DNA of 49,129 bases from contig JACQFP010000035.1 of NCBI GenBank assembly GCA_016200005.1, positions 1 through 49,129 of the forward strand, given 5' to 3'. The DNA is from Verrucomicrobiota bacterium. GTDB taxonomy: Bacteria > Verrucomicrobiota > Verrucomicrobiia > Limisphaerales > PALSA-1396. Shown here piece by piece: positions 1-49,129 of this stretch (position 1 is its first letter; each line of letters starts with the position of its first letter). The notes beneath the pieces were generated by a model. It saw only the letters and a program-made list of their open reading frames with translations. It did no database searches and was not told the DNA's origin. Both the position numbers and the translations under genes were made by a program.

Positions 1-345
1 CTCACGTATCTCAGCCTTGATCACCGCAGGAAAAGTGTTCCTGTCTCTGACTCGCTCAAGCAGGCGGCGACCCGTCCTCCGTAGCTTGCGGAGGGGGAAG
101 AAGAGCCGAAAAGAAAAATAAAAACTTTCGGAGAGCAGAAAAACTGTGCGCTTGACAGATTTAAGCCATATCAACGACCCAAGCTCAGCGACCCGGCCCA
201 CGGGACGCGTGGATTGCAAACCCTAGCGCCATGCCGGGTTCGCTGCAGCGCATGGTTGAACCCAGCCGCTGCGCGGCGGACCGGGTGGCTGTTCGACGGG
301 CGTTGCGAGTTCATGTCACCGGGTGGTTCTGATGTTTTTTGATTT
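1..345. other. Leading non-coding region with palindromes
   Basis: I see no convincing gene here. The stretch has a hairpin at 76-94 (CCTCCG and CGGAGG arms) and further self-complementary segments between about 235 and 290, for example GGGTTC and GAACCC arms around a GCTGCAGC core. Read on the minus strand, roughly 171-300 would encode a peptide with FNHALQRTR and AGSLSLGR. I recall seeing such strings at the ends of many dubious hypothetical proteins in verrucomicrobial annotations, which would suggest a multicopy DNA repeat rather than a gene. That recollection cannot be checked here. Confidence 0.4.
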
Positions 346-387
346 GGCGGCGAGCGTGCTTCCGCATCCACGGGCACACTCGCCGCC
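346..387. repeat. Hairpin just before the recombinase start
   Basis: GGCGGCGAGCGTGC (346-359) and GCACACTCGCCGCC (374-387) are inverted repeats matching at 13 of 14 positions around a 14-base loop. The hairpin ends 2 bases before the ATG of the recombinase. It could mark an end of the IS91-type element, since IS91 ends are hairpins rather than long terminal inverted repeats, or it could damp translation of the recombinase. The sequence does not decide between these. Confidence 0.6.
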
Positions 388-389
388 CT

Positions 390-1133
390 ATGACTAAAAC
401 TACGTGTCCCTCCATCGCAAAATTCGCGGACTTTGTCCAACTCAAAGATTATCGCCCGCCCACCAAGGACGAGTACGTCCGTTACGAGGAGGTGCGCATC
501 GCCCCGCCGCAAACGTTGCCGCTGGTGTTGGCGCGCGAGCAGGTGGCGGCGTTGCTGGGCGCGGTGCAGCAAGCGCGCTATCGCACGGCCCTGACCTTGA
601 TCTATGGCACCGGGTTGCGCGTGGGCGAAGCGGTGCGCATTGAACTGCGCGATCTGCGCGACACGCACACCGAACATCCGCGCTTGCACGTGCGTTGCGG
701 CAAGGGCGGCAAGGATCGCTACGTGCCGCTGGCCCCGGCGCTGGTGGTCCAACTGCGCGCGTGGTGGAAAACGCATCAGCATCCGGTCTTCCTCTTTCCG
801 GGGCCGAGCAGCGGGTGGCGCGAACGGGCGCAACCGGCCGACGCCGCCCAACGCACCGAGCGGCACCTGAGTGTGAGCGCGGTGCAGAACACGTTTCGGC
901 TGGCGCGGGCGGCGAGCGGAGTGCCGGCCGCGGCGACGGTGCATACGTTGCGGCACTGTTACGCGACGCATCTGCTGGAGGAGGGCGTGTCGCTGCGGTT
1001 GATCTCGCAATATCTGGGGCACGCGTCGCTGGAGACGACGTTGATCTACACGCACCTGACGCCCTTGAACGAGGCGCGCACGCGGGCGGCGCTGGAAGTC
1101 TTGCATCGGGCGGTGCGAGGGACGGTGGAGTGA
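390..1133 (+). CDS. Tyrosine recombinase / integrase (XerC/D-like)
   Basis: This is a 247-residue site-specific recombinase that would cut and rejoin DNA through a 3'-phosphotyrosine link. The catalytic set is visible: R77 (in TGLRVGEA), H185 and R188 (HTLRH), H211 (GHASLETT) and nucleophile Y220 (IYTH). The N-terminal part is short, as in small phage-like or Xer-like enzymes. ATG 390 is chosen over the in-frame TTG at 339 because the latter would run through the hairpin at 346-387. It lies just upstream of an IS91-type transposase, a pairing I recall in several IS91 elements. It may help resolve or target the element, but that role is not established. A cluster of ATGGNGTGATGGGGT-like repeats follows its stop. 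Confidence 0.85.
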   Translation: MTKTTCPSIAKFADFVQLKDYRPPTKDEYVRYEEVRIAPPQTLPLVLAREQVAALLGAVQQARYRTALTLIYGTGLRVGEAVRIELRDLRDTHTEHPRLHVRCGKGGKDRYVPLAPALVVQLRAWWKTHQHPVFLFPGPSSGWRERAQPADAAQRTERHLSVSAVQNTFRLARAASGVPAAATVHTLRHCYATHLLEEGVSLRLISQYLGHASLETTLIYTHLTPLNEARTRAALEVLHRAVRGTVE

Positions 1134-1195
1134 TGGGGTAATGGAGTGATGGGGTGCGGTAAGGGGACGTTCCCAACACTCCAGCACTCCAACCC

Positions 1196-2263
1196 GTGCT
1201 CCCCATGCTGGCGGAGATTCTAGCGGCCCACTGGCCGGCGTATGCGGCGCAGTTTGGACGGGCAATCCCACCCGAACAACACGCGGCGGTGCGGGCGATC
1301 CGGCGCTGTCGCACGGCGGCGCTGGGCGGGCAGTTGTATCGCTGCGACTGCGGCCGGGAGCATTACGCCTATCACTCCTGCAACCATCGCGCCTGTCCGC
1401 GTTGCGGGCGCGACGACGCGGCGGCGTGGCTGGAACAACAACGCGCGCGCCTGTTGCCGGTGCCCTACTTCCTGGTCACGCTCACCGTGCCGGAGCAACT
1501 GCGCGAACCCATTCGCGCGGCGATGAAGTCGTGGTATGGCGCGCTGTTGAAGGAAGGCGCGGGCGCGTTGCAGGACCTGGCCGCACAGCCCAAACATCTG
1601 GGGGCCGAACTGGGGATCACGGCGGTGCTGCAAACCTGGACGCGGGATTTGCGGTATCATCCGCACGTGCATCTGCTCTTGCCCGGCGGCGGGCTGACGG
1701 CCAATCAACTGCGCTGGGTGCGCGTCAAAGACCCGGCGTTCTTCCTGCCGCAAGTCAAACTGGCGGCGCGCTTCAAGGGGCGGCTCAAAGCGTGGTTGCA
1801 AGCCCAACACCCGGACCTCTTCGCGCGCGTACCGGCCAAGGTGTGGTGGATCAAATGGGTGGCGGACATTCAACCCGTCGGCAGCGGCGAAGCCGCGTTG
1901 CAATACCTGGCGGCGTATCTGTGCCGCCCGCCGCTGCACGAAAGCCAGTTGGAAAGTTGGGACGCGCAGCACGTGACGTTTCGTTACCGGGAAAACGGCG
2001 GGACGCCAAAGCGTTGCACCGTCAGCGGCGGCGAGTTCGTGCGGCGCTTTTTGCAACACGTGTTGCCCAAAGGTTTTCAACGCGTGCGCCATTACGGCTG
2101 GTTGGGCGCCGCGGCGCAGCGCAAGCGCGAACGCATCGGCGCGCTGCTGGACTGGCGCGCGCCCGCTCCGCCACCCGCAACCCTCAACGCTCAACCTCCC
2201 CAGTGTCCGGGCTGCGGGAAAACGATGAGGTTGATCGGCCAGTTGGCGCGCAAGCCGCCGTGA
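1196..2263 (+). CDS. IS91-family transposase (HUH, Y2)
   Basis: This 355-residue rolling-circle transposase starts at GTG 1196; an in-frame ATG at 1205 is an alternative. An N-terminal zinc-ribbon has CDC and CNHRACPRC. The HUH metal site is HPHVH at residues 155-159. The paired tyrosines are Y237 and Y241 (YLAAY), the four-residue spacing expected of IS91 nucleophiles. A second CPGCG knuckle lies near the C-terminus, and the segment before it is a degenerate NPQRST-like stretch related to the CTCAACGCTCAACC repeat, so the tail may be repeat-derived. The protein nicks one strand and drives single-strand transfer from an origin end to a terminus end. No frameshift or missing catalytic residue is visible, so it could be active. 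Confidence 0.92.
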   Translation: MLPMLAEILAAHWPAYAAQFGRAIPPEQHAAVRAIRRCRTAALGGQLYRCDCGREHYAYHSCNHRACPRCGRDDAAAWLEQQRARLLPVPYFLVTLTVPEQLREPIRAAMKSWYGALLKEGAGALQDLAAQPKHLGAELGITAVLQTWTRDLRYHPHVHLLLPGGGLTANQLRWVRVKDPAFFLPQVKLAARFKGRLKAWLQAQHPDLFARVPAKVWWIKWVADIQPVGSGEAALQYLAAYLCRPPLHESQLESWDAQHVTFRYRENGGTPKRCTVSGGEFVRRFLQHVLPKGFQRVRHYGWLGAAAQRKRERIGALLDWRAPAPPPATLNAQPPQCPGCGKTMRLIGQLARKPP

Positions 2264-5455
<3,192 letters not shown>

Positions 5456-5463
5456 GAAAAGAG

Positions 5464-5493
5464 TTGACGCATGTAGTCACATGAGACTACATT
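5464..5493 (+). promoter_or_regulatory. Palindromic operator/promoter of the first toxin-antitoxin pair
   Basis: ATGTAGTC (5471-5478) and GACTACAT (5485-5492) form a perfect 8-bp inverted repeat with a 6-base spacer. It overlaps a possible promoter: TTGACG at 5464-5469 and TACATT at 5488-5493, 18 bases apart. The antitoxin ATG is at 5500. Type II antitoxins commonly repress their own operon at such palindromes, so the site is a plausible operator. The boxes imply a very short leader, which makes the promoter placement uncertain. Confidence 0.5.
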
Positions 5494-5499
5494 GCTCGC

Positions 5500-5826
5500 A
5501 TGAAAGTGAAACAAAGAATCACATACAAGCCGGTCAAGTCAACCGCACCGGCGGTTTTGCGCGACGCAGCGGTGGCGGATTGGGGGCGAGTCGTCACCGT
5601 CCGTGATGCGAAGGCGCACTTGTCGGCGCTGCTGGAGTGGGTCGCATCCGGACACGAGTTGACCATCACGAGCGACGGCCAACCCAAGGCCAAACTCATC
5701 AGCGCCAAAGCGTCCAAGCCCAGGAAAGTTTTCGCGGGCATGGGAGATTACCTGTTGAAGCAGCCGGTGCATGGCGGACCGACCGCGGATGAAATCATCC
5801 GCGCAGAGCGTGACTCACGGCCCTGA
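5500..5826 (+). CDS. Phd/YefM-type antitoxin
   Basis: This 108-residue protein has the Phd/YefM core in its middle: RVVTVRDAKAHLSALLEWV followed by a short beta-hairpin (HELTITSDGQPKAKL), the standard dimerising and DNA-binding fold. The acidic, basic-mixed C-terminus (TADEIIRAERDSRP) is the usual toxin-binding tail. It lies 2 bp ahead of a PIN-domain toxin. The N-terminal 30 residues before the core are longer than in minimal family members. The role is inferred: neutralising the toxin and repressing the operon through the palindrome just upstream. Confidence 0.85.
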   Translation: MKVKQRITYKPVKSTAPAVLRDAAVADWGRVVTVRDAKAHLSALLEWVASGHELTITSDGQPKAKLISAKASKPRKVFAGMGDYLLKQPVHGGPTADEIIRAERDSRP

Positions 5827-5828
5827 CG

Positions 5829-6275
5829 ATGTATCTCGACAGCGCCATCATTGTGAAGCTGCTTGTGCGCGAGGAAGACTCCCCGTGGTTCGACCGCAAT
5901 GTTCGCGACCACGAGTTGTGGTCTTCCGAGTTGGCGCTGGCCGAAGTGCATTCGGCCATTCTGATCAAGGAACGCAAGGGGCTGGTTTCCGTGGCCGAAC
6001 GGAAATCTGCCTTCTCTCGCTTCGAGGAAATGCACGATACCGAAGTGCTGCAGTTTCATCCCTTGAGTTCGGGTGTGGTCCGACATGCCGCCGGGCTTTT
6101 GACCATTTGCCATCCTGACGTGGCGTTGCGTTCGCTGGATGCCATTCATCTCGCGACCGCGATGATGCATCCGCGCGGGGCGATGTGCGCCACGGATGGG
6201 AAATTGCGCGCCGCCGCGAAAAGAATGGGTGTGTCCTGTTTCCCGGAAGAAATTTCTGAAATCGTAACCGACTAG
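5829..6275 (+). CDS. PIN-domain toxin (VapC-like)
   Basis: This 148-residue PIN-domain protein is probably a ribonuclease toxin. The acidic metal-binding set is visible: D4 (MYLDSA), E39 (LALAEVHSA), D104 (SLDAIHLATA) and D123 (CATDGKL). The length and order fit the VapC-like group that pairs with Phd-type antitoxins. Two bases separate it from the antitoxin, so the two are co-translated. It ends 6 bp before gyrA, meaning transcripts from gyrB or from the antitoxin promoter could continue into gyrA. Confidence 0.88.
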   Translation: MYLDSAIIVKLLVREEDSPWFDRNVRDHELWSSELALAEVHSAILIKERKGLVSVAERKSAFSRFEEMHDTEVLQFHPLSSGVVRHAAGLLTICHPDVALRSLDAIHLATAMMHPRGAMCATDGKLRAAAKRMGVSCFPEEISEIVTD

Positions 6276-6281
6276 ACCTTC

Positions 6282-8909
6282 ATGCCAGACGAAACCGAAC
6301 CTAATCAGCCGCCGCAACAACCTAGCGGTGGCGCTTACTCGCAGGGAGAAAAGATCTCGAAGATCAACGTCGCGGACGAGATCAAGAATTCATTCCTCGA
6401 CTATTCGATGTCGGTCATCATCTCACGCGCGCTTCCGGACGTGCGCGACGGCCTCAAACCCTCGCAGCGCCGCATCCTTTACGCAATGGAGCAACTTTCG
6501 CTTTTCCCTGGGCGAAAGCACATGAAGTGCGCGAAAATATGTGGTCAAACTTCCGGCGACTACCACCCGCATGGCGAAGCCGTGATTTATCCGACGCTCG
6601 TTCACATGGCGCAGCCGTGGGCGATGCGCGAGAAGCTCGTGGACGGCAAGGGCAACTTCGGCTCGGTCGAAAATGATCCGCCCGCGGCGATGCGTTACAC
6701 CGAGGCACGGCTCACGCATCTCGGCGCGGCGTTGATGCAAGACATGGACAAGGATACGGTGGATTACGTCTCAAATTACGACGAGCGTCTCACTGAACCG
6801 TCAGTTCTTCCCGCCGCGTTTCCCAACCTGCTCGTCAACGGCGGCACTGGCATCGCCGTCGGCATGGCCACGAACATGCCGCCCCACAACCTCGGCGAAG
6901 TCATTGACGGCATCTGCGCGCAGATTGACAACCCGGACATCACGATCCCGCAGTTGATGAAGTTCATCAAAGGCCCGGACTTTCCAACCGGCGGCTTCAT
7001 TTGCGGCGTGGAGGGGATCAAGAATTATTTCGAGACGGGCAAAGGCAGCGTCAAGCTTCGCGGGCGCATCGGCGTCGAGGAGATGAAAGGCAGCCGCGAA
7101 CAACTCGTCATCACGGAGATTCCGTTCAACGTGAATCGTGCCGGGCTGGAAGAACAGATCGCCAATCTGGTCAACGAAAAAGTCGTCACGGAAATTTCCG
7201 CGATGCGCAACGAGTCGGACGAACAGTGCCGGCTCGTGATTGAGTTGAAGCGCGAGGGCATCCCGAAGGTTGTCATCGCGAATCTTTTCAAGCACACGCA
7301 ACTGGAGATCTCGTTCAGCGTCAACGCGCTGGCGATCGATCATGGCCGGCCCAAGACCCTCAATCTCAAGGTGATGATCCAGTGCTATATCGAGCATCGC
7401 CGTGAGGTCATCCTGCGTCGCACCCGCTTCGAATTGCGCAAAGCCGAGGAGCGCGCGGAGTTGCTGGAGGGCTACATCGCTGCTCTGTCGAACCTCGACG
7501 AATTCATCCGCATCATCCGTTCGAGCAAGACCCGCGACGAAGCGAAGATCAAGCTGCTGGCGTTTGAATGGGCGCGATCTCAGGTCGAGAAGTGGGGTAT
7601 CCTGATTCGCAGCGAAGCCCGTCTGATCAACGGTCGCTACGCGTTGACTGAACGCCAGGTGGACGCGATTCTTGAACTGCAACTCTACCGCCTAACCGGA
7701 TTGGAAATCAGCAAGGTTGACCATGAGTACAAGGCGCTGCTCGAAACGATCAAGGACCTCCTCGACATCCTGGCGAAGGAATCGCGCGTGATGACGATCA
7801 TCAAGCAGGAGCTTCAGGCCATCAAAGCAAAGCACGCCACGCCACGCAAAACCGAGATCGTGCCCGACGAAGGCGAGATCGCCATCGAAGACCTCATCGT
7901 CAACGAGGGCGTCATCATCACGCTCACGCACAACGGGCTGATCAAGCGCACGAATGTCAGTTCCTATCGCGCGCAACGTCGCGGTGGCAAGGGCGTCATC
8001 GGCATGACCACGCGCGAAGGCGAGACCGCCGAAGACACAGACTTCGTCGAACATCTCTTTACGGCCAGCACGCACGATTACCTAATGTTCTTCACTAACA
8101 CCGGTCGCGTCTATGTGGAGCGCGTGCATGAAATTCCGGACATGGGCCGCGCCGCCAAAGGCCGGAGCATCGCCAACCTTCTCGAACTCAAGACGGGTGA
8201 AAAAGTTGCCGCATTGATTCGCGTCGTTGCCAAGTCCGGCAAGAACAACGAAGACATCACCTGGGAACAACCGGATTTTCTCTTCTTCGCCACTCAACAG
8301 GGAACGGTCAAGAAAACCGCGCTCTCCGAGTTCGCCAACATCCGCAAGGGCGGCATCATTGCCATCGGCATCGACCCCGGCGATGCGCTGATTGAAGTGA
8401 AGCTGACCAGCGGCCACAACGAAGTCGTCCTCATCACCCACGATGGCCAGAGCATTCGTTTTTCGGAAGAGGATGTGCGCTCGATGGGACGCCCGGCGAC
8501 CGGCGTGCGCGGCATCAACCTCGAAAAGGGCGACGCGGTGGTCGCGCTCGCCATCGTTGTGCCGGATGCGACATTGCTCGTGGCGGGCGAGAACGGCATC
8601 GGCAAACGCACCGCGTTCGATGAATATCGCGTCCAATCGCGCGGGGGCAAAGGCATCATCACCATGAAGACCGGCGAGAAAACCGGCGCGGTCGTAGGCG
8701 CGCTCACCGTCCGCGACGCCGACGAAATCATGCTCATCACCGTCGGCGGCCAGATGGTGCGCATTCCGGTGCAAGGCATTCGTGAGGCCGGGCGAAACAC
8801 CCAGGGTGTCAAGCTCATCAACCTTGATTCAGGGGACAAGCTTCAGGCGATCGCGTCGGTCATCAGCGAGGAGAAGGAAGAGGGCGAAGCCGAGACAACT
8901 GCGACATGA
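6282..8909 (+). CDS. gyrA: DNA gyrase subunit A
   Basis: This is the 875-residue cleavage-religation subunit of gyrase. The catalytic tyrosine is Y139 in AAMRYTEARLT. The C-terminal beta-pinwheel carries the GyrA box QRRGGKG (about residue 565), so it is gyrase rather than topoisomerase IV. In the quinolone-determining segment it reads HPHGEAVIYPTLVHMAQ: A100 stands where E. coli has Ser83 and P104 where E. coli has Asp87, the two residues that anchor the drug through a water-metal bridge. The N-terminus has a 25-residue polar extension. It starts 6 bp after the toxin gene. Confidence 0.97.
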   Translation: MPDETEPNQPPQQPSGGAYSQGEKISKINVADEIKNSFLDYSMSVIISRALPDVRDGLKPSQRRILYAMEQLSLFPGRKHMKCAKICGQTSGDYHPHGEAVIYPTLVHMAQPWAMREKLVDGKGNFGSVENDPPAAMRYTEARLTHLGAALMQDMDKDTVDYVSNYDERLTEPSVLPAAFPNLLVNGGTGIAVGMATNMPPHNLGEVIDGICAQIDNPDITIPQLMKFIKGPDFPTGGFICGVEGIKNYFETGKGSVKLRGRIGVEEMKGSREQLVITEIPFNVNRAGLEEQIANLVNEKVVTEISAMRNESDEQCRLVIELKREGIPKVVIANLFKHTQLEISFSVNALAIDHGRPKTLNLKVMIQCYIEHRREVILRRTRFELRKAEERAELLEGYIAALSNLDEFIRIIRSSKTRDEAKIKLLAFEWARSQVEKWGILIRSEARLINGRYALTERQVDAILELQLYRLTGLEISKVDHEYKALLETIKDLLDILAKESRVMTIIKQELQAIKAKHATPRKTEIVPDEGEIAIEDLIVNEGVIITLTHNGLIKRTNVSSYRAQRRGGKGVIGMTTREGETAEDTDFVEHLFTASTHDYLMFFTNTGRVYVERVHEIPDMGRAAKGRSIANLLELKTGEKVAALIRVVAKSGKNNEDITWEQPDFLFFATQQGTVKKTALSEFANIRKGGIIAIGIDPGDALIEVKLTSGHNEVVLITHDGQSIRFSEEDVRSMGRPATGVRGINLEKGDAVVALAIVVPDATLLVAGENGIGKRTAFDEYRVQSRGGKGIITMKTGEKTGAVVGALTVRDADEIMLITVGGQMVRIPVQGIREAGRNTQGVKLINLDSGDKLQAIASVISEEKEEGEAETTAT

Positions 8910-9026
8910 CCCAGTCCAAGTCTTTCAAGAAGAGCACAACGGAGACTGCAAGCAAAAGGAAATGCAGCTTGTGTATTTACTGATCTGACCTCCTTCTTCC
9001 CAACAGGAAGTAAGACCAACGACACC

Positions 9027-10247
9027 ATGAGAATCATCAGCTATCTAAGGAAATGGACTAGGCCAAAAGCGCCCGATGCTGATGCAGCAGCTCAAAAGGA
9101 GAAGCCATCCATAATTCTCAAAAGCGTCGCCAGCATGTGTAAGAAGTCCGTAAAGAAACTTACCGCAGATGATCTTGCGCACGTAGATAGATTACTCCTT
9201 GAGTGGAAGCAGATCACAGACGAAGATGCAGTTAATCTGGAAAAGTTGAGTAACCTGAAATTACTCGATCTGCAGCACACCCGCATCACCAACGCCGCGC
9301 TCGCGCATGTGGAAAAGTTGGCCGCCCTACAGACGCTATCGTTGGCGGGAACAAGGATCAACAACAAGGGGCTGATACATTTGGGGAAACTCGCCAGTCT
9401 GCAATGGCTTGACCTGTCATGGACGAAAATCACCTACGAGGGGCTGGCACACCTGCGATGCCTTGCCAGCCTGCAATCGCTCGCGCTAAATAACGTTAAG
9501 CCGACCCGCGACGGTCTGGCCCATCTGCATGATATGACCCGCTTGCAAGGGCTTGCACTTGGAGGTCCAGAGGTGTCGGACACCGTTTTGAAGCCTTTGG
9601 AGAATCTTTCCCATTTACAAGAGCTTCACGTCACGGGCAGAAAAATCACCGACGCCGGCTTGAAGCACCTCGAAGGTCTCAAATGCCTTAAGACACTGGT
9701 TTTCACAGGACCAAAAATCAGTGATGAAGGTTTGGTTTGCTTGGAAAAGCTCACGAATTTGGAAACGCTCCAATTGTCGTTTACACCAATCACCGACGCG
9801 GGATTGAGGCACATGAGGAATCTTACAAATTTAAGATCGTTGACTCTCTATGATACGATGGTTGCTGACGACGGGCTGTTATATTTGGCGAAACTTCCAA
9901 GGCTAAACCATCTCGTCTTGAGGCGGACAAAAGTTACGGACGCCGGTTTAAAGCATTTGGGAGCGCTCGTCAATCTGGAACAGCTTGGTTTGTCAGAGAC
10001 ACAGATCACCGATGCTGGACTTGAGCATCTTGGAAGGTTAGCCAACCTAAAGGTTCTGGATTTGGAGGGCACACGAGTCACAAACAACGGGCTGGCTCAT
10101 TTGGCAGGGCTAACCAATTTGCAAGATCTCAATGTGGCGAGTACGCAAGTAACTCGTAGTGGGCTTGAGAAGTATCCGCAATTGAACAGGAAAGCGGAAT
10201 TTAAGCCCCTAATAGAATATGAATCCGAGCGCGGCAGCCCCACATAA
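9027..10247 (+). CDS. Leucine-rich repeat protein
   Basis: This 406-residue protein is built almost entirely of about 13 leucine-rich repeats of 24 residues, with a consensus like LxHLxxLxNLQxLxLxxTxITDAG, from about residue 70 to near the C-terminus. Repeats of the ITDAGL type are common in Planctomycetes and Verrucomicrobia. The first 30 residues are basic and polar with no clear signal peptide, so it is probably cytoplasmic. Such proteins serve as binding scaffolds, but no partner is indicated. A 117-bp gap separates it from gyrA. Codon use is less GC-rich than its neighbours (many AAT, TTG and AAA codons), which hints at a different history. Confidence 0.85.
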   Translation: MRIISYLRKWTRPKAPDADAAAQKEKPSIILKSVASMCKKSVKKLTADDLAHVDRLLLEWKQITDEDAVNLEKLSNLKLLDLQHTRITNAALAHVEKLAALQTLSLAGTRINNKGLIHLGKLASLQWLDLSWTKITYEGLAHLRCLASLQSLALNNVKPTRDGLAHLHDMTRLQGLALGGPEVSDTVLKPLENLSHLQELHVTGRKITDAGLKHLEGLKCLKTLVFTGPKISDEGLVCLEKLTNLETLQLSFTPITDAGLRHMRNLTNLRSLTLYDTMVADDGLLYLAKLPRLNHLVLRRTKVTDAGLKHLGALVNLEQLGLSETQITDAGLEHLGRLANLKVLDLEGTRVTNNGLAHLAGLTNLQDLNVASTQVTRSGLEKYPQLNRKAEFKPLIEYESERGSPT

Positions 10248-10331
10248 AAGTTCGATCCTGTCCTGCGTATTGACACAGAGCCAGCGAAGCGCCGGATAAC
10301 TATTTTTCTGAACCTAAGGACGAACATGATC

Positions 10332-11276
10332 TCAATTCAATGCTCCCGTGCAACTGCTGCCGGCGCCCGCCGTGCAGGCCAGACAATGAAAACCGGTCTG
10401 GACGATCTGGTTTTCCACTTGAGTCGGAGAAACGTCCCACAGATAAAGCGGCCGGCCATTCGTCACCTGCATGTTGAGCATCTGGTTGAAGTCGCAATCG
10501 TAAAGTTCGCCGCGATAACCGACGCTCAGTGTCGTGCGGCACATCAGACCTGACACGGTGGCGGGATTAAAACTGTTCGCCAGCAACTCGAGATACTCAT
10601 CCCATTTTCCTTGCTCGCGAAGGTCTTCGGCAAACCGCGCAATCGGCTGGTTCGTGACGGTGTAAAGCTGGTTGAACACAATTCCAAACTCACGCTGCAA
10701 CACTTCCTTGTAGTCGGTTTCCAGTTCGGTTTGCGGCGCAGGCAACGTTGCGCCCAGTGGATTATAGACGAGATTCAACGTTAGCTTTGTTCCGTAACCC
10801 ACCGCGTTCAGCTTTCGCAATGCGGAGATGCTCTTTTCAAAAACGCCGTTGCCACGCTGCTTGTTGACGTTGTCTTTCGAATAACAGGGGAGAGAGGCGA
10901 TCACTTCGACTTCGTGCTCCGCCAGGTATTCGGGCAAATAGCCGTGGCCGGTCGTTTCAATGACGGTCAGATTGTTGCGGTCGATGACATGTGACCCCAC
11001 GGACCGCGCGGTCTCCACGAAATAACGGAAGAACTCGCTCAACTCCGGTGCGCCGCCGGTGAGATCCACAATCGGCGGGCGATGCTCCTGAATCCAGCGG
11101 CCCACACGATGCGCGGTCGTTTCGTCAATCATCTCCGTGCGCCAGGGCGCGGCATCGACGTGGCAATGGCGGCAGGTTTGATTGCATTTGCGCCCGACGT
11201 TGAGTTGCAACGTTTGCAACGCGGCGCGCTGAAGGGTCAATCCATGTTCAGCCAGTTTTTGGTCGAACTTATTCAT
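10332..11276 (-). CDS. arsS: ArsS-like radical SAM protein (arsenosugar biosynthesis family)
   Basis: This 314-residue radical SAM enzyme has its 4Fe-4S ligands C31, C35 and C38 (CNQTCRHC), followed by the LTGGAPE strand. The C-terminal half has the extra cysteines of the DUF3641/ArsS type: LMCRTTLSVGY, YDCDFNQ and CLACTAGAGSSC. Some family members are selenoproteins in this tail; here Cys codons are used throughout. ArsS is linked to forming the ribosyl part of arsenosugars from an adenosyl-arsenical. ATG 11276 is chosen because longer in-frame starts would run into the palindromic repeat at 11334-11415. It is divergent from a family partner, 11471-12079. Confidence 0.82.
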   Translation of the reverse strand: MNKFDQKLAEHGLTLQRAALQTLQLNVGRKCNQTCRHCHVDAAPWRTEMIDETTAHRVGRWIQEHRPPIVDLTGGAPELSEFFRYFVETARSVGSHVIDRNNLTVIETTGHGYLPEYLAEHEVEVIASLPCYSKDNVNKQRGNGVFEKSISALRKLNAVGYGTKLTLNLVYNPLGATLPAPQTELETDYKEVLQREFGIVFNQLYTVTNQPIARFAEDLREQGKWDEYLELLANSFNPATVSGLMCRTTLSVGYRGELYDCDFNQMLNMQVTNGRPLYLWDVSPTQVENQIVQTGFHCLACTAGAGSSCTGALN

Positions 11277-11333
11277 GGCAATGCAAAATGATACACGAGC
11301 GGAATTGCTGATGCATCTGATTTGTTCCGCAGT

Positions 11334-11415
11334 GTTGGAGTTCAAGCTTTAGCTTGCCGTTTGGATCGAGTTTCGTTGGCGGATTTCCTGAACAAGCTAA
11401 AGCTTGAACTCCAGC
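11334..11415. repeat. Dispersed palindrome, copy 1
   Basis: The left arm GTTGGAGTTCAAGCTTTAGC... (11334-11356, 23 bases) and the right arm 11393-11415 are inverted copies matching at 22 of 23 positions, with a 36-base loop. It lies in the divergent promoter region between the ArsS-like gene and the glycosyltransferase-like gene. The same arms occur at 14022-14076 and 42999-43055. Confidence 0.92.
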
Positions 11416-11470
11416 GCTGCGGCGACGACTCGCTTTGCAACCTTGCGGGTTTGTGTTGCAATCAGGCCAA

Positions 11471-12079
11471 GTGGATTTGCAAAAACTCATCATTTTCATC
11501 AAAGCGCCACGGCGGGGCGAGGTCAAAACCCGCCTGGCCAGAGACATCGGCGATGAGGCCGCTTGCGAAGCTTACTGCACGTTGGTCGATACGTTGTTGA
11601 ACCAGTTGGCCGAATTGCCGGAGGTAGAACTGCGTGTTACTCCGGATGACGCGAGCGCTGAGATCAAACCGTGGCTGCGAAGCAATTGGCAGTTGCGACC
11701 GCAAGGGCAGGGGAGTTTGGGCGAACGGTTGCAAACCGCTTTTACCGATTCCTTCAATCGTGGTGCTGAGCGCGTGGTCATCATCGGGTCGGACTGTCCG
11801 TTTATTACCGCGGACGACATTCACGATGCCTGGACTGCCTTGCACGATAGCGAGGTCGTCATCGGACCGGCCTGTGATGGCGGTTACTGGTTGATTGGAT
11901 TGCGCCAATTACAGCCGACATTGTTCGATGGCATTGCCTGGAGCACGGAAACCGTTTTTCGGGAGACGCTGCAACGGGCCGAGGCGGCCAGGTTGCGCGT
12001 CCAGGTTCTGCGTGAATTGAGCGATGTGGATACTGAAGCCGACTGGCGCGCCTTCCTGGCGGCCACTCCGGAAGCCTGA
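11471..12079 (+). CDS. Glycosyltransferase-like protein, DUF2064 (rSAM/selenodomain-associated transferase 1)
   Basis: This roughly 202-residue protein has a GT-A-like nucleotidyl/glycosyl-transferase fold. It begins with the family signature LIIFIKAPRRGEVKTRLA, has GSDCPFITADDI in the middle (metal and nucleotide site) and GPACDGGYWLIGL and STETVFRET later. The family is often encoded beside ArsS-type radical SAM proteins, as here, and is proposed to help build arsenosugars. GTG 11471 is chosen because the core motif begins a few residues later; GTG 11453 and TTG 11435 are in-frame alternatives. It converges on the next gene with an 8-bp gap. Confidence 0.8.
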   Translation: MDLQKLIIFIKAPRRGEVKTRLARDIGDEAACEAYCTLVDTLLNQLAELPEVELRVTPDDASAEIKPWLRSNWQLRPQGQGSLGERLQTAFTDSFNRGAERVVIIGSDCPFITADDIHDAWTALHDSEVVIGPACDGGYWLIGLRQLQPTLFDGIAWSTETVFRETLQRAEAARLRVQVLRELSDVDTEADWRAFLAATPEA

Positions 12080-12087
12080 CAGGCCTC

Positions 12088-12726
12088 TCAGTCTGACAGC
12101 GTTCGCCAAGGTTGGGAGTGATGAGCAGGTGACTGGTGAAGAATCTGGTCGAGCACGGAAGTGGTTTGCTCGGCCCGGTGGTGAATGGATTCGATGGCAT
12201 CCTCAAGCTCGTCGCGGGTGATGGGCAGAATGGACGACAAATAATCCAGCCCGCCACGCTCTGCGAATTCGCGCAGGCGGCGATGTTTCAAGGTTGCGTC
12301 GGTGAGTCGATCGTCGGGCGTGCCGATCAATCCAATCAAAGCGCCGTCCCGCGTGTCTCGATGATCCAGCCAGGATTCGATCCAGGCAGTCGTCGTGGCG
12401 GACAATTCTCCTTCGGCATGGGTTGAGAAAATAATCAAATCCGCGTTCATCGCCGACCACGCCGCCTCGCGGGCCATCGTCGAATCTGCGAGATAGGTTT
12501 CGCGCCACCAATTGAAATCAAACTCCACCTCCGCCCAGAATTGTTGGACCAATTCGTCGCACACCGCCAGCGCCCGGTCGCGGGTGACCGTGTCTTCATA
12601 CACCACCACGACTGCCCAGTTCTCGCCCGGCCCGGACTGAATTGCATTTTCTTCCAGCTTTGTTTCCACTTTTTTTGAAACCAGGGAACGTTGCGCTTTC
12701 CGCGATATTTTTCTGAGTGCTGCCAA
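12088..12726 (-). CDS. Conserved-looking hypothetical protein
   Basis: I do not recognise this protein of up to 212 residues. The first 25 residues are strongly basic (RKISRKAQRS, SKKVETK). The rest reads like a globular alpha/beta protein: NWAVVVVYEDTVTRDRA, then an acidic/aromatic stretch (WAEVEFDFNWW), ADLIIFSTHAEG and GALIGLIGTPDDR. The alternation resembles a receiver-like fold, but no phosphorylation pattern is clear. No ATG opens the frame; TTG 12726 is the longest start and the real one may be later. It converges on the DUF2064 gene. Confidence 0.6.
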   Translation of the reverse strand: MAALRKISRKAQRSLVSKKVETKLEENAIQSGPGENWAVVVVYEDTVTRDRALAVCDELVQQFWAEVEFDFNWWRETYLADSTMAREAAWSAMNADLIIFSTHAEGELSATTTAWIESWLDHRDTRDGALIGLIGTPDDRLTDATLKHRRLREFAERGGLDYLSSILPITRDELEDAIESIHHRAEQTTSVLDQILHQSPAHHSQPWRTLSD

Positions 12727-12874
12727 ATGTGAACGACGAATAAGGGCAAACTCGACCCGCCGAGAGTTTAAGCAAGAAAAAGTTATTCACTTCTTATTCA
12801 CGACAGAGTGACGATGGTATTGCGCCGTGAAAAGTGATCGTTGATGCTTGATTCGCCTCACTGTGCAAGTGGCG

Positions 12875-13585
12875 TCAAGGTGCCAGGCGTTCAATCAACC
12901 AGCGGCCATCGGATTGTTTGGTGTAAAGAAACCGATCATGCAGCCGACTCGGACGTCCCTGCCAGAATTCAATGCGCGTGGGGGACAACACGTAGCCGCC
13001 CCAGTACGGCGGCGGCGGCACGTCTTCATTGGGATATTTCGCCGCAAGCTGTTGAAACTTTTCCTCCAGGAGTTGCCGATGACTCACGATTTCGCTTTGG
13101 CGCGACACCCATGCCGCGAGCCGGCTGCCGATGGGCCGCGTTTTGAAATACGCCTCCGATTCTGCGCGCGACACCTTGCTCACCACGCCGCCGACGCAGA
13201 CCTGCCGTTCCAGGTCCGGCCAGTAGAATACCAAGGCTGCCTGTGGGTTTTCATCCAGGTCTCGCCCCTTTGGACCTTCATATTGGGAAAAGAAAACAAA
13301 ACCACGCGCATCCACACCTTTCAGCAAGACCATCCGTGCCGCCGGCCGGCCATCCTTGCTCGCCGTAGCCAGCGTCATGGCATTGGCTTCGACGGAAGTC
13401 TCGCCTCGCACGGCTTGAAACCATTTGTAAGTGGCAATCCCGAAGCGCCGGAGGATTCCGGCGGGCGATTTGGTCTCCAGTGCCTGTTGAAACCACTTGC
13501 CGAATTGGGCCATCGGATCGGGGTTCAAGTCGGCGCGCCTGAGGCTGCCCACATCGTATTCTCTTCGCAAGTCGGCAATGGACAT
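12875..13585 (-). CDS. pdxH: Pyridoxamine 5'-phosphate oxidase
   Basis: This 236-residue FMN enzyme oxidises pyridoxine or pyridoxamine 5'-phosphate to pyridoxal 5'-phosphate. Family landmarks are all present: AMTLATASKDGRPAARMVLL, FVFFSQYEGPKGRDL, ALVFYWPDLERQV, YFKTRPIGSRLAAW, and the C-terminal signature IEFWQGRPSRLHDRF ending WLIERLAP. About 20 extra residues (around 38-60, AGILRRFGIATYKWFQAV) separate the N-terminal helix from the first strand, where most PdxH proteins connect directly. The reading frame is intact. It begins 26 bp after the stop of ppnP, so both may share a transcript. Confidence 0.95.
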   Translation of the reverse strand: MSIADLRREYDVGSLRRADLNPDPMAQFGKWFQQALETKSPAGILRRFGIATYKWFQAVRGETSVEANAMTLATASKDGRPAARMVLLKGVDARGFVFFSQYEGPKGRDLDENPQAALVFYWPDLERQVCVGGVVSKVSRAESEAYFKTRPIGSRLAAWVSRQSEIVSHRQLLEEKFQQLAAKYPNEDVPPPPYWGGYVLSPTRIEFWQGRPSRLHDRFLYTKQSDGRWLIERLAP

Positions 13586-13611
13586 AAAATTGTTTCGGCC
13601 TGGCGCTGCTG

Positions 13612-13938
13612 CTACAGAAACGTGCAGATGTATTCGCAGAGGCCCGATTTGACTTCGATTTCAAATCCGGACTGGCCCGGCAACTCGAAGATTTGACCGG
13701 CGGTGTAGCGGTCTGTTTTGGATTGGCCGTCAACTTTCACAGAGCATTGGCCGGCGACGATTTCCATTCCCTCAGCCTTGTCGGTGTTGAAATGATACTT
13801 GCCCGGATAGATGAGGCCCAAAGTCTTTTTGGTGCCGTCGTGCAAAAACAAGTTGTGACTCACGACTTTGCCATCGAAGTAAACATTGGCCTTGGTGATG
13901 GCGGTGACGCCGGCGATTTCTTCTGGGATAGATGACAT
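13612..13938 (-). CDS. ppnP: Pyrimidine/purine nucleoside phosphorylase, PpnP (DUF1255)
   Basis: This 108-residue single-domain cupin matches the length of E. coli PpnP (YaiE), a broad-specificity nucleoside phosphorylase that converts nucleosides and phosphate to free base and ribose 1-phosphate. The pattern is typical: VYFDGKVVSHNLFLHDGTKKTLG near the start, TDKAEGMEIVAGQCSVKV in the middle and PGQSGFEIEV then YICTFL at the end. It sits upstream of pdxH in the same direction, with a 26-bp gap. Confidence 0.93.
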   Translation of the reverse strand: MSSIPEEIAGVTAITKANVYFDGKVVSHNLFLHDGTKKTLGLIYPGKYHFNTDKAEGMEIVAGQCSVKVDGQSKTDRYTAGQIFELPGQSGFEIEVKSGLCEYICTFL

Positions 13939-14021
13939 AGTGCCTTGAGTTTTTGGAATGGGAGAGAAATGTCAAGGTATGTGTGGTGAAATTGAAGCAA
14001 AGCGCACGAGGCGCGCAACTG

Positions 14022-14076
14022 CGTTGGAGTTCAAGCTTCAGCTTGCTCGGGACGCACGCTGAAGCGTGAACTCCAG
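14022..14076. repeat. Dispersed palindrome, copy 2
   Basis: The left arm GTTGGAGTTCAAGCTTCAGC... (14022-14044) and the right arm 14054-14076 match at 20 of 23 positions after inversion, with a 9-base loop. It lies in the gap between ppnP and the MetE-like gene, ending 11 bases before the latter's stop codon. It could act as a transcription end or a processing signal for the minus-strand operon, though no T-run follows. Confidence 0.92.
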
Positions 14077-14087
14077 CCTGCGCGCGA

Positions 14088-15173
14088 CTAACCTAAGTCG
14101 GCGCGGACAATATTTGCGCCCAGCACAAGCGACTTGAGTTTATTGCTGGCGCAGAAGCGCGGCAGTTGTTTCATGCCGCAATCGGTGGTCAACGTCACTC
14201 GCTCGGCGGGAACGTATTCGAGCACTTTGCGGATGCGCGCCGCCACTTGTTCCGGCGCTTCAATCTCCAGCGTGCGCACGTCGATGACACCGGCGGCGAT
14301 GGATTTGTCCTTTGGCAAGTCGCGCAGGATGTCGGTGTCGGCCATGTCGCGACAGGCGAAGTCGAGGACGTATTCGTGAACGTGAACATCAAAGTAGCGA
14401 TAGAGGATACTCCGGTAGCCGCCGGCGGTGAATCCATGTGCGATGTTGCCCCAGGTGTTGCCGAGACAAAAATGCCAGGAGATGCGCGCCTCGACGCCCG
14501 CCACGGTGCGGTTCACGATGTCGATCACCCAGGGGAAATCCTTTTCGCCGGTCAGATTGGGAATCCACGCACCGAGGTCTTCGAGTTGGATGTGTTTCGC
14601 CCCGGCAGCAACGAGCGATTTCATTTCCGCGTTGAAGATTTCGCTGAGCGCGTAGGCGAGGTCGTGATAATTCTTGTAAGGCCCACCTTTGAAATGCGCC
14701 ATGGTGGAGAGTTGCGCTGGCCCGGCGCCGACGCAGCATTTGATCGGCTTCTGGGTGAAGGCTTGCGCGATTTCGTAAAGTTGCACGAGGCGCAACGGGC
14801 CGGCCTGGATCTTATCCAGCACGGCGACGCCGCCGACCTCGTCTAGCATCGGCACATCGACGCCGGCGGCCTTGGAACGGGAAGGGTGGGGGAGCTTGGC
14901 CGGATCAAAGCCGCGGATGCGCTCGAACCAGTACCAAAGAAATGAGCCGATGCCCATGCTGTAGTCGTCGAACCACATCTGGCCGTCCGTCAGAATGTCC
15001 AGGCCGGCGGCTTCCTCGTCCGCAATGACGGTGCGTACGGCGTCGGTGAACGCTTCGTGATGTCGGCGGTCTTTGAGCGCGTCGAGCAGATCGCGCCCCG
15101 CGAGTTGTTGAGTGAACCATGAAGGTCGCGGATACGAACCGACCATGGTTGTGGGAAGGAGCGGAATGTTCAT
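14088..15173 (-). CDS. MetE C-terminal-domain-like protein (zinc thiol-alkyltransferase fold)
   Basis: This 361-residue protein has the fold of the catalytic half of cobalamin-independent methionine synthase. It starts TTMVGSYPRPSWF, the usual opening of these barrel proteins. Zinc ligands are visible as H234 and C236 (WHFCLGN) and C332 (TTDCGMKQLPR). The family activates a thiol on zinc for alkyl transfer, as in methionine synthesis or epoxyalkane:CoM transfer. The MetE folate-binding N-terminal half is absent and the substrate is unknown. Its ATG lies 1 bp after the stop of the kinase gene, so it is the last gene of a three-gene operon with the kinase and the acyl-CoA dehydrogenase. Confidence 0.85.
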   Translation of the reverse strand: MNIPLLPTTMVGSYPRPSWFTQQLAGRDLLDALKDRRHHEAFTDAVRTVIADEEAAGLDILTDGQMWFDDYSMGIGSFLWYWFERIRGFDPAKLPHPSRSKAAGVDVPMLDEVGGVAVLDKIQAGPLRLVQLYEIAQAFTQKPIKCCVGAGPAQLSTMAHFKGGPYKNYHDLAYALSEIFNAEMKSLVAAGAKHIQLEDLGAWIPNLTGEKDFPWVIDIVNRTVAGVEARISWHFCLGNTWGNIAHGFTAGGYRSILYRYFDVHVHEYVLDFACRDMADTDILRDLPKDKSIAAGVIDVRTLEIEAPEQVAARIRKVLEYVPAERVTLTTDCGMKQLPRFCASNKLKSLVLGANIVRADLG

Positions 15174-15174
15174 A

Positions 15175-16263
15175 TCAGTTGAGGGCGAGGCGCGTGATGC
15201 GCTTCTTCTCGATCGCCAGGCACGCGGTCTTGCTGCCGGAGCGAACGAGATTGATCAAGCTCGCAAAGCGCGCGTCCTTGGTCAACCCTTGTTTGTAGCG
15301 GGCGTAAATCTGTTGCACGATGACGGCGATTTTGAACAGGGCATAGGCATAATAGAACACAGCATTGCTTACCGTGCGCCCGCTTTTGTGAACGTAGCGT
15401 TCGAGCAATTGTTCACGATTCAAATTGCCCGGCCACGTCGTCATGCCGAACGATTGCTTCTGCCAATCCTCCGGATCGTCGGGATCGACCCAGTAGCCCA
15501 ACGTCGAACCCAAATCCATCAGCGGATCGCCGATGGTCGCCATTTCCCAGTCGAGCACAGCTTTGATCTGGGATACATCCTGTGGATTGAGAACCAAGTT
15601 GTCGTATTTGTAATCGTTGTGAATCAAGCAGCCGCCGGCCTCCGCCGGTTTGTGTTCGACGAGCCAACTGGCGATGCGCTGCATTTCAGGAATATCATCG
15701 GTCCGGGCATTTAGATAACGCTTGATCCAGCCTTCGACCTGGCGCGTGACGTAGCCTTCCGGTTTTCCCAGATCGCCAAGACCAGCCGCGACATAATCGA
15801 CACCGTGAATCTGAGCCAGATTGTCGATGAAATGTTCGGAAATTTGCCGCATCAATGCCGGCGTCAACTCAAGACCCTCCGGCGGCTTTGCGCGCAGGAT
15901 GATGCCCTTGACTCGTTCCATGATGTAGAACGGCGCGCCCAATACGGATTCATCCTCACAATAGGCGAGGGGACGTGGAACTTTCGGATAGACAGCGATG
16001 AGATGCGAAAGGATGCGATACTCCCGTCCCATGTCGTGAGCGGTTTTGATTTTTGCGCCGAACGGCGGGCGACGCAAAACGAGTTCCTGTTCACCGACGC
16101 GCAACAGGTAGGTCAGATTGGAATAACCCTTTGGAAACTGAGTGATTTCCATGTCGCCGGACAATTCGGGCAGGGTGTGCTGCAAGTAGGTTTCCAGCTT
16201 GCTGGCGTCCAGCTCTTCGCCCGGTCGCGTCTTCTGCGGTTGATCGAGCAGTTCGGTCGGCAT
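15175..16263 (-). CDS. APH-family kinase, ACAD10/11 N-domain or LvaA type
   Basis: This roughly 362-residue small-molecule kinase has the aminoglycoside-phosphotransferase fold. The catalytic loop is CLIHNDYKYDNLVL (HxDxxxxN), followed by the metal-binding VLDWEMATIGDP. The N-lobe has FPKGYSNLTYLLRV as nucleotide loop. The whole sequence, with its GAPFYIMERVKG and DLGSTLGYW segments, fits the branch fused to acyl-CoA dehydrogenase in animal ACAD10 and ACAD11, and LvaA of levulinate catabolism, which phosphorylate 4-hydroxyacyl-CoA. ATG 16263 is preferred; GTG 16269 is in frame two codons earlier. It is not an antibiotic-resistance gene by context. Confidence 0.87.
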   Translation of the reverse strand: MPTELLDQPQKTRPGEELDASKLETYLQHTLPELSGDMEITQFPKGYSNLTYLLRVGEQELVLRRPPFGAKIKTAHDMGREYRILSHLIAVYPKVPRPLAYCEDESVLGAPFYIMERVKGIILRAKPPEGLELTPALMRQISEHFIDNLAQIHGVDYVAAGLGDLGKPEGYVTRQVEGWIKRYLNARTDDIPEMQRIASWLVEHKPAEAGGCLIHNDYKYDNLVLNPQDVSQIKAVLDWEMATIGDPLMDLGSTLGYWVDPDDPEDWQKQSFGMTTWPGNLNREQLLERYVHKSGRTVSNAVFYYAYALFKIAVIVQQIYARYKQGLTKDARFASLINLVRSGSKTACLAIEKKRITRLALN

Positions 16264-16277
16264 AGTCACGCGTCGAT

Positions 16278-17477
16278 TCAGATGGAGACCTGCACGCCGT
16301 GCTTTTTTAAGTGAATGCGCGCGACGACCGATTTGTGCACCTCGTCCGGTCCATCGTAAATGCGCGCGGCACGTTCGTGGCGATACCAGTACGAGAGCAC
16401 CAAATCATCGGTGATGCCCAACGCACCGTGCGCCTGGATAGCGCGGTCCAGAACTTTTTGGAGCACGTTGGCGACATAAAATTTGATGATGGAAATTTCT
16501 TCGCGCGCGGCTTTACTTCCTTCGCAATGGATTTTCTCCGCCGCTTGCAGCACAAGGAGGCGCGAGGCGTTGATTTCTGCGCGGCTCTCGGCGATCCATT
16601 CCTGCACGATCTGGCGGCTGCCCAGCGGTTTCCCTGGCGCGAGGAGTCGAGTCGCGGCGCGGTGACACATCATGTCAAAGGCGCGTTCGCAGATGCCGAT
16701 CCACCTCATGCAATGATGAATGCGCCCAGGGCCGAGTCGTTGTTGCGCGATTTCAAAGCCCTGGCCTTCGCGGCCCAGCAAATTCTTCTGCGGCACACGA
16801 CAGTTCTTGTAAACAATCTCAGAATGGCTGGCGTAGTCCTCGCCCGCTTCACCCATGATTGGGGTGTTGCGGATGCGGTTGAAGCCGGGTGTGTCCGTCG
16901 GCACAATGATCTGGCTGGCGCGCGCGTATGGGCTTTCGGCTTCGGGATTGGTGATGGCCATTACGATGGCAAATGCCGCGCCATCGGCCGAGGAAGTGAA
17001 CCACTTGCGGCCATCGATGACGTAATCGCTGCCGTCTTTACGTGCCTGCGTGTCCATCCAAGCCGGGTTTGAACCGGGATAATCGGGTTCGGTCATCGAG
17101 AAACAACTACGCACGTCGCCGCGTGACAGCGGTGCGAGCCAGGTTTCCTTTTGTTCCGGTGTGCCGAACTCCATGAGGATTTCCGTGTTGCCAATGTCCG
17201 GCGCCTGGCAATTAAAAAGAAAATGACCCAACGGTGTTCGGCCCAGTTCTTCGCTCACGCGGGCGAATTCGGGGAGGGTGAATCCCTGCCCCCCAAGTTC
17301 CTTGGGCAGATGCGGCGCCCAGAGGCCCAGCGCCTTGACCTTCTGCCGCTTCTCTTGAAGTTTGGGCAGCAGTTCGCGAAATGGGCGATGAAGGTATTCC
17401 GGCTCCAGCGGTAACGCTTCTTCGCGAATGAACGTGCGGATTTTATCGAGAGTTAAGTTCAGTGGTTCGTTGGCCAT
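16278..17477 (-). CDS. Acyl-CoA dehydrogenase, ACAD10/11 type
   Basis: This 399-residue flavoprotein matches the C-terminal domain of ACAD10/ACAD11 and LvaC. It has FSMTEPDYPGSNP (FAD/substrate strand), WFTSSADGA, RLGPGRIHHCMRW, and the C-terminal IYDGPDEVHKSVVAR, where the usual catalytic glutamate of short-chain enzymes is Asp, as in this subfamily. The pathway, known from mammals and Pseudomonas putida, converts a 4-phosphorylated acyl-CoA into a product that re-enters beta-oxidation. It is first in a minus-strand operon with the kinase (14 bp) and the MetE-like gene. Confidence 0.9.
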   Translation of the reverse strand: MANEPLNLTLDKIRTFIREEALPLEPEYLHRPFRELLPKLQEKRQKVKALGLWAPHLPKELGGQGFTLPEFARVSEELGRTPLGHFLFNCQAPDIGNTEILMEFGTPEQKETWLAPLSRGDVRSCFSMTEPDYPGSNPAWMDTQARKDGSDYVIDGRKWFTSSADGAAFAIVMAITNPEAESPYARASQIIVPTDTPGFNRIRNTPIMGEAGEDYASHSEIVYKNCRVPQKNLLGREGQGFEIAQQRLGPGRIHHCMRWIGICERAFDMMCHRAATRLLAPGKPLGSRQIVQEWIAESRAEINASRLLVLQAAEKIHCEGSKAAREEISIIKFYVANVLQKVLDRAIQAHGALGITDDLVLSYWYRHERAARIYDGPDEVHKSVVARIHLKKHGVQVSI

Positions 17478-17718
17478 AAATTGTTCAATTATTTTGTGCA
17501 GCCGGGGAAAGTTAAACTCTCGCCTTGGTGATGCCGAGAGAATTTATGCCGCCTACGTGAATCGGGCGGCAAGAACATATTGCGGTAATGACTGAAAAGG
17601 TTGTGGAAATGCCTTCGGTTCGGGGCAGGAAACGTTCGCGCAAACCTAGCCGGGTGTGCATCGAAACGCCCACTTGCCAAATGTCATTCTGCTAGGGTAG
17701 TTTGCAAGCAAACCAGAC
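17478..17718. other. Divergent intergenic region
   Basis: This 241-bp gap separates the start of the acyl-CoA dehydrogenase gene (minus) from that of a pseudopilin (plus), so it should hold two promoters. I cannot identify clear -35/-10 boxes. No gene or repeat is evident. Confidence 0.4.
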
Positions 17719-18594
17719 ATGGATTTTAACGCGGGTAGATTTATGAAAATGTCATTGATGATTCCGAGGCAGGATCGAAAAGGGAGAACCCCCCGCCGCT
17801 GCGTTCAGATTACGAACAACACTTTCCGTCCGGCAGCTTGCGATGGCAGGCCCCTCAAGGCCTTCACCCTGATCGAACTGTTGGTAGTCATCGCCATCAT
17901 CGCCATTTTGGCGGGCATCCTTTTGCCGGCCCTGGCGAAAGCAAAGGAACGGGCGCAACGAACTCAATGTCTCAACAACTACAAGCAACTGTTGCTGGCG
18001 CACATCATGTACGTCGGAGACAACAATGACCGGTTAGCCCCTTGCAACTGCGGTGGCACTGGCGGCGCGGCCACCAAATCGTATCCCGCCGGCTGGCTCT
18101 ATAAACCTGGGGAGTGCCTGCCCAATCAACCGACGTCCGGAGACTATTTTGGCCCGGAGCACGGGCTGTTCTACCCCGCGCTCAAGAACTGGAGCATTTA
18201 CCGGTGCCCGCTCGACAAGACCAATGGCACGTACGGCGCGTACTACCGGCAGCGGGGCATCAAGTTTACGAGTTACGTCATGAACGGATGCATCATCAAC
18301 AGCAGCACCAGCTTCGACTGGGACACAGGTGCACAAGGAAAGACGTTCAGGGTTTCCAACTTCAAACCGACGGACATGCTGCTCTGGGAAACGGACGAAA
18401 AGATACCAAATTATTTCAACGACGGCGCCAGTTCCCCTGGCGAAGGCCTTTCCCAACGGCACGCCATCGGTGCACTCATTGGTTTTATGGGCGGCAGTGC
18501 CGGATACATCAAATACAAGACGTATTTCCAACTGGTGGCCGATCCCAATCGCAACAGTCTCTGGTGTTTCCCCAACTCCAGGGATGGACATTAA
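17719..18594 (+). CDS. Type IV pseudopilin-like secreted protein with degenerate DUF1559 tail
   Basis: This protein of up to 291 residues has a long basic leader and then the prepilin segment [18 protein letters not shown], cut before the AFTLIE and anchored by its first helix. A beta-rich pseudopilin head follows, with several cysteines. The C-terminal region follows the PVC pattern RHxxGAxxxF, then YxxLxxxxxxNxLWC. The normally conserved H-X9-DG element reads H248 then nine residues then GG, so the Asp is missing. ATG 17719 gives a leader of about 47 residues; ATG 17743 is a shorter alternative. A putative lipoprotein gene starts 20 bp later. Confidence 0.85.
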
Positions 18595-18613
18595 ACGGTT
18601 CGCCAGATTGCCT

Positions 18614-19030
18614 ATGAAGACTCACTTCTATCTTTATGCGTTGACGGGGTTGGTGTGTCTGGCTTCGACGAGTTGCGGCTCAAAAAACAATGTGAAGGCC
18701 GAAGTCTCGAAATTGAACGACGCTTTCCCAACGGCCAAATCGGCCCCAGCCGTTGCGCCGGAAAGTGTCGCCAATCCAGGTTCGAGCCAAGCGGTGGATG
18801 TGAATGCTGTGGTCAATAGCGCGGTTCAATCGCTCAAGAACAACGATCATGTCGGTGCGGTAACCTATCTGAACACGGTGCAACAGCAAAAGACCCTCAC
18901 CGCCCAGCAACACATCGCCGTTCACGAAACCATCGAGAAAGTTTACGCAGACCTGATTCTTCGCGCAGACCGGGGAGATCCCAAAGCCAAAGCCGCCCTC
19001 GCCCAGCTTGAGAGACAACTTTCACAGTGA
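18614..19030 (+). CDS. Putative lipoprotein
   Basis: This 138-residue exported protein has the N-terminus MKTHFYLYALTGLVCLASTSCGS, an n-region, hydrophobic core and Cys at about residue 22; the lipobox (STSC) is not ideal. A low-complexity Ala/Pro/Val-rich linker follows (about 35-55). The rest is helical and charged (VNSAVQSLKNNDHVGAV, then TAQQHIAVHETIEKVYADLIL), suggesting a small helical-hairpin or TPR-like domain. I recognise no family. It starts 20 bp after the pseudopilin gene, so the two probably share an mRNA. It converges on the next gene with a 5-bp gap. Confidence 0.72.
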   Translation: MKTHFYLYALTGLVCLASTSCGSKNNVKAEVSKLNDAFPTAKSAPAVAPESVANPGSSQAVDVNAVVNSAVQSLKNNDHVGAVTYLNTVQQQKTLTAQQHIAVHETIEKVYADLILRADRGDPKAKAALAQLERQLSQ

Positions 19031-19035
19031 CCCGG

Positions 19036-21993
19036 TTACTTGGTTCCATCGCTTTGCACGTAACTGATCAAGTCCCGGATCTGTTGCGGCTCCAGTGTGT
19101 CGAGCAATCCTTCGGGCATCAATGACACGGATGAGGCTTTCAGTTCCTTGATCTCCGCCCGATTCAGCACCGTGCGCTGGTTGTTCGCATCAAGCAAGGT
19201 CACCGTCGTCGGGGTGGATTCCGCCATCAAACCGTTGAGCGCGCGACCGTCCTTCATCTCGACGTTGTAGCTGACAAATTCCGCCCGGATGTAAGCGCTG
19301 GGATCGACAATGTTCGTCAGCAGAAAGTCGCGGTTCTTGCGATCTGCGCCGGTCAGTTCAGGCCCGATGTTGTTTCCTTCTCCAAAAAGTTTATGACAAA
19401 CGGCGCAAGTCTTCAGGAACAGTTCACGGCCTTTGACGGGATCGCCTTTCGCCTGTCCGAGAATGCTGATGATACCTCCAACGCGCGCCCGTTTCACGCC
19501 TTCGGATTCCGGCTGGATTTTGCCCCAGAGTTTTTCCACAAGCTGATTGAGTCGCGCGTCGCGGTGCAACGCAATCTGCCGGACTTGATCGACGGGCACA
19601 TCCTTGGCGGCAACTCTTCCGGCTTCGACCGCGTTCAAAAACGCGAGCGCCCAAGTGGGCCGGCTGCACAATAAGCCACGCGCGCCTTGTCGCAAATCGG
19701 ACGGCAATTGCGGATAAAGCTCCAACACTTTTTCCGGGATCTGTGGGTCATTGAAGCGTTGCAAAGCCGCGAGCGCGGCGCTGCGAATCGTTTTTGATTC
19801 GCTCCCGCTCAACAGATTCTCGAGCATCGGGACGCAATCGGCGTGGCCGCTTTGCCCCAGCATTTCAATCAAACCGGCGCGGTCGTGCCCACTAGCTTTC
19901 GGGTCGGCGACGATTGCAAGCGCGCGTGTCTTTGCCGCTTCATAACCCAGGCGCAAGGCGAAGCGCACCAGCGCAAGCGAGGGCGCGCCTTGACGCCAGA
20001 GTCTGGCGAGAGATTTTTCCAGCGCGGGCGGCGGCTCTGAGAGTCCACGGCCTTCCAACGCCTTTTCCATGCCTTGCAACAGCAGCGTGACTTTGGTTTC
20101 ATCCGGCGCCAGGTCAAGCAGTTGAGCGCAGGCCGCGTAACCATTCTCGTCGGCCTCCGCCGCATAACGCTGCGCCACCCGTTCGACGATGAACTGATGA
20201 ACGAGCGGCTGTTTCCAGTTTGTGGCATCGGCAAACAATTTTAACACTTCCGCTCGGTTGGAGATTGCCTTGTCCTCGACTGCCCACCATAGCAACAGTG
20301 GAATCTGCGGATCATCAACATCTTCACCGCGGCGCAACAATTCCTGGACTAGCGGCAGCGCCTGTTCGCCCGACAACCGTTTGGCGGAACAGGCCAGTTG
20401 ATTGCGGACAGTCGGACTCGGCTCTGTGCGGGCGAGCGCGATCAATCGTTTTTCAATGGACGGAGAAATTGTCCGCGCGTCGCCCAGCAGCCGAACCGTC
20501 CAGGCGCGGAGGTTTTTGTTCGGGTGGTCGAGAAGTTTGATTGCCAGCGCGTCGTTAAAGCCGCCACTGACGTAAAGCGCCCACAATGATTGCAGAGCCA
20601 GCCGGTCGTTTTTGTTTGTAAAGATATTCTTGCGAATAGTCGAAATTATCTTTGCATCCCGCCGCTCGGACAGCAGACAACGGGCTTCGCGCACATACCA
20701 ATCGTTTGGGTTGGCCAGCAATTTGACGAGTTCTGTGCTCGACAACTTGGTCAGATCGAACTTGGAAACTGGTCTTGTTCCGTTGGCTTCAATCTTGTAG
20801 ATGCGTCCGGTATCGCGGTCCCAGTTGTCCTGTGGATCGACGTGAGTCGCGCGTTGATCATACCAATCTGCGACAAACACCGAGCCGTCCGGCCCAATTG
20901 TGCAGTCAATCGGGCGAAATGAATGATCGTCCGTCGTCAACAATTCGCCACCGAAATGGCCAATGAAACTAGAACCTTGCGGTTCGAGCACGTGCCAATA
21001 GATCGCGTTGGCGAGCAGATTGGCGGCGATGTAGCGGTTGTTGAATTGGGCGGGAAACGAACCGCCTTGATACATGATTCCGCCCGCGGTCACGTGGCCG
21101 CCCTTGAAACCCTTGAAAGGAAGGTGTTCGAAATACCCGAACGTGTAAGGATTGTGCAACGGCCCGTGCTTGCTGAAGCCTTTGACATAGTACGCGCCTT
21201 GCACCTGGTGTAACCCAACCGTGTCACCGTAATTCGTGCCGGCGATGATGTTGCCGTCCTCGTCGAAATCCAGTCCCCACGTATTGCCGCCGCCTTCAGC
21301 AAACAATTCGAACTCCTTCGTCAACGGATGATAACGCCAGATGCCTTGCTGAAATTCAAGGCCGCGAATGTTCGCCGTCACCGTGCTGCCGTGCGCGCCG
21401 TAAAGCCAGCCGTCCGGTCCCCAGATCAGCGAATTCGCAAACGCGTGCGCGTCCTCCATTCCAAAACCCGTCAACAAAACCTCCGGGTCTCCGTCCGGCA
21501 CGTCATCGTGGTTACGATCAGGATAAAAAAGCAAGTAAGGCGGCTGTGCCACGAATACTCCGCCGTAGCCAAGCGCCAGCCCTGAGGCGAGATTCAATCC
21601 GGTGACGAAGTCCGTGAACTTGTCCGCGCGGCCATCACCATCCGTGTCCTCACAAATCGTGATGCGATCGGCGCCTTTCGGCCCGCGCGGCGGCGGCTCG
21701 GGGAGTTGGTCGTACTTGGTGCGGAGGTATTGATCGACCTGCACCGCCTTCAAACCGGCGGGCGTCGGATACTGGAGGTATTGAATCACCCACATCCGAC
21801 CGCGCTCGTCGAAACTCATCGTGAGCGGTTGTCGAATTTTGGGCTCGTTTGCATAAAGTTTGACCGTGAATCCGTCGGCAACTTTCATCCGCCGCAGCGC
21901 CTCGGCCGGTGGCAGACCGGCGGCCCGAACCCGCTCAACGGGCGACGAGAACCAAATTAATGCGGACAAAAAAAAGATTTGAAGTTCGCGCAT
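19036..21993 (-). CDS. PVC-type secreted dehydrogenase-like protein with HEAT repeats and c-type haem domain
   Basis: This 985-residue protein has a signal peptide (FFLSALIWFSS... AAG) and three parts. Residues about 30-400 form the putative membrane-bound dehydrogenase domain of Planctomycetes and Verrucomicrobia, a beta-propeller with VADGFTVKLYANEPKIRQP, DTDGDGRADKFTDF and SVFVADWYDQR. About 430-800 is a helical HEAT-like repeat block. The C-terminal domain is the PVC haem-binding type with C863-AV-C866-H867 and a later IVDPSAYIRAEFVSY. The family is thought to oxidise sugars or related compounds at the cell surface; the substrate is unknown. It is divergent from the alpha/beta hydrolase at 22194. 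Confidence 0.92.
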   Translation of the reverse strand: MRELQIFFLSALIWFSSPVERVRAAGLPPAEALRRMKVADGFTVKLYANEPKIRQPLTMSFDERGRMWVIQYLQYPTPAGLKAVQVDQYLRTKYDQLPEPPPRGPKGADRITICEDTDGDGRADKFTDFVTGLNLASGLALGYGGVFVAQPPYLLFYPDRNHDDVPDGDPEVLLTGFGMEDAHAFANSLIWGPDGWLYGAHGSTVTANIRGLEFQQGIWRYHPLTKEFELFAEGGGNTWGLDFDEDGNIIAGTNYGDTVGLHQVQGAYYVKGFSKHGPLHNPYTFGYFEHLPFKGFKGGHVTAGGIMYQGGSFPAQFNNRYIAANLLANAIYWHVLEPQGSSFIGHFGGELLTTDDHSFRPIDCTIGPDGSVFVADWYDQRATHVDPQDNWDRDTGRIYKIEANGTRPVSKFDLTKLSSTELVKLLANPNDWYVREARCLLSERRDAKIISTIRKNIFTNKNDRLALQSLWALYVSGGFNDALAIKLLDHPNKNLRAWTVRLLGDARTISPSIEKRLIALARTEPSPTVRNQLACSAKRLSGEQALPLVQELLRRGEDVDDPQIPLLLWWAVEDKAISNRAEVLKLFADATNWKQPLVHQFIVERVAQRYAAEADENGYAACAQLLDLAPDETKVTLLLQGMEKALEGRGLSEPPPALEKSLARLWRQGAPSLALVRFALRLGYEAAKTRALAIVADPKASGHDRAGLIEMLGQSGHADCVPMLENLLSGSESKTIRSAALAALQRFNDPQIPEKVLELYPQLPSDLRQGARGLLCSRPTWALAFLNAVEAGRVAAKDVPVDQVRQIALHRDARLNQLVEKLWGKIQPESEGVKRARVGGIISILGQAKGDPVKGRELFLKTCAVCHKLFGEGNNIGPELTGADRKNRDFLLTNIVDPSAYIRAEFVSYNVEMKDGRALNGLMAESTPTTVTLLDANNQRTVLNRAEIKELKASSVSLMPEGLLDTLEPQQIRDLISYVQSDGTK

Positions 21994-22193
21994 ATTTTTT
22001 CCCAGACCGATGCCACCCGGACTTAACCAAAAACATTACCGTGTTGGAACGCGCTTGATTTAAGCCAAAAGTCACGCGACGGCAAACTTTTATCCGTTGC
22101 CCTGGCCGAGAAACAATCACGCTGCCGCTTCGGCGAAAAACACGTTTGCTTCAGCCCGGGTCTATGGTTTAGTTCCCGGCAATCAATTCATCT

Positions 22194-24134
22194 ATGAATT
22201 CTTCAATCAGGAAGTTTTTCTGCGCCGCCTGTCTTGTAAGTGTTTGTTCCCCGCTTCAAGCCGCTGGCACGGTGGAAAACTGGCTCAATCAACCCATCAT
22301 CGGCCCAACTCAAACTTTGTCCGAAGTCCAGATCTTCACGGAAAGCCGGGTGCCGTTGATGCCCGAAGCCAGCACCGCTCGGGAATGGGACCGGATTGCC
22401 GGACGGTTGCGCCGTGAAACGCTTCAGCGCGTCATCTTCCGCGGTGAATCGGCCCAATGGCGTGACGCAAAGACAAGAGTGGAGTGGCTCGATACGATTG
22501 AGGGCGGCCCGGGTTATCACATCAGGAAACTTTGCTTCGAGGCGGTGCCGGGACTGTGGATTCCGGCATTGCTTTACGAACCGGATAATCTCTCCGGCAA
22601 GGTGCCGGTCAATCTCGATGTCAACGGTCACGACGTCAACGGCAAGGCCGCGCCCTACAAACAAATCCGCTGCATCAATCAGGCGAAGCGCGGAATGCTG
22701 GCGCTCAACGTCGAATGGTTCAACATGGGGCAGTTAAAGGGAAACAACTACGACCATTACCGGATGAACCAACTCGACCTTTGCGGCACCAGCGGCATCG
22801 CGCCGTTCTATCTCGCCATGCATCGCGCCATTGATTTGCTGTTGTCATTGGAACACGCCGATCCGCAGCGCGTCTCTGTTAGTGGTTTGTCGGGCGGCGG
22901 TTGGCAGACGATTTTCATCAGCGGACTCGATTCGCGCGTCACTTTTTCCAATCCCGTGGCCGGCTATTCCAGTTTCCGCACGCGCGCGCGATTCGTGAGC
23001 GACCTGGGCGATTCCGAACAAACGCCGTGCGATCTGGCCACGGTCGTTGACTACACTCACTTGACCGCCATGCGCGCGCCGCGTCCGACGCTGCTGACAT
23101 TCAACGCCAAGGACGATTGTTGCTTCGCTTCCGATCACGCTTTGCAACCACTTTGGGACGCAGCATTGCCGATCTTCAAACTTTACGCTAAGGAGCAAAA
23201 CCTCCGCTCTCACATCAATTACGATCCCGGCACACACAATTTTGAAAAAGACAATCGCGAAGCGCATTACGCCATGCTGGGTGACGCTTTTTATCCCCGT
23301 GACGGCGGCTTTGCCCGGATGGAAATTCCCAGCGAAACCGAGCTCAAGACCAAGGAGCAACTGCAAGTCCCATTGCCGGAAAACAACGCCAACTTCAATT
23401 CGCTGGCGATCGAGTTGAGCAGGAAGTTGCCGCGCCATCCCGAAATTCCAACCGGCAAAGCGGCCTTGAGCCGATGGCAGAAAGCGAACCGCGGAAAACT
23501 CCGCGCCATCGTTCACGTGAAAGATTACTCCGTCGCCGCCACAAAAACCGGCGACGAGGAAAAGGACGGAGTGAACACGTCATTCTGGAAACTCAGGCTC
23601 GGTGATGACTGGTCGGTGCCCGTCGTTGAGCTGTCGCGTGGCGAACCTAAAGGGACGACGATTCTATTCGCCGACGAAGGACGCAAAAGTCTCGCGGCGG
23701 AAGCGGAGAGACTGGTGGCCGGCGGGCAACGCGTGCTGGCTGTTGACCTGTTCTATTTCGGCGAAGCGAAGGTGGCGCAACGCGATTATCTCTTTGCGCT
23801 GTTGGTCGCCGCCGTGGGCGAACGACCATTGGGATTGCAGGCAAGTCAATTGAATGCAGTTGCCCACTGGTCGAAGACGCAACACGCGCATGAACCTGTC
23901 AGCGTGGTGGCCGTTGGGCCGCGCTCCAGTCTGATTGCTTTGATCGCCGCAGGAGTTGAGCCACAGGGCGTGGATAATCTGGAGCTTCGCAATCCGCTTG
24001 GCAGCCTGAAAGAGGTCATCGAAAAGAATTGGTCAGTCGAACAAAAGCCCGAACTGTTTTGCTTTGGGCTGCTGGAAGCATTCGACCTCAAACAACTCGA
24101 AGCGTTGGTTGCTCCCCGCCCAATCGGGCATTGA
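22194..24134 (+). CDS. Secreted alpha/beta hydrolase (acetyl-xylan-esterase-like)
   Basis: This 646-residue protein has a signal peptide (RKFFCAACLVSVCSPLQAA). The central hydrolase domain has the nucleophile elbow GLSGGG (about residue 226-231), a candidate acid in FNAKDDCCF and a histidine in DPGTHNF. A preceding VPVNLDVNGHDVNGK strand holds the oxyanion region. The layout recalls large PVC esterases of the acetyl-xylan esterase or peptidase S9 type. The second half (about 430-640) looks like a degenerate second hydrolase-like domain without a clear nucleophile. It probably hydrolyses esters on polysaccharides outside the cell. The region before it, about 200 bp, is a divergent promoter region. 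Confidence 0.78.
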   Translation: MNSSIRKFFCAACLVSVCSPLQAAGTVENWLNQPIIGPTQTLSEVQIFTESRVPLMPEASTAREWDRIAGRLRRETLQRVIFRGESAQWRDAKTRVEWLDTIEGGPGYHIRKLCFEAVPGLWIPALLYEPDNLSGKVPVNLDVNGHDVNGKAAPYKQIRCINQAKRGMLALNVEWFNMGQLKGNNYDHYRMNQLDLCGTSGIAPFYLAMHRAIDLLLSLEHADPQRVSVSGLSGGGWQTIFISGLDSRVTFSNPVAGYSSFRTRARFVSDLGDSEQTPCDLATVVDYTHLTAMRAPRPTLLTFNAKDDCCFASDHALQPLWDAALPIFKLYAKEQNLRSHINYDPGTHNFEKDNREAHYAMLGDAFYPRDGGFARMEIPSETELKTKEQLQVPLPENNANFNSLAIELSRKLPRHPEIPTGKAALSRWQKANRGKLRAIVHVKDYSVAATKTGDEEKDGVNTSFWKLRLGDDWSVPVVELSRGEPKGTTILFADEGRKSLAAEAERLVAGGQRVLAVDLFYFGEAKVAQRDYLFALLVAAVGERPLGLQASQLNAVAHWSKTQHAHEPVSVVAVGPRSSLIALIAAGVEPQGVDNLELRNPLGSLKEVIEKNWSVEQKPELFCFGLLEAFDLKQLEALVAPRPIGH

Positions 24135-24203
24135 AACGACACGGCCAAGACTGCTTTTTCGATTGAAAAGCAAGCGAAGAACCGTGAACCTTTCCTACAC
24201 GTT

Positions 24204-24743
24204 ATGAAAACATCTCAATTGAACCGGTTCTGTTTGTTGATTGCGTGGCTTTGCGCCGGCCCGTTGCTGGCTGATTCACCCACAATTTTCAGAGTCAGCG
24301 AATTTTCTTTCACCCGGCCCGCCAATTGGGAATGGGTGGAAGTGACTTCGCAGATGCGCAAGGCGCAACTCAAAGTGGTGGACGCAAAATCGAAAGCCAG
24401 CGCGGAGGTGATTTTCTTTCACTTTGGACCGGGGGGCGCCGGCGGCACCAAGGCCAATGTGGATCGGTGGTTCGGACAATTCCAGGAGCCGCGCGAGAAG
24501 ATCAATGCCAAGACCGAGGAGGCAACGGTTGGCAAACACAAGGTGACGTACGTTCAAGCGGAAGGCACTTACAAAAGCGGCATGCCGGGCGGCCCGCAGA
24601 CGCCGATGCCGAATTACGCCTTGGCCGGTGCCATCATCGAAGCGGAGCAGGGGAGTGTGTTCGTGCGCATGACGGGGCCAAAATCACTGGTCACGACGTC
24701 GTTGGCTGATTTCAAGAAGATGGTCGAAAGGGCGCTGAAGTAA
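24204..24743 (+). CDS. Secreted hypothetical protein
   Basis: This 179-residue protein has a clear signal peptide (MKTSQLNRFCLLIAWLCAG... LLADS). The mature part begins with TFRV-like strands FRVSEFSFTRPANWEWVEV, is beta-rich and has a glycine run (FGPGGAGGTKANVDRW). It ends ADFKKMVERALK, as in many small periplasmic proteins that report on a hydrophobic ligand or cofactor (PsbP/DUF1795-like), but I cannot assign a family. It starts 69 bp after the hydrolase gene and could share a transcript with it. A tRNA gene on the other strand follows 41 bp later. Confidence 0.75.
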   Translation: MKTSQLNRFCLLIAWLCAGPLLADSPTIFRVSEFSFTRPANWEWVEVTSQMRKAQLKVVDAKSKASAEVIFFHFGPGGAGGTKANVDRWFGQFQEPREKINAKTEEATVGKHKVTYVQAEGTYKSGMPGGPQTPMPNYALAGAIIEAEQGSVFVRMTGPKSLVTTSLADFKKMVERALK

Positions 24744-24784
24744 AGGTCGGTTCTGGAAATCACTGCACTTGGTCGAATCGAAAT

Positions 24785-24872
24785 TGGTGCCGGTAGTCGG
24801 ACTCGAACCGACACGACTTTTTACGGTCCCAGGATTTTAAGTCCTGTGCGTCTGCCATTTCGCCATACCGGC
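24785..24872 (-). tRNA. tRNA-Leu (UAA)
   Basis: This cloverleaf is read on the minus strand. The acceptor stem begins GCCGGTA and pairs with TACCGGC; the 3' CCA is encoded (24785-24787). The anticodon loop is ACTTAAAAT with anticodon TAA, so it reads UUA. The long variable arm expected of a class II leucine tRNA is present, as are the GGTTCGAGTCC T-arm sequences. The discriminator is A. Confidence 0.96.
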
Positions 24873-24969
24873 CGGCCCGCGCTGGTTTGCAATGTGCCAA
24901 AAAGCTAAAGCCTCCGCCGGTGGATGGAAAGTTTTAAGTTTCCAACTCGGGCGTGTGGTCGTGAAACCC

Positions 24970-26868
24970 TTATCGGCGGTCGCTGAATTCGACGAACTCG
25001 GTTTTTCCGGCGCCCACTTCCACATTGATGCGCGCAACGTTCGAATGGACGATGTGTGATCGCCATTCAGTCGCAGCAGCGACGGGCACCTTCGGCGTGA
25101 GCGTCACCCGCGCGACGACATTAGTCTGAATCACCGCGGGCTGGTTTGGTTTCTTGATGACGCCTTGGTTGTTGGTCAACTCGATCACCCAGCCCGTGCG
25201 AGTCCGATTGATCTGGTACTGGATCGGATCGCCACTGATTTCAAAAAGCAACGCGTCCTGTACCACGTGGCGAAGACGCTCCTCCGGAATGGCCGCGGTG
25301 CGAAGTGTGGCTGGATTGATCCAAGGCTCGAGCACCTCGATGTCGCCCTGCTGCTTTAATCGCGCAAACTCCTTGTCCAGCGCTTTCCGATGACGCGGGG
25401 CGAGCAAGACCCGGCTGCCGCGCCGGAGCGCCTTCTCCAGTTCACCAAGAAACGAATTGTCGAATTCAATGTCGCCGGCCAGCAAAATGACCGGATAGCT
25501 AGAAAGAATTTCCGGCGGCACGCTGGTCAACAGAACGTCGAACACCTCGCCGTATGGGGTGGGTCGCAAGTAGGCGGCTTCGGGGTTTTCTTTATCCGGT
25601 TTGCCGTGGATGTGATCGCTGCCGGGAAATAGTTGATGGTCGAACAAGTCCCGCACCTCCCGGTCGCCGGCCGATGGTTCAAGAATCCCCCACGGTTTGT
25701 CCATGTAGCCATTATAGCCGGCCAGGTGATCGAGGACGATGGCGACGGGCGTCCAGGGAATGCCGCGCTCATGTGCCTGCATGAATTGAAATAGCTCGGC
25801 GGCTTTCCGGCCGTGCGCGGTCAACGTCCACGGCGCCGATGCTTGTTCAAAAAAAATGGCGATGCTGTTTTCGGGTGTGACCATGGCGGTCCCTGCAAAC
25901 CAGGCGTGCAGCCACATTCGTTCGTAGAAACTCAGTGAATGACCGGCGTCGAGGCCGCGGGCGCCGCCCACCTCCTGACGCAACGCACCGCTCGTGGTGC
26001 AGGCGCCGTGAAACCAGGGACTGACCTGCACCGACCACGGCCGTTGCCACTGGCGCGAGGCGCCTCTCGCGAAGGCCAGCTTCGATTGGGTGAACGCGAT
26101 GTTCTCGCCCACTTCCAAGCCGATGCAGCGCGCCCCCCATTCGGCGGCATAGGCTTCGTAATGGGAATGACCGGTGACACTGATGGTTCGCCCGAGCAAA
26201 TCACGATTGCGGCTGCTGAAATAGTCTTTCAGAACTTCGTAACATTCGCGGCGGCTGGACGGACGGGAATCGTAGCCCGCCAATCCCGCGGGCTTCATCA
26301 GAGGTTTGAAGTCATCGAACTCCTTCCCATAAACGTCCCGCCACCAGCGTTCATTCGATGAGAGGTTGTGGAAGTAATAGCCCCACTCGCCCAGTTGCAC
26401 GGTGCTGAAGACGTGCGCCTGATCCAGCGACGCGAGCGCAGCCTCATCGTCGCGACCCAAAACGCAGCGACCGCCTTTGATCTGCATGTCCGCACAACCG
26501 GGATAACACATGACCGGCCAACCGAGCGTCGCCAGATAATCGAACAGCGGCTTGGCGCCCGGTCGGGGCGCCGGTCCGGGATCGAAGCCATTGCCCAGTT
26601 TTTCTTTTCGCATGACGGTAACCAATTGCCGGAGTGGTTCCGGTTCGCCCGGTGTCCCATACATCGTGAAAACAAATTCGTGTTGTCCCGGCAGCAACTG
26701 GGTTCGCCAGGCGCTCGTTGACAAGTCGCCATACTGCGGAAAAGCGATGGTTGCGGCTGACAGCGCAAGCGTGCCGAAGGAGAAGAGAACGGCCGGTCCG
26801 CAAATTACAAATCGCACCATCGTGGTTCTTGGGAGTTTGGGAATTCTTTTCAATTCGCGCAGGTGCAT
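24970..26868 (-). CDS. Secreted protein of unknown function, glycoside-hydrolase-like layout
   Basis: This 632-residue exported protein has its hydrophobic signal segment (VRFVICGPAVLFSFGTLALSA) only after 16 residues, so the ATG at 26820 is an alternative start. The middle has aromatic, acid-rich segments of a TIM-barrel type (WPVMCYPGCADMQ, VTGHSHYEAYAAEWGARCIGLEVGEN, FYERMWLHAWFAGTAMVTPENS). About 420-500 resembles a Rossmann/GATase-like domain (YPVILLAGDIEFDNSFLGELEKALRRGSRVLL). A beta-sandwich tail ends the protein. The combination recalls GH42-like or trimerisation-domain enzymes, but no catalytic pair can be named. The DNA encoding its start contains a 17-base repeat also found at 36189. 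Confidence 0.68.
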   Translation of the reverse strand: MHLRELKRIPKLPRTTMVRFVICGPAVLFSFGTLALSAATIAFPQYGDLSTSAWRTQLLPGQHEFVFTMYGTPGEPEPLRQLVTVMRKEKLGNGFDPGPAPRPGAKPLFDYLATLGWPVMCYPGCADMQIKGGRCVLGRDDEAALASLDQAHVFSTVQLGEWGYYFHNLSSNERWWRDVYGKEFDDFKPLMKPAGLAGYDSRPSSRRECYEVLKDYFSSRNRDLLGRTISVTGHSHYEAYAAEWGARCIGLEVGENIAFTQSKLAFARGASRQWQRPWSVQVSPWFHGACTTSGALRQEVGGARGLDAGHSLSFYERMWLHAWFAGTAMVTPENSIAIFFEQASAPWTLTAHGRKAAELFQFMQAHERGIPWTPVAIVLDHLAGYNGYMDKPWGILEPSAGDREVRDLFDHQLFPGSDHIHGKPDKENPEAAYLRPTPYGEVFDVLLTSVPPEILSSYPVILLAGDIEFDNSFLGELEKALRRGSRVLLAPRHRKALDKEFARLKQQGDIEVLEPWINPATLRTAAIPEERLRHVVQDALLFEISGDPIQYQINRTRTGWVIELTNNQGVIKKPNQPAVIQTNVVARVTLTPKVPVAAATEWRSHIVHSNVARINVEVGAGKTEFVEFSDRR

Positions 26869-27131
26869 TTCGTTCGGTTGCTCCAGTTTAGACGGCTGCG
26901 CGTGAACGGAGCAACTGTTCTTCCAACGCGAAGAGGCGAAGGGCGTATCTTGCTATTGTCTCTGAAAACAATCGCGCTGGAGCGCGGCCTTTAGGCCACT
27001 TAAACAAGCGAACGTCATGGACGAAAGAATTGGATGAAGCGGTGTAAACGCGTCGCTCCGTGCTACACAGGACCTGACCTTCCCGAATCGGCGCTGGTGG
27101 AATCCCTGGAACTCTGTGAGGATGCAGTCGC
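26869..27131. other. Divergent intergenic region with a palindrome
   Basis: This gap lies between a minus-strand secreted protein gene and a plus-strand pseudopilin gene. It holds the repeat at 26979-27059. No gene is supported. Confidence 0.45.
26979..27059. repeat. GGCCTTTAGGCC-type palindrome
   Basis: GGAGCG (26979-26984) pairs with CGCTCC (27054-27059), and a nested GGCCTTTAGGCC (26986-26997) is perfectly palindromic around TT. I recall a multicopy GCGGCCTTTAGGCCGC-type element in verrucomicrobial genomes, but copy number cannot be tested here. It lies about 70 bp before a pseudopilin gene. Confidence 0.65.
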
Positions 27132-27917
27132 ATGAGATTGCACGACAAACATGAAAACGCCTTCACGTTGATCGAACTGTTGGTTGTGGTTGCCATCATC
27201 GGGGTGTTGGCCGGATTGCTCTTGCCCACCCTGTCCAAGGCCAAGGCAAAAGCTCAGGGAATCGGCTGCGCCAATAACATCAAGCAACTCTCGCTGGCCT
27301 CGGCGCTCTATGTGGACGACAATTCCGACCGGCTGGTGAACAATCACGGCACCCTGGAAATCCTTCGCAGCCAGCAAAGTTGGGTGAACAACCTGGAAGA
27401 CTGGCTTTCGAGCGACGGCAACACCAACCTCGCCCTCCTGATCAACGGCAAACTCTCGCCCTACCTCCATCAAAATACCGCCGTTTTCAAATGTCCGTCC
27501 GACAAGTCGGTGGCGCAAAATGGTCCACGCATTCGCAGCCTGTCGATGAACTCGCTGGTGGGCGACCCGGGCGAACTTACCAACCGGTTCAATCCCCAGC
27601 TCGTGCAATTTTTCCGATCGACGGAAATTCGCAACCCGGCGGGCATTTATGTGTTCCTCGACGAACACCCGGACACGATCAACGACGGTTTCTTCATGAA
27701 CCGTTGGGACGAACTCCGCTGGGGCAATCTGCCGGCCTCCTACCACAACGGCGCCGCGAATCTTTCTTTTGCCGACGGCCATTTGGAATCCCATCGCTGG
27801 GTGATGGAGGACACGCGCAAACCGGCAGAGCAGGGTGGGGCAGGGGGCACGTATCTGCCGGCGTCCTCCACCGACTACGATTGGCTGAAAGAAAGAACCA
27901 GCGTGCGAAAAAACTGA
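27132..27917 (+). CDS. Type IV pseudopilin-like protein, H-X9-DG type
   Basis: This 261-residue protein has a short leader (MRLHDKHEN) and the prepilin N-terminus [19 protein letters not shown], then a LPTLSKAKAKAQ helix, common in PVC pseudopilins. The C-terminal SYHNGAANLSFADGHLES keeps the H-X9-DG signature intact, in contrast to the paralogue at 17719. ATG 27132 has a purine-rich GTGAGGA 12 bases upstream. These proteins are thought to be exported and processed by a prepilin peptidase and may belong to a type II secretion-like or surface system; no such machinery is encoded in this window. Confidence 0.88.
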   Translation: MRLHDKHENAFTLIELLVVVAIIGVLAGLLLPTLSKAKAKAQGIGCANNIKQLSLASALYVDDNSDRLVNNHGTLEILRSQQSWVNNLEDWLSSDGNTNLALLINGKLSPYLHQNTAVFKCPSDKSVAQNGPRIRSLSMNSLVGDPGELTNRFNPQLVQFFRSTEIRNPAGIYVFLDEHPDTINDGFFMNRWDELRWGNLPASYHNGAANLSFADGHLESHRWVMEDTRKPAEQGGAGGTYLPASSTDYDWLKERTSVRKN

Positions 27918-28312
27918 TGGTGTCCTGATTTAAGTTCACCGCAATTTGCGATGCGAAGTCCACTACTGGGGAAACATTATTTTGCGGGCTTGGAAAGCCA
28001 AAACTGCTCTCCATTGTGAAAGAGTCGGTGGGTAACGTGAACGTTCGAATGGTTGTCTGGCGAGGCCAAGAGCGAAAGATTCTGGTCTTCGTTGCGGGGA
28101 AAACTTTGTCTTGACCTCGCTTTTCAGGTGCGCCGAAGTCACGAGGCGGAAAGATGATTGCGACTTGCTTGGGGGAATCCACAGCGACGAGAGCACGATG
28201 CCCGGCAACAACCTGTGGAGTTCTCCTCCCGTCAGCGGCTACTTTTTCAACCGTCGGGTAAGGATTCTGAATTATTTAAAACCTCAATCCCACTTTGCTT
28301 GTCACGGGCCAG
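27918..28312. other. Intergenic region without a recognised feature
   Basis: The 395-bp gap lies between two converging genes. I see neither a convincing protein, RNA gene nor terminator. TTGTCTTGACCTCGC at about 28105-28119 contains a TTGACC that could be a -35 box, without a good -10. Confidence 0.4.
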
Positions 28313-28651
28313 TTAGTGCGCCGATTTCAGGAATGCTAGAATCTTCGTGTGTTCGTCCGCTGTCAAATTGGCCCGCACGCGCATGTGCAGCATGACGACG
28401 TCCCATTGGGCATCGCTGTACGAATTTGGCGACCTGATGTTGTGGCAGTGGCCGCAGTTGAGCGCCCAAAGTTGCGCGCCACCCTGCTTCGCAGCCGGGT
28501 CCTTGCCCGCTGGCGATTTGTCCGCGGTCGCCGGGCCTGCCTCAGTGCGCGGTGTGGTTGTCTTGCAACCTGTGGTGATCAAACCGATTGCCGTGAAGAC
28601 AATTGAGGATATGGTGATGAGTAACCAGCCCAATTTCGATTTCATATTCAT
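28313..28651 (-). CDS. Small c-type cytochrome, probable lipoprotein
   Basis: This 112-residue protein has an N-terminal hydrophobic segment (LGWLLITISSIVFTAIGLITTGC) ending at C29, a likely lipid-attachment cysteine with a non-canonical box. A low-complexity Lys/Ala/Pro linker (about 30-58) follows, and then the haem motif C66-GH-C69-H70. A methionine ligand is possible in VVMLHMRV. It is the last gene of a minus-strand set with a beta-barrel protein (12 bp gap) and another cytochrome c. It would carry electrons at the membrane. It ends in ILAFLKSAH. Confidence 0.85.
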   Translation of the reverse strand: MNMKSKLGWLLITISSIVFTAIGLITTGCKTTTPRTEAGPATADKSPAGKDPAAKQGGAQLWALNCGHCHNIRSPNSYSDAQWDVVMLHMRVRANLTADEHTKILAFLKSAH

Positions 28652-28662
28652 TTTTCCTTTCC

Positions 28663-30006
28663 CTAAAATCCGGTGGCAAATTGCAGCAGTATGGCGTCGT
28701 GACGTTCAGCGTTGGAGCCGTTTTGATGGTCAAGCTCGTACGCCACTTTGACCACAGTACTTGGCCCGAGCCAATAATCCAACCCCATGCTCAAGCGTTG
28801 TTCATCGACGCCGGTTGGTGTTTTGGCCTGGTTCAACATGTCATAGCGAAGAACCGGTTCCAAGTTCTTGAGGATGTTGTTTTCGAATCGCGACGGACGA
28901 AAAGCCAGTTGAACATAACCCCCATCGCGGTTGTTGTTGAAGCGGAACGGGCCGCCAATGGTGCCGGCGGGGTCATAGGTGAAACGGTCAATGTGAGACC
29001 AGACCCATTGCGCTTTCAAGTTTACGATACCTTTGAGCGCCACCGACTCGCGAACATAGCTCAGATCCACAGATTGAAGGAAAGCATTAACGGTCCCGCC
29101 ACTACCCGGCGGCGACACGTCCGAGAACTGAAGTCCGTAACCGATTTCCAATTCTGGAATCGGGAAAAATCCGATCCGCCCGCCGACGGCAACATGCTTT
29201 CCAACGTTGTCGAAGTTGTCATATTCAAGCGTCCCGAGGTCGGTTGCGCTGATGCTGGTCGGGTCCACGTTAAGCTCCGGAGCATTGGCAGCATAAATCG
29301 CATAACCAAACTTAGTGGGTCCCACAGGAATCCCACCGCGAATTTGCAACCCCACTTCGGCTTCTGGAAGCAACCCGTCATAGACGGCAAGCGGTTTGTC
29401 GGGAAACTTGTTGACCCAGCCCATGTGTTGGCGCTCAACGAAGTAATCCATCGGGTTTAGAAATTTTCCGGCGCCGATCGTCATGTAATCGTTCAACAGA
29501 TAAGAAATCTGCGCCATCTCCAAGGCCAGGCTAGTGTCGTGACCTTCCAGTTCGGCTTCAAATTCTCCTTCAAAGAGGAGCCGGTCGCTCAGTTTCCAAA
29601 GGAAGATGGGATTGAAGGTTGCCGAGAAAAAGTTATTGCCACCGTTATTCTGGGCAGTGAATCCAGCAGTGCCGTACCCAGCCAAAAGGAGTTTGGTCGA
29701 GCCCGGAAAAGAATCTTTGGCCATTTGCTTAACGTCCTTCAATCGCTTGTCGATATCATCCAACGCCTGGTCGGTTTCGGTTTGCTGTGCTGAATCTTTT
29801 TTCAATGACTCCTCGACTTTGGCTTTGAAAGCTTTCATCTCCTTCATCTCTTCAAGGAGCTTCTGGTGCTCGTCGAGCATCTTTTGATACTGCTCCTTGG
29901 GAATGGTGATGACCTCCTTGTTTGCGTTTTGATCCTGGGCGTAAGCCCCACTGATTGCCGCTACCAGAATTAATATGCCAATTCCACCCATCGTCATTTT
30001 CATCAT
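28663..30006 (-). CDS. Outer-membrane beta-barrel (porin-like) protein with coiled coil
   Basis: This 447-residue protein has a signal peptide (IGILILVAAISGAYAQ), then about 75 residues of Lys/Glu-rich coiled coil (YQKMLDEHQKLLEEMKEMKAF...). The rest alternates amphipathic strands ending with the outer-membrane assembly signature, F at the C-terminus (ILLQFATGF). It resembles phosphate-selective-porin-like barrels of 14-18 strands. Its ATG overlaps the TGA of the remnant cytochrome frame (30003-30006, ATGA), which suggests translational coupling to the genes before it. The cytochromes on both sides suggest an outer-membrane redox or transport role, which is inference. Confidence 0.83.
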   Translation of the reverse strand: MMKMTMGGIGILILVAAISGAYAQDQNANKEVITIPKEQYQKMLDEHQKLLEEMKEMKAFKAKVEESLKKDSAQQTETDQALDDIDKRLKDVKQMAKDSFPGSTKLLLAGYGTAGFTAQNNGGNNFFSATFNPIFLWKLSDRLLFEGEFEAELEGHDTSLALEMAQISYLLNDYMTIGAGKFLNPMDYFVERQHMGWVNKFPDKPLAVYDGLLPEAEVGLQIRGGIPVGPTKFGYAIYAANAPELNVDPTSISATDLGTLEYDNFDNVGKHVAVGGRIGFFPIPELEIGYGLQFSDVSPPGSGGTVNAFLQSVDLSYVRESVALKGIVNLKAQWVWSHIDRFTYDPAGTIGGPFRFNNNRDGGYVQLAFRPSRFENNILKNLEPVLRYDMLNQAKTPTGVDEQRLSMGLDYWLGPSTVVKVAYELDHQNGSNAERHDAILLQFATGF

Positions 30007-30212
30007 TGGTTGTCTCCGGTTTTTGCGACTTGGTTTGTTTGCGCTAGTTCGTTAGTTTTTGCCACTTCGATTGTTGTGGCCTCTCCCGACGCTAGCGTGC
30101 GGACGTAATTGATAGTCCGCCACCGCTGGTCTTCCGTGTATGCCTCCTGAAAGGCTGGCATCGGACTGTTTGCTTCGAGATATTCCCAAAGAATTGCCCC
30201 GCCGTCCAGCTT
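30003..30212 (-). pseudogene. Truncated duplicate of a cytochrome c C-terminus
   Basis: After the stop of the cytochrome gene and a second in-frame TAA, the same frame stays open for 69 codons and reads LDGGAILWEYLEANSPMPAF, then EDQRWRTINYVRTLAS. The full gene upstream ends PDGAIFWKISEGNSPMPTFG, then EEQRWLVVTYVRTLAP. The resemblance covers about 45 residues and lacks the haem motif. The fragment's TGA overlaps the ATG of the porin gene. It looks like a decayed tandem duplication whose 3' end still serves translational coupling. Confidence 0.82.
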
Positions 30213-30218
30213 TTATTG

Positions 30219-30704
30219 TTATTCGGCTTTAGCCGTCGCCATCGTTTGCGGAGCCAGCGTGCGAACATACGTCACAACCAGCCAACGCTGTTCCTCAGTC
30301 AATGCTTCCCCGAAAGTGGGCATCGGACTGTTGCCCTCGGATATCTTCCAAAAAATTGCCCCGTCGGGCTGCTGCCGCATTCGGGGGTCTGACAGGTTGC
30401 CGGGCCGGATCTTCACGCCATTACGCTCCAGGGAGACGGCTGCGGGACCATCCCCTTTTCCCGCCGGACCATGGCACGCCAGACATGCCGCAATGAAAAG
30501 TTGCTTTCCCTGCGCTACCGTTTGTTCATTGGCGGGGATAGGATTCACTTTGCGTGCCGCCCGGGCCGGGGCGGTCCACGTGTTCGTGGCTGTTTTCAAA
30601 GCATCTTGCGCCGAAGCGGTCGTGAGAACCAAGCTGGCCACCACAATCGCTACAACACTCACCGCCAGCTTCATATATTGGAACGATTTGTTTTGCACAT
30701 TCAT
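30219..30704 (-). CDS. c-type cytochrome
   Basis: This 161-residue periplasmic monohaem cytochrome has a signal peptide (LAVSVVAIVVASLVLTTASAQ), the haem motif C74-LA-C77-H78 (CLACHGPAGKGDGPAA) and a Met ligand in NSPMPTF. The C-terminal helix EEQRWLVVTYVRTL is typical of cytochrome c class I domains. ATG 30704 has AGGAG six bases upstream, so the much longer in-frame opening, which would include repeat DNA, is rejected. It is the first gene of the cytochrome-porin-cytochrome set. Confidence 0.92.
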   Translation of the reverse strand: MNVQNKSFQYMKLAVSVVAIVVASLVLTTASAQDALKTATNTWTAPARAARKVNPIPANEQTVAQGKQLFIAACLACHGPAGKGDGPAAVSLERNGVKIRPGNLSDPRMRQQPDGAIFWKISEGNSPMPTFGEALTEEQRWLVVTYVRTLAPQTMATAKAE

Positions 30705-30884
30705 AAAGTACTCCTTGCACGGACCATGCCGTTTGACCCGCGAGCCAAAAGGTTTCCGTGAACGCAGCGAAGCGAAGCGAGGAGGTAGGCACAACTGGCA
30801 ATGAATCAAGGTGTTCCAACGAGAAGTTAAAATGAACCGCACGACTGCTGCACGGACTGGAATCGTCGTAAGGGTTGGGGTTTT

Positions 30885-31061
30885 GTCACGAGGACGTGAC
30901 AGGCGGGAAGCCGGTTGTGGCCCTAGGGCGCTTTCTGGAGATCGCGGTTGGCGAGAAAATCCCCGCGGCAAAGCCGAATCGTGGGTAGTCACATCGGCGT
31001 GACAGCGCCGGCGGCAGATTCATGTCGATGTGACACGGTTTTAGCCTACATTTAGCCTACA
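30885..31061. repeat. GTCAC/GTGAC palindromes and an 11-bp tandem repeat
   Basis: This gap lies upstream of the cytochrome gene. GTCACGAGGACGTGAC (30885-30900) and GTCACATCGGCGTGAC (30988-31003) are two palindromes with the same arms, and CATGTCGATGTGAC at 31021-31034 is a looser one. TTTAGCCTACA occurs twice in tandem (31040-31050, 31051-31061). They may be operators for a regulator of the minus-strand cytochrome operon, or copies of a genome-wide repeat. The 30705-31125 gap has no gene. Confidence 0.7.
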
Positions 31062-31125
31062 TCATGCTGAGGACGCAGGTCAGAAACCGCGTGATTGAAT
31101 CGAGCACTGTGCGGACGATGTCCCT

Positions 31126-32535
31126 TCAAATGGCGGCTTTGATCTCTCCTGCGCGAAAGTCCGCCGGGTTCAACTCATGTTTCTTCAGCAGCCGATACAG
31201 CGTGCCGCGCGGCAATTGCGCCTCGCGAGAGGCGCAGGTGGCGTCGCCACGACAGGCGCTCAGAAGATTGCGCAAGTATTCTTTCTCGAAGGCCACCAAT
31301 CTCCGCTCGCGGAGCTGGAAAAATCCGCTGCCTTCCTTGGCGCGGGATTCGCCGGCGCGCGCAACGATCTCGTCGGGCAAATCTTCCAGCGCGATCACGG
31401 GTTTGTTGCCCATCGCCAGCGCGCGCTTCAGGACGTTCTGCAATTCGCGCACGTTGCCGGGCCAGGAGTAGCTCGTCAGCACCTCCAGCACTTCCGGGCT
31501 GAGGTCCACGGGCGCTTTCTCCAGTTCCTTCACGTAGCGATGGAGGAAATGATCCACCAGCAGCGGAATATCCTCCGTCCGTTCGCGCAACGCTGGCAAT
31601 TCAATGCGCGTGACGTTGATGCGGTGATAGAAGTCCATCCGGAAATGGCCCTGGCGGACTTCGTTCTCGAGGCCGAGCGAGGAAGCGGCGATGACGCGCA
31701 AATCGAGATCCGTTTCCTTCGTGCTGCCGACGCGGCGGATTTTCCGCTCCTGCAACACGCGCAGCAACTTGGCTTGCAGCCGCGGCGGAAGCTGGCTGAC
31801 TTCGTCGAGAAAGAAAGTTCCCTTGTTGGCGAACTCGAGCAACCCCAGGCTGCGCGTTTGCGCGCCCGTGAACGCGCCGCGTTCGTGCCCGAAGAATTCG
31901 CTCTCCATCAGCGCATCCGGAATCGCGCCGCAGTCCACAGGCACGAACGGCCCCTCCTTCCGCCGGCTGCGCTGATGAATCGCGCGGGCAACCAGTTCCT
32001 TGCCCGTGCCGGTTTCGCCGATGATGAGCACATCGAAATCGGTCTCGGCCACGCGCTGGATGTTCTGAAAGACTTTCTGCATCGCCAGACTCTTGCCGAT
32101 GATTTCGCCGAAGGCATAGGTGCGCTCGACCTGTCGCCGCAGCAAACGGTTTTCCTCGCGCAGCCACTTGCCTTCGAGCAGACGTTGCACCGTGGCCAGC
32201 AAGTCTTCGGGCAGAAATGGCTTGGCGATGTAATCCGCCGCGCCGAGCTTCATGCTCTCGACCGCCGTCTCGACGGTGGGAAAGGCGGTGATCATCAGCG
32301 CCGCCATCTGCGGGTCGTGTTGGCGGGCCAGGCGCAACAGCGCCACGCCGTCCACGCCCGGCATGCAGATGTCCGTGATCAAAAGATCGAAGCTCTCGCT
32401 CGCCACCCGTTCCGCCGCGCGCCGGCTTTGCTGTTCCAACACGATTTCGGTGTCGGGCAATTTCTTGAGCGTGTCGGCGCACACTTCGAGCATGCCTTCT
32501 TCATCGTCCACCACCAGAATGCGCGCCTTAGCCAT
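31126..32535 (-). CDS. Sigma-54-dependent response regulator (NtrC family)
   Basis: This 469-residue transcription activator has an N-terminal receiver domain (VVDDEE, phosphorylation site D55 in ITDICMPGVDG, TAF and K in AKPF). The central AAA+ domain has Walker A GETGTGKELVARAIH, the sigma-54 contact loop ERGAFTGA, Walker B FFLDEVSQLPP and WPGNVRELQN. A C-terminal Fis-type helix-turn-helix ends the protein (RGDATCASREAQLPRGTLYRLLKK). Its ATG 32535 overlaps the histidine kinase stop by 8 bp, so the two are coupled. It should activate sigma-54 promoters; none is obvious in the window. Confidence 0.95.
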   Translation of the reverse strand: MAKARILVVDDEEGMLEVCADTLKKLPDTEIVLEQQSRRAAERVASESFDLLITDICMPGVDGVALLRLARQHDPQMAALMITAFPTVETAVESMKLGAADYIAKPFLPEDLLATVQRLLEGKWLREENRLLRRQVERTYAFGEIIGKSLAMQKVFQNIQRVAETDFDVLIIGETGTGKELVARAIHQRSRRKEGPFVPVDCGAIPDALMESEFFGHERGAFTGAQTRSLGLLEFANKGTFFLDEVSQLPPRLQAKLLRVLQERKIRRVGSTKETDLDLRVIAASSLGLENEVRQGHFRMDFYHRINVTRIELPALRERTEDIPLLVDHFLHRYVKELEKAPVDLSPEVLEVLTSYSWPGNVRELQNVLKRALAMGNKPVIALEDLPDEIVARAGESRAKEGSGFFQLRERRLVAFEKEYLRNLLSACRGDATCASREAQLPRGTLYRLLKKHELNPADFRAGEIKAAI

Positions 32536-34573
32536 GCAGTGGCTCCTTCCTGGCGACCGCCTCCACCGGCAGCTTGATCGTGAAACGCGAGCCTCGCCCC
32601 AGCTCGCTCTTGACTTCGATTCCCCCGCCATGGCTACGCACGAGTCCCAGGCAAATCGAAAGGCCCAAACCCGTCCCGCGCCCTTCCTGTTTCGTGGTGA
32701 AAAACGGCTCAAAAATCCGATCGCGAATCGTTTCGGGAATGCCGACGCCCGTGTCTTCCACCGCCACGGCCACGGCCGCTTGGCCGTCCTGCAAAGCATC
32801 GCTGGCGGCCGAGACTTTCAAGCGACCGCCTTGGGGCATCGCATCGAGCGCGTTGAGGAAGAGATTCAAAAACACTTGTTCCAACTCCGACGCGTTGGCC
32901 TTCACCGGCGGCAGCGTTTCCGGAAGTTCGTCCTGAACGGCCACGCCGATCTCGCGCGCGTGTTGTTCGACCATCGCCAGAGACTTGCGAATGGGCTGGC
33001 GAAGATCAAGCCGGGCGCGGGTCGCCGGCGAGGGCCGGCAATACGAAAGCAACCCTTGCGCGATGCGCGCGACACGATTCGACAGGTCAGTGATTTTGCC
33101 CAACTCTTGCGCGATCTTGGGCGACATCTCCTCACGATGATCGCTAAGCAGCAGCCGCGCCTTGGCGCTGATGATCGCGATCGGGTTGTTGACTTCGTGC
33201 GCGACCTGCCCGGCCAGTTCGCCCACTGCCGCCAATTTCCCGGCCCGCATCATTTGCGTCTGGGTCTGCTTCTGTTGCGTGATGTCTTGTGCCAGTTCAA
33301 CGACCTGATGCACCTTTCCTGCCGCATCCACAAGCGGCGCGGAGGTGATCTGAAAGACATGCTGCTTGGTGTCCGGCTGGAAAAACTTGGACGGACAATT
33401 CCCCGCATCGAGGGTCAATTCCGTCACACGGATGCGGCCATCCTGCAAACACTGGCGCGCCGGGGAATCTTCTCGATCCAGGAGTTCGCATCCGGGGCAG
33501 ACCACGCTTTCCTGGGAGACAAACCACTCTTGCCAGCGATTGCTGGCCCAGCGCGGTCGCGAATCGGGATCGAGCACACGCAGGCCGGTGCCGGTGGTTT
33601 CCAGCGACCGTTCCAAAAGCTGGCGGTCGGCCAGGGCGCGGCCGGCCATCGCTTCGAGCCGCCGCTCATTCTCACGCAGGCGTTCGGCCAACGTGGTGAC
33701 GAAATAGGCTGTCAAAAAGAGGATCACAAACTGGAAGATCCCGGAACTGACGACGTAGAGGGTGTGGTGCGCAGGATGGAACCGCCCCGCAGGAGAATGT
33801 GGATAAAGCTCCAGCGTGTAGTGTCCCACCACCTCCGCCCATTCCGCCCAGATCAGCAGCGCGAACAGCAGGCTGCCGGTGGCCGCAATGCCGTAACACT
33901 GGCGCCGCGAGAGGAGAATGCCACCAATGATGACGTGGAAAACCATCATCGTCGAAAGCGCGTTCTCGACCCCGCCCGAAAATTGCAGGAGCACGGTCAG
34001 GATCACCAAATCGATATAGGCCTGGGCGATCAAGACAACGGGGACGCCGCGCTCCCACCGAATTAGCAGCACATAGAGAACGTTGATGACCGCGAGCGCG
34101 ACCACCGTCAGCACCAGCGGCCACCACACCTCCGCCGGAAGCCATTTCATGATTTTGACGGTGACGACCACGAGCAGCCCGGCGACCAACACCGCGATCC
34201 ACCGCATGGCAATAAACCATTGGGCGTAGGTCTTGGCCCGGTCTGCCTCGCTCAACCACGGGTGCTGGACCCACTCCTCCCCAACCGGCCCGACCGCCAG
34301 AAAACCCGGCGACGTCCGCAGAATCATCCAACCCACCACGCCAGCCACCAGCAGCGAAAAGAAAATCCCCCGCACCGTATGCACCACATGCCGCACCTCC
34401 ATGTCCACGCCCGTCAACCAGGTCCGCTCCACGATTTCAGCGAGACCGTACAGGAGCAGGGTAATGACGAGCGCCCAGAGCAGCGGCCGGACAAGACGGG
34501 CATAGCGCGGGTCAAGCCTCCCCTGAAACTTTCTCCGGTGGGCGGCTGTTCCGTTTGGCTTATTGGCACTCAT
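32528..34573 (-). CDS. Membrane sensor histidine kinase
   Basis: This 681-residue kinase has about eight hydrophobic helices (residues about 30-320) with conserved HxxH-like polar residues, then a PAS-type domain (about 340-445) rich in cysteines (VVCPGCELL, ARQCLQDG, GNCPSK), a HisKA domain with H459 in VAHEVNNPIAII, and an HATPase domain with NLFLNALDAMPQGG, VEDTGVGIP and GTGLGLSIC. The membrane part resembles the integral sensor domain of multi-helix kinases; the signal is unknown. ATG 34573 (MSANKPNG) is preferred over an in-frame TTG 23 codons earlier. It phosphorylates the overlapping NtrC-type regulator. Confidence 0.92.
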   Translation of the reverse strand: MSANKPNGTAAHRRKFQGRLDPRYARLVRPLLWALVITLLLYGLAEIVERTWLTGVDMEVRHVVHTVRGIFFSLLVAGVVGWMILRTSPGFLAVGPVGEEWVQHPWLSEADRAKTYAQWFIAMRWIAVLVAGLLVVVTVKIMKWLPAEVWWPLVLTVVALAVINVLYVLLIRWERGVPVVLIAQAYIDLVILTVLLQFSGGVENALSTMMVFHVIIGGILLSRRQCYGIAATGSLLFALLIWAEWAEVVGHYTLELYPHSPAGRFHPAHHTLYVVSSGIFQFVILFLTAYFVTTLAERLRENERRLEAMAGRALADRQLLERSLETTGTGLRVLDPDSRPRWASNRWQEWFVSQESVVCPGCELLDREDSPARQCLQDGRIRVTELTLDAGNCPSKFFQPDTKQHVFQITSAPLVDAAGKVHQVVELAQDITQQKQTQTQMMRAGKLAAVGELAGQVAHEVNNPIAIISAKARLLLSDHREEMSPKIAQELGKITDLSNRVARIAQGLLSYCRPSPATRARLDLRQPIRKSLAMVEQHAREIGVAVQDELPETLPPVKANASELEQVFLNLFLNALDAMPQGGRLKVSAASDALQDGQAAVAVAVEDTGVGIPETIRDRIFEPFFTTKQEGRGTGLGLSICLGLVRSHGGGIEVKSELGRGSRFTIKLPVEAVARKEPLHG

Positions 34574-35117
34574 AACAGTCAAGCCCGTCTGCTTCGGCAG
34601 TTCGCATGGATGATTACTGCTCCATACAAGGCGAGCCGTCAAGCGACGACACCATCCATGTGGCTTTCAAAACCGACCCGTTGGCGCTTCCCCATCGGGT
34701 GACATCGGACGCTGAAGACCAATACGGCGTGAACCAGAAACGAATCGCGCCCGCATCAAACGCCAGGTTCGTGTGTCCGGCGGAATTCACGGCAGGTACG
34801 ATGAAAGGCGCGACCAGTTCGCCGGCTTATTGGAGGGCGTAATCCTTCAAACGCAACGAAAAAGCCGTTGATAATGACAACGACTAAATCCCAATGGCCG
34901 TTGACGGTCGAGGCGAGCGAGCTTTTATCTGAGATGAGGGGTTGCGAGAAGCAACAAGAGCATAAGGCAAATCCACAGCTCACCTCGCCTCCAAGTCTTG
35001 AGACTTGGAGTTTGGCGCTTTTCTGGATGTTGGCCCCTTTCACCAAATGCCTTTTGCTTTGACAACGTTGCACAAAGGTTGTGGCATGACGCGCATCGCA
35101 AAGCAAAAAAAAGTCAC
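34574..35117. other. Non-coding region between kinase and oxidoreductase genes
   Basis: This is a divergent gap of about 540 bp. Short open frames exist but none resembles a protein. The only clear structure is the palindrome at 34989-35010. The oxidoreductase ATG follows at 35118 after an A-rich stretch (about 35100-35113). Confidence 0.45.
34989..35010. repeat. Perfect palindrome CTCCAAGTCT/AGACTTGGAG
   Basis: Ten-base arms CTCCAAGTCT (34989-34998) and AGACTTGGAG (35001-35010) are exact inverted repeats around TG. The flank AGTTTGGCGCTTTT follows. Its motif resembles the CTTGGAGTTTGGAGC repeats at 43528-43662. It lies about 110 bp upstream of the oxidoreductase start. Confidence 0.75.
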
Positions 35118-36146
35118 ATGAAGAAATACAACGTTGGCATCATCGGTTACGGTTGGGTGGCGGGTGCGCATATCGCAGCCATCAACGCCACGTCCTGCGC
35201 CAAGGTCACCGCCGTTTGTTCCTCGCGGAAACTCGATGCCGCCCAACTCAAGCAGCACGGCGGCAAGATTACCTGCTACACCGATCTCAAAAGGATGCTC
35301 GCCAATCCTGACATACACGTCGTTTCAATTTGCAGCTATCCGTACGACCACGCCACCCACGCGATGGCCGCAGCGGCGGCGGGCAAGCATCTGATCATTG
35401 AAAAGCCGCTGGCATTGAGTTGGGAAGATTGTCTCGCCGTTCAAGCGGCGGTGAAAAGCGCCGGGGTCAAGGCCTGCGTCTGCTTTGAGTGCCGTTTCTC
35501 CAGCCAGTTCCAAACCATCAAAGACGTGATCGATCGCGGCCTGCTTGGCCGGATTCATTACGGCGAGGTGGATTATTATCACGGCATCGGGCCGTGGTAT
35601 GGACAGTATCGTTGGAACACGAAGAAGAACGCGGGAGGAAGCAGCTTATTGTCGGCCGGCTGCCACGCGCTCGATGCGCTGCTGCTCTGCATGGGCAACG
35701 ACGTCGAGACCGTGAGCAGCTATTCAACTTCGTCGTCGAACAAGGACTTCGCGGCCTATGAGTATCCGACCACCAGCGTGACCATTTTGAAATTCAAGGA
35801 CGGCCGGGTCGGCAAGGTCGCATCGGTCATCGACTGTTTGCAGCCGTATTATTTTCATGTTCATCTGGTGGGCAGCGAAGGCAGTTTGCTCGACAATAAA
35901 TTCTATTCAACGCGTCAGCCCGGCCTCGATAAAGCGAAGTGGACCGAACTGCCGATGAAGCTGCTGGATTCCGGCGATGTCTCCGACCATCCATATCAGA
36001 CGCAATTCGAGACGTTCTTTCAGGCCCTCGATAAGGGAAAGGAAATGTCGCTGACGAGTCTGACCGACGCTTTGTATTCACACGACGTCCTCTTTGCCGC
36101 CGACCGCTCTGCCGCTCTGCACGCACAGAAAAAGCACCCGAAGTGA
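35118..36146 (+). CDS. Gfo/Idh/MocA-family oxidoreductase
   Basis: This 342-residue NAD(P)-dependent dehydrogenase of sugars or inositols begins with a Rossmann motif NVGIIGYGWVAGAHIAAI. It has the family signature EKPLALSWEDC (the catalytic-site EKP) and the C-terminal substrate domain with CFECRFSSQFQTIKD, GSSLLSAGCHALDALL (with the conserved H) and a beta-sheet core. The substrate is not readable from sequence. ATG 35118 is chosen because the Rossmann motif begins right after it. It precedes a PIG-L deacetylase by 28 bp, a linkage that suggests amino-sugar metabolism. Confidence 0.92.
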   Translation: MKKYNVGIIGYGWVAGAHIAAINATSCAKVTAVCSSRKLDAAQLKQHGGKITCYTDLKRMLANPDIHVVSICSYPYDHATHAMAAAAAGKHLIIEKPLALSWEDCLAVQAAVKSAGVKACVCFECRFSSQFQTIKDVIDRGLLGRIHYGEVDYYHGIGPWYGQYRWNTKKNAGGSSLLSAGCHALDALLLCMGNDVETVSSYSTSSSNKDFAAYEYPTTSVTILKFKDGRVGKVASVIDCLQPYYFHVHLVGSEGSLLDNKFYSTRQPGLDKAKWTELPMKLLDSGDVSDHPYQTQFETFFQALDKGKEMSLTSLTDALYSHDVLFAADRSAALHAQKKHPK

Positions 36147-36174
36147 TGAAACGCAGCGCCCAAAGGTAACGGTC

Positions 36175-37017
36175 GTGTCTGCAAAATCGCAAATCACAAA
36201 TCGCATTTCGCAGGTCGCCCTGGCTGTTGGCGCTCACCCGGACGACATCGAGTTTTACATGGCCGGGACGCTCGTGTTGCTCCAGCGCGCGGGCTGGGCG
36301 ACGCATTATTTGAACGTCGCCAACGGCTGTTGCGGCAGCGTGCAGTATGACGCCCGGAAGACCCGCATCGTCCGCCGCGCCGAAGCGAAAAACGCTGCGA
36401 AAGTCCTAGGCGCACACTTCCATGAGAGCTTCTGCAACGACCTCGAAATCCTTTACGATCTGAAACTCGTGCGCCGGCTCGCCGCCGTCATCCGCGAGGT
36501 GAAGCCGAACATTGTCCTCACGCACTCGCCGGTGGACTACATGGAAGACCACACCAACACGAGCCGGTTGGCCGCCACCGCCGCGTTTGCGCACGCCATG
36601 CCGAATTTTCGTTCAGCGCCGCCGCGCCCGACCGCCGAATACGATGTGACGGTTTATCACGCCATGCCGCACAGCCTGCGCGACCCGCTACGCCGGCTCG
36701 TTGTGCCGGGCGCGTTTGTGAACACGGCGTCTGTGCAAGAAATCAAACGGGCCGCGCTCGCTGAACACAAAAGCCAGCAAAACTGGCTCGACGTGAGCCA
36801 GGGACTGAATTCTATAGGCGACAAGATCGACGAGATGGCACTCGCGGTTGGCAAGCTCTCGAAGAAATTCAAGTTCGCCGAAGGCTGGCGGCGGCATTTG
36901 CATTACGGTTTCAGCGCTACGGAGGTTGATCCACTGCGCGAAGTACTGGGAAAGAATTACCTGGTGAACAAGACTTACGAACGGGAGTCTAAGTCGAGCT
37001 TGTTGAGACCTCGTTGA
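36175..37017 (+). CDS. PIG-L-family deacetylase
   Basis: This 280-residue zinc-dependent de-N-acetylase carries the metal motif AHPDD (H21, D23, D24) and a later HxxH-type segment (DHTNTSRLAA), typical of LmbE/PIG-L proteins that remove acetyl groups from N-acetylglucosamine conjugates. GTG 36175 is chosen; a start further upstream would overlap the oxidoreductase stop. The first dozen codons lie on the ATCGCAAATCACAAATCGCA repeat, so the N-terminus SQITNRIS is repeat-derived. It is followed 19 bp later by the phosphatase gene. Confidence 0.88.
   Translation: MSAKSQITNRISQVALAVGAHPDDIEFYMAGTLVLLQRAGWATHYLNVANGCCGSVQYDARKTRIVRRAEAKNAAKVLGAHFHESFCNDLEILYDLKLVRRLAAVIREVKPNIVLTHSPVDYMEDHTNTSRLAATAAFAHAMPNFRSAPPRPTAEYDVTVYHAMPHSLRDPLRRLVVPGAFVNTASVQEIKRAALAEHKSQQNWLDVSQGLNSIGDKIDEMALAVGKLSKKFKFAEGWRRHLHYGFSATEVDPLREVLGKNYLVNKTYERESKSSLLRPR
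36189..36205. repeat. GCAAATCACAAATCGCA repeat at the deacetylase start
   Basis: This 17-mer on the plus strand matches 26800-26816 (GCAAATTACAAATCGCA) at 16 of 17 positions. There the same strand encodes, in antisense, the signal peptide of the minus-strand secreted protein. Two occurrences near gene starts in 10 kb suggest a dispersed short repeat. Confidence 0.6.
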
Positions 37018-37036
37018 CTTTCGATGCAATCTGAAC

Positions 37037-37552
37037 GTGACCACACCAATAAAAGATAATCTGCTTTGGTGGGTCATTCCCGGCGTTCTGGCTGGTATGC
37101 CCATGCCATTCGTCCACCCGGAGCGGCGTTTGGCTGGTGGGGGCGCATTGACAGCGTTCGAATATGAACTGCGCGCACTCCACGCAGCGGGAGTGTGCAC
37201 TGTCGTTTCTCAACTCAACATCCCGAGTGATGCGCCCGTTTACGAGTCCGCGGGTTTCACATTTCAATGTCTGCCAGTGCCGCATGGCAGCGCACCTACG
37301 ACAGCGCAAGCAACTGAATTCGTTTGTTTCGTTACCGAACAGCGGGCAGCGCACCGTCCGGTTGCAGTACACTGCGAGGCTGGTCTCGGCAGAACGGGCA
37401 CGATGCTCGCGGCCTATTTAATCTCGCAGGGTGAGACCGCCGAGACAGCTATCTGGCTCGTGCGCGCGGCGGAGAAAGTCGCGATTGAGACCGCGCCGCA
37501 GTTACAATTCTTGGAGCAATATGCAGAGAGGTTTCAAAAGCGTGAAACTTAA
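37037..37552 (+). CDS. Dual-specificity / protein tyrosine phosphatase family protein
   Basis: This 171-residue phosphatase has the HCX5R loop VHCEAGLGRTGTM, where Cys is the nucleophile and Arg binds phosphate. An acid in a WPD-like position is not obvious; the HGSAPT stretch before it is a possible substitute. The architecture is that of small cytosolic DSPs. GTG 37037 is the start used; a purine-rich stretch (CTGAAC) is weak. It follows the PIG-L gene by 19 bp and may be in the same transcript. Confidence 0.85.
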   Translation: MTTPIKDNLLWWVIPGVLAGMPMPFVHPERRLAGGGALTAFEYELRALHAAGVCTVVSQLNIPSDAPVYESAGFTFQCLPVPHGSAPTTAQATEFVCFVTEQRAAHRPVAVHCEAGLGRTGTMLAAYLISQGETAETAIWLVRAAEKVAIETAPQLQFLEQYAERFQKRET

Positions 37553-37726
37553 CTCGGCGCATGCCCCTCCGCGACGTTGCTCGGAGGCATAAAACCCTCG
37601 TAGCCTGCGAACCGGCGGCAATGTTTCCGTTTGCTGGTCCGCTCGCCCAGCGTCGGCCAGCTCGAGCAGAATTGGCCGCGCCGGACCTGACGTATAGCGC
37701 TGTCCGGCAAATTGGTCGTTCGTGAA

Positions 37727-37951
37727 CTACGCTTTGGGTGGAAGGGTGCTCGGCTTGCGTCTGGTGCGACGGAATTCTACATAGCGCGCGTGAATGGCTT
37801 CCATGAATTCGTCGCGACTCACAAGAGGTTGTTTGGCCAACGAGTCTGCAATCAGTCGTTGCAGAGTGGCTTCCCAGTGGGCGCGTTGGCCCGGCTCGCA
37901 AGTGTCGCGCTCGTAAAGCGCGGTCAAGAGTCGCTCCAATTCAGGACTCAT
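37727..37951 (-). CDS. Small hypothetical protein
   Basis: This 74-residue protein starts MSPELERLLTALYERDTCEP and is helical, basic at the C-terminus (RRTRRKPSTLPPKA). Its start overlaps the stop of the next upstream gene (11 bp), so the pair is translationally coupled. I do not recognise the family. The low-complexity basic tail may bind nucleic acid or be disordered. Confidence 0.55.
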   Translation of the reverse strand: MSPELERLLTALYERDTCEPGQRAHWEATLQRLIADSLAKQPLVSRDEFMEAIHARYVEFRRTRRKPSTLPPKA

Positions 37952-38321
37952 GAAACGCGGTTTGAAGAATCTCCTCACGCCGTTTGGAATTCATTTTCCC
38001 ATGCCACATCGTGAGCTTGTCCTGGAGCATTCGTTCAGTCGCAGAAACCATGGCAGCCAGTTTTTTGTCCGGGAAATCTGGATGAGCCACGGCCAAGGAG
38101 AGGGTCTTGCCGACGCGAAGAAGACGCTCAGTCGTGGCTTTGTGGCGTTGAAGCAAGTCCGCGCCAGGATTGTCCAGCAATTGTTCGTCCTCCCAGCGCG
38201 TCAAGGCAGTGGCACATTCGCTCCACTCATCCGCTGCGGCGCCGAGTTCGTTCATGAGCCTCTTTTCCATGTGTCCGACGACATCGGATGCCAACGGTAA
38301 TGTCAGGCTTTCTGCAGTCAT
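37941..38321 (-). CDS. Hypothetical protein
   Basis: This 126-residue protein starts MTAESLTLPLASDVVGHMEK at ATG 38321. It is helix-rich, with acidic and Trp-containing segments (AADEWSECATALTRWEDEQ, DFPDKKLAAMVSATERM, KLTMWHGKM). It is probably a small all-alpha cytosolic protein. Longer in-frame openings exist but would add basic low-complexity sequence. It overlaps the smaller gene downstream by 11 bp, and the two look like an operon. No family is recognised. Confidence 0.55.
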   Translation of the reverse strand: MTAESLTLPLASDVVGHMEKRLMNELGAAADEWSECATALTRWEDEQLLDNPGADLLQRHKATTERLLRVGKTLSLAVAHPDFPDKKLAAMVSATERMLQDKLTMWHGKMNSKRREEILQTAFHES

Positions 38322-38489
38322 GGTTACACTATGTCCTCGAAGCCGATGGAAGGCAAGGTGAGTATTTCGCGACAACGGCTTCAATTTCTTATTGAGTTCT
38401 TTCGCTGCGCGTTGAAACTCCCACCATGTTGCACAGACCATTTCACCTTTTAACCATTCAACCCGTTTAACGAGTCAACTATCAAAGCT

Positions 38490-39419
38490 ATGCCCCGCAA
38501 ACTCAGTTCCATTGCGCCCGACTGGTGGGATTACACCACGCTCGATGACGAAATCATCCGAGACGCGGCGGCGTTGACGCCCGACGCGATGCTCAAACTA
38601 TCTCGCCCCGGCTTCAAGGTCGTCATGTATGACACGCTGGAAGATTTGTACCTTGCCGAAGCACTCGAATACGTCACCGCGTGGAAACAATCGACGCCGG
38701 ACAATCCCGTCGGCATTTGCGGGCCGATCGGCCCGACAGAGCAGTTGCCGTTGGTCGCGCGATTGGTGAACGAACTCGGTCTCTCGCTCAAGTCCGCGCA
38801 CTTCTGGGGAATGGACGAATGGTATCTCGACGGCCGGGAAGCGCCGCCGGATCATCCGCTGTCGTTCGAGAGAGCTGATCGCGAATTGTGTTTCAATCGC
38901 ATCAAGCCGGAACTCGCAATGCCGGACGAGAATCTCCATTTCCCCAAAGCCGACACAGCCATCTATCGCAAGAGCTGGGACGGCGTCCGTTGCGCGGTCA
39001 TGCAAGGTGGGCAGGGCGACATCAAACATTGGGCGTTCAATGACCCGCCGCGACGCGAGGGGAAATACCGGTTCAATCCGCCTGCGCCGCGTGAATATCG
39101 GAAGTTGACGACGCGTGTGGTCGAACTTCATCCCATCACCATCGCGCAAAATGCGCGCACGTCCGGCGGCGGCAACATCACGCTCGTGCCGACCAAGGCC
39201 ATCACGGTCGGGCCGGTGGAAACCTGGAAGGCCGACAAGGTTTCCATCTGGCAGGCCGGCACGCACGACAATCCGTTCGGCCAACGCTTGACCACCTTGA
39301 TGATCGCAAAAAAGATTCCGGACGTTTCCGTGCCGATGTCGTTACTCGCGGATCACCCGAACGTGCAATTCAATTTCTATCGCAAAGGTATCGGCATGTG
39401 CGCCGTCGAGATGCATTGA
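38490..39419 (+). CDS. NagB-like (glucosamine-6-phosphate isomerase/deaminase family) protein
   Basis: This 309-residue protein is a member of the NagB/RpiA/CoA-transferase-like group. The usual NagB phosphate loop (GLSGGSTP) is replaced by [12 protein letters not shown]; the lid-acid region [12 protein letters not shown] corresponds to the catalytic DEY of GlcN6P deaminases, and [15 protein letters not shown] to GxGxDGHIAFNEP, with the GHIAF histidine kept as H but its DG lost. It is therefore probably a divergent relative that binds another sugar phosphate or acts as an isomerase. The neighbouring oxidoreductase and de-N-acetylase fit amino-sugar breakdown. Confidence 0.78.
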
Positions 39420-39428
39420 AACACTTCT

Positions 39429-39516
39429 CGTAGGAGACGAGGTAACGAGGCTCACTTCTAAATTCGGGACGCGGAATACGGAATCGGATGAGAGCCTCGT
39501 TACCTCGGCTGCTACG
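39429..39516. repeat. Inverted-repeat element, CGTAG...GAGGCT ends
   Basis: The left arm at 39429-39454 and the right arm 39491-39516 match at 23 of 26 positions after inversion (core CGAGGTAACGAGGCT). The internal part reads TTCGGGACGCGGAATACGGA at about 39463-39482. The arms share the GTAGC... CGA... GAGG pattern with the longer element at 46991-47206. It lies between the NagB-like gene and rnhB. Confidence 0.85.
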
Positions 39517-39535
39517 GGGCAATTAAGGATCGTGG

Positions 39536-40189
39536 ATGGCTGCTCCACTTATTGACCGCTTCGAGTTCGAGCGCCCGCTGTGGTCGCGTGGCGCGACGCT
39601 GGTCGCTGGCGTGGATGAAGCCGGGCGCGGACCGTTAGCCGGCCCCGTGGTGGCCGCCGCGGTGATCCTTCCGCCGCAATGGTTGCTCACCGGTTTGCCG
39701 GTTGAACTAAACGGTTTGAACGATTCCAAGCAACTCACCGCTGACCTGCGAGAACGTTTTTACGCGGCGGTGATGTCACTCGCTGACATTCGGTTCGCCA
39801 TCGCCCAAGTCGAGGCTCCGCAGATCGACGAGATCAACATTCTGCAGGCCACGCATCGGGCGATGAATGCCGCGCTGGCGCAACTCCGCCCGCCGCCCGA
39901 ACACGTGTTGGTGGATGGCTGGCGCGTTCCCTCGCTGTGTTTTCCGCAAACACCCATCGTCAAAGGCGACGCGCGCAGCTACTCCATCGCCGCGGCCAGC
40001 GTGCTCGCGAAAGTCACGCGTGACCGCTTGATGGCGGAGTACGACCGGCAATGGCCCGCTTACGGTTTTGCCGGGCACAAGGGCTATGGAACGGCGCAAC
40101 ATCTGGCGGCGTTGAGCGCGCACGGGCCTTGTCCCATTCATCGTCGGAGCTTCGCACCGATGAAGCCGCAGCAACAAGAACTGTTGTGA
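39536..40189 (+). CDS. rnhB: Ribonuclease HII
   Basis: This 217-residue enzyme cuts RNA in RNA-DNA hybrids and removes misincorporated ribonucleotides. The acidic set is present: GVDEAGRGPLAGP (D, E), LVDGWRVPS (D) and VTRDRLMAEYD (D). The YGFAGHKGYGTAQHLAAL motif near the end is the usual signature. It precedes yraN by 6 bp, the common bacterial arrangement rnhB-yraN. ATG 39536 lies 20 bp after the palindromic element. Confidence 0.97.
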   Translation: MAAPLIDRFEFERPLWSRGATLVAGVDEAGRGPLAGPVVAAAVILPPQWLLTGLPVELNGLNDSKQLTADLRERFYAAVMSLADIRFAIAQVEAPQIDEINILQATHRAMNAALAQLRPPPEHVLVDGWRVPSLCFPQTPIVKGDARSYSIAAASVLAKVTRDRLMAEYDRQWPAYGFAGHKGYGTAQHLAALSAHGPCPIHRRSFAPMKPQQQELL

Positions 40190-40195
40190 TCAACA

Positions 40196-40624
40196 ATGAA
40201 CTTGTTGGAACGCATCAAAGCGTGGCGTGCGAAAGATGACAAACCTGTCCACTTGCGGCGCGGTGAAGTCGGTGAGCGCGCGGCCAAGAAACACCTGCAA
40301 AACCTCGGCCTGAAATTTCTGACGGCCAACTTCCGTTCGCCGCGTGGCGAAATTGATCTGGTGTTTCGCGACAGCGATTGCCTGGTGTTCGTGGAAGTCA
40401 AAACCCGTTCGTCGGAGGCATGGACGCGCCCCGCTGCCGCGGTGAACGCGCGCAAGCGCCGGTTGCTTTCGCAAACCGCATTGGATTATCTGCGGTTGCT
40501 CAAGAATCCACCCGTCAAAATCCGATTCGATATTGTGGAGGTGTTACTGGCGGACGGCGAAGTCAGCGAAGTGCGCCATCTGCCGAACACATTTGCGATG
40601 TCCAAGCCGTATCGCTACGGATAG
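40196..40624 (+). CDS. yraN: UPF0102 family protein YraN
   Basis: This 142-residue protein has the nuclease-like core of the family: GEVGERAAKKHLQNLGLKFL, then GEIDLVFRDSDCLVFVEVKTR with the E-x-D ... E-x-K site of restriction-endonuclease-like folds. A 15-residue basic N-terminal extension precedes it. It converges on the dihydrouridine synthase gene with a 2-bp gap. The function is unproven in general; a Holliday-junction-related role has been suggested for the family. Confidence 0.93.
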   Translation: MNLLERIKAWRAKDDKPVHLRRGEVGERAAKKHLQNLGLKFLTANFRSPRGEIDLVFRDSDCLVFVEVKTRSSEAWTRPAAAVNARKRRLLSQTALDYLRLLKNPPVKIRFDIVEVLLADGEVSEVRHLPNTFAMSKPYRYG

Positions 40625-40626
40625 CA

Positions 40627-41682
40627 TCACGACTGCGCTCCGGCCATCACATCGGTTTCCTTCAACGCCAGCGAGAAGGGCTCCAATGGCATCGGCTGAT
40701 CGTGGTTCAGGAACTCTTCGCAAACACGGAAAAACTCGACCTCCGTCGTAACGCGGCGGATTTGATGTAAAAATTGTCCGGTCGGTTCGATGCCGAGGCC
40801 GATGTAGTTCAGATATTTTTTCATCTTCTGGACATGGGCGGCTTCTTTGATTTCAGGCGGACGCACGGCTTCGTATAACGCGCGCAAATATTTCAGCACA
40901 TCGTGACCGGTAGGCAGGAAGAGCGGTTCGCCGCGCTGCTGTTGCCGGATCTGATGAAACAACCACGGATTGCGAATGAGGCCGCGCCCGATCATCAATC
41001 CGCGCGCGCCGGTCAACGCCAGAACCTCCCGGGCCTTTTGCGCGGAATAAACATTGCCATTGGCCAGGATAGGGCAGGGGAGTTCTGCTACCGTGCGCGC
41101 GATGTAATCGTAATGCACTTCACTGCGATACATTTCCTTCACTGTGCGTCCATGCACCGTCAGCAGATCGATGGAATGTCTGGCAAAGATTGGCAGCAGT
41201 TCGTCAAACACGGCTGGCGAATCAAAGCCTAGGCGGGTCTTGACGGTGAACTTGATTTTTACCGCATCCCGCAACGCGCCAAGGATCGCATCGACTTTTT
41301 GCGGCTCGCGCAGCAAACCGCCGCCAGCGCATTTGCGATAAACGACGGGCGCCGGACAACCGAGATTCAAATCGATCGCGGCGACCGGATACTGCTGCAA
41401 CTCCTGCGCCGCGCGTACCAGGGACGAAATGTCGTTGCCGATCATCTGGGCGATGGCAGGCCGCCCCGTGGGATTCTCGGTGATCGATTTCAGAATCCAT
41501 TTCTCCAGGTGAGACGTCGCGTGGACGCGAAAATACTCCGTGAAATAAACGTCCGCACCGCCATAAGCCGCCATCAATTTCCAAAATGGCAGATCGGTCA
41601 CGTCCTGCATGGGAGCGAGCGCGAGAATCGGCTCTGGCCGCTCAAGCAGTTTCTGAAACTGTTCGCTTTCACTCACGACCAC
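40627..41682 (-). CDS. tRNA-dihydrouridine synthase
   Basis: This 351-residue FMN enzyme reduces uridine to dihydrouridine in tRNA. It has the opening ALAPMQDVTDLPFWKLM, the NLGCPAPVV active-site Cys, and the FMN-phosphate stretch ARGLMIGRGLIRNPWLF. VHGRTVKEMY carries the substrate-binding H and R. The subfamily (DusA, B or C) is not decided by these motifs. Starts GTG 41682 and GTG 41676 are both open. It converges on yraN. Confidence 0.94.
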   Translation of the reverse strand: MVVSESEQFQKLLERPEPILALAPMQDVTDLPFWKLMAAYGGADVYFTEYFRVHATSHLEKWILKSITENPTGRPAIAQMIGNDISSLVRAAQELQQYPVAAIDLNLGCPAPVVYRKCAGGGLLREPQKVDAILGALRDAVKIKFTVKTRLGFDSPAVFDELLPIFARHSIDLLTVHGRTVKEMYRSEVHYDYIARTVAELPCPILANGNVYSAQKAREVLALTGARGLMIGRGLIRNPWLFHQIRQQQRGEPLFLPTGHDVLKYLRALYEAVRPPEIKEAAHVQKMKKYLNYIGLGIEPTGQFLHQIRRVTTEVEFFRVCEEFLNHDQPMPLEPFSLALKETDVMAGAQS

Positions 41683-41852
41683 ACCCTAGCCGGAAGCCGC
41701 AGGCGGTTGCAACTTTTCCCGATTGGCAGGCCTTCCCGAGCACGCATGATGTAGGATTAAACCCGGCAACGGCTGCGGCTGACTCCTTACAAGAAAATCA
41801 GACGGCGACCGATTGTTGGCCAAACCCGTTCTCCTAAGCTGGGGGCGCTTTT

Positions 41853-42311
41853 ATGAAAGCACCGAGATGCTTGAAAGTCCTGATCGTAGATGATTCGACC
41901 CTGATCCGGGCGCATCTGATTGAGCTTCTTTCCGAAGTGGAGCGCGTGGAGATCGTCGGCTTGGCGCGAGACCCCAACGAAGCGTTGGCGCTGTTCGAAG
42001 CGAACCGGCCCGATGCCGTGATTCTCGACATTCAGATGCCGGGTGGCAGTGGCATCAAGGTCCTCGAGCGCATCAAGTGCGAAGCACAATCGTGCGCAGT
42101 CATCATGCTGACGAATCATTCGGAGGCGGTGTACCGGCAGCACTGCTTGAAAAAGGGCGCCGACTACTTTTTTCAAAAAGCCACCGAGTTCCAAAAGGTT
42201 GCCGAAACACTTCGAGAGCTTGTTCACCGATGCAAACCCGGAAAACCGATACTTAAGCGGAGAACTCCCCATGAAAAAGATTGTTTCACAGCACGGCCTT
42301 GCCGGATTTGA
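41853..42311 (+). CDS. Receiver-only response regulator
   Basis: This 152-residue single-domain protein has the receiver fold: IVDDST with acidic pair D13 and D14, phosphorylation site D59 in VILDIQMPGGSG, MLTNHS and K in FFQKATEF. There is no output domain; the last 25 residues (KRRTPHEKDCFTARPCRI) are polar and probably disordered. No histidine kinase is adjacent, so it may act in a phosphorelay or by protein-protein contact. ATG 41853 is supported by CTGGGGG upstream. Confidence 0.9.
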   Translation: MKAPRCLKVLIVDDSTLIRAHLIELLSEVERVEIVGLARDPNEALALFEANRPDAVILDIQMPGGSGIKVLERIKCEAQSCAVIMLTNHSEAVYRQHCLKKGADYFFQKATEFQKVAETLRELVHRCKPGKPILKRRTPHEKDCFTARPCRI

Positions 42312-42519
42312 CCAAGTCCGCCTTCGCCTGGACGTTTGCACGTTCGAGGCTAACGACCGACCGGCAGGGGTCGGTCGCCAAGCAGGAATCAGCACCCGGT
42401 TCGTTGCGATCCGCTTCCTGAAATCGACAGCGTTCCGCCCCAAGATCAGATTTGCCTCCTCAATTCAAATCCCATTCCGCGACGCCGCTCAACCGAGCCG
42501 CCGGAAACGGGCAATCTGA
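42271..42519 (+). CDS. Possible small basic protein (doubtful)
   Basis: An ATG at 42271 overlapping the end of the receiver gene, with GGAGAA upstream, opens an 82-codon frame: MKKIVSQHGLAGFDQ to RRKRAI. It is arginine-rich and without recognisable features. The preceding purine-rich sequence is the only support. It could equally be non-coding. The remaining gap to 42612 has no other feature. Confidence 0.25.
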   Translation: MKKIVSQHGLAGFDQVRLRLDVCTFEANDRPAGVGRQAGISTRFVAIRFLKSTAFRPKIRFASSIQIPFRDAAQPSRRKRAI

Positions 42520-42612
42520 ATCGCGCGCTTCAGCAAACGGCGCTCGCATTGGGGACCCCGCCAGGAAAAGAGGCGTTGGTAGTCGTGATTCCAATCATCA
42601 ACTCCAGCGGCG

Positions 42613-43503
42613 TCATCTGAATTGCGGATGTTGTTCCAGCCTGTTCCGCGTTGCGGGTGACAACGGGGATTGTCGATACACCGGCTGTCGCAACGGCTCC
42701 GCGCTGGTGGACTTGCAGGCGCGCTTGAGCCAACGGCAATCCAACGGCTCAGCAATCAAATCGAGCGTGTTGGCAGCAATGGTGGTTTCCTCTTTTTCGC
42801 CCGTGGCGTGGCCGACGCCGACAAAGAATCCCGCCAGCAACAGCGTCACCCGGAGCATCGTGCTGCGTGAATACGTCGGCAGCGCGCAGGGCCGCGCCGG
42901 ATCGAGCAGGCGAAAAAGGTTGGTGAACAGCGGCAGCGTCCACATCGCCGGATTCTTTGCCGGTGAATAGGCGTCGAACATGATGACGTGTGGAGCGCGT
43001 TGGAGTCCAAGCTTCAGCTTGTTCGGCTCTGACACGCTAAAGCGTGAACTCCAACTTCGGAGCAGCGTCGGGAAATGAGCCAGGTGCAATTCCCACTCCA
43101 CGGTTTGTGCGCCGTTGACAAACGACACACGCTGATGAGGAATCAAGTGCTGCGCGCAGTTATGATAGTCGTCGAAATAACCGAGTGCGTCGGTATGTGC
43201 GAGCGCAAAGCAAAGCGGCTCAATCGTCTCGTCAAAACTGACCAGCCGGATGAGCGACGGGATTTCCTTCGTGGCGCGCAACACCGTGAGCGCATTGGCA
43301 GCCGCGCCCAGTCCCACGTCCCAGATTACGAATTCACCGGTATGCCCTCGCAAGCGTTCCACGAGCCGCAGTTGTCTGACATAAAGCGCCTCGGCCTCAG
43401 CGACCGGGCCGATGACCGGATGGAACGTCTGGCGATGCGCCAACGAATGAACGCTGTGCACGCCATTGGCGAGCCTGACGATTTTGTAGCCACCTGCTTC
43501 CAC
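42613..43503 (-). CDS. mnmD: MnmD-like tRNA methyltransferase (MnmC N-domain type)
   Basis: This roughly 297-residue SAM methyltransferase matches the methyltransferase half of MnmC, which forms mnm5(s2)U at tRNA wobble 34. It has HPVIGPVAEAEALYVRQL, the SAM motif WDVGLGAAANAL, VSFDETIEPL and the signature FDAYSPAKNPAMWT, then SRSTMLRVTLLLAGFFVG. The oxidase half of MnmC is absent, as in single-domain MnmD. A 57-bp palindromic repeat (42999-43055) adds 19 in-frame codons just before the VIMFDAYSP strand. GTG 43503 is chosen; a TTG at 43569 would include codons from another repeat (WNLEVGAWSFF). Confidence 0.82.
   Translation of the reverse strand: MEAGGYKIVRLANGVHSVHSLAHRQTFHPVIGPVAEAEALYVRQLRLVERLRGHTGEFVIWDVGLGAAANALTVLRATKEIPSLIRLVSFDETIEPLCFALAHTDALGYFDDYHNCAQHLIPHQRVSFVNGAQTVEWELHLAHFPTLLRSWSSRFSVSEPNKLKLGLQRAPHVIMFDAYSPAKNPAMWTLPLFTNLFRLLDPARPCALPTYSRSTMLRVTLLLAGFFVGVGHATGEKEETTIAANTLDLIAEPLDCRWLKRACKSTSAEPLRQPVYRQSPLSPATRNRLEQHPQFR
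42999..43055. repeat. Dispersed palindrome, copy 3, inside mnmD-like gene
   Basis: Exactly 57 bp: left arm 42999-43021 (GTTGGAGTCCAAGCTTCAGC...) and right arm 43033-43055 (CACGCTAAAGCGTGAACTCC...). The arms are inverted copies with an 11-base loop. On the minus strand it encodes WSSRFSVSEPNKLKLGL in frame. Copies 1 and 2 of the same family are intergenic. Confidence 0.93.
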
Positions 43504-43527
43504 GGTGGCAGGATAACAGCGATGAAA

Positions 43528-43662
43528 AAAGCTCCAAGCACCAACCTCCAAGTTCCAGTGAAGCAGCAATTTTCACCCTCCAGTCCCATGCCGTACGACC
43601 ACTGCTTGAGATTTGGAGTTTGAAGTTTCTCTGGTGCTTGGTGCTTGGAGTTTGGAGCTTCT
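43528..43662. repeat. CTTGGAGTTTGGAGC repeats flanking a short spacer
   Basis: AGCTCCAAGCACCAACCTCC (about 43530-43549) on one side and GGTGCTTGGTGCTTGGAGTT (43633-43652) on the other are imperfect inverted copies; ATTTGGAGTTTGAAG (about 43612-43626) is a third related block. The right end overlaps the stop of the aminotransferase gene (TAG at 43661-43663, minus). This explains a false N-terminal extension WNLEVGAWSFF of the mnmD-like gene. I recall it as a common verrucomicrobial repeat, unverified here. Confidence 0.72.
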
Positions 43663-44749
43663 AAAGCTGCCCCATGCTCTTGTCCAGCGCGGCGAACAAC
43701 TGATTCATCGTTGCCTCTGTCTCGTCGCCCATGTTCGAAATGCGAAAGGTCGTGCCTTTGATTTTTCCGTAGCCGCCATCAATGAGGAAACCTTGGTCTT
43801 TCGTGAGCTTCTGCAACTTCACCACGTCCACCGTGCGTCCGCCGGGCTTTGCGCCGTTGTTGACGCAGGTTAGCGTGATGGATTCAAAGCCCGCCTCGGG
43901 AAACAGATTGAAGCCGTGCTTCGCCGCCCAGTCGCGCGTCATCTGGTTCGTTTTGCGATGGCGGGCGTAACGATTCTCCAAACCTTCGGCAAAGAATTCG
44001 TCCAGCTTCGAGCTGAGCGCATAAGTGTGCGAAATGCTCGGCGTGCTCGGCGTCATGTTCTGCTCGGCGTTCTTCTGAAACTCGACGAAGTCAAAATAGT
44101 AACCGCGATCCTTCGCGGTTGCCGCCTTCGCGAGCGCGGCAGGCGAACAGACAAACGCCGCGAACCCCGGTGGCATGGCAAAAGCCTTTTGCGTGCCGGC
44201 GAGTAAAACGTCGATGCCCAGTTCGTCGAACTTGATCGGCAACGCGGTCATCGAGCTAACCGAGTCCACGATGAACATCACGTCGGGATACTTTTTCTTG
44301 AGCGCGGCGATTTCCGCCAGCGGACTCATCGTGCCGGTGGACGTTTCATTGTGGATGAGCGTGAGCGCATCGAATTGGCCGGTCGCGAGTTTTTTATCCA
44401 CGGCGTCGGCGCGGATGGGCGAACCCCACGGCACTTGCAACGCCTCGGCGTCCTTGCCGCAACGTTTCGACACATCAAACCATTTATCCGAAAACGCGCC
44501 GCACATGCAGTTGAGGACTTTTTTCGTGACGAGATTGCGAATCGCGCCCTCCATCACGCCCCAGGCGCTGGAGGTGGAGAGGTAGACGAGTTGTTTGGTG
44601 GCGAGCAACTGCTGCAACTGCGGTTGAATCTTCGCGTACAGGTCTTTGAAGCCTTGGCCGCGATGGCCGATCATCGGCGAACAAAACGCCTTGAAGGTTT
44701 TCTCGCTCACCTCGACCGGTCCCGGAATGTGTAATTTAACGTGTCCCAT
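43661..44749 (-). CDS. Class V aminotransferase (phosphoserine / serine-glyoxylate type)
   Basis: This 362-residue PLP enzyme of fold type I has the PLP lysine in LLAGTQKAFAMPPG. VDSVSSMTALPIKF gives the Asp that binds the PLP nitrogen, and NETSTGTMSP sits in the substrate region. The start MGHVKLHIPGPVEVSEK (ATG 44749) matches the IPGP(T/V)EV start of the serine-pyruvate/alanine-glyoxylate group, while the short length and the GTTFRISNMGDE end recall phosphoserine aminotransferases of the Thermotoga type. Probably it makes or uses serine. It is divergent from the small gene at 44861. Confidence 0.88.
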   Translation of the reverse strand: MGHVKLHIPGPVEVSEKTFKAFCSPMIGHRGQGFKDLYAKIQPQLQQLLATKQLVYLSTSSAWGVMEGAIRNLVTKKVLNCMCGAFSDKWFDVSKRCGKDAEALQVPWGSPIRADAVDKKLATGQFDALTLIHNETSTGTMSPLAEIAALKKKYPDVMFIVDSVSSMTALPIKFDELGIDVLLAGTQKAFAMPPGFAAFVCSPAALAKAATAKDRGYYFDFVEFQKNAEQNMTPSTPSISHTYALSSKLDEFFAEGLENRYARHRKTNQMTRDWAAKHGFNLFPEAGFESITLTCVNNGAKPGGRTVDVVKLQKLTKDQGFLIDGGYGKIKGTTFRISNMGDETEATMNQLFAALDKSMGQL

Positions 44750-44860
44750 AAGGCCGCGGATTTTTCCTGACCCAGCGCACAAAGGCAAGAACGCGATTAC
44801 TTGCCTTTCGCTCTGCTCTGGCGGCTTGACGAGCGAGCCATTTCAAGGCAAGAAGCGAGT

Positions 44861-45083
44861 ATGAACGTGGAAAACATTCGCAAGCGGCTGCATGAAGACC
44901 GCAGGCCGGTTTGTCATCCGGCTCTCCGACGGCCGGAAATTTCCAATTCCGCATCAGGATTTCATCGCGCTTGGCAAACACGTCGTGTTCGTAATTGATC
45001 ACGACGGCTATGGGGTAAGCATTGACCCGCTGCACATCGTCTCGCTAGACGACGCGCGAATGAAGAAGAACGGCAAACGCTAG
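44861..45083 (+). pseudogene. Frameshifted small conserved protein
   Basis: ATG 44861 reads MNVENIRKRLHEDRRP and then falls out of frame, while the +1 frame gives FVIRLSDGRKFPIPHQDF... GYGVSIDPLHIVSLDD to the stop at 45083. Removing one G from CCGGTTT at 44906-44912 would join the two into one 73-residue protein reading RRPFVIRLSDGRKF. A 73-residue protein of this layout is familiar to me from other PVC genomes. The start at 44892 in the second frame alone gives 63 residues. A sequencing error cannot be excluded. Confidence 0.72.
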
Positions 45084-45237
45084 TCTGCCCTCACCGACCC
45101 GTTCACCAACCTTCCCGTCGAGACGAGTCCTTACGCGAAACTCCTCACCGCCCCGCAGCAAATCTTTCGGCTGATTTCAAATTGAGCCATGGAAACTGAA
45201 GTTTGCGTCTGCCGCGCCGTGAGTTTATGGTTCCGCC

Positions 45238-45450
45238 ATGAGCATAACCGGCGTCGTTGAGAAAGGATTGATCAAGTTGCCCAAGGATGTGCCGTGGGCT
45301 ACGGGGACCGTGGTGCGTATTGAACCGGTGGAAGATCAGACTGCCACGCTTTGGGAGGCGCTCAAGGATTTTGATGGCATGGCCGAGGACCTCCCCGCCG
45401 ATCTCTCCACGAATCTGGACCATTACGTTCACGGTCATCCGCGCAAATGA
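45238..45450 (+). CDS. Putative antitoxin of a PIN-domain pair
   Basis: This 70-residue protein starts MSITGVVEKGLIKLPKDVPW, an AbrB/VapB-like or AF2212-like beta-hairpin that forms a DNA-binding dimer. The C-terminal half (TLWEALKDFDGMAEDLPADL) is acidic and amphipathic, as expected for a toxin-binding tail. Its TGA overlaps the toxin ATG (ATGA at 45447-45450), so the pair is translationally coupled. Confidence 0.8.
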   Translation: MSITGVVEKGLIKLPKDVPWATGTVVRIEPVEDQTATLWEALKDFDGMAEDLPADLSTNLDHYVHGHPRK

Positions 45451-45848
45451 GCCTCGTCCTGGCTGATGCGTTTTATTTCGTTGCGCGGCTCAATCGGTCC
45501 CATCAACATCATGAACGTGTCGTAGCCTTTTCGCGCGAATGTCGCTCCCGCATCCTCACCACCGACTGGGTCTTGATGGAAGTCGCCGATGCTCTGGCCC
45601 GATCCGAATGTCGTTCCAGGATTCGAGATTTTATTCTGCACCTGCGCCAGGCTCCCGGCTGCGAAGTGATTCCAGCGTCGCGCGAATTGCTCGACCGGGC
45701 GGTGAAGTTGTATGACCAGCACACAGACAAGGAATGGACCCTGACCGATTGCGTGTCATTTGTGGTCATGCGCGAACGCGGAGTGACCCACGCGCTCACG
45801 GAGGATCATCATTTCGAGCAGGCAGGCTTCACAGTGCTCTTCAAGTGA
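45447..45848 (+). CDS. PIN-domain toxin
   Basis: This 133-residue PIN-domain protein is a probable ribonuclease toxin. The metal-binding acids are visible: D7 (LADAFY), E45 (LMEVADAL), D101 (LTDCVSFVVM) and D120 (TEDHHFEQAGF). The latter pair is the usual tail of the VapC-like group: TLTDCVSFVVMRERG, then ALTEDHHF. It overlaps its antitoxin by 4 bp. It is the second PIN pair in the window and belongs to a different subgroup from the one between gyrB and gyrA. Confidence 0.88.
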   Translation: MSLVLADAFYFVARLNRSHQHHERVVAFSRECRSRILTTDWVLMEVADALARSECRSRIRDFILHLRQAPGCEVIPASRELLDRAVKLYDQHTDKEWTLTDCVSFVVMRERGVTHALTEDHHFEQAGFTVLFK

Positions 45849-45928
45849 GAATGATCCGGCTTTTGAAATTGTTGCTGACTTCGGCACGATCAAATTACTC
45901 ATTGTGAATCCGCCGGCGCAAATATATT

Positions 45929-46942
45929 TCACTGGCTCATTCGCACGTAACCATTCGCCCGAAACCACTCGACCGCATCAGCGAGCGCCTGCGTCGGCGG
46001 CGTCTGCGGCAGGCCGAGTTCGCGGATGGCTTTGGCGGGATTGAAAAACATTTTGTACTTGGCCATGCGTACGCCGGCCAACGGCGCTTTCGGCGGTTTG
46101 CCGGTGAACCGGGAAATGGTTTCGTCAACGTGCGCGGCGATCAACGCGATGGAGTAGGGGATTTGGAAGCGCGGCGCGGCGATGCCCGTGATCTTCTGCA
46201 AAACGGCAAACACTTCCTTCATCGTCCAGTTGCCGTCGGCGTGGCCGAGAATGTAGCGCTCGCCGATGCGGCCTTTCTCAGCAGCAAGGATGTGCCCGGT
46301 GGCAACGTCGCGGACATGCACCCAGTTCAAACCCGTGTCGAGATACGCGGGCATCTTCCGATTTAGAAAATCGACGATGACTTGCCCCGTCGGAGTTGGC
46401 TTCACATCACGCGGGCCGACGGGCGCAGTGGGATTCACGATGATCACCGGCGCGCCTTTGGCCGCGAGCTCGCGCGCCACTTGTTCCGCCTGCCATTTGG
46501 AAAGTTTGTAGTGATTGCTCATCTGCGCTTCTGAAACAGGCGCAGTTTCGTCGGTGGGAACAATCTTTCCTTCGATTTCTTTAGGCAAACCGATGCAGCC
46601 GACGGTGCTGGTATAAACGATGCGCGAACAACCGGCGTTCGTCGCCGCTTCGAGTGCGTTGCGAGTTCCCTCGACGTTGGCGGCATACATCGGCGCGTAA
46701 TCGCGCAGCCAGAGATGGTAACTGGCGGCAACGTGAAAACACCAATCACAGCCCTGACAAGCAAGCTTCAGTTTGTCGGAATCGCTCACGTCGCCTTCGA
46801 CACGTTCGAACTCCGCGCCTTGCAATCCGCGCAGATCACTTTGTGGTCGCAATAGCGCCTTCACCTGGTGTCCGCGCGCTACGAGTTCGTGGACGAGGTT
46901 CGCGCCGATGAAACCCGATGCGCCAGTGACGAAACAGTTCAT
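45929..46942 (-). CDS. hpnA: NAD-dependent epimerase, HpnA-like (hopanoid-associated type)
   Basis: This 337-residue extended short-chain dehydrogenase starts MNCFVTGASGFIGANLV (Rossmann GxxGxxG). It has the catalytic YKLSKWQAEQ (YxxxK) and a serine in the STVGCIG strand. The segments DWCFHVAASYHLW, NPTAPVGPRDVKPTPTGQ and LNWVHVRDVATGH fit hopanoid-associated sugar epimerases (HpnA type). No other hopanoid gene is in the window, so the assignment to hopanoid synthesis rests on sequence resemblance. ATG 46942 is chosen because longer openings run into the 46991-47206 repeat. Confidence 0.82.
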   Translation of the reverse strand: MNCFVTGASGFIGANLVHELVARGHQVKALLRPQSDLRGLQGAEFERVEGDVSDSDKLKLACQGCDWCFHVAASYHLWLRDYAPMYAANVEGTRNALEAATNAGCSRIVYTSTVGCIGLPKEIEGKIVPTDETAPVSEAQMSNHYKLSKWQAEQVARELAAKGAPVIIVNPTAPVGPRDVKPTPTGQVIVDFLNRKMPAYLDTGLNWVHVRDVATGHILAAEKGRIGERYILGHADGNWTMKEVFAVLQKITGIAAPRFQIPYSIALIAAHVDETISRFTGKPPKAPLAGVRMAKYKMFFNPAKAIRELGLPQTPPTQALADAVEWFRANGYVRMSQ

Positions 46943-46990
46943 ACCTTCCGATTGTCCTTCTTCACCGGAGCAGTTCAAATAAATTCCCAC

Positions 46991-47206
46991 CTTGTAGCCA
47001 CCGACGTGAGGAGAACTCCACGGTTTGTTGCCGGGCTTCGTGCTCGCGTCTCTGCGGAGCGCGGAGAGCCTTGTCCGCAAGTTCGCGAAACTGTGAACGA
47101 AACACGCTGACAAGGCTGTCCACGCTCCGGCGACGTGGATTGGCTGTTGAACACTGAAGCTCGAAATCCGAAATTAAACAAAGCCTCCTTAGCTTGGGTG
47201 CTACAA
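46991..47206. repeat. Long nested palindromic element
   Basis: The outer arms CTTGTAGCCACCGACGTGAG (46991-47010) and the end at 47180-47206 (TTGTAGCACCC... inverted) pair imperfectly. An inner pair, 47054-47078 (GCGGAGCGCGGAGAGCCTTG) and 47106-47131, pairs well. A GAAATCCGAAAT block lies at about 47163-47174, similar to the repeat in mtnA. The element lies 48 bp upstream of the hpnA-like start and ends about 70 bp before the TPR gene. Confidence 0.8.
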
Positions 47207-47274
47207 TTGGAGTGAACCTGCCGCTCGAGCGCACTTGACTTCAACAGAGCGCAACGATATACCGCGCCCGTTAT

Positions 47275-47691
47275 ATGCAGCAAAAAAGCAGTAGCAGGAA
47301 AAAGGTGGCCACGCAAAAGCAGCGGGATTTGGACATCGAAATCAATTTTTTGGAGGGGATCGTCAAGCGCGACCCGCAATACGTCGAAGCCTTGCAGGTC
47401 CTAGGCGACGATTACACGCGGCGCGGAAAATATGTCGCCGGTCTCAAGGTAGATGAACGCCTGGCCGAACTCCGGCCGGATGATTCGCTCGTGTACTACA
47501 ACCTGGCGTGCAGTTATTCGCTCACCGACCAATTTCAGCAGGCGGTGGCGGCGCTGGAAAAAGCGCTGGGTCTTGGTTACCGCGATTTCAAGTGGCTTTC
47601 CAAAGACCCCGACCTCGAAAAGTTGCGCGAGCATCCGCTTTACGAACGCATTCAAGCCAAAGTCCGTCGCCTGCGATCCAAGTCCGTTTGA
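47275..47691 (+). CDS. TPR-repeat protein
   Basis: This 138-residue protein has a basic N-terminus (KSSSRKKVATQKQR) and then about two and a half TPR units: INFLEGIVKRDPQYVEALQVLGDDYTRRG, AGLKVDERLAELRPDDSLVYYNLACSY and FQQAVAALEKALGLGYRDF. TPRs make helical scaffolds that bind other proteins; the partner is not shown by context. It lacks a signal peptide and precedes mtnA by 44 bp. Confidence 0.87.
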   Translation: MQQKSSSRKKVATQKQRDLDIEINFLEGIVKRDPQYVEALQVLGDDYTRRGKYVAGLKVDERLAELRPDDSLVYYNLACSYSLTDQFQQAVAALEKALGLGYRDFKWLSKDPDLEKLREHPLYERIQAKVRRLRSKSV

Positions 47692-47735
47692 AATTCTTCG
47701 TTTGTTTTTGCGAACGCCGCGTTTAGTTTCATTTC

Positions 47736-48869
47736 ATGAACGTTACCGTCTGTGGTCGAACGCGCCATCATCGCACCGTCGCCTTCGACAGCCAGCGCAA
47801 CGCGGTTTTGTTGATCGAGCAGCGTTTGCTTCCGCACAAATTTCAAGTCGTCGCTACGCGGGATTATCGTGAGACAGCGCGGGCAATCAAGGAAATGGTC
47901 GTGCGCGGGGCGGGCGCGATTGGTGCCACGGCGGCTTACGGTCTGGCCCAGGGTGCGCGAGCGTTCCGCGGAAAACATCTGAGCCAGTTTTCCCAACACC
48001 TTGCCACCGTCTATCAAACCCTCAAAGCCGCGCGGCCGACCGCCATCGATCCCGTCAACGCGATGAACGAAGTGCGCCTGGGGATGCGCGCGGGCAAAAC
48101 CGTTGAAGAACGACAGGTGCTGGCGTTAGCCGCGGCGGAGGAGTTCGCGCATCAGGACGTCGCGCATTGCGCAGCGATTGGCCGGCACGGGGCAAAACTG
48201 ATTCGCAACGGCATGCGACTGCTGACGCATTGCAACGCCGGCTGGCTGGCATTTGTCGATATTGGCTCGGCCACCGCGCCAATGTATGCCGCGCAGGCGC
48301 AGGGAAAGAGGTTTCATGTCTTTTGCGACGAAACACGACCGCGTTCCCAAGGCGCCACGTTGACCGCGTGGGAACTGGCGCAACAGAATATTTCCCACCA
48401 GATTATCGCTGACAGCGCGGCGGGTCATCTCATGCAGCGTGGTGAGATCGATCTTGTCATCGTTGGTAGCGACCGCACGTTGGGACGAACGGGCGAAGTA
48501 GCCAACAAAATCGGGACTTACACCAAGGCGGTCTTGGCCAGGCGTCACGGGATTCCCTTTTATGTGGCGATTCCCCTTTCGACCATCGATTGGAATTTAA
48601 AATCCGGGTTCGACATCCCCATTGAACAACGCGACGAAAGCGAAGTGCTCGGCGCGTGGGGCGTGGTGACAAATCCGAAATCTGAAATTCGAAATCCGAA
48701 ATCGGGCAGGCGCGCCTACGTGCGCGTGGCCAATCCTGGCAGCCGCGCGTTCAACGCCGGTTTCGATGTCACGCCTGCTGAGCTCATCACCGGCATCATC
48801 ACACCGGCAGGGATCTTCAAACCGGCAGACCTTTGGCAAAGACGGCGCGCCTTAGGCGCCGGCGGATGA
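47736..48869 (+). CDS. mtnA: S-methyl-5-thioribose-1-phosphate isomerase
   Basis: This 377-residue enzyme of the methionine salvage pathway isomerises methylthioribose 1-phosphate to methylthioribulose 1-phosphate. Family motifs are present: VRGAGAIGATAAYG, THCNAGW (the active-site Cys), DETRPRSQGATLTAWEL, GSDRTLGRTGEVANKIGTY (the active-site Asp) and FDVTPAELITGIITPAG near the end. Between the STIDWNLKSG strand and FDVTP there is an insert containing NPKSEIRNPKSG encoded by a 21-bp periodic repeat (48671-48712). The insert sits before a surface loop, so the enzyme may still work. A tRNA gene lies 65 bp downstream. Confidence 0.95.
   Translation: MNVTVCGRTRHHRTVAFDSQRNAVLLIEQRLLPHKFQVVATRDYRETARAIKEMVVRGAGAIGATAAYGLAQGARAFRGKHLSQFSQHLATVYQTLKAARPTAIDPVNAMNEVRLGMRAGKTVEERQVLALAAAEEFAHQDVAHCAAIGRHGAKLIRNGMRLLTHCNAGWLAFVDIGSATAPMYAAQAQGKRFHVFCDETRPRSQGATLTAWELAQQNISHQIIADSAAGHLMQRGEIDLVIVGSDRTLGRTGEVANKIGTYTKAVLARRHGIPFYVAIPLSTIDWNLKSGFDIPIEQRDESEVLGAWGVVTNPKSEIRNPKSGRRAYVRVANPGSRAFNAGFDVTPAELITGIITPAGIFKPADLWQRRRALGAGG
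48671..48712. repeat. 21-bp periodic repeat inside mtnA
   Basis: AAATCCGAAATC occurs at 48671-48682 and again at 48692-48703, a 21-base period, with TGAAATTCG between. In mtnA frame it encodes NPKSEIR then NPKSGR. Because 21 is a multiple of 3 the frame is kept. A similar block, CGAAATCCGAAAT, lies in the element at 46991-47206. Confidence 0.85.
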
Positions 48870-48934
48870 GCTGTGCGTGAGTTGAAACTTGGACTTGCAC
48901 CGTCGATGGAGTTAATTAAGCTCTGCGTGTGAAT

Positions 48935-49009
48935 GGCGGGGTAGCCAAGTGGTAAGGCACGGCTCTGCAAAAGCTGTATTCGTCGGTTCGATTCCGACCC
49001 TCGCCTCCA
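48935..49009 (+). tRNA. tRNA-Cys (GCA)
   Basis: The cloverleaf runs 48935-49006 with encoded CCA at 49007-49009. The acceptor stem is GGCGGGG paired with CCTCGCC, with one G-T pair. The anticodon loop reads CTGCAAA with anticodon GCA. The discriminator base is U, which is characteristic of tRNA-Cys. The GGTTCGATTCC T-arm is standard. Confidence 0.97.
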
Positions 49010-49028
49010 GCCCTTTTGCTGGGATTTT
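49007..49028 (+). terminator. Weak hairpin after tRNA-Cys
   Basis: CCAGC (49007-49011) and GCTGG (49018-49022) enclose CCTTTT and are followed by GATTTT. It could end tRNA transcription, but the arm is short and shares bases with the CCA end. A second hairpin, GTGACG/CGTCAC, lies at 49068-49084. Confidence 0.4.
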
Positions 49029-49129
49029 GGAGGAAAAACGGTCGAGTTTCAGTGGATTCTTCAGTGAGTGACGAACTCCGTCACCATTCGAGTGAAACTG
49101 AAGTAACTCGCCGACAACTCGCTAACGCG

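Follow-up and report, generated by a model that had tools for sequence, protein, structure and literature searches.

The window, that is, the whole stretch of 49,129 nucleotides analysed here, corresponds to contig C35 in a draft genome (G000) of 6.54 Mb and 87 contigs. It carries a gene for an MnmD/MnmC2-like tRNA methyltransferase with a palindromic repeat in frame inside it, and two further copies of the same repeat family. The features are as follows.

42613..43569, minus strand: MnmD/MnmC2-like tRNA methyltransferase ORF, 318 aa (PF05430)
42999..43055, minus strand: in-gene REPIN of 19 codons (57 bp) whose product is (S)WSSRFSVSEPNKLKLGLQ(R), at approximately residues 172-191 of the MnmD ORF (318 aa)
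42999..43021, plus strand: arm 1 (REP), G-TTGGAGTC and the hairpin CAAGCT-TC-AGCTTG
43033..43055, minus strand: arm 2 (REP, inverted), G-TTGGAGTT and the hairpin CACGCT-TT-AGCGTG
11334..11415, no strand assigned: same-family REPIN, long class, 82 bp, coding score absent from both flanks
14023..14077, no strand assigned: same-family REPIN, short class, 55 bp, coding score absent from both flanks

The arm pattern, with up to three mismatches allowed, gave six matches in the window and none in 100 shuffles. The three copies reported by the sequence-only reading were all recovered, two of them at the coordinates it gave and the 55-bp copy one base off (14023-14077 rather than 14022-14076). Its placement of the third copy, 57 bp long and open on the minus strand, in a coding gene was borne out. 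The minus strand of 42999-43055 is free of stops, each flank was scored as coding in a shared frame, and the 318-aa ORF (42613-43569) matched PF05430 (Methyltransf_30) with 47 bits against a cut-off of 22 (E 2.9e-12), the match lying downstream of the insert. The NCBIfam MnmC2 model scored below its cut-off on this ORF (64.3 vs 136). The MnmD proteins of relatives align on either side of the insert, which is located between FPTLL and PHVIMFDAYSP. The first ~20 residues of the ORF had no match in most relatives, and the true start probably lies further downstream. An imperfect 41-bp inverted repeat (43529-43660, AAGCTCCAAGCACC... / ...GGTGCTTGGAGTTTGGAGCTT) overlaps this unconserved start. AlphaFold modelled the protein of the window with a mean pLDDT of 88.4, low confidence being confined mainly to residues 1-20 and 178-187. 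The latter, with a pLDDT below 50, fall inside the element residues (172-191), and the insert is predicted to be disordered. The nearest fold to the model was that of MnmC2 (PDB 3vyw, rank 1).

Searching the whole genome with the arm GTTGGAGTYCAAGCTT at no more than two mismatches returned 117 forward and 116 reverse matches, compared to 11 and 6 for the reversed control (233 vs 17 in total). A strict doublet pattern, in which the inner stem letters were left free, gave 46 doublets genome-wide and none in the control. Seventy-nine stretches (617 kb) around arm matches, loci of REP-associated tyrosine transposases (RAYTs), and the window were examined; they contained 74 convergent doublets, a sample among the matches listed as opposed to the whole-genome count of 46, and 12 divergent pairs (counted by eye). 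Each REP unit consists of G-TTGGAGTY followed by a hairpin with a stem of 6 bp and a TY loop, and the outer ends of the doublet read G-TTGGAG...CTCCAA-C. The edges are sharp, with the terminal G outside TTGGAG present in 72 of the 74 doublets on either side, and no flanking base preference beyond this G was detected in the 74. In the stretches examined, stems were fully Watson-Crick in 154/180 arms (shuffled mean 62, maximum 80). The commonest stems were CAAGCT, CACGCT, CAACCT, and CAGCCT, each with its matching partner, and the 20 commonest stem types included seven with perfect pairing. Because most stems covary and pair, the arms are mostly separate hairpins; the doublet they form is itself palindromic on a larger scale, which is the plan of a REPIN. 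The arm is a REP hairpin in its own right, hence the element is a REPIN, a point that goes beyond the earlier reading. Two further points absent from that reading are the published examples of in-frame REPs and the presence of the family at this MnmD linker in other lineages. The conserved tag beside a short hairpin that marks a REP is present as GGAG at a fixed place, and the GTAG tag of the described RAYT-linked families is absent. The name REPIN is therefore given for architecture and RAYT link, without membership in the GTAG family. Doublets fall into a short class (52-64 bp) and a long class (67-91 bp), between which no difference in defects was found.

To place doublets relative to genes, 300 bp of each flank was scored independently with a codon model built from 209 long ORFs. 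Both flanks were coding in the same frame in 15 of the 74 doublets, on the same strand with a frameshift in 0, and on opposite strands in 1, while 30 doublets had coding sequence on one side and 28 on neither. The frame was thus kept in 15/15 doublets with both flanks coding on one strand; without selection, about 2/3 of same-strand cases are expected out of frame. By tracing the open frame through the element and using Pfam matches, 21/74 doublets were placed in frame within genes and 53/74 were not. Thirteen of the 21 belong to the 46 strict genome-wide doublets (compared by eye). The set consists of the 15 same-frame doublets and six with coding sequence on one side whose frame was open straight through (C9, C31, C36:106431, C54, C66:84112, and C79). 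Four of the 25 through-reading doublets (C6:17336, C26:138309, C30:24106, and C22:237977) were excluded because the element lay on the N-terminal side of the matched domain or separated two genes. The openness of all 21 is true by construction, so the fair test is the 15 same-frame cases against 0 frameshifts.

The peptide of in-gene copies is mostly VGVQASACP..KLKLELQP. In line with the near-palindromic form, 18 of the 21 in-gene elements were open in at least one frame of equal number on both strands. Short copies had no excess of open frames in genes (2.13 vs 2.17 outside genes, p 0.62), which makes openness a trait of the short family and not of in-gene copies; adaptation of the copies to coding is not supported by this comparison. 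The short class itself was over-represented in genes (16/21 vs 18/53, Fisher p 0.0016). A length divisible by three, which the sequence-only reading had pointed out, is a property of the 57-bp copy and not a general one. It was dropped as a requirement, only 7/21 in-gene elements being divisible, so that insertion must also add or remove target bases, the MutL junction being an example. In two ECF-like sigma factors that are paralogues (L002, C2:65665; L157, C6:55824), a doublet of 70 bp separates region 2 from region 4 at matching positions, which reflects either duplication after insertion or a hot spot.

Allowing at most one mismatch, the arm was present in 18/97 genomes, our own included. 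Forty stretches from the arm-bearing list, representing seven genomes, were scored for coding flanks. Flanks coding in the same frame were found for 5/5 doublets in G074 (one being the BadF-MurQ site, excluded in our own genome) and for 1/3 in G001, in UvrB. The count was 0/2 in G018, 0/1 in G003, 0/1 in G081, and 0/19 in G036, whose GC content of 48% the model trained on G000 may fit badly; seven stretches of G073 were without a convergent doublet. An open frame through site and flanks was likewise found at 0/19 sites in G036, and the 0/19 of this genome indicates that colonisation of genes is not general. The in-frame REPIN in UvrB of G001 (L397) appears by eye to be nested in remnants of a different palindrome, a situation also seen in L280 MnmD. 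At the junction of a BadF-type kinase and a MurQ-like gene (by eye), a 74-bp doublet occupies the same place in G000 (L020, G000:C26:138309-138382) and G074 (L390), genomes of different families. In both, a single open frame spans the kinase and the MurQ-like gene through the doublet, and the site is possibly a fusion with a REPIN linker, inherited or transferred.

We then considered which enzyme could move the family. Four PF01797 RAYT-like genes of the genome were rejected as the cognate gene, with no family arms in the up to 1.5 kb fetched per side, and family arms at no more than five mismatches were absent from 29/30 RAYT-like loci fetched from ten relatives. The sole exception, L207 of genome G063, had GGAGTC-CCGGCT-TC-AGCCGG doublets on both sides. 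It was through the 206-aa protein of this locus, chosen for its arm-like flanks, that a RAYT was located in our genome, its top match there (E 1.6e-65, 48% identity):

G000:C46:117814-118404: probable cognate RAYT ORF, between doublets 117722-117797 and 118425-118495 / 118529-118599

The gene for a REP-associated tyrosine transposase that the sequence-only reading had suggested seeking is thus present and flanked by same-family repeats. The L207 protein found a match in 53/97 genomes. In the RAYT alignment, which includes the C46 ORF, an NHYH motif is invariant and one tyrosine nearly so; the latter is presumably the catalytic tyrosine. The model of the C46 RAYT had a pLDDT of 83.9 and its top fold match was PDB 4er8 (E 7.4e-8, TMq 0.53), a REP transposase with bound REP hairpin which we take to be E. 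coli TnpA-REP. Pfam at 1e-3 left the C46 ORF unmatched, and the homologue L207 reached 22.3 bits against a cut-off of 23 for Y1_Tnp.

The REPs beside homologues of this RAYT share the plan and differ in letters: GGAGTC-CCGCGT in G037; GGTGTC-CACCCT, CAGCCT, or CACGCT in G060, G071, G001, and G070; and an AGAGT form in G016. From these sequences, REP tag and RAYT seem to change together (GGAG to GGTG within one family, L210-L217). The G001 homologue, which matches as two overlapping pieces, may be broken. The doublets beside the C46 RAYT are all of the long class (76, 71, and 71 bp); since those in genes are mostly short, the short class may owe its spread to a different or an older RAYT. The link between RAYT and REPINs is positional, and we infer, for the short class especially, that the C46 enzyme moves the family. 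A second RAYT, on contig C43 (L034, L178) and one of the four PF01797 genes, is adjoined by a different GGAG palindrome, CGGAGCGCGGCTGTGT..ACACAGCCGCGCTCCGG, starting CGGAGCGCGG. An inverted repeat of the window (47055-47129, CGGAGCGCGG...CCACGCTCCG) starts like this palindrome, and the MnmD linkers of several relatives hold similar GGAGCGCCG palindromes.

We consider the family to be a RAYT-linked REPIN whose frame-keeping copies persist in tolerant loops as near-neutral peptides, with a probability of roughly 0.83. The C46 RAYT, or an ancestor of it, would mobilise the REPINs in trans as single-stranded DNA, and these would insert with little target preference, genic and intergenic sites alike. 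Insertions that break a gene would be purged, while those keeping the frame in tolerant loops would stay as ~20 near-neutral residues. As the element is a near-palindrome, the open frame would usually be the same on both strands, and insertion either way round would yield an almost identical peptide. Loops with a tolerance for almost any sequence, the MnmD linker among them, would be occupied repeatedly in separate lineages. Position, structure, and homology point to RAYT-borne insertion with little target choice, whereas purging and tolerance are suggested by the frame test, by some relatives having empty sites, by the predicted disorder, and by the recurrence. The proposal of the sequence-only reading, a mobile, protein-tolerated repeat of this lineage, agrees with the results on relatives, in-gene copies, and transposase; the movement itself we infer.

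The MnmD linker measures 27 residues in the window and 19 in a same-genus relative, the commonest length being 15, or 12 shorter than in the window. Among 80 named relatives, mostly Limisphaerales, Pedosphaera, or Verrucomicrobia subdivision 3, it spans 14-20 residues in 70 and is longer, at 25-64, in the other 10, and the same-genus linker is repeat-free. The earlier estimate of about 19 added residues is correct for the element, which has 19 codons, and too high for the linker, which is only 8 longer than in the same-genus relative. We looked for repeat-free homologues with the same residues at this place and for a lack of other copies in the genome, and saw neither. A tree of MnmD was built without the linker after dropping near-identical sequences and those with at least 90 gaps (145 kept, then 119). 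The repeat family occupies the linker in 4/119 distinct MnmD: the window (L035), G081 (L080), L273 (palsa_1443), and L280. The L080 copy is decayed, falls under the palindrome threshold, and was counted on reading. On this sequence evidence, several lineages appear to have acquired the repeat in the MnmD loop independently.

The alternative that survives best, although we regard it as unlikely, is a single old MnmD insertion that was inherited and lost in most relatives. The window copy and that of L273 are of equal length (57 bp), share one reading frame, and have similar flanks, as such inheritance would produce, and the BadF-MurQ doublet offers a case of a shared site in G000 and G074. Against it, the four carriers fall in four separate clades, and those of the window, L273, and L080 have repeat-free sisters. 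L280 clusters with one repeat-free sequence and others bearing different insertions, with low support (0.58-0.77) that leaves the old insertion some room. The element is moreover read in another frame, common to L080 and L280, than in the window and L273, and the L280 copy sits inside a second, unrelated palindrome, GGAACGCCGAGCACCGTCTCGGC..GCCGAGACGGTGCTCGGCGCTCC.

Palindromes of other kinds also occupy this linker. Scores were measured for 114 of the 119 MnmD sequences (median 5), and seven reached 10 or more, the window, L273, and L280 included; the long linkers of L263, L246, L271, and L256 scored 13-23. Those of L250, L261, and L081 are palindromic by eye yet score 8, and the ordinary linker of L063 scores 9. 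An AT-rich low-complexity repeat (AACTCAAAATTAAAAACT...) forms the linker in L247, L248, L258, L285, and L310. Contigs end at the MnmD linker in G076 and G028 and near it in G057 (L083, L084, L085, and L086), and from these contig ends, repeats may sit there in the three genomes too.

Returning to the frame-keeping REPINs of our own genome, the Pfam matches identified as hosts MutL, Mfd (TRCF), RecJ, exonuclease VII large subunit (XseA), MnmE, CysS, SelA, PrmC, a uracil-5-methyltransferase, the two ECF-like sigma factors, PrpD, RhaT, squalene/phytoene synthase, DUF58, a planctomycete-type cytochrome + DUF1585-1595 protein, a dipeptidase, an AMP ligase, MnmD, and aminotransferases of class I/II (BioF/KBL-like, by eye) and class III (BioA by PDB match). 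The AMP ligase (C36:106431) and MnmD are weaker placements, with the domain match downstream only, and the region-4 match was below cut-off in both sigma factors. In MutL, our genome reads ...TTRERE-VGVQPSGCFGSTDSLKAELQP-IEGTQ and the same-genus G001 (89% identity) ...TTREREGDSPEGTQ, an empty site. Among 30 MutL loci, our own included, the loop was comparably long elsewhere only in G003, with no recognisable arm. At the BioA site, 13-15 residues were missing in 8/8 relatives compared, G001 included. These additions are not clean: MutL, BioA, and MnmD are without residues beside the element that G001 has. The sites in BioF and CysS vary in length, and some relatives are similarly long without a repeat; being variable loops, they were judged weak examples. 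Neither doublet nor arm was found in the MutL loop of G003 or the CysS loops of G045 and G003, which had looked suspicious by eye. When compared to PDB chains, 13/21 residues of the MutL insert fell on gaps. The CysS insert fell on a gap over about half its length in one chain and on residues that are present in another, and the MnmE insert lay in an unaligned or gapped stretch.

These hosts bear on a second alternative, that the peptide or the mRNA hairpin has been exapted and is under selection because it serves the host protein or the expression of its gene. DNA or RNA is the substrate of many hosts (MutL, Mfd, RecJ, XseA, MnmE, CysS, and the uracil methyltransferase, with UvrB in G001), a tendency noted for other REPs too in PMC3733652, and the encoded peptide is similar across hosts. 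RhaT, PrpD, squalene/phytoene synthase, and the dipeptidase are nevertheless also hosts, and the similarity of the peptides follows from the DNA repeat itself. Considering also that the MnmD insert is predicted to be disordered and that MutL and BioA of relatives do without the insert, we give exaptation a small chance.

The terminal inverted repeats and short length of the doublets would also suit a MITE of an ordinary DDE transposon. No target-site duplication was found in the 74 doublets, as direct repeats of 2-8 nt numbered 3, 0, 1, 0, 0, 0, and 0, compared to shuffled means of 5.1, 1.06, 0.38, 0.09, 0.07, 0.02, and 0. Each arm, moreover, is its own covarying, tagged hairpin, divergent pairs occur besides convergent ones, and a RAYT is located between doublets, all of which make a MITE very improbable. 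A repeat misjoined into genes during assembly is conceivable for a draft in 87 contigs, with contigs of G076 and G028 ending at the linker, and yet hardly credible, as mis-joins would not keep the frame in 15/15 cases nor give the same kind of MnmD insertion in independent genomes.

As a tentative extension of the tolerant-loop reading, which we think rather doubtful, some short near-palindromic REPINs, stop-free in the same frame on both strands and so adding almost one tolerated peptide whichever way they insert, might be suited to genes, with a few loops of conserved proteins, the MnmD linker above all, serving as recurrent safe harbours for RAYT-borne palindromes across the order Limisphaerales. 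If so, they would provide a natural map of the sites where core proteins accept new sequence.

Several described systems invite comparison. The REPINs of Pseudomonas fluorescens are RAYT-linked doublets randomly spread in extragenic space (PMC3116915). Ours resemble them in the inverted REP doublet, the predicted hairpin, the many copies, and the RAYT link, and differ in their GGAG tag and in the in-frame position within genes of 21 of the 74 doublets examined. Intragenic REPs of the GTAG and CGTC kinds are described for many species in PMC3733652. They are most numerous in Opitutus terrae (Verrucomicrobia) and Rickettsia conorii, the GTAG kind being commonest in the former. According to the same source, REP dimers or groups in ORFs add 20-30 residues, many in DNA-repair and RNA-related genes, recB carries an insertion at nearly the same position in each of two Xanthomonas species, and REP dimers occur within other palindromes. 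Our family shares with these (PMC3733652) the in-ORF dimers, the repair and RNA genes, a shared site, and nesting in palindromes; unlike them, it is tagged GGAG rather than GTAG or CGTC, and here a single loop, that of MnmD, accommodates one family in four clades and, in additional genomes, other palindromes. The Rickettsia palindromic elements, an earlier precedent, are ~150 bp long and likewise palindromes that keep the frame, inserted into genes unrelated to one another and coding for a conserved peptide (PMC10969869). They are set apart by size, our doublets being 52-91 bp, and by the RAYT beside some of ours. The repeats described in PMC3119063 are different and transposase-free.

As to the enzyme, the C46 RAYT resembles TnpA-REP (4er8; PMC8266576) in its model fold, its HUH motif and tyrosine, and the tag and stem-loop beside the gene. 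E. coli TnpA-REP tolerates no change in GTAG, other enzymes being laxer, according to PMC8266576; unlike it, some RAYTs here have GGAG beside them and their homologues GGTG. GGAG at a word start was absent from the main texts of PMC3733652, PMC2817692, and PMC8266576, although it could hide in longer strings. In a search whose coverage excludes most subscription papers and bioRxiv, no publication joining Limisphaerales and RAYT was found. In-frame REPs are already known from Rickettsia and Opitutus (PMC3733652). What is new, as far as searched, is the combination of a family with the GGAG tag and an accompanying RAYT, the number of its copies in genes, and a loop in which it docks recurrently.

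With this family, the long-standing question of how mobile palindromes get into conserved genes and leave them intact can be put to the test. A single genome offers ~20 natural insertions that keep the frame, many of them in proteins whose families have known structures and some with empty-site relatives, together with a candidate transposase. The repeated occupation of the MnmD loop helps to tell host tolerance from target choice, and the RAYT homologues tagged GGAG and GGTG are natural pairs for a study of tag recognition. Elsewhere in the window, a palindrome at 39429-39516 with arms CGTAGGAGACGAGGTAACGAGGCTC / GAGCCTCGTTACCTCGGCTGCTACG has ends resembling those of a GTAG-tagged REP doublet.
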